Assembly: GCA_016218345.1 (NCBI GenBank)
Contig: JACREH010000018.1
Location: 1-42,020 of the forward strand
Source of the DNA: Gammaproteobacteria bacterium
GTDB taxonomy: Bacteria; Pseudomonadota; Gammaproteobacteria; Acidiferrobacterales; UBA6901
Length of the DNA stretch: 42,020 nucleotides
Reading direction: 5' to 3'
In this document: piece by piece, positions 1 through 42,020 of the stretch
Layout of the letters: every line of letters begins with the position of its first letter
How positions within the stretch are numbered: position 1 is the stretch's first letter
Notes under the pieces: model-generated
Told to the model about the DNA's origin: nothing
Seen by the model: only the letters and a program-made list of their open reading frames with translations
Databases searched by the model: none
Translations under genes and position numbers: made by a program

Positions 1-154
1 CCCCAAGGGCACCGAGATGGTCATGCCCGGGGACAACGTCAAGCTCGTGATCACGCTCATCAACCCGATCGCCATGGAAGACGGCCTGCGCTTCGCCATT
101 CGCGAAGGCGGCCGGACCGTGGGGGCGGGAGTGGTGGCGAAAGTAATTGAATAG
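1..154 (+). CDS. tuf: Elongation factor Tu, C-terminal end (partial)
   Basis: Only the last 50 codons are present, reading in frame from base 2 to a TAG stop. The peptide runs through [17 protein letters not shown] and ends [15 protein letters not shown], the C terminus of the third beta-barrel domain of EF-Tu. EF-Tu delivers aminoacyl-tRNA to the ribosome as a GTP complex. Its position directly before rpsJ is the usual proteobacterial str-to-S10 junction. The start and GTPase domain lie outside the window. Whether this is tufA or tufB cannot be told from the fragment, though the location fits the str-operon copy. Confidence 0.97.
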
Positions 155-242
155 TGCTGAGTGATAAGTGCCGAGTGATTAGTTGAGGAGCGCGCGAAGC
201 GCGCATCAAAAACTAAGCACTTAGAACTTATAACTAATAACT
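153..242. repeat. Long imperfect palindrome between tuf and rpsJ
   Basis: Two 32-base arms (153-184 and 211-242) match as reverse complements at about 24 positions. An inner perfect hairpin, GCGCGC-GAA-GCGCGC, lies at 190-204. The left arm itself contains two near-identical 14-base units of the type GTGCTGAGTGATAA. The sequence looks like an interspersed palindromic repeat rather than a factor-independent terminator, because no T-run follows. The spacer between rpnN and rpsH homologues (rpsN-rpsH, 6932-7016) has a similar AACTCA/CTAGCACT vocabulary. Confidence 0.75.
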
Positions 243-252
243 GGATTTAAAT

Positions 253-564
253 ATGGCAAACCAGAAAATCAGGATCCGGCTCAAGGCGTTCGATCATCGC
301 TTGATCGACCGGTCCGCGATGGAAATCGTGGACACGGCCAAGCGCACGGGCGCGCTGGTGAAAGGCCCGATTCCGCTGCCGACCAAGATCGAGCGTTATA
401 CCGTGCTGCGCTCGCCGCATGTCGACAAGCGATCGCGCGACCAATTCGAGATCCGCACCCACAAGCGCATCATGGACATCATCGAGCCGACCGACAAGAC
501 CGTCGATGCCTTGATGAAACTGGACCTGGCCGCGGGCGTGGATGTCGAGATCAAGTTGAGCTGA
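253..564 (+). CDS. rpsJ: 30S ribosomal protein S10 (uS10)
   Basis: The 103-residue product starts [19 protein letters not shown] and has the family core [24 protein letters not shown] and [10 protein letters not shown]-like segment, at normal length. S10 sits in the 30S head and, in E. coli, is also the NusE antitermination factor. It is the first gene of the S10 operon. No strong Shine-Dalgarno precedes the ATG, only GGATTTAAAT, and the palindromic repeat ends about 10 bases upstream. Confidence 0.98.
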
Positions 565-576
565 GGTATACCGGAC

Positions 577-1230
577 ATGGCGCTAGGATTAGTGGGCAAG
601 AAGGTCGGCATGAGCCGCGTGTTCAGCGCGGACGGTTCGGCCGTGCCGGTGACGGTGTTCGAGGTCGGTCCGAATCGCATCGCGCAGGTGAAGACCGCCG
701 ATAACGACGGTTACCGCGCCGTGCAGGTGACGATCGGCACGCGTCGCCCGAGCCGCGTGACCAAGCCGCTGGCCGGGCATTTCGCCAAGGCCAATGTCGC
801 CGCCGGTCGCGGGCTGTGGGAATTCCGTCTCGATGCCGGCGAAGGCGACGGGTTGCAGCCCGGCGGCGAGGTCAAGGTTGATATCTTCGCTGTCGGCCAG
901 AAGGTCGACGTGCAGGGCACATCGATCGGTAAGGGCTTTGCCGGCGTAATGAAGCGTCATCACTTCGCCGGCGGTCGTGCCAGTCACGGTAATTCGCTGT
1001 CGCACCGCGCACCGGGTTCAATCGGTCAGCGCCAGACGCCGGGCCGGGTGTTCCCCGGCAAGAAGATGGCCGGTCACATGGGCCATGCCACCTGCACCCA
1101 GCAGAATCTCGAGGTGGTGCGGGTGGATGTCGAGCGCAATCTGTTATTGATCAAGGGCGCGGTACCCGGCCCGAAGGGCGCGGACGTGTTGATCCGTCCG
1201 GCCGTGAAGTCACGCAACAAGAAAGCATAG
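577..1230 (+). CDS. rplC: 50S ribosomal protein L3 (uL3)
   Basis: The 217-residue product starts [16 protein letters not shown]. It carries the L3 signature [20 protein letters not shown] and the extended loop [20 protein letters not shown], which reaches towards the peptidyl transferase centre. The glutamine in GQRQTPG corresponds to the residue methylated by PrmB in E. coli. L3 is an early 23S-binding assembly initiator. The gene follows rpsJ after 12 bases and precedes rplD after 9, as in the standard S10 operon. Confidence 0.98.
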
Positions 1231-1239
1231 GAACGGGAC

Positions 1240-1860
1240 ATGAAAGTCAGTCTCATCAACGAAACCAGCGGCAAGGCGCAGTCGGAGTTTGAACTCTCCG
1301 ATAAGAACTTCGGCGTCGATTTCAACGAGCCGTTGGTGCATCAGGTGGTGGTCGCCTACCAAGCCGGCGGTCGCGCCGGGACGCGCGCCCAGAAGAATCG
1401 CGCCGCGGTGCGCGGCGGCGGTCGCAAGCCGTTTGCCCAGAAGGGTGGCGGCCGCGCGCGCGCCGGTACCATCCGCAGCCCGCTGTGGCGCGGCGGCGGC
1501 AAGGTGTTCCCGGCCTGCAATGCGGATTTTTCGCAGAAGGTGAACAAGAAAATGCAGCGCGCCGCTCTGCGTTCGATCCTGTCGGAGCTGGTGCGTCAGG
1601 ACCGGCTAGTGGCGGTGCCGGACTTCCGGCTCGATGCCCCCAAAACCCAGACGCTCCTCGAGAAGCTCGGCAAGTTCAATGTCGCCGATGTGTTGATCGT
1701 GACCGAGGGCCTGGACCGCAATCTGTATTTGTCGGCGCGCAACCTGCACAAGGTCGCGGTCTGCGATGTCGCGAGCGTCGATCCGGTGAGCCTGATCGGC
1801 CACGAGAAGGTGGTGATGACCGTCCCGGCGCTGAAGCGCCTTGAGGAGTTGCTGGCATGA
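1240..1860 (+). CDS. rplD: 50S ribosomal protein L4 (uL4)
   Basis: The product has 206 residues. The basic internal loop [20 protein letters not shown] and the following [19 protein letters not shown] are the L4 extension that lines the exit tunnel. In E. coli L4 also represses the S10 operon by acting on the mRNA leader. No equivalent leader is recognisable here, because rpsJ follows tuf closely. The stop overlaps the rplW start (ATGA), implying translational coupling. Confidence 0.98.
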
Positions 1861-2159
1861 AAGAACAGCAATTATTCGATGTGATCGTGGGGCCGCACGT
1901 TTCCGAGAAGGGCACGCGCGTGGCCGACAAGAATCGCCAATTCGTGTTTGTGGTGCGGCGCGACGCCAGCAAGCCGGTGATCAAACAGGCGGTCGAAAAG
2001 ATGTTCAACGTCCAGGTCGAGGCGGTATCGGTCGTGAACGTCAAGGGAAAATCCAAGCGCAGCGGCAAAACGCCGGGGCGCCGTCAGGACTGGAAGAAGG
2101 CCTATGTGAGCCTCAAGCCCGGTCAGGACATCAATTTCATCGGCGGCGAGTCCGCATAA
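1857..2159 (+). CDS. rplW: 50S ribosomal protein L23 (uL23)
   Basis: The 100-residue product has the family segments [20 protein letters not shown] and [20 protein letters not shown], followed by the loop [21 protein letters not shown]23 lies at the exit of the polypeptide tunnel and is the docking point for trigger factor and SRP. Its ATG overlaps the rplD stop by 4 bases. The 100-aa length is normal. Confidence 0.98.
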
Positions 2160-2168
2160 AGGCGCGTT

Positions 2169-2993
2169 ATGGCACTCGTTAAAGTCAAACCCACTTCCGC
2201 CGGTCGGCGCGCGCTGCTCAAGGTCACCAACCCCGACCTGCATAAGGGCGCGCCGCATGCCGCGTTGATCGAAAAGAAGGCCAAGATCGACGGGCGCAAC
2301 AATTACGGACGCGTGTCGGTGCGCCATCGTGGCGGCGCGCACAAGCGCCATTACCGCGTGATCGATTTCAAGCGCGACAAGGACAACATCCCGGGAAAGA
2401 TCGAGCGCCTGGAGTACGATCCCAACCGTAGCGCGCACATCGCGCTGGTGCTGTACAAGGACGGCGAGCGCCGCTACATCATCGCCCCCAAGGGCGTTGA
2501 CGCCGGTGCCGAGATCGTCTCCGGTTCGGCGGTGCCGATCCGTACGGGCAATTCGCTGCCGCTGCGCAGCATCCCGGTGGGCAGCACCGTGCATTGCGTG
2601 GAACTGAAGGTAGGCCGCGGCGCGCAACTCGGGCGCTCGGCCGGCGCCGCCATCCAACTGGTCGCGCGCGAGGGCAGTTACGCGCAGTTGCGGCTGCGCT
2701 CCGGCGAGGTGCGCATGGTGCACGTCGATTGCCGCGCCACCATCGGCGAGGTCGGCAACAGCGAGCACTCGCTGCGTCAACTCGGCAAGGCCGGCGCCAA
2801 GCGCTGGCGCGGTATCCGGCCGACGGTGCGTGGCGTGGCCATGAACCCGGTCGACCATCCGCACGGCGGCGGCGAAGGCCGCACCTCCGGCGGGCGCCAT
2901 CCGGTGAGCCCGTGGGGCACGCCGACCAAGGGTTACAAGACCCGTGTCAACAAGCGTACCGATGCCATGATCGTGCATCGGCGCAAGAAATAA
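2169..2993 (+). CDS. rplB: 50S ribosomal protein L2 (uL2)
   Basis: The 274-residue product contains the L2 OB and SH3-like core and the diagnostic C-terminal motif [15 protein letters not shown], which includes the histidine linked to peptidyl transferase activity (His229 in E. coli). L2 binds 23S rRNA near the subunit interface. It starts 9 bases after rplW and is followed by rpsS. Length and content are normal. Confidence 0.98.
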
Positions 2994-3006
2994 GAGGATT
3001 TGAATC

Positions 3007-3297
3007 GTGCCACGTTCCGTTAAAAAAGGACCGTTTATCGACGCCCACCTGGCGGACAAGGTGGCGCGCGCCCATGCCGACGGCAGCAAGAAGCCGATCA
3101 AGAGCTGGTCGCGGCGCTCCACGATCATGCCGGATTTCATCGGCCTGACCATCGCCGTGCATAACGGCAAGCAGCACGTGCCGATCCAGATCACCGAAAA
3201 CATGATCGGCCACAAGCTCGGCGAATTCGCGGCCACGCGCATCTTCAAGGGCCACTCGGCCGACAAGAAGGTCACCACCGAGGAGACCAAAGGGTGA
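3007..3297 (+). CDS. rpsS: 30S ribosomal protein S19 (uS19)
   Basis: The product has 96 residues and begins with a GTG codon, read as [19 protein letters not shown]. An AGAGGA ribosome-binding site lies 8 bases upstream. The motifs [23 protein letters not shown] and [13 protein letters not shown] are typical of S19, which forms a complex with S13 in the 30S head. The stop TGA overlaps the rplV start. Confidence 0.98.
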
Positions 3298-3662
3298 TGC
3301 AAGCCACGGCCATTTTGAGATTCACCCGGCTCTCGCCGCAGAAGGGGCGGCTCATCGCCGACCAGATCCGCGGCCTGTCGGTCGAGCGCGCGCTCGAGGT
3401 GTTGCAGTACAGCAAGCGCCGCGCCGCCAAGCCGGTCAAGAAGACGCTGGAAGCCGCGATCGCCAACGCCGAGCACAATGAGGGTGCGGACGTCGACGAG
3501 TTGAAGGTGCAGTCGATCCAGATCGACGGCGGCCCGAGCCTGAAGCGTTTCCATGCGCGCGCCAAGGGCCGCGGCGCGCGGATCTTGAAGCGCACCAGCC
3601 ATATCACCATCACCGTGGGCGACAAGGCCGTGAAGAAGACCGTCGCCAAGAGGGCAAAGTAA
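3297..3662 (+). CDS. rplV: 50S ribosomal protein L22 (uL22)
   Basis: From the ATG at 3297 the product is 121 residues, starting [19 protein letters not shown], which aligns with the usual METTAKLRGARISAQKARL start. The ORF track uses the GTG at 3294, adding one Met. The ATG fits the family better, but both have a plausible upstream AGGAG. L22 contributes a beta-hairpin (here [22 protein letters not shown]) to the exit-tunnel constriction, the site altered in some macrolide-resistant mutants. It overlaps rpsS upstream and rpsC downstream (TAATG). Confidence 0.96.
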
Positions 3663-4339
3663 TGGGCCAGAAGATCAATCCGACCGGGTTTCGTCTCGGC
3701 ATCATCAAGGACTGGAACGCGCGCTGGTACGCGGGTACCAAGCATTACGCCGCCAATCTGGCCGCCGACCTCAAGCTGCGCAACCATCTCAAGAAGAATC
3801 TGGCGCACGCCGCGGTCAGCTCGATCATCATCGAGCGTCCGACCCAGAGCATCAACATCACCGTCCATACCGCCCGTCCCGGCATCGTGATCGGCAAAAA
3901 GGGCGAGGACATCGAGAAGCTGCGCCAGGAGATGACCGCGATGGCCGGTCAGCCGGTGCACGTCACCATCGAAGAGATTCGCAAGCCGGAACTGGATTCA
4001 TTGCTGGTGGCCGAGAATATCTGTCAGCAACTGGAAAAGCGCATCATGTTCCGGCGCGCCATGAAGCGCGCCGTGACCAACGCCATGCGCCTGGGCGCGT
4101 TGGGCGTGAAGGTCATGGTCGCCGGCCGCTTGAACGGTGCCGAGATCGCGCGCACCGAGTGGTACCGCGAAGGACGCGTGCCCTTGCACACGCTGCGCGC
4201 CGACATCGATTACGGCGCCGCCGAGGCTCACACCACCTACGGCGTGATCGGCGTAAAGGTATGGATCTTCAAGGGCGAGGTATTCTCGCTGGCCGAACAG
4301 GCGGCGGTTGACGCCGAGGCCGCGAAGAAGGCCATCTAG
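3662..4339 (+). CDS. rpsC: 30S ribosomal protein S3 (uS3)
   Basis: The 225-residue product starts [18 protein letters not shown]. The KH RNA-binding motif [16 protein letters not shown] lies near residues 77-92, and the C-terminal half has the conserved [23 protein letters not shown]3 lies at the mRNA entry of the 30S subunit and takes part in its helicase activity. The start overlaps the rplV stop by one base. The next gene is unusually distant (84 bases) because a repeat lies between. Confidence 0.98.
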
Positions 4340-4357
4340 TTTTATTAAGGAAGCCTT

Positions 4358-4397
4358 CTCCCCGTCCCTCTCCCGCAAGCGAGCGAGGGGGAGCAGG
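4358..4397. repeat. REP-like C-rich/G-rich hairpin between rpsC and rplP
   Basis: The spacer holds TCCCTCTCCCGC followed by GCGAGCGAGGGGGAG, able to fold into a hairpin. The same CCCTCTCCCGC...G-rich vocabulary recurs at 28600-28705, 39105-39135 and 40333-40505. This marks an interspersed repeat family of the kind widespread in Proteobacteria. It splits genes that are normally nearly contiguous in the S10 operon. It lacks a T-run, so termination is not implied. Confidence 0.7.
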
Positions 4398-4423
4398 TAA
4401 GAATCTATTTTTAAGGTTGGAAT

Positions 4424-4837
4424 ATGTTACAGCCAAAACGAACGAAGTATCGCAAGCAGATGAAGGGCCGCAACCGCGGTCTGGCGCAGGTCGGCAACAA
4501 GGTGAGCTTCGGCGAGTACGGGCTCAAGGCGACCACCCGTGGCCGGTTGACCTCGCGTCAGATCGAAGCCGCGCGGCGCGCGCTCACGCACTTCATCAAG
4601 CGCGGCGGACGCGTGTGGATCCGGGTGTTCCCGGACAAGCCCATCACCAAGAAGCCGCTCGAGGTGCGCATGGGCAAGGGCAAGGGTAACGTGGAATATT
4701 GGGTGGCGTTGGTGCAGCCCGGGCGCATTCTGTATGAAATGGAAGGCGTGACCGAGGAACATGCGCGCGATGCCTTCCGGTTGGCGGCGGCCAAGCTGCC
4801 GGTGCGCACCACCTTCGTGGCGCGGCACGTAATCTAA
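4424..4837 (+). CDS. rplP: 50S ribosomal protein L16 (uL16)
   Basis: The 137-residue product starts [19 protein letters not shown] and has the family block [20 protein letters not shown]. The arginine in VRMGKG matches the residue hydroxylated by YcfD (RoxA) in E. coli. L16 binds near the A site and is needed for late 50S assembly. An AAGGTTGGAAT sequence precedes the ATG. The 3' neighbour rpmC begins within 15 bases. Confidence 0.98.
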
Positions 4838-4849
4838 GGCGGGATGAGC

Positions 4850-5047
4850 ATGAAAATCAGCGATATCAGGGCGCTCAGCCCCGAGGCCAAGGTGCAAGAG
4901 CTCACCGAGCTCAAGCGTGAACAGTTTAACCTGCGGATGCAGAAGGCGACCGGCCAACTCGCGAACAGCGCCAAGCTGCGCGTGATCAAGCGCGATATCG
5001 CCCGCCTGCTTACCGTGATGAACGAAAAGACCGGTATCGGAGCATGA
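4850..5047 (+). CDS. rpmC: 50S ribosomal protein L29 (uL29)
   Basis: The product is 65 residues from the ATG at 4850 ([18 protein letters not shown]), which aligns with the E. coli MKAKELR start. An in-frame ATG at 4844 would add MS and has closer AAGG spacing, so the start is uncertain by two codons. The coiled helical hairpin contains the signature [18 protein letters not shown]29 sits beside L23 at the tunnel exit. Its stop overlaps the rpsQ start. Confidence 0.95.
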
Positions 5048-5310
5048 GCGAACAGATCCAAGCGGCACCCACCCTGAGCGGGCGGGTAGTGAGCAGCAAG
5101 ATGAACAAGACCATCACCGTGGCGGTCGAACGCCAGGTGGCGCACCCGCTATACGGCAAGTTCATCCGGCGGCGCAGCAAGCTGCACGCGCACGACGAGA
5201 ACAACGAGTGCCACGAGGGCGACCTGGTGCTGATCCAGGAATGCCGGCCGTTGTCCAAGACCAAGTCCTGGCGCCTGGTGCAGGTGCTGGAAAAGGCGCC
5301 CCAGGAGTAG
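5044..5310 (+). CDS. rpsQ: 30S ribosomal protein S17 (uS17)
   Basis: The 88-residue OB-fold product has the family segments [30 protein letters not shown] and [19 protein letters not shown]17 is a primary binder of the 16S 5' domain. It starts 4 bases inside rpmC and is the last gene of the classical S10 operon. A 63-base spacer with a promoter-like sequence follows. Confidence 0.98.
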
Positions 5311-5317
5311 GCCGATG

Positions 5318-5346
5318 TTGGGTGGGCGCGTCCGAGCTGGTACAAT
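5318..5346 (+). promoter_or_regulatory. Candidate sigma-70 promoter for the spc operon
   Basis: TTGGGT (5318-5323) and TACAAT (5341-5346) are separated by exactly 17 bases in the rpsQ-rplN spacer, 27 bases before the rplN ATG. This is the same boundary at which E. coli has its spc promoter. The elements are read from sequence; activity is inferred. Confidence 0.6.
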
Positions 5347-5373
5347 CGACCGTTTTTCAGCGGGGTTTAGGCC

Positions 5374-5742
5374 ATGATACAGATGCAAACCGTATTAAAC
5401 GTGGCCGACAACAGCGGCGCGAAGATGGTGCAGTGCATCAAGGTGCTGGGCGGCTCCAAGCGCCGCTATGCCGGCATCGGCGATGTCATCAAGGTCAGCA
5501 TCAAAGAGGCCATTCCGCGCGGGCGCGTGAAGAAGGGCGACGTGTATGACGCGGTAATCGTGCGCACCCGCAAGGGCGTGCGCCGCAACGACGGGTCGGT
5601 GGTGCGTTTCGACACCAACGCCGCGGTGTTGTTGAATCCGCAGCTGCAACCGGTCGGCACGCGTATCTTCGGGCCGGTGACGCGCGAGCTGCGCAGCGAG
5701 AAATTTATGAAGATTATTTCACTTGCCCCGGAAGTGCTTTGA
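5374..5742 (+). CDS. rplN: 50S ribosomal protein L14 (uL14)
   Basis: The 122-residue product begins [28 protein letters not shown] and has the L14 signature [23 protein letters not shown]14 forms an intersubunit bridge and is the docking site of RsfS. It is the first gene of the spc group and has its own promoter candidate. Spacing to rplX is 3 bases. Confidence 0.98.
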
Positions 5743-5745
5743 GCC

Positions 5746-6063
5746 ATGCGCAAGATTAAGAAAGGCGACCAGGTCGTCGTCATCACCGGCAAAGACAAGG
5801 GCAAGCGCGGCAACGTGCTGCGCGTGCTCGCCGACGATCGCGTGCTGGTCGAGAGCGTGAACATGGTCAAGCGTCACACCCGTCCGAACCCGAACCGCAA
5901 TATCGCCGGCGGCATTCTGGACAAGGAGGCGCCGATCCATATTTCCAACGTCGCGTTGTTCAACGGCGCGACCGGCAAGGGCGAACGCGTCGGCCTCCGG
6001 CGGCTGGAAGACGGGCGCAAGGTGCGTTATTTCAAACGTAGCGGCGAAGTCGCCGACGTCTAA
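5746..6063 (+). CDS. rplX: 50S ribosomal protein L24 (uL24)
   Basis: The product has 105 residues. The N-terminal KOW motif reads [20 protein letters not shown], followed by [28 protein letters not shown], both typical. L24 is one of the two assembly initiators of the large subunit. Placement between rplN and rplE is canonical. Confidence 0.98.
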
Positions 6064-6078
6064 TCGAGTGATTCTGTG

Positions 6079-6618
6079 ATGGCAAGGTTACAAGAGCATT
6101 ATCGGACCAAGGTTGTGCCGGAGCTTATGGCCAAGTTCGGCTATAAGAACGTCATGCAGGTGCCGCGCATCGTCAAGGTCACCATCAACATGGGTGTCGG
6201 CGAGGCGCTGGCCGACAAGAAGGTGATGGACAACGCCGTGGCCGATCTCGAGAAGATCAGCGGCCAGAAGCCGGTGGTGATACGCGCCCGCAAGTCGGTG
6301 GCGGCGTTCAAGGTGCGCGAGAACTGGCCGATCGGTTGCAAGGTGACGCTGCGCAAGACGCGCATGTACGAATTTCTGGATCGCCTGATCAGCATTTCGA
6401 TTCCGCGTATCCGCGATTTCCGCGGGCTGTCGGGGCGTTCGTTCGACGGCCAGGGCAATTATTCGATGGGCGTGAAGGAGCAGATCATCTTTCCGGAAAT
6501 CGATTTCGACAAGATCGACGCCCTGCGCGGCATGGACATCACCGTCACCACGACCGCCAAGACCGACGAAGAGGCGCGCGCCTTGCTGCTGGCGTACAAC
6601 TTCCCGATTAGGAGTTAA
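6079..6618 (+). CDS. rplE: 50S ribosomal protein L5 (uL5)
   Basis: From the ATG at 6079 the product is 179 residues, [24 protein letters not shown]. The ORF track begins one codon earlier at a GTG, but the family starts MAKL, so the ATG is preferred. Motifs [20 protein letters not shown] and [17 protein letters not shown] are diagnostic. L5 binds 5S rRNA and contacts the P-site tRNA. Length matches E. coli L5. Confidence 0.97.
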
Positions 6619-6625
6619 GCACCGA

Positions 6626-6931
6626 ATGGCCAAGAAATCGATGGTTTTGCGGGACGTGAAGCGCAAGTCGCTGTCGGCGAAGTACGCCAAGCGCCGCGCC
6701 GAACTCAAGGCGATCATCAGCAACATGAAACTGGACGGCGAACAGCGCCACGCCGCGCAAGTCGCGCTGCAGAAGCTGCCGCGCGATTCGAGCCGTTCGC
6801 GTATCCGCAACCGCTGCCAGTTGACCGGCCGGCCGCGCGGCTACTACCGCAAGTTCGGCCTGTCGCGCTCCAAGCTGCGCGAGGCGGTGATGCGCGGCGA
6901 CGTGCCGGGCGTGGTCAAGGCCAGCTGGTAA
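6626..6931 (+). CDS. rpsN: 30S ribosomal protein S14 (uS14), long zinc-free form
   Basis: The 101-residue product has the C-terminal signature [21 protein letters not shown]. Only one cysteine occurs there, so this is the long C-minus form without the CxxC zinc ribbon, as in E. coli. S14 is assembled late into the 30S head. The spacer to rpsH is enlarged to 85 bases by a palindromic repeat. Confidence 0.98.
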
Positions 6932-6941
6932 TTTACTGACA

Positions 6942-6995
6942 GTATTGAGTTTATAGCGATTAGTTAATAGTTATCGATAACCTAGAACTCAATAC
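6942..6995. repeat. Interspersed palindrome between rpsN and rpsH
   Basis: GTATTGAGTT (6942-6951) and its exact reverse complement AACTCAATAC (6986-6995) enclose the perfect 12-base palindrome GTTATCGATAAC (6970-6981). The flanking words CTAGAACTC and CTAGCACTGAG resemble those in the tuf-rpsJ repeat. The AT-rich spacer contrasts with the GC-rich genes on both sides. No T-run follows. Confidence 0.7.
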
Positions 6996-7016
6996 CTAGC
7001 ACTGAGAACCGATTTT

Positions 7017-7409
7017 ATGATGACCGATCCGATAGCCGATATGCTGACACGCATCCGCAACGCCCAGTTGGCGGAGAAGGTGAGCGTGCGCATGCCGGCG
7101 TCCAAGCTGCGTACCGCCATCGCCAAGGTGCTGAAGAACGAGGGTTATATCGAGGACTTCGCCGCCCACGAGGCCGATCGCAAGCCGATGTTGGAGATAC
7201 GCCTCAAGTATTACGCCGGCCGGCCGGTGATCGAGCGTATCGAGCGCGTCAGCCGTCCGGGCCTGCGTATCTACCGCGCCAAGGACGAGTTTCCGAGCGT
7301 GACCGGCGGTTTGGGCGTGGTGATCGTGTCGACGTCCAAGGGCGTCATGACCGACCGCGCCGCGCGCAAGGCCGGTCTCGGCGGCGAAGTATTGTGCATC
7401 GTTTATTGA
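7017..7409 (+). CDS. rpsH: 30S ribosomal protein S8 (uS8)
   Basis: The product has 130 residues and starts [24 protein letters not shown] codons at 7017 and 7020 are both usable. The C-terminal signature [22 protein letters not shown] is complete. S8 organises the central domain of 16S rRNA and in E. coli represses the spc operon by binding near rplE. I see no clear copy of that site. Confidence 0.97.
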
Positions 7410-7420
7410 TAGGTTGAGCC

Positions 7421-7954
7421 ATGTCCAGGGTAGCCAAGGTTCCAGTGACAATTCCGGCCGGCGTCGAGGTCAAGCTCAGCGGCGCGTTGTTGAGCGTGAA
7501 AGGCCCGAAGGGCAAGCTGGAATTCACCATTCATCCGCAGGTCAAGGTGGCCCACGATGGCACACAGGTGACCGTGGGCGCGCAATCGAACGCGCCGACC
7601 GCCAGCGCGCTGTCCGGCACCACGCGCGCGCTCATCAGCAATATGGTGCTGGGCGCGTACAAGGGTTTCGAGAAGAAGCTCAACATCATCGGCGTCGGTT
7701 ACCGCGCCGCGGTTGCCGGCAAGAATCTCAATCTCACGCTCGGCTATTCGCATGCCGTGGTCTATCCGATTCCGGAGGGCATCACCATCGAATGTCCGGA
7801 CCAGACCAATATCGTGGTGCGCGGCGCCGACAAGCAAAAGGTCGGGCAGGTCGCGGCCGAGATCCGCTCCTATCGCGGCCCCGAGCCGTATAAGGGCAAG
7901 GGTGTGCGTTACACCGATGAACACGTGGCCCGTAAAGAGGCCAAGAAGAAATAA
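7421..7954 (+). CDS. rplF: 50S ribosomal protein L6 (uL6)
   Basis: The 177-residue product starts [21 protein letters not shown] and contains the C-terminal block [21 protein letters not shown], which binds 23S helix 97. Two L6-type folds are expected and length is normal. It sits between rpsH and rplR with 11 and 2 bases of spacing. Confidence 0.98.
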
Positions 7955-7956
7955 CC

Positions 7957-8316
7957 ATGGCTATGAATAAGACCAAGGCGCGTCTGCGCCGCGCCCATAC
8001 CACCCGCAAGCGCATCGCCGAATTGCAGGCCGTGCGGTTGTGCATCTATCGCACCCCGCGCCACATCTACGCCCAGGTGATCGACGCCGGCGGCGGGCGG
8101 GTGCTGGCCGCGGCCTCGACCGTCGAGCCGGAAGTGCGCAAGGAAGTAAAGACCGGCGGCAATGTCCAGGCCGCCGCCATCATCGGTCGGCGCATCGCCG
8201 CCAAGGCCAAGGCCGCCGGCGTGACCCGGGTGGCGTTCGACCGTTCCGGTTTTAAATATCACGGCCGCATCAAGGCGCTGGCTGACGCCGCGCGTGAAGG
8301 CGGATTGGAATTCTAG
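7957..8316 (+). CDS. rplR: 50S ribosomal protein L18 (uL18)
   Basis: The 119-residue product has the basic N terminus [20 protein letters not shown] and the core [28 protein letters not shown], ending [24 protein letters not shown]18 binds 5S rRNA together with L5 and L25. The start lies 2 bases after the rplF stop. Confidence 0.98.
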
Positions 8317-8328
8317 GAAAGCAATCTT

Positions 8329-8838
8329 ATGAGCGATCACAACGTCCAAGCCCGCGCCGACAACTACCGCGAGAAGCTGATCACCATCAACCGCGTCGCC
8401 AAGGTGGTGAAGGGCGGACGGGTATTCGGCTTCGCCGCGCTCACCGTGGTCGGGGACGGCGACGGCCGCATCGGCATGGGTCAGGGCAAGGCGCGCGAAG
8501 TGCCGGTGGCGGTGCAAAAGGCCATGGACGACGCGCGCCGAAACATGGTCAAGGTGAATCTCAAGCAGGGCACGCTGCACTATCCGGTGGTCGGTGAACA
8601 CGGCGCCGCCAAGGTCATCATGCGCCCGGCCTCGGAAGGCACCGGCGTGATCGCCGGCGGCGCGATGCGCGCGGTGTTCGAGGTCGCGGGCGTGCAAAAC
8701 GTGCTGGCCAAGTGCATCGGTTCGAGCAATCCGATCAACGTGGTGCGCGCCACCATCAAGGGGCTGTGCTCCATCAACAATCCGGCCGAGATGGCCGCCA
8801 AGCGCGGCAAAAAAGTCGAAGACATTCTGGAGAAGTAA
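8329..8838 (+). CDS. rpsE: 30S ribosomal protein S5 (uS5)
   Basis: The product has 169 residues with the double-stranded-RNA-binding-like signature [35 protein letters not shown] and the C-terminal [15 protein letters not shown]5 contributes to decoding accuracy and mRNA entry. An AGGAAAGC ribosome-binding site precedes the ATG. Length matches E. coli. Confidence 0.98.
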
Positions 8839-8849
8839 CGGAGCGCGCC

Positions 8850-9035
8850 ATGGCCACGAAAAAACTGAAAGTTACCCTGGTGCGCAGCCCGTTCGGCACC
8901 GGCAAGGTTCACATGGCGTGCGTGCGCGGCCTGGGTCTGCGCCGCATGCATCACAGTGTCGAGTTGCAGGACACCCCGGAAGTGCGCGGCATGATCCGCA
9001 AGGTGTACTACATGGTCAAGTGCGAGGAAGTCTGA
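8850..9035 (+). CDS. rpmD: 50S ribosomal protein L30 (uL30)
   Basis: The 61-residue product starts [21 protein letters not shown] and continues [23 protein letters not shown], a clear L30. The track shows it only as the tail of an over-long 107-residue ORF. The ATG at 8850 follows a CGGAG ribosome-binding site and lies 11 bases after rpsE. It keeps the canonical rpsE-rpmD-rplO order. Confidence 0.97.
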
Positions 9036-9039
9036 CGTC

Positions 9040-9474
9040 ATGCGCCTAAACACATTGAAACCCGCCCGCGGCAGCAAGGCCGCCCGCAAGCGCCTCGGGC
9101 GTGGCGGCGGCTCCGGTCTCGGCAAGACCAGCGGCAAGGGCCACAAGGGTCAGACCGCGCGTGCCGGCGGCTACCATAAGGTCGGCTTCGAGGGCGGTCA
9201 GATGCCGCTGCAGCGGCGCATGCCCAAGCGCGGTTTTCGGTCCGCGCTCAAGGCCGACAACGCCGAGGTGCGGCTGTCCGAATTGAACAAGATCGACGTC
9301 GCGGTGATCGATCTCGCCGCCTTGAAACAGGCGCAGATCGTCCACGAAACCGCCAAGCGCGCCAAGGTGTTCTTGTCCGGTAAGCTCGAAAAGGCGGTGG
9401 TGCTGCGCGGCGTGGCTGCTACCAAGGGCGCGGCCGCCGCGATCACTCAGGCGGGCGGCAAGGTCGAATCGTAA
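9040..9474 (+). CDS. rplO: 50S ribosomal protein L15 (uL15)
   Basis: The 144-residue product has the glycine-rich N-terminal extension [21 protein letters not shown], which threads into 23S rRNA, then [20 protein letters not shown]15 is a late 50S assembly protein. Its TAA stop overlaps the secY ATG by one base, indicating coupling of ribosomal and translocon expression. Confidence 0.98.
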
Positions 9475-10829
9475 TGGCATCGCTCGGCGCGCGCATTCCC
9501 GGCGGCACCGGTCTGTTGGGCGGCAAGCTGACGGAACTCAAGCAGCGCGTGTTGTTCGTGCTCCTCGGGCTGGTGGTATTCCGCATCGGTTCGTACATCC
9601 CGGTGCCGGGCATCAACGCCGCGGCGCTGGCCGAACTGTTCAACCAGACGCGTGGCTCGATCGTCGATCTTTTCAATATGTTCTCGGGCGGCGCGCTCGA
9701 GCGGTTTTCGCTGTTCGCGCTCGGCATCATGCCGTACATCTCGGCGTCCATCATCATGCAGTTGATGACGAACGTGATACCGACCCTCGAGCAGCTCAAG
9801 AAAGAGGGCGAGAGCGGGCGGCGCAAGATCACCCAGTACACCCGCTACGGCACGGTGGTGCTGGCCGCGGTTCAGGCGCTGGGCGTGGCGATTGCGCTCG
9901 AAAGCCAAGTGGCGCGCGGCATGCCGGTGGTGATCGATCCGGGTATCGGCTTCAAGATGGTCACGGTGATTACGCTCGTGTCCGGCACCATGTTCTTGAT
10001 GTGGCTCGGCGAGCAGATGACCGAGCGCGGCATCGGCAACGGCATTTCGCTGATCATTTTCGCCGGCATCGTCGCCGGTCTGCCGCGCGCGGTCGGCGGC
10101 ACCCTGGAGCTGGTGCGCACCGGTTCGTTCCAGCCGCTGTTCGCGCTGGCGCTGTTCGCCATCGCCATCGGCATCACCGCGTTCGTGGTGTTCGTCGAGC
10201 GCGGCCAGCGGCGCATCACGGTGAATTACGCCAAACGCCAGCAGGGCCGGCGGATGTTCGCCGGCCAGACCAGTCATTTGCCGCTGAAGATCAACATGTC
10301 GGGCGTGATCCCGCCGATCTTCGCGTCGAGCATTATCTTGTTTCCGGCCACTGCCGCCAGCTGGTTCAGCCAGACCGAGGGCATGGGCTGGCTGCGCGAC
10401 CTGGCGACCACGCTGTCGCCGGGTCAGCCGATTTACGTGGTGTTGTACGCGAGCGCGATCATCTTTTTCTGTTTCTTTTATACCGCGCTGGTGTTCAACC
10501 CCAAGGAAACCGCCGACAATCTGCAAAAGTCGGGGGCGTTCGTGCCGGGTATCCGCCCCGGCGAGCAGACCGCGCGCTATATCGACGACGTGATGTCGCG
10601 CCTGACCCTGGCCGGGGCGCTGTACGTAACGGCGGTGTGTCTGATACCGGAGTTCATGATCGTGTACTGGAACGTGCCGTTCTACCTGGGCGGCACCTCG
10701 CTGCTCATCATCGTGGTGGTATGCATGGATTTCATGGCCCAGGTCCAGGCGCACCTGATGTCGCATCAGTACGAAAGCCTGTTGAAAAAGGCCAATCTGA
10801 CCGGCGGCGGCATGGGGCTGTCCCGGTAG
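9474..10829 (+). CDS. secY: Protein translocase channel subunit SecY
   Basis: The 451-residue polytopic protein has ten predicted membrane helices and forms the SecYEG channel for preprotein export and membrane insertion. Recognisable parts are the first helix and plug region ([38 protein letters not shown]), the ribosome/SecA-binding loop [20 protein letters not shown] and the late loop [22 protein letters not shown]. It starts on the rplO stop. A 72-base spacer with a repeat separates it from rpmJ. Confidence 0.98.
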
Positions 10830-10844
10830 ATTTTTATTAATTTC

Positions 10845-10882
10845 AGCCGCGGATGAACGCGGATGAACATGGATTAACAGCG
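10845..10882. repeat. GCCGCGGATGAACGCGGATGAAC-type interspersed repeat
   Basis: The secY-rpmJ spacer contains two direct units CGCGGATGAAC, preceded by AGC and followed by ATGGATTAACAG. The same motif occurs at the end of aspS (36576-36602) and, in reverse orientation, at the start of nudB (36635-36650). It is therefore a dispersed repeat, not local secY sequence. Confidence 0.7.
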
Positions 10883-10901
10883 TTGGTAGTTGGAGGTCGT
10901 T

Positions 10902-11015
10902 ATGAAGGTCAAAGCATCGGTCAAGAAGCTCTGCCGGAACTGCAAGGTCGTGCGCCGCAAGGGCGTGGTGCGCATCATTTGCTCCGACCCGCGCCATAAG
11001 CAGCGCCAGGGTTAA
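10902..11015 (+). CDS. rpmJ: 50S ribosomal protein L36 (bL36), zinc-binding form
   Basis: This 37-residue gene, too short for the ORF track, reads [20 protein letters not shown] and ends [12 protein letters not shown]. Cys11, Cys14, Cys27 and His32 form the zinc ribbon of the C-plus type of L36. An excellent TGGAGG ribosome-binding site precedes the ATG. It closes the spc group, as in E. coli. Many bacteria carry a second zinc-free L36 elsewhere, which is not visible here. Confidence 0.96.
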
Positions 11016-11027
11016 GGAGCGAACACC

Positions 11028-11056
11028 TTGATTTTTCACGGTAAAAACCGTATCCT
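11028..11056 (+). promoter_or_regulatory. Candidate sigma-70 promoter for the alpha operon
   Basis: TTGATT (11028-11033) and TATCCT (11051-11056) are 17 bases apart in the rpmJ-rpsM spacer. A small inverted repeat, CGGTAAAAACCG, overlaps the spacer between them. The position corresponds to the alpha-operon promoter of E. coli. Function is inferred from spacing and location only. Confidence 0.5.
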
Positions 11057-11100
11057 TTCGGGTTTTCGCGCGTCAGGCGCATTGTCGGAGATAGGCTGAG

Positions 11101-11457
11101 ATGGCTCGTATCGCCGGGATAAATATCCCCAATCACAAGCACATCGACGTCGCGTTGACGTCGATTTACGGCATCGGCCGGCCGCGCGCCCGCCGGATCT
11201 GCACCAACGCCGGCGTGGTCGTGACCGCCAAGGTCAAGGATCTCACCGATGCCGAGGTCGAGAAGCTGCGCACCGAGGTCGCCAAGTTCACGGTCGAGGG
11301 CGATCTGCGCCGCACCGTGTCGATGAACATCAAGCGCCTCATGGACCTCGGCACCTATCGCGGCATGCGCCATCGCCGCGGTCTGCCGGTGCGCGGCCAG
11401 CGCACCAAGACCAACGCCCGCACCCGCAAAGGCCCGCGCAAGGCCGTTCGCAAGTAA
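11101..11457 (+). CDS. rpsM: 30S ribosomal protein S13 (uS13)
   Basis: The 118-residue product starts [26 protein letters not shown], with the helix-two-turn-helix region and the C-terminal [25 protein letters not shown] tail that contacts the P-site tRNA. It leads the alpha operon. Spacing to rpsK is 14 bases with an AAGGA ribosome-binding site. Confidence 0.98.
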
Positions 11458-11471
11458 TTTAAGGAACCGTA

Positions 11472-11891
11472 ATGGCAAATCCGAGCAATCCGCAACAGCC
11501 GGCCGGCGCCGTCGCCGCCAAGCCCAAGAAGCGCGTTAAAAAGAACGTCGCCGAGGGCGTGGCGCATGTCCATGCGTCGTTCAACAACACCATCATCACC
11601 ATCACCGACCGCCAGGGCAATGTGCTCGCCTGGGCGACCGCCGGTGGCGCCGGCTTCAGCGGCTCGCGTAAGAGTACGCCGTTCGCCGCGCAGGTGGCGT
11701 CCGACAAGGCCGGGCGCGTCGCGCAGGAATACGGCGTGAAGGCGCTCGAGGTGCGCGTCAAGGGCCCCGGCCCGGGCCGCGATTCGGCGGTGCGTGCGCT
11801 GCACGTGCTCGGTTTCGAGATCAGCAACATCATCGATGTGACGCCGTTGCCGCACAACGGTTGCCGGCCCGCCAAGCGGCGCCGCGTCTAA
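11472..11891 (+). CDS. rpsK: 30S ribosomal protein S11 (uS11)
   Basis: The 139-residue product is about ten residues longer than E. coli S11 because of an N-terminal [18 protein letters not shown] extension. The core has [19 protein letters not shown] and the C-terminal signature [18 protein letters not shown]11 lines the E-site platform. The start at 11472 has a good AAGGA ribosome-binding site, so the extension is probably real. Confidence 0.97.
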
Positions 11892-11949
11892 CTTTTTCCA
11901 CGGGGATGGCGAGATATCCCGTGGCAGCCAATTAACTGAGGTCAATAGC

Positions 11950-12576
11950 GTGGCACGTTATACCGATTCGAAATGCCGTCAATGTCGGCGCGAGGGTGGA
12001 AAGCTTTTTCTCAAGGGCGAGAAATGCTTTTCCGACAAATGTCCGGTGGAAAAACGCGCCTATCCGCCCGGCCAGCACGGCCAGCGCAAGAGCCGCGCGT
12101 CCGATTACGGCGCGCAGCTGCGCGAGAAGCAGAAGATGCGCCGCATCTACGGCATTCTCGAGGCGCAATTCGCCAACTATTACGTCGAGGCCGACCGTCG
12201 GCGCGGTTCGACCGGCGAGAACCTGCTGAAGCTGCTGGAATCGCGCCTGGATAACGTCGTGTACCGCATGGGCTTCGGCGTCTCGCGTTCGGAGGCGCGC
12301 CAGCTGGTGCGTCACAACGGCATCTTCGTCAACAATAAACGCATCAATATCCCGTCCTACCAGGTGCGCGCCAACGATGTCATCGAGGTCGCGCCGGGCG
12401 TCAAGGAGCAATTGCGCATCAAGGCCGCGCTGGAAGCGGCCGAGCAGCGCGGGTTCCCGGAATGGCTCGACGTGGACACCAAGGGCATGAAGGGCGTGTT
12501 CAAGGCCATGCCGGAACGCAGCGATCTGCCGTCCGACCTGAACGAACACCTGGTCGTCGCGCTTTATTCGAAGTAA
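11950..12576 (+). CDS. rpsD: 30S ribosomal protein S4 (uS4), four-cysteine zinc-type N terminus
   Basis: The 208-residue product starts at a GTG and reads [26 protein letters not shown]. Cys9, Cys12, Cys26 and Cys31 form a CxxC-x13-Cx4C pattern typical of zinc-binding S4 of Bacillus/Thermus or deltaproteobacterial type. E. coli S4 lacks this site. The rest ([18 protein letters not shown], the S4 domain near residues 97-160, and [20 protein letters not shown]) is proteobacterial. S4 nucleates 30S assembly and in E. coli autoregulates the alpha operon. Confidence 0.97.
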
Positions 12577-12603
12577 CGCCAGCAAGCTAACGAGGATCTC
12601 AGT

Positions 12604-13608
12604 ATGCAGAGTTCTGCCACGGAATTCCTGAAACCCCATCGCGTCAACGTCGAGGCTATCGACGCCATGCGCGCCAAGATCACCTTGGAGCCGCTCGAAC
12701 GCGGTTTCGGCCACACCCTGGGGAACGCCCTGCGGAGAATCCTGCTATCGTCCATGCCCGGCTGCGCCATCGCCGAGGTCAAGATCGACGGCGTATTGCA
12801 CGAGTATTCGAGCATCGAGGGCGTGCAGGAAGACGTCATTGAAATCCTCCTGAACCTGAAGGCGCTGGCGCTGCGCATGCACGGCACTCGTCAAGAGGCG
12901 GTTCTGAAGCTCAGCAAGAAGGGCCCCGGCAAGGTCACCGCCGGCGACATCACGCTCGATCACGACGTCGAGGTGGTCGACCCCAATCATCTGATCGCGA
13001 CGCTCACCAAGAACGGCTCGATCTCGTTGGAGATGAAGATAATGCGCGGCCGCGGCTATCAGCCGGTTACCGCGCGCGCCGAGGAAGAGGGCCGTCCGAT
13101 CGGCGTCATGCAACTGGACGCCTCGTTCAGCCCGGTACGGCGGGTGGCGTACGCGGTCGAGAACGCGCGCGTCGAGCAGCGCACCGACCTGGACAAGCTG
13201 GTGCTCGATATCGAGACCAACGGCGCGATCGACCCGGAAGAAGCGGTGCGGCGCGCGGCCAATATCCTGCAAAGCCAGATTTCGGTGTTCGTGGAGTTGA
13301 AAAGCGCCGAGACCGCGGTGACCGAGATGCCCGAGCCGCATATCAACCCGTTGTTGCTGCGGCCGGTCGACGATCTGGAGCTCACCGTGCGTTCCGCCAA
13401 CTGCCTGAAGGCCGAGAACATCTTTTACATCGGCGACCTGGTGCAGCGCACCGAGTTCGAGCTGTTGAAGACTCCGAATCTCGGGAAGAAGTCGCTCACC
13501 GAGATCAAGGACGTGCTCGCCTCGCATCAGTTGTCGCTGGGCATGAAACTGGAAAACTGGCCGCCGGCCTCGCTCAAGGGCAAGTTGCCCGAGCAGGAAT
13601 CGGCCTGA
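12604..13608 (+). CDS. rpoA: RNA polymerase alpha subunit
   Basis: The 334-residue product has the N-terminal assembly domain ([26 protein letters not shown] near residues 30-55) and a C-terminal domain from about residue 250, with [20 protein letters not shown] and [18 protein letters not shown]. The latter holds the conserved UP-element and activator contact residues in VRSANCL. It lies between rpsD and rplQ as in all classical alpha operons, with an AGGATCTCAGT leader before the ATG. Confidence 0.98.
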
Positions 13609-13643
13609 GCCGGTAACCGGAACTACAAGAACGAGGTTCAATC

Positions 13644-14126
13644 ATGCGTCACCATAAAAGCGGTCGAAAACTGAACCGCACCAGCAGCAGCCGCGCCGCG
13701 ATGTTCAAGAACATGGCGGTTTCGCTCATTCAGCACGAGCAGATCTACACCACCGTGCCCAAGGCGAAGGAACTGCGGCGCGTGGCCGAACCCCTGATCA
13801 CCCTGGCGAAGATCTCGAACCTCGCCAACCGCCGGCTCGCCTTTTCGCGCCTGCGCGACCGCGACGCGGTCGGCAAGCTGTTCGACGTGCTCGGCGTGCG
13901 TTACAAGGACCGCCAGGGCGGTTATCTGCGTATTCTCAAGAGCGGCTATCGCGCCGGCGACAACGCCCCGCTGGCCCTGGTGCAGCTGGTCGATCGCTCG
14001 GCCGCGTCTGCCGAAGCGGCCGCACCGGTAGTGGAAGAAAAGGCCGCCGCCAAGAAAAAGCCGGCGGCCGCCAAGAAGCCTGCCGCTGCCAAGGCCGCCA
14101 AGACGAAAAAGGCCAAAGCCAAATAG
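13644..14126 (+). CDS. rplQ: 50S ribosomal protein L17 (bL17) with Ala/Lys-rich tail
   Basis: The first 120 or so residues are ordinary L17 ([29 protein letters not shown], then [25 protein letters not shown]). A low-complexity tail of about 35 residues follows, made of Ala, Lys and Pro ([20 protein letters not shown]), giving 160 residues rather than about 127. Similar basic tails occur on some bacterial ribosomal proteins; a role here is unknown. It is the last gene of the alpha operon. Confidence 0.97.
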
Positions 14127-14153
14127 TACGGTTTCTAGCGCTGCGCTTTACTG

Positions 14154-14183
14154 AAAGGCCGGGTTCTCACCCGGCCTTTTCGT
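14154..14183 (+). terminator. Intrinsic terminator after rplQ
   Basis: AAAGGCCGGGT (14154-14164) pairs perfectly with ACCCGGCCTTT (14169-14179) over a TCTC loop, followed by TTCGTTT. It ends the long ribosomal transcript just before the composite repeat element begins. Confidence 0.9.
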
Positions 14184-14184
14184 T

Positions 14185-14795
14185 TGTATCGCCTAGCGGC
14201 GATAGATTTTATTCTCGCGGTTCCCGCACCGCAGGCGGGTTACTTTCGTTTCGGCGAAAGTAACCAAAGCCATTTTTCCCCATCGTCGCACCCCATACCA
14301 AAGCGCGAGGCGCTTTGGTATGGGGTGCCCTGCGCTCCTCGGTCAGCGAGGGGGTTTTTCGACAGTACGTCCGTGTACTGCGAAAAACGCGCGCATCCCA
14401 TGCGCGCCCCTAGCGGGCCTCATCCTCGTCGACCTCCGGTGCTCGGTGCGACTCAAGGGGCGAGACCCAAACCTAAAAAACCAACCCCAACCAAATGCTT
14501 TAAGGTTTTGACGTCGGTTTTGACGTTCCCCCCTTTCCGGCGCGCCGAGCATCGGAGGCCGAGGCGGATCAGGCCCGACAGGGGCGCGTATGGGATACGC
14601 GCGTTGGCCGCAGGACAGGGACAGTCCTGTCGGCCAACCCCCGCCTCGGCCGAGAAGCGCAGGGGATTTCGCGCCGGAGGGGAGGCGCTTCTTTGGGTAC
14701 TTTCTTGTCGCGACAAGAAAGTACCCCGCCGGCGGTGCGGGAACCGCAAGTATAAATTCCATCGCCGAAGGCGATGCTCGCAGGCGATAAAAATA
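14185..14795. repeat. Composite structured inverted-repeat element, copy 1
   Basis: This gene-free stretch is built of nested palindromes. From left: tip hairpin ATCGCC-N-GGCGAT; ACTTTCG/CGAAAGT hairpin; a perfect 19-bp stem (14288-14328); a bulged 14-bp stem GTTTTTCG-A-CAGTAC (14354-14388); GCGCAT/ATGCGC; an AT-richer centre (about 14465-14530); then a second arm with the same order of structures in mirror orientation, ending GTACTTTCTTGTCGCGACAAGAAAGTAC and another ATCGCC tip. ORFs across it have no family resemblance and are treated as spurious. Copy 2 lies inverted at 24847-25548. It has no transposase; a non-autonomous mobile repeat or structured RNA are both possible. Confidence 0.85.
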
Positions 14796-14813
14796 AAATG
14801 GTAGGATGCAGCG

Positions 14814-15539
14814 GTGATCGCCCTGTTCACCGATTTTGGCCTGCACGACCCGTACGTCGGCCAACTGCACGCGGTCCTGGCGCAACAGGCCCCAGGGGTG
14901 CCGGTCATCGATCTGTTTCACGCCGTCCCCAATTACGACATCCGCGCCGCGGCCTATCTGCTGCCGGCCTATACCGCGCTGTTTCCGCCCGAGACGATAG
15001 TCGTGTGTGTGGTCGACCCCGGGGTGGGGAGCGCGCGCCGGGCGGTGATGGTGCGCGCCGACGGGCGCTGGTATGTCGGCCCCGATAACGGGCTGTTTCA
15101 TGTCCTTGCCCAGCGGGCGGGTGCGGCCGATAGCCATGAAATTCTGTGGCGACCGGCGCAGCTGTCGGCGAGTTTCCACGGGCGCGATCTGTTCGCGCCG
15201 GTCGCGGCCACGCTGGCGCGCGGCGAAACCCCCCGGTCCGAACCGGCCGCGCTCACGCCGCCGCCCGGCGAATGGCCTGAGGATCTGGCCCAGGTCGTAT
15301 ATATCGACCACTACGGCAATGCCGTCACCGGCGTGCGCGCGGCGGGGGTGGATCGCAGCCGGAGAATTCGCGTGGACGGGCGGGTGCTGGCCAATGCGCG
15401 TACGTTTTCCGTTATTCCGGCGGGCCAGGCCTGCTGGTACGAGAATGCCAACGGCCTGATTGAATTCGCGGTCAATCGCGGCGACGCCGCCCAGACGCTC
15501 GGGCTGCGCCTGGGCGACAGCTTCGAAATCGAGCGTTAA
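14814..15539 (+). CDS. SAM hydroxide adenosyltransferase / SAM hydrolase (DUF62 family)
   Basis: The 241-residue product starts MIALFTDFGLHDPYVGQLHAVL from a GTG with AGGA upstream. The family markers LFTDFG, VVDPGVGSARR, VGPDNGLF and SFHGRDLFAPVAA are all present. Characterised members split S-adenosylmethionine to adenosine and methionine using water. The C-terminal half has YIDHYGNAVTGV and YENANGLIEFAVNRG, also typical. The gene begins about 20 bases after composite element copy 1, so its leader is largely element sequence. It is convergent with uvrA, with which no functional link is known to me. Confidence 0.88.
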   Translation: MIALFTDFGLHDPYVGQLHAVLAQQAPGVPVIDLFHAVPNYDIRAAAYLLPAYTALFPPETIVVCVVDPGVGSARRAVMVRADGRWYVGPDNGLFHVLAQRAGAADSHEILWRPAQLSASFHGRDLFAPVAATLARGETPRSEPAALTPPPGEWPEDLAQVVYIDHYGNAVTGVRAAGVDRSRRIRVDGRVLANARTFSVIPAGQACWYENANGLIEFAVNRGDAAQTLGLRLGDSFEIER

Positions 15540-15554
15540 AGGACCTCGGAATAA

Positions 15555-15655
15555 GTAATGTTGCCGTCATGCCAGCGAAAGCTGGCATCCAGTCTCGGCC
15601 TGACGGCCGATATCCTTTCAAGGCCTGGATTCCGGCTTCCGCCGGAATGACGATG
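15555..15655. repeat. Inverted pair of GTCATNCC...GGNATCCAG repeats
   Basis: Two facing copies of a common interspersed repeat lie in the spacer between convergent genes: TGCCAGC-GAAA-GCTGGCA and TTCCGGC-TTCC-GCCGGAA, framed by GTCAT and ATCCAG. In the reverse frame they encode the familiar spurious peptides VIPAEAGIQ and DWMPAFAGMT. The stems of the two copies differ by paired substitutions. The unit may act as a bidirectional transcription barrier between the two genes. Confidence 0.85.
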
Positions 15656-15694
15656 TACATCAGAGGCTCAATAATCGAGGTTCAATAACCACCG

Positions 15695-18565
<2,871 letters not shown>

Positions 18566-18636
18566 GATAATTTCTGAATAAAAGCCAACATGCTACTATA
18601 CGGCCAATCCCCGCCGGCAGGCAAAAGGAAAGTCGT

Positions 18637-20004
18637 TTGAAACGTAACCCCATGAATTCCCTGGAGCGGCGCGCGGTTGCCTTGCTCGCCTCGATCTACG
18701 CGCTGCGCATGGCCGGGCTGTTCCTGATCCTGCCGGTGTTCGCCCTGTATGCCCAGGACCTCACGGGCCACACGCCGCTCTTGATCGGCATCGCCATCGG
18801 CGCCTACGGCCTCACCCAGGCGATCCTGCAAATCCCCTACGGCATGCTCTCCGATCACCTCGGGCGCAAGCCGGTGATCGCCGCCGGCCTGCTCATCTTC
18901 GCCATCGGCAGCATCATCGCCGCCACCGCCACCAGCATCGAGATGGTGATCGTCGGTCGCGCGGTGCAGGGTGCGGGCGCGATCGCCGCCGCGATCATGG
19001 CCATGGTCTCGGACCTGACGCGCGAGGAGCAGCGCACCAAGTCCATGGCGATTATCGGCATGACCATCGGCGCGTCGTTCGTGTTGTCGCTTATCATCGG
19101 CCCGGTGCTGGACGGCGTGATCGGCGTGCCCGGCATCTTCTGGCTGACCGGCATCCTGGCCGTGCTGGCGATCGGCGTGATCCTGTTCCTGGTGCCGACC
19201 CCGGTGCGCATCGAGCGCGACCGCTCGCGCAATCTGCGCGAGGAGTTCGCGCGCATCCTGCGCGACACCCAGCTGTTGCGCCTGGACGCCGGCGTGTTCA
19301 CCCTGCACCTGGTCATGACCGCGATGTTCGTGGTGTTGCCGGGGGAGATCGTGCGCCACCTCGGGCTTCCCGCGCCCGCCCACTGGGAGCTGTACCTGCC
19401 GGTGATGCTGGCCGGCTTCGTCGCCATGCTGCCGTTCCTGATTACCGCCAACCGCAAGCGTGTCACGCGCAAGGTGCTGGCCGGGGCGGTGGCGGCGCTG
19501 ATCGTGGCGCAAGGGGTGTTTTTCTTCGGCCACACCACTCACACCGGGCTGATCGCCGGCCTGTGGCTGTTCTTCGCGAGCTTCAGTCTGCTGGAGGCGA
19601 TGCTGCCGTCGCTGGTCTCGCGCCTGGCGCCGGGCGAGAGCAAGGGCGCGGCGATCGGCGTCTATTCGAGCGCCCAGTTCCTCGGCGCCTTCGCCGGCGG
19701 CGCGCTCGGCGGCTATTTATCGGGCGTGTTCGGCGCGAGCGGCGTGTTCGTGCTGGCCGCGGCGGTGCTGGGTGCGTGGCTGCTGCTCATCCTCGGCATG
19801 CGCGAGCCGCGCTTCCTCGTCACCCGCGAGCTCCGCATCGGCACCCAGACCCCGGCGCAAGCCGAAAAACTCGCCAAGAAACTCGCCGCCGTCCCGGGCG
19901 TGGCCGAGGCGATCGTCATCGCCGAAGAGGGCATTGCCTATCTCAAGGTCGACACGCACGCGCTGGATGAGCGGGCGTTGAGTAAGGTTTCGGCGCTGGG
20001 GTGA
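18637..20004 (+). CDS. yajR: MFS transporter of the YajR type with C-terminal YAM domain
   Basis: The 455-residue product resembles E. coli YajR throughout: twelve-helix MFS core with motif A (GMLSDHLGRKPVI, residues 68-80) and motif B-like GRAVQGAGAIAAAIMAMVSDLTRE, then a ferredoxin-like YAM domain (about residues 400-455, KLAAVPGVAEAIVIAEEGIAYLKVD). Substrate is unknown. A TTG at 18637, preceded by AAAGGAAAG, is the best-placed start; the ATG at 18652 has no suitable ribosome-binding site. The last 155 bases are duplicated in divergent form at 22064-22219. Confidence 0.88.
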   Translation: MKRNPMNSLERRAVALLASIYALRMAGLFLILPVFALYAQDLTGHTPLLIGIAIGAYGLTQAILQIPYGMLSDHLGRKPVIAAGLLIFAIGSIIAATATSIEMVIVGRAVQGAGAIAAAIMAMVSDLTREEQRTKSMAIIGMTIGASFVLSLIIGPVLDGVIGVPGIFWLTGILAVLAIGVILFLVPTPVRIERDRSRNLREEFARILRDTQLLRLDAGVFTLHLVMTAMFVVLPGEIVRHLGLPAPAHWELYLPVMLAGFVAMLPFLITANRKRVTRKVLAGAVAALIVAQGVFFFGHTTHTGLIAGLWLFFASFSLLEAMLPSLVSRLAPGESKGAAIGVYSSAQFLGAFAGGALGGYLSGVFGASGVFVLAAAVLGAWLLLILGMREPRFLVTRELRIGTQTPAQAEKLAKKLAAVPGVAEAIVIAEEGIAYLKVDTHALDERALSKVSALG

Positions 20005-20031
20005 TGGATGCTCGGGCAGGGCGGGGCATTT

Positions 20032-20062
20032 CGAAATAAGGGTAGCGTCCACCATGTTTTGC
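20032..20062 (+). repeat. AATAAGGGTNGCGTCC repeat, copy 1
   Basis: AAATAAGGGTAGCGTCC followed by ACCATGTTTTGCG lies 28 bases after the yajR stop. A close direct copy (GGAATAAGGGTTGCGTCC, then CCTATATTTTCG) is at 21875-21906. The pair brackets the membrane-protein and methyltransferase genes. Confidence 0.65.
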
Positions 20063-20137
20063 GCGGTATTCTTTATCCGTATTTGTGTATATTTTTCAGA
20101 GTCCATGCCACGTTAACCGAAAGACGAGGGATCACCC

Positions 20138-20854
20138 ATGAGCGCCACTTCGACGTCACGCAGTAAGAGCATCGACCGCTTTTATTTTTGGACAGCAATC
20201 GTTTCGTCGTTGATCATCTTTACCGGCTTCGCCCAGACCTTCTATCTCAAGGGGCTGTTCGGCACACCGGTTCTGTCGAATCTGTTGTTGGTGCATGGGC
20301 TCGTCATGACGTTCTGGTTCGCGTTGTTTATCACCCAAACCCGGCTTGTCGCCGCCGGGCGAACCGATCTGCATCGGCGCTTGGGCGTGGTCGGCGCAAT
20401 GTGGGTGGTGCTGATAATAATTGTGGGCATGGCCACGGCCATCGATGCCGTGAGGCGCGGCGCCACCCCCGTGCCGGAAGTCACGCCGCTCATGTTCATG
20501 GCCATTCCGTTTTTCGACGTGGTAGTGTTCGCTGCGCTCGTGGGTGTGGCGCTTTGGTACCGGCGTCGAAGCGCTATTCACAAGCGGCTGATGCTGCTTG
20601 CCACCCTGAGCATCCTGGCGCCGGGCGTTGCCCGCCTCCCGCTGGATTTCATCAAGCAAGGGGGATTGCCGATGATCATTGTCCTGACACTGCTCCCCGT
20701 GATTATTTGCGTGGCCGTGGACACCGTCAGAAATCGTAGACTGCATCCGGCCTTTGGATGGGGCGGCGCATTCGTCATCGTGTCGTGGCCCTTGCGCCTG
20801 ATGGTGGCGGGCACGGCCGCCTGGACGCAATTTGCGGCCTGGTTTGCGGCGTAA
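20138..20854 (+). CDS. Integral membrane protein of unknown function
   Basis: The 238-residue product has about seven hydrophobic segments (roughly residues 15-35, 47-68, 81-103, 115-140, 149-165, 177-195 and 207-230). Conserved-looking features are VHGLVMTFWFALFITQTRLVAAGRTDLHRRLG and a later AIHKRLMLLATLSILAPGVARLP, with histidines at helix ends (His54, His80) that might bind metal or haem; that is inference only. I have seen similar unnamed membrane proteins but cannot assign a function. It opens the accessory segment between yajR and ssb. Confidence 0.75.
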   Translation: MSATSTSRSKSIDRFYFWTAIVSSLIIFTGFAQTFYLKGLFGTPVLSNLLLVHGLVMTFWFALFITQTRLVAAGRTDLHRRLGVVGAMWVVLIIIVGMATAIDAVRRGATPVPEVTPLMFMAIPFFDVVVFAALVGVALWYRRRSAIHKRLMLLATLSILAPGVARLPLDFIKQGGLPMIIVLTLLPVIICVAVDTVRNRRLHPAFGWGGAFVIVSWPLRLMVAGTAAWTQFAAWFAA

Positions 20855-20875
20855 ACGGGGCTTCGAATTAAAGCC

Positions 20876-20957
20876 CGGTAGGGTGGGCACGTTGTTTGTG
20901 CCCACGCGTTCGATTCGGAACCCGCGTGGGCAAAGTACTGTTTGCCCACCCTACGGG
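20876..20957. repeat. TAGGGTGGGCA...TGCCCACCCTA palindrome
   Basis: CCGGTAGGGTGGGCA and its near-perfect reverse complement TGCCCACCCTACGGG bracket an inner pair, TGCCCACGCG and CGCGTGGGCA. This is a nested inverted repeat placed between convergent genes. The motif is a familiar interspersed repeat in Gammaproteobacteria and could also terminate transcription from both sides. Confidence 0.75.
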
Positions 20958-20976
20958 ACTTGTTTCTCGGCTGACG

Positions 20977-21840
20977 CTACCGCGTGCCGACGATCACCGT
21001 CGCGGTTGAGCGCATCTGGACGGCGCCGTCGCGCAGCGACTGGCGCGCCAAGTCGAGGACCTCGGCCTGGATCTTATCCCGCGTGGCCGCGTCCGCCTGG
21101 GCGAGCCCGGCCACCACGGGCGCGGCGACGTCGTTCATGAACTCCCAGTACCGCTGCGGCGTATCGTGGACCATGTCGCTCGACACCTCTTCCTCGACGA
21201 TGTCTCGAAGGCCGGCCTCGGCGAACGCCTTGCGCATGTAGCCGGCGGACGCGCAGCGGAACAGGCCCGGCGCGTCCGGCGGTGGCGCCGGCATCGCCAC
21301 GTGGCGGGCGATCGTTCCCATGATGGTGGTCGCCCAGGGATTTTTCGCCGGTTCGCTCCAGACCGCGGCGCAGACCGTCGCGCCCGGCTTGGCGACGCGC
21401 GCGAATTCGCGCGCGGCGGCGGCGACGTCGGGGAAAAACATGAAGCCGAAGCGGCACAGCACGGCGTCGACGCTCGCGTCGTCGAACGGCAACACCCCCG
21501 CGTCGCACACCCGGGTCTCGACGTTGCGCAGACCGCGGCGCGCGGCGTTCTCGACCGTGACCGCCAGCATGCGCTCGGCGAGATCGGTCACCGTCACGCG
21601 ACCGCGCGGCACCCGCGTCGCGGCGGTGAGCCCCGGTTCACCGGTGCCGGCGGCGATGTCGAGGACGTTCGAGTCCTCGCGCAGCTTGGCGTGCCGGATC
21701 ATGGCCTCGCCGTACGGGGCCAGCCAGCCGAGCACCAGCGCGTCCCACTTCTTCCAGCCCGCGGAGAACCGGTCCCAGGTTTCGCGCTGTTGGTCGCGGA
21801 TCTGGTCGAGGTTCGAGGTCGTGGGTGTTTTCGTGTTCAT
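20977..21840 (-). CDS. Class I SAM-dependent methyltransferase (UbiE-like)
   Basis: From the ATG at 21840, preceded by AGAGGAAA, the product is 287 residues starting MNTKTPTTSNLDQIRDQQRETWDRFS. The track ORF is longer (390 aa) but its extra N terminus is antisense to the yajR-tail remnant and is not a real protein. SAM-binding motif I is VLDIAAGTGEPGL, and the acidic motif II region is VTVTDLAERML. The C-terminal part PQRYWEFMNDVAAPVVAGL is typical of the UbiE/COQ5-like branch. The methyl acceptor is unknown. Confidence 0.88.
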   Translation of the reverse strand: MNTKTPTTSNLDQIRDQQRETWDRFSAGWKKWDALVLGWLAPYGEAMIRHAKLREDSNVLDIAAGTGEPGLTAATRVPRGRVTVTDLAERMLAVTVENAARRGLRNVETRVCDAGVLPFDDASVDAVLCRFGFMFFPDVAAAAREFARVAKPGATVCAAVWSEPAKNPWATTIMGTIARHVAMPAPPPDAPGLFRCASAGYMRKAFAEAGLRDIVEEEVSSDMVHDTPQRYWEFMNDVAAPVVAGLAQADAATRDKIQAEVLDLARQSLRDGAVQMRSTATVIVGTR

Positions 21841-21874
21841 GGTGGTTTCCTCTGTCTGAGTCATGCATCCGGCT

Positions 21875-21906
21875 GGGGAATAAGGGTTGCGTCCCCTATA
21901 TTTTCG
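21875..21906 (+). repeat. AATAAGGGTNGCGTCC repeat, copy 2
   Basis: GGGGAATAAGGGTTGCGTCC is the direct counterpart of the copy at 20032-20062. It lies just upstream of the methyltransferase start, on the opposite strand to that gene. Confidence 0.65.
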
Positions 21907-22063
21907 AAGGTTACCTGGCGGTTGTGACCGCGTTGAACGACGTGATGCGGGTAGTGCGCTATGACGACTCTTGCCATCCGTGGTATGGCAATCTCCTTGC
22001 CTTTTGTTCACTTTTGGGTGAGTGTACGTGTGGAAAATAAATCTGTCACCTTTTTGCCGTCGA

Positions 22064-22219
22064 ACCCCGGCGCAGGCCGAAAAACTCGCCAAGAAACTCG
22101 CCGCCATCCCGGGCGTGGCCGAGGCCATCATCATCGCCGAGGAGGGCATCGCCTACCTCAAGGTCGATGCCGGCGCGCTGGATGAGCGGGCGTTGAATAA
22201 GTTTTCGGTCGCGTTGTGA
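22064..22219 (+). pseudogene. Remnant of a second yajR 3' end (YAM domain)
   Basis: About 155 bases match the last 155 bases of yajR with roughly 20 differences counted by eye. They encode TPAQAEKLAKKLAAIPGVAEA and IIIAEEGIAYLKVDAGALDERAL up to a stop at the same place. Homology begins abruptly at ACCCCGGCGCA, and there is no transporter upstream. In the first two thirds most differences are at third codon positions or conservative, so the copy diverged while part of a working gene. It most likely came with an incoming homologous segment and is not expected to be expressed as a functional protein. Confidence 0.85.
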
Positions 22220-22256
22220 AATGCTGAGCGCCCAGAATCCTTTTTCTTGCTTCTGA

Positions 22257-23042
22257 CTACCGAAAGATGCGTGTGAAGAAGGCCTTCATTTCGGCCCAGG
22301 ACTTTCGGTCGGCTTCGGCATCGTAGGCGACCGGCAGATTGTATTTCTTCGCGAGTGCATCGGCGTCCGGGCGGGAGAAAAGATGCTTTGTCCCGGGGTA
22401 GTCGACGAACTTGTAGTCCGCCTTTGCGGCCGCCATCTCCTGCTTGAACGTGCTGACTTGCTCCGGCGGGATCATGGCATCCTCCGCGGCGTTCAGCACG
22501 AGGATCTTCGCCTTGATCCCGCCCTTGGACGCGGGATGCTGCGTCGTCAGGTCGCCGTAGAAATTCACCACCCCGGCGATATCCACCCCCTGACGGGCCA
22601 TCTCGAGCACCGTGCTGCCGCCGAATGAGTAGCCGATGGCGGCGATGCGCTTGGCGTCCACCGTGCCGTGCTTTCCCAAGACATCGCGCGCGGCGTTGAA
22701 GCGAGCCTTCATCACGGGCAGGTTGCCCCGGACCGTGCCGGAGAGTTTTCCGGCGTCGTCGGGATGCTCCACCTGCTTGCCATTGCCGTACATATCCACC
22801 GCCAGCGCGGTGTAGCCGAGCGCGGCCAGCGCGCGAGCTCGGTCGCGCACGAAGTCGCCGTGCCCCCACCAGTCGTGTATTACCAGCACGCCCGGGTGCT
22901 TGCCCTGAACGGCATCGTCGTAGGCGAGATAACCCTTGAGCACCGTGTCACCCGCCCGGTACGTTGTTTCTTCGCCTTTGACGGCGGCGAAGGTCGGCGC
23001 GACGGACAGCGCCAACACCAAACCAAGTAATAATCTGAACAT
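22257..23042 (-). CDS. Secreted dienelactone hydrolase-family protein
   Basis: The 261-residue product has a signal peptide (MFRLLLGLVLALSVAPTFA, cleavage after AFA) and an alpha/beta-hydrolase domain. The nucleophile elbow is GYSFGG, with serine where classical dienelactone hydrolases have cysteine (GYCxGG). The acid is probably Asp in NAAEDAMIPP and the histidine is in GTKHLFSRP. Substrate is unknown; periplasmic location is inferred. It lies 73 bases downstream of, and co-directional with, the AraC-type gene, which may control it. Confidence 0.88.
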   Translation of the reverse strand: MFRLLLGLVLALSVAPTFAAVKGEETTYRAGDTVLKGYLAYDDAVQGKHPGVLVIHDWWGHGDFVRDRARALAALGYTALAVDMYGNGKQVEHPDDAGKLSGTVRGNLPVMKARFNAARDVLGKHGTVDAKRIAAIGYSFGGSTVLEMARQGVDIAGVVNFYGDLTTQHPASKGGIKAKILVLNAAEDAMIPPEQVSTFKQEMAAAKADYKFVDYPGTKHLFSRPDADALAKKYNLPVAYDAEADRKSWAEMKAFFTRIFR

Positions 23043-23115
23043 GACACCCTCCTTGACTGCATGGTTGTGGAGTATCGCCCGGATGTGCCACGGACGATAC
23101 AGGCAGGATGTCAGA

Positions 23116-24006
23116 TCAGGCGATCGTGGGATGTCCGCGAACGTCCAGTTTCTTCCCGGTTTCGCTCACTGTGGTGCGCAGCGCCTTGGGAGGTAATCCG
23201 AAGCGCTTGTGGAAATTGGTGGTGAAGCGCGGTACCGACTGGTATCCGCAATCGTAGGCGATGCGGTAAACCGGATGAGACGTCTGGAGTAGCAAGGTCA
23301 GCGCCGTGCCCAGCCGCAACTCATGCAGCAATTCGCGGAAGCCGGTATTTTCAGCCTTCAGGTGGCGGCGCAGGGCGCTCTCGCTGGTGCCCAGGCGCTG
23401 GCACACCTCGCCGATTTCCCACGCGCGTGCGATGTCGGTGGCAAGCAGCGTGCGCACGCGCCGGCTCCAGCTCTCTCCCGCGAAGGCATATGCTAGCAAT
23501 CGTGGATCCTGCTTGGCCAGGATAAGCAGAATCTCCAACAGGCGGTGGTCGCGCAGGTGCGGATCGCCGTTGCTGCCGAGGTAATGTTTGACCGCCTCGA
23601 CCAGCGTGGCATCGTGTTCGAATTTGAGTATGCCAACCGCTTTCTGAATCGCGATAGGTTCGATCTTGTGCGCCATGCGGAGCCGTTCCAGGTCGTCATC
23701 CCGGAAGGGAATGAGCAGCGCCTTGTAATTATGACCGTGCGGATCAACCTCGTTGCGCATCGAAAAATGGGATGGCGCCGGGACGGCGATGGTGGTTCCC
23801 GCCTCGCACGTCATGGTCCCCGGCGCATCGAAGATCCGCTTGCGACCGGACAGAACCATGATAATGCACGGTTCGTAAAACGGAATCTGCCGGATGTGAA
23901 CGGTGTTGTCGCAGGAGATCAGCCCGCAGTCTTTCAGCGGTGTGCGTCCTCGCGGGTTTACCAAACCCGTTTTGAGCGTTTCGACTAATGCTAAAATTTC
24001 GCTCAT
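23116..24006 (-). CDS. AraC-family transcriptional regulator
   Basis: The 296-residue product has an N-terminal AraC-type effector domain (about residues 10-170; IRQIPFYEPCIIMVLSGRKRIF, TTIAVPAPSHFSM) and a C-terminal double helix-turn-helix (about residues 190-285; EVCQRLGTSESALRRHLKAENTGFRELLHELRLG and YDCGYQSVPRFTTNFHKRFG). The effector is unknown. It is divergent from ssb and upstream of the dienelactone-hydrolase gene. Its position in the segment inserted between yajR and ssb suggests it belongs to the accessory set. Confidence 0.92.
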   Translation of the reverse strand: MSEILALVETLKTGLVNPRGRTPLKDCGLISCDNTVHIRQIPFYEPCIIMVLSGRKRIFDAPGTMTCEAGTTIAVPAPSHFSMRNEVDPHGHNYKALLIPFRDDDLERLRMAHKIEPIAIQKAVGILKFEHDATLVEAVKHYLGSNGDPHLRDHRLLEILLILAKQDPRLLAYAFAGESWSRRVRTLLATDIARAWEIGEVCQRLGTSESALRRHLKAENTGFRELLHELRLGTALTLLLQTSHPVYRIAYDCGYQSVPRFTTNFHKRFGLPPKALRTTVSETGKKLDVRGHPTIA

Positions 24007-24220
24007 ATCGGAACCCCGGATCAGATTCCAGTTTTTTCTAATATACTCCCACCCGTTTTCCGATGCGAACGCGACCGTCTTTCGGTGTTGCCCCCGTGGC
24101 CATGCGTGAAAAAATGGAAAAAAGAACCGATTTCAACGGCGCTCCCTCGCTTGTTGTGATTGGAGAAACAGCATACGCCCGCGCCTCCCGAGTCGGCAAG
24201 CCGCGCGGTTTTTTCCGACT

Positions 24221-24249
24221 TTGCATCTTTTCAGAATTATCGTTTAAGA
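24221..24249 (+). promoter_or_regulatory. Candidate ssb promoter
   Basis: TTGCAT (24221-24226) and TTAAGA (24244-24249) are 17 bases apart, about 80 bases before the ssb ATG, within the 322-base gap between the AraC-type gene and ssb. No LexA box is visible. The rest of that gap shows no convincing gene; the ORF at 24063-24371 overlaps ssb out of frame. Confidence 0.5.
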
Positions 24250-24328
24250 TGCCCATTCCCTTAACCGCCCCAGAGCATCGGTACATCCGACAACTCAGTA
24301 CTCCGGGGCTCAACGCAGGAGAAATACC

Positions 24329-24796
24329 ATGGCACGTGGTGTCAATAAAGTCATACTGGTCGGTCACTTAGGCAAGGATCCTGAAGTTCGTTATTCCCCC
24401 AACGGCGGCGCGGTCGCGAATATCACGCTCGCCACCAGCGAATCCTGGAAGGACAAAACCAGCGGCGAGAAGCAGGAGCGCACCGAGTGGCACCGGGTGG
24501 TGTTCTTCGGCCGTCTGGCCGAGATCGCCGGCGAATACCTGAAGAAGGGCGCGCAAATCTACGTCGAGGGCCGCCTCCAGACCCGCAAGTGGCAGGACAA
24601 GGAAGGCAAGGACCGCTACACCACCGAGATCGTCGCCAACGAGATGCAGATGCTCGGCAGCCGCGAGGGCCGCGGCGCGCCGCCGGCCGAGGCCGAGACT
24701 GAATCCGCCGGCGCCGCTGCGCCGCGTGGCGGCAACGGTGGTGGTTCCGCTCCCAAGAAGACCGCGGACGATTTTGACGACGACATTCCGTTTTGA
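24329..24796 (+). CDS. ssb: Single-stranded DNA-binding protein
   Basis: The 155-residue product has the OB-fold (residues 1-110; [66 protein letters not shown]), a short Gly/Pro/Ala-rich linker, and the acidic tip DFDDDIPF that recruits repair and replication partners. An AGGAGA ribosome-binding site precedes the ATG. A uvrA - yajR-type MFS - ssb grouping is familiar in Gammaproteobacteria; here four extra genes intervene. Confidence 0.98.
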
Positions 24797-24800
24797 GTGA

Positions 24801-24823
24801 GCGGGCGGGATTGCCCCGCCCGC
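24801..24823 (+). terminator. Hairpin after ssb
   Basis: GCGGGCGGG (24801-24809) pairs with CCCGCCCGC (24815-24823) over ATTGC, four bases after the ssb stop. The following sequence is not T-rich, so termination may be weak or Rho-assisted. Confidence 0.6.
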
Positions 24824-24846
24824 GATCACGCTTAATTGTTCGTTTT

Positions 24847-25548
24847 TGTATCGCCTGCGGCGATAGTTTTTACTTGCGGTTCCCGCACCGCGGGCGGGGT
24901 ACTTAGACTCAGACCCTCCCTGGTCTTCGCCCTGACGGGCAGACCTTAACGCGGTCTGGCCAAATTCGCTCCCAGCGATTTTGTCTTGTCGCGACAAGAA
25001 AGTACCCAAAGAAGCGCCTCCCCTCCGGCGCGAATACCCCTGCGCTTCTCGACCGAGGCGGGGGTTGGCCGACAGGACTGTCCCTGTCCTGCGGCCAACG
25101 CGCGTATCCCATACGCGCCCCTATCGGGCCTGATCCGCCTCGGCCTCCGATGCTCGGCGCGCCGGAAAGGGGAAACGTCAACAGCCCAACCATCAAAACC
25201 ACAACATCTAAGCCCTAATGTTTTTGGGTGTGGGGTCAGTTTTTTTGGTTCGGGTGTCGCCCCCTTGAGTCGCACCGAGCACCGGAGGGCGGCGAGGATA
25301 AGGCCCGCATGGATTTATCATGCGGGGCGCGTATGGGATACGCGCGTTTTTCGCAGTACACGGACGTACTGTCGAAAAACCCCCTCGCCGACCGAGGAGC
25401 GGAGGGCACCCCACCCTAACGCGCAAAGCGCGTTAGGGTGGGGTGCGACGATGGGGAAAAATGGCTTTGGTGACTTTCGCCGAAACGAAAGTCACTCGCA
25501 CGCGCGGCGACACGCGCATGAAAAATGACATCGCCGGATGGCGATACA
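24847..25548. repeat. Composite structured inverted-repeat element, copy 2 (inverted, with internal insertion)
   Basis: This is the same element as copy 1 in opposite orientation, between convergent ssb and the acetolactate synthase-type gene. Arm A (about 24984-25175) is nearly identical to copy 1 arm A (roughly 5 differences in 200 bases by eye). Arm B (about 25255-25548) is more diverged but keeps every stem, including the perfect 19-bp stem at 25406-25446. The tips are ATCGCC-N-GGCGAT, with GTTCGT-like flanks on both sides. A 79-base insertion (24905-24983) splits the GTACTT/TCTTGTCGCGAC arm of the left hairpin. ORFs across it are considered spurious. Confidence 0.85.
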
Positions 25549-25584
25549 AAATACGAACAGCGGGCGTTGCCTACCCGGCAACGC

Positions 25585-27222
25585 TTACGTCGGGCAAACC
25601 AATTCCCCCAAATGCTGCGTGAGCTGCATGTTCTCCTCCCGCCCGATCGGGACATGAATGACCACCGGTACAGTCTGTTCGAAGCCCCATTTGAGCGCCG
25701 GGCCGAGTTCGTCGGCGGTGTGGATGTGCACGCCCCGGCAGCCGAACGATTCGGCGAGCTTGACCCAGTCGGGGTTGGCGAATTCGACGGCGGTGGCGCG
25801 GCCGTAGCGGTTGCGTTGTTTCCAGTCGATCAGGCCGTAGCGGCCGTCCTCCCAGACCAGCAGCACGAACGGCGCGTTGACGCGGACCGCGGTTTCCAGC
25901 TCCTGGATGTTCATGAGCGCGCCGCCGTCGCCGGCCACGGCCAGCACCTTGCGTTCCGGGTGCACCAGCTTGGCGGCGATCGCGCCGGGCAGGGCGATGC
26001 CCATGCTGGCGAAGCCGTTGGAGATGATGCAGGTGTTCGGCAGGTAGGTGGGGTAGAGGCGCGCGATCCAGATCTTGTGCGCGCCGACGTCGGAGATAAG
26101 AATGTCCTCGGGGCCGAGCGCGGCGCGTGCCTCGGCGATGACGCGCTGCGGCTTCATCGGGAACGAGGCGTCGTCGTGGAACAGGTCGATCTCGCGCTGG
26201 ATGGCGCCGTGCAGCTTGTGGATCGGCCCGCTTTTCCACGGTGTCAGTTGTTCCAGGATTTGCGACAGCGCCACGCGGCAATCGCCGTTGACCTCCTGCG
26301 CCGGCATGTAATAGCTGTCGACCTCGGCCGGGGTCTGATCGATGTGCAGCACCTTGATGCGTTTTTCCGGGTTCCAGCTACGCGGGGCGTATTCGACCAG
26401 GTCGTAACCGATGCTGATCACGACGTCGGCGCGGTCGAAGCCGCAATTGATGTAGTCGCGCGCCTGCATGCCGAGCGTGCTGAGCGACAGCGGGTGGTCG
26501 TGGGGGATGACGCCCTTGCCCATGAAGGTGTGGGCCACCGGAATATTGAGGGTCTCGGCGAAGTGGATCAGGTAGCGGCTGCTGTGGCCGCGGATCACGC
26601 CGTTGCCGGCCAGGATCAGCGGATACTTCGCGGTCTTGAGCAGCGCCACGGCGGCGTCGATCTGGCTCTTGCGCGCCACGTGCGCCTTGGGGTCGGCGGG
26701 GGCGAGCGGCACGACGTCCGCCGGCACCGCCTCCAGCGCCACGTCCTCGGGCAAGTCGATGTGGGTGGCGCCGGGGCGCTCCATCTGGGCGTGGCGGAAC
26801 GCCGTGCGCACCGCCTCGGCCACCGTCACCGAACGCTTGATCTGCATGTTCCATTTGGTGATCGGCTCGAACAACGACACCAGGTCGAGATATTGATGGG
26901 ATTTCTTGTGGGTGCGATCGAGGCTCGCCTGGCCGGTGATGGCCACGAGCGGCGCGCGGTCGCAATCGGCGTCGGCCACGCCGGTGACCAGGTTGGTCGC
27001 GCCCGGCCCGAGCGTGGCCATGCACACCCCGGCCTTGCCGGTGAGCCGGCCGGTGACGTCGGCCATGAACGCCGCGCCCTGTTCGTGGCGGGTGATCACG
27101 AGTTCGATCCCGGCCTCGGCCATGGCCTCGATCAGCTCCATGATCTCCTCGCCGGGCAGGGTGAAAACCCGGCGCACGCCTTCGTTCTTGAGGCAGGCGA
27201 CCAGGGCTTGAGCGGTGTTCAT
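25585..27222 (-). CDS. Acetolactate synthase-type ThDP-dependent enzyme
   Basis: The 545-residue product has the three-domain ThDP enzyme layout. The catalytic glutamate is Glu47 in ITRHEQGAAFMADVTGR. The middle FAD/DHS-like domain follows (PLILAGNGVIRG), and the C-terminal ThDP site has VAGDGGALMNIQELETAVR. Overall it matches the stand-alone catabolic type of acetolactate synthase that joins two pyruvates to acetolactate, and no regulatory small-subunit gene is adjacent. Another 2-oxoacid-dependent carboligase cannot be excluded. GGAG precedes the ATG. It is convergent with ssb across the composite element and divergent from the Crp-rhodanese gene. Confidence 0.85.
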   Translation of the reverse strand: MNTAQALVACLKNEGVRRVFTLPGEEIMELIEAMAEAGIELVITRHEQGAAFMADVTGRLTGKAGVCMATLGPGATNLVTGVADADCDRAPLVAITGQASLDRTHKKSHQYLDLVSLFEPITKWNMQIKRSVTVAEAVRTAFRHAQMERPGATHIDLPEDVALEAVPADVVPLAPADPKAHVARKSQIDAAVALLKTAKYPLILAGNGVIRGHSSRYLIHFAETLNIPVAHTFMGKGVIPHDHPLSLSTLGMQARDYINCGFDRADVVISIGYDLVEYAPRSWNPEKRIKVLHIDQTPAEVDSYYMPAQEVNGDCRVALSQILEQLTPWKSGPIHKLHGAIQREIDLFHDDASFPMKPQRVIAEARAALGPEDILISDVGAHKIWIARLYPTYLPNTCIISNGFASMGIALPGAIAAKLVHPERKVLAVAGDGGALMNIQELETAVRVNAPFVLLVWEDGRYGLIDWKQRNRYGRATAVEFANPDWVKLAESFGCRGVHIHTADELGPALKWGFEQTVPVVIHVPIGREENMQLTQHLGELVCPT

Positions 27223-27436
27223 GCCGGGTACTCCATATTATTGTTCGCGATTATTGTTTGCGGCGCGCAGATGCTATCTAAACATATAGACCATCGCCCG
27301 GTTTGTCGATTCAGGGCGCCGGCATTCCCGGCGCGTGCGTCCGATCGGTCGCCGGAATCCGGCTAAGCTGTTATTTATACGGGACAAAACCCTGGAGGCC
27401 GGCACGCGGTTACGCTATCCTCCCGCGACAGGGGTG
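27223..27436. other. Divergent intergenic region with a small hairpin
   Basis: The spacer separates two divergent genes and should hold both promoters, but no convincing -35/-10 pair stands out. A perfect 7-bp hairpin GCGCCGG-CATTC-CCGGCGC lies at 27316-27334. The sequence around 27241-27290 is AT-richer than its surroundings. Confidence 0.4.
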
Positions 27437-28531
27437 ATGGATTTTGCGTATGCTCACGTCATGACCGACCGCCAACCGATCGATCCCGGGTTGTTCAGCC
27501 GGCTCATCCCGGTCAATTCGCTGAACCCCGAGAATTTTCAGGCGCTCGCCCGGATCACGCGCGTCGAAGAGCTTCCGGCCGGCGGCGTGCTGTTCCGCGA
27601 GGGCGATACCGATAATCACGCCTTGTATCTGTTGACCGGCGAGGTGACGGTGAGCTCGGACAAGTCCAGCATCACGCGCGCCATCGTCGGCGGCAGCGAC
27701 AATGCGCTCTATGCGCTCTCCAATCTCCGGCCGCGCCAATACACCGCCACCGCCCGCACCCCGATCCAGTTCATCCGTCTGGATAACAGCTTGCTCGATA
27801 AAATGATCACCTGGGATCAGGCCACCGGCATCGAGGTCACCGAGTTCGGCCTGGCCGACGGCGACACCGCCTGGATGTTGAAACTGCTGCAGACGCCGGT
27901 GTTCCTGCGGCTGCCGTCGGCCAATATCAATGCGCTGTTCGAGCGCTTCGAGGAGTTGCCGATGAAGACCGGACAGATCGTCATCAAGCAGGGCGACAAG
28001 GGCGATTATTTCTACGTCATCAAGTCCGGCCGCTGCCGGGTGGTGCAAAAACCCGGCGCCGCGGCGCCCGGCGTGGTGGTCGCCGACCTCGCGGTCGGCG
28101 ACGGCTTCGGCGAGGACGCGCTGCTTTCGGACGCGCCGCGCAACGCCACGGTCGCGGCCTTGACCGCCGGGTCGCTGATGCGCCTGGCCAAGCGCGATTT
28201 CGATCCGCTGTTGAAGGAGCCGCTGTTGCAACGCCTGACCCAGGTCGAGGCCGCGGCGCTGGTCGCGGCCGGCGCACTGTTGATCGATGTCCGGCTCGAA
28301 AACGAATACAAAAGACTCAGCCTGCGCGGCAGCGTGAACATCCCGCTCGTTCAGTTGCGCGCCCGCGCCGAGTCGCTCGACAAGAACCGCAAGATCGTGA
28401 CCTATTGCGATACCGGCAATCGCAGTGCCGCCGCCGCGTTTCTTCTGGAGGAGCGCGGCTTCGACGCCTATGTGCTGGCGGACGGCGTCCAGGCATTGCG
28501 CGAGGTCTCGGTGGCCGATGGGCTTCATTAA
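27437..28531 (+). CDS. Double cyclic-nucleotide-binding-domain protein fused to rhodanese
   Basis: From the ATG at 27437, preceded by AGGGG, the product is 364 residues; the ORF track start at 27335 and an ATG at 27461 are alternatives. Two cNMP-binding (Crp-type) beta-roll domains follow one another, one near residues 25-150 (LPAGGVLFREGDTDNHALYLLTGEV) and one near 160-275 (KTGQIVIKQGDKGDYFYVIKSGRC, GDGFGEDALL, PRNATVAAL). A rhodanese domain closes the protein, with active cysteine in IVTYCDTGNRSAAAAFLL. No helix-turn-helix is visible, so it is probably a ligand-gated sulfurtransferase or adaptor rather than a transcription factor. Confidence 0.85.
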   Translation: MDFAYAHVMTDRQPIDPGLFSRLIPVNSLNPENFQALARITRVEELPAGGVLFREGDTDNHALYLLTGEVTVSSDKSSITRAIVGGSDNALYALSNLRPRQYTATARTPIQFIRLDNSLLDKMITWDQATGIEVTEFGLADGDTAWMLKLLQTPVFLRLPSANINALFERFEELPMKTGQIVIKQGDKGDYFYVIKSGRCRVVQKPGAAAPGVVVADLAVGDGFGEDALLSDAPRNATVAALTAGSLMRLAKRDFDPLLKEPLLQRLTQVEAAALVAAGALLIDVRLENEYKRLSLRGSVNIPLVQLRARAESLDKNRKIVTYCDTGNRSAAAAFLLEERGFDAYVLADGVQALREVSVADGLH

Positions 28532-28547
28532 ATCCAGTACCGAGGTT

Positions 28548-28572
28548 TGACCCCCGCCTTCGCGGGGGCAGG
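28548..28572. repeat. CCCCCGC-CTT-GCGGGGG hairpin after the Crp-rhodanese gene
   Basis: GACCCCCGCCTTCGCGGGGG folds into a compact stem 17 bases after the stop codon. It could be a terminator, but there is no T-run and the sequence resembles the interspersed repeats seen elsewhere in the window. Confidence 0.5.
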
Positions 28573-28599
28573 CTCTGTGCGACGGTCGCATAAATATTT

Positions 28600-28705
28600 C
28601 CCTCCCCCTTTCAGGGGGAGGGCGAGGGTGGGGGTACCACGTTTGCTGTGGGCCCGCGCAATGGGCCGCACCCCCATCCCCGCCTTCCCCCTTCAAGGGG
28701 GAAGG
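28600..28705. repeat. Facing pair of REP-like CCCTCCCCCTTTCAGGGGGAGG hairpins
   Basis: CCCTCCCCCTTTCAGGGGGA (from 28600) and CCTTCCCCCTTCAAGGGGGA (near 28683) are hairpins in inverted orientation, each flanked by GAGGGTGGGGGT or its complement ACCCCCATCCCC. This is the two-hairpin arrangement expected for a REP-type doublet. It lies in the leader of the deacetylase gene. Confidence 0.75.
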
Positions 28706-28828
28706 AGGAAAAAAATTACCGCCTTCGGGCGGCAAACGGAGAGTATCGGCGCCTTTGAGACACTTACCGAATCAGCTCCGGCTTTGCTGGGGGCCAGTAA
28801 CTTCGATTGCGCGAGGCGCGGTCAGACC

Positions 28829-29671
28829 ATGACCCGGACGGTGTGCGCGCGCCTGGTACTGATTGCGCTGGTAGCGATCGGCGGCTGTGTCTGGCGCCCG
28901 CCGGCCACCCCTTGGGTGGGCGACGTGGTGCACCCCGTGCCGGTGCGGTTCCTGCTGACCTTCGACGACGGCCCGAGCGGCGCGGCCGAGGACAACCCGA
29001 CCGCCTCGATCCTCGACCAGTTGGCGGCCAACCCCGTCCAGAAAGGCGTCAAGGCACTGTTTTTCGTGCAAACCCGTAACCCCGAGGGCGGCGCCAGCGG
29101 CGTCGGCCGGGAACTGCTGGGCCGCGCCCACGCCGAGGGCCATGTGCTCGGCCTGCACAGCGGCAGCGCCCGCGGCCATATCAAGCATGTCGATTTCCCG
29201 CCGCACGAGCTCGACCAATCGCTCGCCGACGGCGCCGCCGATTTGCGCGCGCTCACCGGCGCGCCGTGGTTGTTCCTGCGCCCGCCCAACTGGGCGCATA
29301 ACGACGCCGTGCTGGCCGCCTACCGCGAACACCGCTTTGGCATGCTGCTCGACGACGTGCGCGCGCGCGACGGCAAGCACTGGGGGTTCAAATGGAACCC
29401 GCGCCTGCACAGCCACATCCATTCCGAGATGGCCGCGGTCGCCGAACAGATCCGCGCCGGCGAGCTGCCGGCGCTGGGCGGCGCGATCCCGGTGATCGTC
29501 ACGCTCCACGACCTCAACACTGCCACCGCCGGCAACCTGCGCGAATACATGCAGGCGCTCATGGAGGGCGCGCGCCGCTCGGGGCTGCGGGTGGACGCCA
29601 AACCGTTTTTCGATTCGCGCGCCGAGGTCGAGCGGGTCGCGCGGCTGCGCGCCGACCCGGCCGCGCCGTGA
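28829..29671 (+). CDS. NodB-type polysaccharide deacetylase lipoprotein
   Basis: From the ATG at 28829 the product is 280 residues starting MTRTVCARLVLIALVAIGGC, a lipoprotein signal whose lipobox ends IGGC. The track ORF is longer, but its added N terminus reads through the repeat region. NodB motifs visible are LLTFDDGPSG (metal/base aspartates), LGLHSGSARGH (histidines) and LFLRPPNW, ending with VIVTLHDLNTAT. Family members remove acetyl groups from sugars in peptidoglycan, chitin or exopolysaccharide; the substrate here is unknown. The stop overlaps the next start (GTGA), so the two genes are translationally coupled. Confidence 0.85.
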   Translation: MTRTVCARLVLIALVAIGGCVWRPPATPWVGDVVHPVPVRFLLTFDDGPSGAAEDNPTASILDQLAANPVQKGVKALFFVQTRNPEGGASGVGRELLGRAHAEGHVLGLHSGSARGHIKHVDFPPHELDQSLADGAADLRALTGAPWLFLRPPNWAHNDAVLAAYREHRFGMLLDDVRARDGKHWGFKWNPRLHSHIHSEMAAVAEQIRAGELPALGGAIPVIVTLHDLNTATAGNLREYMQALMEGARRSGLRVDAKPFFDSRAEVERVARLRADPAAP

Positions 29672-31272
29672 GCGAGGCCGAACCCGACGAGCGATTGCTG
29701 GCGCGCGCCGTGGCCCTGCACCGGGCCGGCGATCTCGCCGGGGCCGAGCCGCTATATCGCGAGATTCTGGCGCGCGACCCGCGCCACGCCGACGCGCTGC
29801 ATCTCCTCGGGCTCATCGCCCAGGCGCGCGGCGATCTGGCGGCGGCGGCCGAATGGATCGGGCACGCGCTGGCGGCGCAACCCGACAACGCCGCGTTTCA
29901 TTTCAGTCTCGCCAACGTCCGGCACGAACAGAATCAACCGGAGCCGGCGATCGGGCATTATCACGCGGCGCTGCGGTGGCGCCCGGACGACGCCGACACC
30001 CACACCAACCTGGCGGCGGTGCTGGCGAGACTCGGCCGCTGGCCGGAAGCGCTCGACCGCTACCGCGCCGCCCTCGCGCTGCAACCCGACGCGCCGACCG
30101 CGCATTACAACCTCGCCACCGTGCTGAAAAAACTCGGAGACCACGCGACCGCCGCCGGGCATTTCCAGCGCGCCCTGGCGTTGCAGCCCGATTATCCCGC
30201 GGCCCTGGCCGGGCTGGGCGCGCTCTGGCAGGAGCAGGGCCGGAGGGACGCGGCGCGCGACTGTTACGCGCGCGCGTTGGTGCTCGATCCGGACAACGCC
30301 GAGGTCCATAACAGCCTCGGCACCTGGCAGCAGGAGCAGGGCGCGCTCGACCGGGCGTTCGCGTGCTACCGCGCCGCGCTCGCTTGCGATCCCGACTACG
30401 CCGAGGCGCACAACAACCTGGCCGTGCTGCTGCAAGACCAGGGCCGGCTCGACGAGGCCGCCAGCCACTTCCGGCGGGCGCTGGCGCTCGACCCGGCGTT
30501 TGCCGCGGCCCACAAGAATCTGGGCGCGCTCCTGCAGGAGCAGGGCGATACCGCGGCAGCGGTCGCCTGTTACCGCGAGGCGTTGCGGCTGGATCCGGAT
30601 TTTTCCGAGGCACGTTTTAAGCTCGCCGCCCTGACTGGCCAGGAGCCGCCGCCGGCCGCGCCGGCCGACTACGTGGCCGCGCTGTTCGACGGTTATGCCG
30701 AGGATTTCGACGCCCACCTGCTGGGGACGCTGAAATACCGCACCCCCCGGCAGTTGCGCGCGGCGCTGGCCGGGCGGCTGCCGGCCGGGCCGCTGGCGGT
30801 GCTCGACCTGGGCTGCGGCACCGGCCTGAGCGGCGCGGCGTTCCGGGACCTGGCCGGGCGCCTGGTGGGCGTGGATTTGTCGGCCAAGATGCTGACCCGG
30901 GCGCGCGAGCGCGCGCTCTACGACGAGCTCATCGAGGGCGAGCTGGTGGAGGTGCTGGCGGGGCTGGACGAGCGCTTCGATGTGATCGCCGCGGCCGATG
31001 TGTTGGTGTACTTCGGCGAGTTGGCGCCGCTGTTCGCGGCGGTGACGCGCCGGCTTTCGCCGTGCGGCGTGTTCGCGTTTTCCATCGAGCAACATACGGC
31101 GGCCGGCTACGCCCTGCGTCCGACCGGACGCTACGCGCATGGCGCGGACTATGTCCGGGCACTGGCCGACGCGCAGGGTCTGGCAGTGGAATACCGGGAG
31201 CAGGCGGTGTTGCGTGTGGATCGCGGCCGGGATGTGGCCGGCGAGGTGTGGGTGTTGCGCGCGCCGGGGTAG
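29668..31272 (+). CDS. TPR-repeat protein with C-terminal SAM methyltransferase domain
   Basis: From the GTG at 29668 the product is 534 residues. About nine TPR units of 34 residues fill positions 7-312 (for example DYAEAHNNLAVLLQDQGRLDEAASHF and AAHKNLGALLQEQGDTAAAV). A methyltransferase domain follows at about 330-530: LFDGYAEDFDAHLLGTLKYRTP, motif I VLDLGCGTGLSGAAFRDL and GVDLSAKMLTRAR. The layout matches the predicted TPR-methyltransferase family (COG4976 type). The protein target is unknown. Coupling to a deacetylase lipoprotein is an unusual context. Confidence 0.88.
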   Translation: MSEAEPDERLLARAVALHRAGDLAGAEPLYREILARDPRHADALHLLGLIAQARGDLAAAAEWIGHALAAQPDNAAFHFSLANVRHEQNQPEPAIGHYHAALRWRPDDADTHTNLAAVLARLGRWPEALDRYRAALALQPDAPTAHYNLATVLKKLGDHATAAGHFQRALALQPDYPAALAGLGALWQEQGRRDAARDCYARALVLDPDNAEVHNSLGTWQQEQGALDRAFACYRAALACDPDYAEAHNNLAVLLQDQGRLDEAASHFRRALALDPAFAAAHKNLGALLQEQGDTAAAVACYREALRLDPDFSEARFKLAALTGQEPPPAAPADYVAALFDGYAEDFDAHLLGTLKYRTPRQLRAALAGRLPAGPLAVLDLGCGTGLSGAAFRDLAGRLVGVDLSAKMLTRARERALYDELIEGELVEVLAGLDERFDVIAAADVLVYFGELAPLFAAVTRRLSPCGVFAFSIEQHTAAGYALRPTGRYAHGADYVRALADAQGLAVEYREQAVLRVDRGRDVAGEVWVLRAPG

Positions 31273-31285
31273 CCGGCGGTCGGGC

Positions 31286-31322
31286 CCCAGGCGAAGGGCG
31301 GCGTGGCCGCCCTTCGCCTGGG
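31286..31322. terminator. Bidirectional hairpin between the TPR-methyltransferase and HU genes
   Basis: CCCAGGCGAAGGGCGGC (31286-31302) pairs perfectly over GTG with GCCGCCCTTCGCCTGGG (31306-31322), a 17-bp stem placed between converging genes. No long T-run is present on either strand. It is probably a shared terminator or transcription barrier. Confidence 0.7.
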
Positions 31323-31330
31323 TTATCGAA

Positions 31331-31654
31331 TTAGGCCATTTCCTTGAGTGTCTTGAGCGGTTGCACCTTGACGACGTTGCGCGCCGGCTTGGCCTTGAAC
31401 ATGACTTCTTCCTTGGTGAACGGGTTGATGCCCTTGCGCGCCGGGGTAGCCGGCTTTTGGATCAGTTTGACCTTCATGAGGCCCATGACGTTGAAGATGC
31501 CGGGGCCGTTTCTGAGATCGCGGCGGATCAAGTTCGCGAGCTCGTCGAACACTGCGGTCACATCCTTGCGCTTGAGATTGGTCTTCTCGGCGATGTGGCT
31601 CAGGATCTCGGACTTGGAGGTGGGTTTCTTGGCAGACTTGTTCTTTAGTACCAT
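31331..31654 (-). CDS. HU-family DNA-binding protein
   Basis: The 107-residue product has an N-terminal basic lead (MVLKNKSAKKPTSK) and then the HU fold: dimerising helices SEILSHIAEKTNLKRKDVTAVFDELANLI and the DNA-binding arm PATPARKGINPFTKEEVMFKAKPARNVVKVQPLKTLK. The usual arm RxGRNPxTGE is altered to RKGINPFTKEE, so this is a divergent HU rather than standard HupA/B. A GGGAGC ribosome-binding site precedes the ATG. It is probably a nucleoid-associated accessory protein. Confidence 0.88.
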   Translation of the reverse strand: MVLKNKSAKKPTSKSEILSHIAEKTNLKRKDVTAVFDELANLIRRDLRNGPGIFNVMGLMKVKLIQKPATPARKGINPFTKEEVMFKAKPARNVVKVQPLKTLKEMA

Positions 31655-31988
31655 TATGGTTGCTCCCGATGGTGAGGTGGGTGGGTGAATATCCGTAAAT
31701 TAACATGAATACCGGCGTAAATAGAAGAGCCGAATGCGGATAATCCAGGTATTTTCGCGCCGGTCAAGTGGGGCGGGCCGCCGTCCATCGGCCGGTGGTG
31801 GCGGCGATGCTCGCGACGCGCGTAAGGTATCGCGGCTAAAAAAATGAAACTGATCGAGTTTCCGGTTTCGCGGTACATTAGTGGAAACTGAAATACCGCC
31901 GCCGGCGCTCGACAATTCGCCCCGATGCGGAGCAAAATATTTTTCCGGGCCGGCGTGTCGCCGGCCGAAGCGACGCTCAGGAACCGAC
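31655..31988. other. Divergent intergenic region between HU and yajD
   Basis: This 334-base gap contains no convincing gene. It holds the inverted pair GTTTCC / GGAAAC (about 31857-31888) around CGGTACATTAG, and a perfect hairpin GGCCGGCG-TGT-CGCCGGCC (31948-31966) 22 bases before the yajD ATG. Promoters for both genes are expected here, but I could not fix them. Confidence 0.45.
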
Positions 31989-32387
31989 ATGGCCAAGCAA
32001 GGTCCGCGCCAACCCGCGGGTGGCTCACACAAAACCAACTCGCTCGATACGATCGTAGCCAAGGCGCGCGCCGATCAGGACGAGCGCCAGCGCGGTTATC
32101 GCGAGCTGTCGCTCAAGCTCCATCCCTGGATCTGCGGGCGCTGCCGGCGCGAGTTCACGCGCGAGAACCTGCACCTGCTCACCGTCCACCACAAGGACCA
32201 CAACCACGACAACAACCCACTGGACGGCAGCAACTGGGAAAACCTCTGCATCTATTGTCACGACAACGAACACTCGCGCTACCTCGATTACTCGGCCGGC
32301 GCCGGCGCCGGTCGGACCGAGGCGACGACCGGCGCCACTCAGAAGTCGTTCGCCGGCCTTAAGGATCTGCTCAAACCCAAATCCTGA
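31989..32387 (+). CDS. yajD: HNH-type protein YajD
   Basis: From the ATG at 31989, preceded by CAGGAA, the product is 132 residues. Its core resembles E. coli YajD: YRELSLKLHPWICGRCRREF, LLTVHHKDHNHDNNPLDGSN and WENLCIYCHDNEHSRYLDY. This has CxxC pairs and the HH...N...H residues of an HNH endonuclease fold. The nuclease activity is inferred from fold only. The N terminus is longer and the tail ends FAGLKDLLKPKS. The ORF track start at 31881 runs through intergenic hairpins and is unlikely. Confidence 0.88.
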   Translation: MAKQGPRQPAGGSHKTNSLDTIVAKARADQDERQRGYRELSLKLHPWICGRCRREFTRENLHLLTVHHKDHNHDNNPLDGSNWENLCIYCHDNEHSRYLDYSAGAGAGRTEATTGATQKSFAGLKDLLKPKS

Positions 32388-32398
32388 CGGAGGCGGCC

Positions 32399-32863
32399 AT
32401 GGAGTTGATCAGCAGCGCATTCCTGTCCGGCCAAACCATCCCCACGCGCCATAGCTGCGACGGCGAGGACCGCTCGCCGCCGCTCGCCTGGCGGGGCGCG
32501 CCGGCCGCGACCCGCAGTTTCGCGGTGCTGTGCGACGACCCGGACGCGCCCGGCGGCACCTGGGGCCACTGGGCGCTGTATGACCTGCCGGCGGCGTGGC
32601 AGGCGCTCCCGGAGGCCTATCCGGCCACGCCCGCGGCCGGCGCCGGCCGGCACGGTCTGAACGATTTCGGGCGCAGCGGTTACGGCGGCCCCTGCCCGCC
32701 GCGCGGCCATGGGCCGCACCAATACCATTTCCGGCTGCTGGCGCTGGACGTGGAGAGCCTGGGCCTGCCGCCGGGCGCGGATTTCCATGCGGTTGCGGAA
32801 CAGGCGCGCCGGCATGCCCTGGCGCAGGCCGAATTGATCGGGGTGTACGAGCGCCGTCGATGA
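32399..32863 (+). CDS. YbhB/YbcL-family (PEBP-like) protein
   Basis: The 154-residue product has the family motifs CDGEDRSPPLAWRGAP, DDPDAPGGTWGHWALYDLP and GYGGPCPPRGHGPHQYHFRLLALD. These line the anion-binding pocket of the phosphatidylethanolamine-binding fold. No signal peptide is seen, so it is likely cytoplasmic. The family's physiological role in bacteria is unclear. It follows yajD after 11 bases with GGAGGC upstream, so the two are probably cotranscribed. Confidence 0.92.
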   Translation: MELISSAFLSGQTIPTRHSCDGEDRSPPLAWRGAPAATRSFAVLCDDPDAPGGTWGHWALYDLPAAWQALPEAYPATPAAGAGRHGLNDFGRSGYGGPCPPRGHGPHQYHFRLLALDVESLGLPPGADFHAVAEQARRHALAQAELIGVYERRR

Positions 32864-32972
32864 ACGTGGCCTTGGTACGGTTTATGCCCAAAAGCGGCGC
32901 GCACGCACGCTGGCGTTCCCGCCCGGACAGGTATTAAATTCAATCATCGGTATTGCTCTGGAGGGACGTGTC

Positions 32973-33449
32973 ATGGCAATTGCAATTACACTTAAGCAGT
33001 ATCTGGCCAAGAAGGGCGTCGACTACGATCTGGTGTCGCATCCGCGCACGCCCACGACCTTGGCGGCGGCGCATGCCGCGCGGGTGCCGGACGACCGGGT
33101 CGCCAAGTCGGTGATCCTGGAAGACGAGCAGGGCTTCCTGATGGCGGTGGTGCCGGCCTGCCACCGCGTCGAACTCGGTACCCTGCATCACGCCCTGCAT
33201 CGCCGTCTCGGCCTGGCGACCGAGCAGGAAGTGGTGGCGTTGTTTCAAGACTGCGAGATCGGCGCCATCCCGGCGGTCGGCACCGCCTACGGCCTGCCGG
33301 TGATCGTGGATGACAGCCTGACCGAGCGGCCCGATGTGTATTTCGAGGCCGGCGATCACCGCGAGTTGATCCACATGGACACCCGCCAGTTCAAGAAGCT
33401 ACTGCCGCGCGTCAAGCACGGGCGCTTCAGTCACCGGGTCGGCGCCTAG
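32973..33449 (+). CDS. YbaK/ProX-domain aminoacyl-tRNA deacylase-like protein
   Basis: The 158-residue product has the trans-editing fold. MAIAITLKQYLAKKGVDYDLV opens it, a conserved lysine lies in RVAKSVILEDEQG (near residue 45), and GAIPAVGTAYGLPVIVDDSL is the family's glycine-rich core. Characterised relatives hydrolyse mischarged tRNAs such as Cys- or Ala-tRNA(Pro); specificity here is not determinable. GGAGGG lies before the ATG. It leads the FmdB-DUF502-aspS block, a plausible translation-quality neighbourhood. Confidence 0.88.
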   Translation: MAIAITLKQYLAKKGVDYDLVSHPRTPTTLAAAHAARVPDDRVAKSVILEDEQGFLMAVVPACHRVELGTLHHALHRRLGLATEQEVVALFQDCEIGAIPAVGTAYGLPVIVDDSLTERPDVYFEAGDHRELIHMDTRQFKKLLPRVKHGRFSHRVGA

Positions 33450-33525
33450 TCGGCTTGCCCCGTTTCCCCCGGCCCGCGCCGCTATGGCGTGGGCCGGCGC
33501 GTACCCTAAAACCCCCCGTTCAGGC

Positions 33526-33531
33526 TATAAT
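33526..33531 (+). promoter_or_regulatory. Candidate -10 element upstream of the FmdB gene
   Basis: A perfect TATAAT lies 79 bases before the FmdB start. The hexamer 17 bases upstream (ACCCTA) is a poor -35, so the call rests on the -10 and its location. Confidence 0.4.
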
Positions 33532-33610
33532 CCCCGGCTGTTCCCGGTTGGTTTTTCCGGTTTTGCCCCAATATTTCCGGGGTAACCGGGTTTTCGTTGG
33601 AGATACTCAC

Positions 33611-33895
33611 ATGCCGATCTACGAATACAGCTGTCAGGCCTGCGGCCACTCGCTCGAGGCGATCCAGAAGTTCAGCGACCCAGCGCTGCGCGAGTGCCCG
33701 GCCTGCCACAAGCTGGAATTGAAGAAACAGATTTCCGCCGGCGGCTTTCAGCTCAAGGGCAGCGGCTGGTACGAAACCGATTTCAAGGGCGCCAAAAAAT
33801 CCGCGGCCGCCGAACCGGCCGCATGCCCGGTTTCCGATGCCGCACCCGCCAAGAAAACCGGCGGTTGCGGGGGCGGCGGTTGCGGTTGTCAATAA
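33611..33895 (+). CDS. FmdB-family zinc-ribbon protein
   Basis: From the ATG at 33611, with GGAGA upstream, the product is 94 residues. It begins MPIYEYSCQACGHSLEAIQKFSD and continues ECPACHKLELKKQISAGGFQLKGSGWYETDFK. Two CxxC pairs form the ribbon. A cysteine/glycine-rich tail (TGGCGGGGCGCQ) closes it and may also bind metal. The molecular function of the family is unknown to me. An FmdB gene before DUF502 and aspS is a familiar gammaproteobacterial arrangement. Confidence 0.92.
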   Translation: MPIYEYSCQACGHSLEAIQKFSDPALRECPACHKLELKKQISAGGFQLKGSGWYETDFKGAKKSAAAEPAACPVSDAAPAKKTGGCGGGGCGCQ

Positions 33896-34092
33896 TGAAG
33901 CCCTACTTCGCATTCGCTACGTTCGTCTTGCCATAAAAGATGAAGCCCGATCATGTCTTTGTCGGAACAAAGTTCATAGGACGAGCTGCGCTCCGTTCGT
34001 CTTGCCAAGAATGAAGCCCTACTTCGCTCCGCTCCGTTCGTCTTGTCAAAAATGAAGCCCTACTGCGCTCCGCTCCGTTCGTCTTGTCATAA
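33895..34092 (+). repeat. Four tandem ATGAAGCCC-headed units before the DUF502 gene
   Basis: Units start at 33895, 33940, 34011 and 34052. Each opens ATGAAGCCC and ends GTTCGTCTTG plus a short AT-rich tail. Units 3 and 4 are 41 bases and nearly identical. Unit 1 is 45 bases, and unit 2 is 71 bases with a divergent middle. Unit 1 begins on the last base of the FmdB stop. Each ATG opens a short ORF, but there is no ribosome-binding site and no conserved peptide across units. Confidence 0.8.
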
Positions 34093-34097
34093 GAAGG

Positions 34098-34748
34098 GTG
34101 GCTAGGTTGCGCCGTTATTTCATCGCCGGTCTGCTGGTGTGGGTGCCGCTCGGTATCACCGCGCTCATCATCGAGACGATGGTGAGTCTGACTTACGGTC
34201 TGCTGCTGCACCTGCCGCTGGCCATGCGTCCCGAGACCTTCTTCGGCATGCACATCCCGGCGCTCGGGGTGGTGGTCTCGGTCGTCGGCGTGTTCCTGGT
34301 GGTGCTCGCCACCGGCATGGTGGTGACTAACATCTTCGGCAAGCAACTGCTGCACCTGGGCGAGCGCATCCTCGAGCGCATCCCGCTCGTCCGGGGCGTG
34401 TACGGCGCGGTCAAGCAGGTGACCGAGACGCTGTTTTCCAGTTCCGGAAAATCGTTCCGCAAGGTCGTGCTGGTGCGTTATCCGCATGCCGGCGCCTGGT
34501 CGATCGCGTTCCTGACCGGCGTGGCCGGCGGTGAGATTCAGCGCAAGAGCGGCAAGCAACTCATCAACGTGTTCATCCCGACCACGCCCAATCCGACCTC
34601 CGGGTTCTTCCTCATGTTCCCGCGCGAGGACGTGATCGAGCTCGACATGTCCGTGGACGACGGGTTGAAGATGCTGCTCTCGGTCGGGGTGGTGGTGCCG
34701 TCTGAAACAAAGTCTCCGGCACGCGCCGCCTCCGGACCGGCGGCCTGA
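34098..34748 (+). CDS. DUF502 membrane protein
   Basis: The 216-residue product starts at a GTG just after AGAAGG. Two membrane helices lie at about residues 7-30 ([19 protein letters not shown]) and 53-80 ([21 protein letters not shown]). A soluble domain follows with [29 protein letters not shown], the family hallmark. Function is unknown. The conserved link to fmdB and aspS is intact here. The leader consists of the tandem repeat array. Confidence 0.92.
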
Positions 34749-34789
34749 TACCCACCCGGCGTTTCGATCGACAACAACCGGAATCTTCC

Positions 34790-36575
<1,786 letters not shown>

Positions 36576-36577
<2 letters not shown>

Positions 36578-36651
36578 CTGCGGATGAACGCAGATGGACG
36601 CGAAAGGAAGGCAACGGCAACCCTGATTACAACCGGGTTCATCCGTGGCTG
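36576..36651. repeat. CGGATGAAC...GTTCATCCG inverted repeat spanning the nudB start
   Basis: AGCTGCGGATGAACGCAGAT begins on the aspS stop, and GGGTTCATCCGTGGCT (36635-36650) is its facing partner. They form the inverted repeat AGC-CGGATGAAC / GTTCATCCG-GCT. The unit matches that at 10845-10882. The right arm contains the GTG start and second codon of nudB. Confidence 0.75.
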
Positions 36652-37115
36652 AGAAATTATATAAACGCCCCGAGTCGGTGTTGGTGGTGGTGTACGCGCG
36701 CACCGGCAAGGTGTTGTTGCTGAAGCGCGCCGACGGCCCGGACTACTGGCAATCGGTCACCGGCAGCATGCACTGGGGCGATGAGCAACCGCTTGCCACG
36801 GCGGTGCGCGAGCTGCGCGAGGAGACCGGCATAACGGTGAGCCCGCAGGCGTTGCGCGATTGGCGCACAAGCAATCGCTATGTGATTTTTCCCGAATGGC
36901 GCCACAAGTACGCGCCCGGCACCTGCGAGAACACCGAACATGTTTTTTCGCTCGAACTCCCGGAGGAGGTGGCGGTGACGCTTACCCCGGCCGAGCACAC
37001 CGACTATGCCTGGGTGCCGTTGGCCGCGGCCGCCACCCGGGTATTTTCCTGGACCAACCGCCAAGCCATCGAGGCGCTCGCCGGACGCGCGCCGCGCGCC
37101 GTTTCATCCGCGTGA
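36645..37115 (+). CDS. nudB: Dihydroneopterin triphosphate diphosphatase NudB
   Basis: The 156-residue product begins MAEKLYKRPESVLVVVYARTGKVLLLKRADGPDYWQSVTG from a GTG, aligning with E. coli NudB (MKDKVYKRPVSILVVIYA). The Nudix box reads GSMHWGDEQPLATAVRELREETGI (GX5EX7REUXEEXGU with small variations). RHKYAPGTCENTEHVFSLELP is also NudB-like. It removes pyrophosphate from dihydroneopterin triphosphate in folate synthesis. No Shine-Dalgarno precedes the start, which lies within a dispersed repeat. The stop overlaps dgkA. Confidence 0.92.
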   Translation: MAEKLYKRPESVLVVVYARTGKVLLLKRADGPDYWQSVTGSMHWGDEQPLATAVRELREETGITVSPQALRDWRTSNRYVIFPEWRHKYAPGTCENTEHVFSLELPEEVAVTLTPAEHTDYAWVPLAAAATRVFSWTNRQAIEALAGRAPRAVSSA

Positions 37116-37480
37116 AGAATCCCCACAAAGGCGTGACCGGCCTCCGGCGGCTGACCAACGCCCTCGGATATTCGCTGGCCGGTTTGGCCGCCGCGTTCCG
37201 TGACGAGCAGGCCTTCCGCCAGGTGCTGCTGGCGGCGGCGGTACTCATCCCAATCGCGCTGTGGTTGCCGGTAACGCCGGCGGAAAGGGCGCTACTGATC
37301 GGCAGCGTGCTGTTGGCGGCGATCGTCGAGCTGCTCAATTCCGGCGTCGAGGCGGCGGTCGACCGGGTGTCGTTCAAGCGCCACCCGCTCGCCAAACGCG
37401 CCAAGGACATCGCCAGCGCCGCGGTGCTGCTGAGCCTGATCAACGCCGCGGCGGTGTGGTCGGTGATTCTGCTCGGTTAG
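37112..37480 (+). CDS. dgkA: Diacylglycerol kinase
   Basis: The 122-residue product, the same length as E. coli DgkA, starts at a GTG overlapping the nudB stop (GTGA): MKNPHKGVTGLRRLTNALGYSLAGL. Three membrane helices and the signature ELLNSGVEAAVDRVSFKRHPLAKRAKDIASAAVLL are present, with the catalytic glutamate region AAFRDEQAFRQ. It phosphorylates diacylglycerol in the inner membrane. The track ORF begins far upstream inside nudB and is not the real start. Confidence 0.93.
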   Translation: MKNPHKGVTGLRRLTNALGYSLAGLAAAFRDEQAFRQVLLAAAVLIPIALWLPVTPAERALLIGSVLLAAIVELLNSGVEAAVDRVSFKRHPLAKRAKDIASAAVLLSLINAAAVWSVILLG

Positions 37481-37499
37481 TGATGCGCACGGATTGTCG

Positions 37500-38144
37500 A
37501 TGAAGCGCATGCCCGCGAACCGGGAGACGGTGGTGCTGTTGAGCGGCCTGTGGCTGCCGCCATGGAGCCTGCATTTGCTCAAGCGCCGCCTGACGGCCTG
37601 CGGGTTCGCGGTGCGCGTGATTCATTACCGCAGCGTGCGCGCCAACCTGGCCGAGAACGCCCATGCCTTGCAGGCCCAGCTCGCGGCCCTTCCGGCCGAC
37701 ACCGTGCATTTCGTCGGTTACAGCCTGGGCGGCGTCTTGATCCGGGCGTTGTTCGAGCATTACCCCCGCCAGCGGCCGGGCCGGATCGTGACCCTGGCCA
37801 CGCCGCACCTCGGCAGCCAGGCGGCCAGCGGCTTGGCGCGTTCCCGCTGGGGACGGACCCTGTTGGGGCGCAGCGTCGGCAACATCGTCGAAGGTGCCCC
37901 GCACGCCTGGACGCCGCCGGCGCGCGATTTCGGCAGCCTGGCCGGCACCGGCGGTCTGGGGCTCGGCCGTTGGGTGGCGCGCCTGCCGGTTCCGCACGAC
38001 GGCACGGTGGCGCTCGCCGAAACCCGATTCCCGGGCGCGACCGATCGCGTCGCCCTGCCGGTGTCGCATGCCGGCATGCTGTTTTCCGACGCGGTCGCCC
38101 GCCAGATTTGCCATTTCCTCAAGACCGGGCGGTTCAGTCATTAG
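37500..38144 (+). CDS. Alpha/beta-hydrolase, PGAP1/lipase-like
   Basis: From the ATG at 37500 the product is 214 residues (a TTG two codons earlier is possible). It opens with ETVVLLSGLWLPPWSLHLLKRRL. The nucleophile elbow is VHFVGYSLGGVLIRALFEHY, and TLATPHLGSQAASGLARSRWG follows. The histidine of the triad is probably in LPVSHAGMLFSDAV and the acid in PVPHDGTVAL. No signal peptide is visible. Substrate unknown; lipid or ester hydrolysis would suit its place beside dgkA, but that is only contextual. Confidence 0.85.
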   Translation: MKRMPANRETVVLLSGLWLPPWSLHLLKRRLTACGFAVRVIHYRSVRANLAENAHALQAQLAALPADTVHFVGYSLGGVLIRALFEHYPRQRPGRIVTLATPHLGSQAASGLARSRWGRTLLGRSVGNIVEGAPHAWTPPARDFGSLAGTGGLGLGRWVARLPVPHDGTVALAETRFPGATDRVALPVSHAGMLFSDAVARQICHFLKTGRFSH

Positions 38145-38159
38145 CTCCGCTGTCCCCGG

Positions 38160-38188
38160 TTGGGCCCACCCCCCCACCGATGTTAAAC
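38160..38188 (+). promoter_or_regulatory. Weak candidate promoter for yebC
   Basis: TTGGGC (38160-38165) and TTAAAC (38183-38188) are 17 bases apart in the spacer before yebC. The -10 matches the consensus poorly. This is the only pair with correct spacing I found there. Confidence 0.3.
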
Positions 38189-38248
38189 TTCGTCGCATCC
38201 AACCCGGCCGTGGAGCCGGAAATAATTCTGTAACGTGAAGGTGATTCC

Positions 38249-38989
38249 ATGGCCGGTCACAGCAAATGGGCCAATATCCGCAGACACAAGGGCGCGCAGG
38301 ACGCCAAGCGCGGCAAGATTTTCACCCGCCTGATCCGCGAGGTCACGGTCGCGGCGCGCATCGGCGGCGGCGACCCGGCGCACAATCCGCGGCTGCGCAC
38401 CGCCATCGACAAGGCGCTGGCGCAGAACATGCCCAAGGACAACATCGAGCGCGCCATCAAGCGCGGCACCGGCGAACTCGAGGGCGCGCAATACGAGGAA
38501 ATCCGCTACGAGGGCTACGCGCCGGGCGGCGTGGCGGTGCTGGTGGAATGCACCACCGACAACCGCACCCGCACGGTCGGCGAGGTGCGGCATGCGTTCG
38601 CCAAGCACGGCGGCAACCTCGGCACCGACGGGTCGGTGGCCTATCTCTTCAAGAAACTCGGGGTGTTGAGTTATGCGCCGGGCGGCAGCGAGGACAAGAT
38701 CATGGAGGCCGCGCTCGAGGCCGGCGCCGACGACGTGGTGACCGATGACGACGGCGCCATCGAGGTGCTGACCGCGCCGGAGACCTTCCACGCGGTCAAC
38801 GCCGCCATGACCAAGGCCGGGCTGGCGCCGCAACACGCCGAGATCGCGCAGCGCGCCGAGGTGGACGTGCGGCTCGCGGGCGAGGACGCCGACAAGGCGA
38901 TGAAGCTGCTCGAAGTGCTGGAGGATCTGGACGACGTGCAGAACGTCTACACCAACGCCGACTTCCCCGCGGAGCTGGTGCAGTCGTGA
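38249..38989 (+). CDS. yebC: YebC/PmpR-family protein
   Basis: The 246-residue product starts [31 protein letters not shown] and contains [29 protein letters not shown], both diagnostic. Members bind DNA or act on translation of difficult motifs such as polyproline. The direction cannot be decided from sequence. GAAGG precedes the ATG. It stands directly before ruvC, the usual arrangement in Gammaproteobacteria, with a repeat-bearing 156-base spacer. Confidence 0.96.
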
Positions 38990-39020
38990 CGGCCGGCGGC
39001 GCTTCCGGCCGGTGGTGGTT

Positions 39021-39150
39021 GGTGCGCTGATGCGTAAAAACACAAGGTTGCCCTCGGCAACTGCTCCATGCGTTGCTCTACCTCCTGCATCCATGCAGTC
39101 GTCTCCCCATCCCTCTCCCGCGGGCGAGGGGGAGTCGGTGCGCTGATGCG
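39021..39150. repeat. Repeat insert flanked by 14-base direct repeats at the ruvC start
   Basis: GGTGCGCTGATGCG occurs at 39021-39034 and again at 39137-39150, where it includes the ruvC ATG. The 102 bases between hold GTTGCC-CTC-GGCAAC, TGCAT-CC-ATGCA and a REP-like TCCCTCTCCCGCGGGCGAGG segment. The arrangement resembles a small insertion with target duplication, or a segmental duplication. Confidence 0.75.
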
Positions 39151-39712
39151 GATTTTAGGGATTGATCCCGGTTCGCGATTCACCGGTTTCGGCGTGGTCA
39201 ACATATTAAGTTCCGGCAAGATCACCTACATCGCCAGCGGCTGCGTGCGTACCAAGGGCGCGGCCGAGAGCCTGGCCGCCCGCCTCCAGGTCATCTACCA
39301 GGGCGTCAGCGAGGTCATCGCCACCTACAAACCCGAGGCGGTCGCGGTCGAAAAGGTGTTCATGGCGAAAAACGCCGATTCCGCACTCAAGCTCGGGCAG
39401 GCGCGCGCCGCCGCCATCCTGGCCGCGTCCAACCACGGCCTGGACGTGAGCGAATACACCGCCCTGCAAATCAAGCGCGCCGTGGTCGGCCGCGGCCACG
39501 CCCAGAAGGATCAGGTCAAACACATGGTGAAGGTGCTGTTGCAGTTGTCCGGCACGCCCCAGGCCGATGCCGCCGATGCCCTGGCGTGCGCGCTCTGCCA
39601 CGCACACCGCGCCCACACCGAGCGCGCCGCCGGCGCGCTCGTGCGCCGGCCGCGCCGGCTGCGCGCGCTCGGCGCAGCAGTCGAGGCGGGCCGCCTCAAG
39701 GCGGCGCGATGA
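39146..39712 (+). CDS. ruvC: Holliday junction endonuclease RuvC
   Basis: From the ATG at 39146 the product is 188 residues, [19 protein letters not shown]. The RNase H-like active site uses Asp7 (GIDPGS), Glu in [13 protein letters not shown] and the aspartates of [16 protein letters not shown]. RuvC cuts Holliday junctions in partnership with RuvAB. The stop overlaps the ruvA start by ATGA. The start codon lies inside the second copy of a 14-base direct repeat, and no good ribosome-binding site lies upstream except GGGGGAG about 14 bases away. Confidence 0.97.
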
Positions 39713-40302
39713 TCGGCCGGCTGCGCGGCGTGGTGATTTCCAAATCGCCGCCGACCCTGGTGCTGGAGGTGGGCGGGGTGGGCTACGAGATCGAGGCGCC
39801 GATGTCGACGTTTTACGAACTCCCGCCGGTCGGCCAAAACGCGATCCTGCACACCCATCTGGTGGTGCGCGAGGACGCGCAGCTCTTGTACGGTTTTTCG
39901 CGCGAGTCGCAACGGCGCCTGTTCCGCGCGCTGCTCAAGGTCAACGGCGTCGGCCCGCGCGTGGCGCTGGCGGTGCTCTCGGGCCTGAGCGATCAGGAAT
40001 TCCTGTGCTGTGTCGCCAACGAGGATATCGCCCGCCTGACGCGCGTGCCCGGCATCGGCCGCAAGACCGCCGAACGCCTGGTCGTGGAACTGCGCGACAA
40101 GCTCGGCGACCAGGCCAGGGCCGACCGTTCGGGCGCGCCGTCGCCGGAGGCGCCGGCCGATCCGGTGAGCGAAGCGATCAGCGCCCTGATCGCGCTCGGT
40201 TACAAGCCGCAGGAGGCGAACCGCGCGGTGCACGGCGTGGCCGGCGACGGTCTGGCCTGTGAAGAAATCATTCGCCAGGCGTTGAAGGGCATGGCACCAT
40301 GA
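39709..40302 (+). CDS. ruvA: Holliday junction branch migration protein RuvA
   Basis: The 197-residue product begins [28 protein letters not shown] (OB domain). Tandem helix-hairpin-helix motifs [16 protein letters not shown] and [20 protein letters not shown] follow, then an acidic linker and the C-terminal domain ([19 protein letters not shown]) that contacts RuvB. It binds the four-way junction as a tetramer. It overlaps ruvC and is followed by a 222-base repeat-rich spacer before ruvB. Confidence 0.97.
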
Positions 40303-40313
40303 GAAAGATTGGC

Positions 40314-40516
40314 TTGGACAACGAGAAGGAAGCCCTATCCCTCTCCCGCCGGAGCGGGAGGCGAGGCGGGGGTATCGCGAGCGTCCGGTGGACGTTCGCG
40401 CCGTCGAGCGGGTGCGCGAGAAGTCCGCGCGCCCCGGCGGGAACAGATTTGGACAACGAGAAGGAACCCTCTCCCAGGCCTCTCCCGCTGATGCGGGAGA
40501 GGGGATTTGGACAACG
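40314..40516. repeat. REP-like hairpins separated by TTGGACAACG direct repeats
   Basis: TTGGACAACGAGAAGGAA occurs at 40314-40331 and 40449-40466, and TTGGACAACG again at 40507-40516 just before the ruvB start. Between copies lie TCCCTCTCCCGCCGGAGCGG with a G-rich partner, and a perfect CTCTCCCGC-TGAT-GCGGGAGAG hairpin (about 40481-40501). The two REP-like blocks thus alternate with the same short direct repeat. Confidence 0.8.
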
Positions 40517-40524
40517 TCTTTTTT

Positions 40525-41571
40525 ATGATTGAAACCGACCGATTGGTGTCCACCCAGGCGCAGCCGGTGAGCGAGGAGGCCGGGATCGAGCGCAGCCTGC
40601 GGCCGGCGCGCATGGCCGAGTACATCGGCCAGACCCACGTCCACGAGCAGATGGAAGTGTTCATCGCCGCCGCCCGCCAGCGCGGCGAGCCGCTCGATCA
40701 CGTGCTGCTGTTCGGCCCGCCCGGCCTGGGCAAGACCACGCTCGCGCATATCATCGCCAACGAGATGGGCGCCGGCCTGCGCCAGACATCGGGACCGGTG
40801 GTGGAGCGCCCCGGCGACCTGGCCGCGCTGCTCACCAATCTGCAACCGAACGACGTGCTGTTTATCGACGAGATCCATCGCTTGAGCCCGGTGGTCGAGG
40901 AAATCCTCTATCCGGCCATGGAGGATTATCAGCTTGACATCCTGATCGGCGAAGGGCCGGCGGCGCGCTCCATCAAGCTCGACCTGCCGCCGTTCACGCT
41001 GATCGGCGCCACCACCCGCGCCGGGCTGCTGACCTCGCCGTTGCGCGACCGCTTCGGCATCGTCCAGCGCCTGGAGTTTTACAGCGTCGAGGAGCTCGCC
41101 AAGATCGTTACGCGCTCGGCCGGTATCCTCGGTATCCGCGCCGAGCCGGGCGGCATCACCGCCATCGCCCGCCGCTCGCGCGCCACGCCGCGCATCGCCA
41201 ACCGGCTGCTGCGGCGGGCGCGCGATTTCGCCGAGGTCAAGGGCGACGGCGTGCTGACCGCGGCGATCGCCGAGCGCGCGCTCGATCTGTTGAACGTCGA
41301 CGAGAACGGCTTCGACCAGCTCGACCGCAAGCTGCTGCGCGCGGTGATCGAAAAATTCGACGGCGGGCCGGTGGGGGTGGATTCGATCGCCGCCGCGATC
41401 GGCGAGGAGCGCGGCACCATCGAGGACATCGTCGAGCCGTTCCTGATCCAGCAGGGGTTCCTGGCGCGCACCCCGCGCGGCCGGGTGGCCACGCGCGCCG
41501 CCTGGCTGCTGTTCGGCCTCAAGCCCCCGGAAGGCAAGGAACCGCAGCGCGGTTTGTTCGAAGGCGAGTAA
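40525..41571 (+). CDS. ruvB: Holliday junction branch migration helicase RuvB
   Basis: From the ATG at 40525 the product is 348 residues, [20 protein letters not shown], matching E. coli MIEADRLIS; the track's TTG at 40507 is less likely. AAA+ motifs are Walker [15 protein letters not shown], Walker [13 protein letters not shown], sensor 1 [18 protein letters not shown], and a C-terminal winged helix ending [15 protein letters not shown]. It drives branch migration with RuvA. No clear ribosome-binding site precedes the ATG, whose leader is T-rich (CGTCTTTTTT). Confidence 0.97.
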
Positions 41572-41577
41572 TATTTT

Positions 41578-41721
41578 TTGCCGCAGAGACGCAGAGAACG
41601 CAGAGAGAAGAGGGCATGAATCCTGAAACGACGATATCGCAGATTTATGGTGAAGATGCCTGGAGTGTTTTTTCTGACTGAAGAATTGCTGTTCTCTGCG
41701 TCCTCTGCGTCTCTGCGGCAA
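41578..41721. repeat. Facing CCGCAGAGACGCAGAG / CTCTGCGTCTCTGCGG repeats
   Basis: TTGCCGCAGAGACGCAGAGA (from 41578) faces CTCTGCGTCTCTGCGGCAA (ending 41721) across about 80 bases of lower-GC sequence. The arms match almost perfectly over about 30 bases, including internal CGCAGAG reiterations. It is a well-known type of interspersed repeat. The intervening bases encode nothing convincing. Confidence 0.8.
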
Positions 41722-41729
41722 GAGTTCAT

Positions 41730-42020
41730 ATGACACCGATTTTTTCGATTTCCGTCCGCGTGTACTACGAGGATACCGACGCCGGCGGTGTGGTATATTA
41801 CGCCAACTATTTGAAATTCATGGAGCGCGCCCGCACCGAGTGGCTGCGGGGCCTGGGTTTCGAGCAGGATGAACTTAGCCGGACCGAGGGAGTCATATTC
41901 GCCGTGCGCGCCGCGCAGGTCGAGTACCTCAAGCCGGCGCGCTTCAACGATGCCTTGGAGGTGACAGTGGAGTTGGCCCGACGCGGCGCCGCCAGTATTA
42001 ACTTCAAACAAGAAGTGCGG
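41730..42020 (+). CDS. ybgC: Tol-Pal-associated acyl-CoA thioesterase YbgC (partial)
   Basis: The first 97 codons are present and the 3' end lies beyond the window. The hot-dog fold reads MTPIFSISVRVYYEDTDAGGVVYYANYLKFMERARTEWLR, with the catalytic aspartate in YYEDTDAGG, then VIFAVRAAQVEYLKPARFNDALEV. YbgC hydrolyses short-chain acyl-CoA thioesters and normally heads the tolQRAB-pal cluster, which should follow. Its ATG lies 8 bases after an interspersed repeat arm, so only AAGAG serves as a ribosome-binding site. Confidence 0.95.
   Translation, partial: MTPIFSISVRVYYEDTDAGGVVYYANYLKFMERARTEWLRGLGFEQDELSRTEGVIFAVRAAQVEYLKPARFNDALEVTVELARRGAASINFKQEVR

Follow-up and report, generated by a model that had tools for sequence, protein, structure and literature searches.

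TwoAYGGAY is a probable RNA reported from gut metagenomes, Gammaproteobacteria and Clostridiales (accessible part of PMC2864571), which was later proposed, on the grounds of its loops, to bind CsrA (accessible part of PMC4333381). The corresponding Rfam model, RF01731, has a gathering score of 43 bits and belongs to clan CL00106, the CsrA-binding RNAs. The dispersed repeat described here is like TwoAYGGAY in that a closing helix encloses two neighbouring hairpins whose GGA loops lie on one strand. It is unlike TwoAYGGAY in that its units stand as divergent pairs in a dispersed palindrome and are accompanied by extra hairpins, M1–M4; the available text of the two reports describes neither such a palindrome nor M1–M4.

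The window, i.e. the whole stretch analysed, comprises 42,020 nucleotides from a Gammaproteobacteria bacterium (GenBank assembly GCA_016218345.1, contig JACREH010000018.1). It contains two perfect 19-bp stems, here called M4, with the sequences GCACCCCATACCAAAGCGC-GAG-GCGCTTTGGTATGGGGTGC in copy 1 and GCACCCCACCCTAACGCGC-AAA-GCGCGTTAGGGTGGGGTGC in copy 2. The first-pass annotation had noticed that four pairs differ between the two stems and that all four are compensated, and re-reading of the sequence bore this out exactly (pairs 9, 10, 12 and 15; the loops differ too). In 42 kb, chance falls far short of producing a perfect 19-bp stem closed by a 3-nt loop. Both stems proved to be homologous pieces of a dispersed element rather than lone hairpins, a 141-bp query from the element giving 45 local matches in this genome.

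The element is a mirrored repeat of roughly 600 bases, present in about two dozen copies in this genome, each of which consists of two mirrored, divergent units. From the end inwards, each half carries M1, M2, M3, M4 (left half only), helix B, which encloses M6 and M7, and the closing helix A. Read from the centre outwards, a unit begins with helix B around M7 and M6, continues with M4 and is closed by helix A, outside which lie M3, M2 and M1. The 5′ side of helix A closes the unit and overlaps the base of M4; M3 has the form ACTTTC..GAAAGT, followed by NNCCAAAG. Copy 1 is located between rplQ (ends at 14126) and a gene similar to SAM hydroxide adenosyltransferase (starts at 14814). Its termini are TTTGTATCGCC at 14183 and GGCGATAAAA at 14783, and its inverted arms are 14197-14253/14711-14767, 14328-14368/14624-14664 and 14369-14460/14531-14622. 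Copy 2 is located between ssb (plus strand, ends at 24796) and a convergent thiamine-enzyme gene (minus strand, stop at 25585), with termini TTTGTATCGCC at 24845 and GGCGATACAAA at 25540. An insertion separates the two M3′ arms in the right end of copy 2 (24845-25040); contigs C92, C91 and C71 have such an insertion too, with related sequence. The whole element, folded as single-strand DNA, has a z of −17 relative to shuffles. An overlapping 206-aa ORF was considered as a gene and rejected; a translated search found 0 relatives in 85,000 species genomes.

Table 1. Features of the two element copies in the window. R1 is a covariance model trained on the 37 unit cores of this genome only; all four cores listed are members of its training set.
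Feature	Positions	Strand	Description and basis
Element copy 1	14182..14792		about 610 bp, two mirrored units, intergenic
M1 terminal hairpin	14187..14204		TATCGCC/GGCGATA; direct reading
M2 hairpin	14217..14232		GCGGTTCCCGCACCGC; direct reading
M3 hairpin	14240..14263		TTACTTTCGTTTCGGCGAAAGTAA, class-wide anchor, then ACCAAAG; pattern and covariation
Helix A, 5′ side	14285..14291		GTCGCAC, complementary to 14446-14452; sequence inference
M4, copy 1	14288..14328		19-bp perfect stem, GAG loop, variable hairpin; read from sequence
Left unit core (helix B, M7, M6)	14328..14447	- (RNA-sense)	TwoAYGGAY-like; R1 135.7 bits
M6 hairpin	14354..14388	-	conserved unpaired base, ACGGAC loop; core alignment, structure
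M7 hairpin	14389..14407	-	GCGCGCAUGGGAUGCGCGC; core alignment, structure
Helix A, 3′ side	14446..14452		GTGCGAC; sequence inference
Right unit core	14544..14664	+	mirrored, divergent from left; R1 131.6 bits
M7′ hairpin	14584..14602	+	AUGGGAU loop; core alignment
M6′ hairpin	14603..14638	+	GTTGGCCGCAGGACAGGGACAGTCCTGTCGGCCAAC; core variants
M3′ hairpin	14695..14726		GGGTACTTTCTTGTCGCGACAAGAAAGTACCC; inverted-arm search
Element copy 2	24845..25550		opposite orientation to copy 1, intergenic
Other unit core of copy 2	25038..25158	-	R1 131.8 bits
Unit core beside M4 of copy 2	25274..25406	+	R1 128.3 bits
M4, copy 2	25406..25446		19-bp perfect stem, AAA loop; read from sequence

Thirty-seven unit cores from both halves of the element in this genome were aligned from centre to end and analysed by RNAalifold, which returned 41 pairs, 14 of them with two-sided changes. 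The triplet GGA is present in the M7 loop of all 37 cores and in the M6 loop of 36 of the 37, while the stems vary. Many M6 loops have the strict AYGGAY form (ACGGAC, AUGGAC), and M7 loops are mostly AUGGGAU or CCGGGAG. In M6 one base stays unpaired at a constant place, and the helices on either side of it change by compensation. On the RNA-sense strand, G-U outnumbers A-C by 21 to 5 (P = 0.0025, 37 cores), or by 13 to 5 when counted by distinct site and type (P = 0.10). The GGA loops on one strand, the preserved unpaired base and the one-strand wobble bias argue for selection on the core as RNA, and we therefore conclude that the core fold is maintained, most likely as RNA. Extra hairpins are nested in M6 or M7 loops at L012 (C27), L021 (C31), L025 (C59) and L011 (C34); such insertions extend a 35-nt hairpin to about 113 nt with the outer stem still paired.

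The first-pass annotation had taken the two stems of the window as direct evidence that the fold and not the sequence is kept, or else that the stem is renewed by palindrome copying, and had named a majority of uncompensated changes in a larger sample as the contrary outcome. Two copies alone are insufficient to decide the matter. When the 24 homologous stems of this genome were collected and their changes counted, compensated changes dominated and single-sided mismatches numbered five, so that the maintenance of pairing stands; the choice that the annotation left between selection and copying is settled only for the neighbouring core, and either may act on the 19-bp stem.

M4 is perfect in 19 of the 24 copies. 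The 5 mismatched pairs among ~455 are distributed singly over five copies (C.A in C34 and C91, G.T in C71, T.G in C26a and A.A in C98). The arms measure 17, 18, 19 or 20 bp and always change length together, and 23 of the 24 sequences are distinct. Among 11 stems of equal length, two-sided changes are seen at 7 of 19 pairs (21 cells, which are not independent events, as copies within one genome can exchange sequence), one-sided changes of the G-U type at none of the 19, and unpaired cells number 1 in 209; shuffles and slid registers came nowhere near this level of covariation. M4 pairing is clearly kept. Read on the RNA strand, the mismatches are two U-G, two A-C and one like-with-like; there is no G-U bias, and M4 itself therefore carries no RNA-level signature. 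Three reverse-complement pairs (GTT/AAC, GTA/TAC and TCT/AGA) occur among the 10 distinct loops, with a simulated P of about 0.03. In copies whose flanks are 1.7-3.4% different we counted 3.1 edits per M4 arm, mostly equal on both arms, a contrast that overstates the speed of M4 because the flanks are constrained themselves. The density of mismatches in M4 relative to the decay of conserved flanks was left out of the argument, since flank deviations are partly compensated changes too. A deletion between GCGCT direct repeats has removed most of the 3′ arm of one M4 copy (L034, C4, about 920-960), the outcome that palindrome slippage would give. The contig ends in C86, C83, C120 and C121, C57, C34 fall inside copies with identical M4; because contigs break within element copies, the assembly probably undercounts them.

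The M3 pattern was found in 48 of 369 gammaproteobacterial genomes, with the reversed control near zero. Its inner arms pair almost always, though the search left the interior free, and all four pair types occur at the first inner position; 20 M3 versions of equal length show two-sided changes in 5 pairs and one-sided changes in none. The order of parts is alike in 60 M3 loci from about 40 genomes. The M4 place in these loci, some 20 nt past CCAAAG and ahead of T(N)CCCT, is occupied in about half of them by a hairpin of 3 to 14 bp whose sequence is unrelated between genomes (for example, cttgtgtattcagt, tactggaatggaat and gtctgcgtacc). M4 is therefore a variable hairpin with free sequence, unusually long in this genome.

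The R1 model retrieved cousins in many other gammaproteobacterial genera with E-values, themselves rough, of 1e-22 to 1e-3, and whole-genome matches were obtained in 15 of 25 M3-positive versus 3 of 25 M3-negative genomes. In 44 cousin cores, two-sided changes are present in 40 of the 41 pairs (437 cells versus 129 in shuffled and about 85 in slid alignments), in an alignment that was fitted to the R1 structure and so leans to the model, slid registers amounting to ~1/5 of the signal. When hairpins were located without the model structure, 46 of 75 cousin loops contained GGA and one contained TCC. Many cousin loci carry two divergent cores, and the mirrored pair is thus general. R1 also matched 13, 3 and 2 places in G128, G081 and G136, respectively, though these genomes lack the exact M3 pattern; the copies in G128, at about 91 nt, are shorter and nearly equal in score, which suggests recent amplification. 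A search for close homologues found none in phages and, at full length, none in the family or order; plasmids yielded one 50-bp match. When the M3-M4 junction was searched with a more stringent DNA pattern, only one other genome matched, and the subtype of this genome is represented by one incomplete genome. Searching the literature, largely outside subscription titles, with M3 sequence strings retrieved no relevant paper.

Rfam scans gave no RF01731 match in the window or in the copies from its own genome, the window alone producing chance matches only; the copies described here are therefore distant relatives of TwoAYGGAY rather than members. Several cousin loci do score above the RF01731 threshold, and the link to TwoAYGGAY emerged through such cousins only; whole-genome searches likewise placed RF01731 above threshold in the cousin genomes G141, G201, G213, G295, G323, G081 and G108. 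The RF01731 and R1 matches overlap on the same strand in G181 (C7, 69234-69353/69255-69319), R1 and RF01731 coincide in strand and place at L198 (505-616/525-594), and in G295 single elements have one arm matched by one model and the second arm by the other. Through these linking sequences the unit is homologous to TwoAYGGAY. The CsrA consensus is RUACARGGAUGU, and M6 variants such as GUACAGGGAUGU are similar to it. The csrA gene was not found in this genome, which is 81% complete; each of the six family relatives has it, as do most of the tested genomes that bear the element.

The account that we consider probable is that the unit acts as RNA, that M4 is a sequence-free hairpin beside the core and that the element is a mobile, non-autonomous repeat and spread as such. 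Within it, the function of the unit is most likely that of a pair of CsrA/RsmA-type GGA hairpins, which every transcript that runs across the element, whichever its direction, would display. Among copies still active, selection would keep M4 paired and leave its sequence free, and paired substitutions in M4 may arise stepwise or in one step by template switching. Against this account speak the failure of RF01731 to match the units of this genome, the missing csrA in an incomplete assembly and the unbiased mismatches of M4. Another possibility, which we rank second, after selection that maintains pairing and may act on changes made by template switching, is that M4, with its loop of 2-4 nt, has its sequence repeatedly copied anew from one arm through template switching at replication, with no selection on M4 at all. 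Compensatory and loop-inversion changes are known to arise by template switching (PMC8794818), which predicts multi-base two-sided changes together with inverted loops. Both are hinted at in M4, where loops form reverse-complement pairs and edits are many relative to the flanks. Length changes are always two-armed, and the equal-length set is free of G-U intermediates. Such pure copying is nevertheless unlikely. Unchecked, it would erase the bulge of M6, whose invariant unpaired base survives amid compensated helices; the fold is conserved across genera; M3 shows two-sided changes, yet no inverted loop was seen by eye among the listed sites; and the evidence from loop pairs is weak.

Compensation could instead preserve DNA hairpins, and the mirrored layout, with both arms folding and terminal inverted repeats, as well as the dispersal of copies with different flanks, would suit a folded single strand or cruciform, whose role might be, for instance, that of substrate in the transposition of the element. 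We regard a DNA-level function as improbable, since GGA occupies the loops of one strand only and TCC almost never does, G-U exceeds A-C on the GGA strand, and no transposase, nor by eye any clear target duplication, is tied to the element. It is highly improbable that a few hairpin cassettes were shuffled by recombination so that the compensated differences are mostly whole-hairpin swaps. The variants of M6 and M7 are indeed few and are found recombined in various backgrounds, identical M4 sequences occur despite different outer flanks (C86/C83, C121/C57 and C92/C27), and recombination among copies also moves whole hairpins; but nearly every M4 sequence is distinct, and divergence across the class is impossible by swapping within one genome.

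A wider reading, which we offer tentatively and consider rather doubtful, is that each TwoAYGGAY-type RNA of Gammaproteobacteria is one half of a widespread, mobile and palindromic CsrA/RsmA-decoy element. In it the sequence-free M4 spacer would be rewritten rapidly through template switching, with selection holding the stem paired. If so, a selfish or domesticated repeat would seed a genome with tens of CsrA/RsmA decoy hairpins, shown whichever way it is transcribed. The findings themselves predict titration of CsrA/RsmA by intergenic repeats. They also place an orphan RNA family, in these bacteria, within a dispersed inverted repeat that carries two divergent units in every copy and can number tens of copies per genome. 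Since M6 has an obligatory unpaired base and the neighbouring M4 is sequence-free, the element also offers a natural multi-copy system in which selection and template switching could be separated in compensatory evolution.

Among mobile repeats, REP/REPIN sequences are likewise dispersed intergenic palindromes in inverted pairs that are non-autonomous (accessible parts of PMC3116915 and PMC2817692), whereas the element is about 600 bp long and multi-branched, with no REP foot tetranucleotide recognised. The single Y1_Tnp (RAYT-like) gene detected in the genome (G000 C92:18160-18504, L122) is flanked by its own inverted AAAAATGGGGACATTCTACTTTTCC repeats; a REP/RAYT origin was rejected because no element module flanks this gene. 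MITEs, according to the available text of PMC10969869, are short and present in many copies, with terminal inverted repeats and without their own ORF. The element likewise ends in inverted repeats, TTTGTATCGCC standing at both ends of copy 2 and being matched imperfectly at the right end in copy 1; no clear target-site duplication was seen by eye at the element, no parental transposon was found, and, unlike in MITEs, the internal fold is conserved by compensation across genera. The repetitive hairpin elements of mitochondria (PMC2800124) and the double-hairpin elements are similar as intergenic dispersed hairpin repeats and differ in being organellar and built of one or two simple hairpins. 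With the sponge RNAs CsrB, CsrC, RsmX, RsmY and RsmZ, the element shares arrays of GGA hairpin loops; these RNAs are single dedicated genes, whereas here about 40 unit copies are scattered in intergenic repeats.
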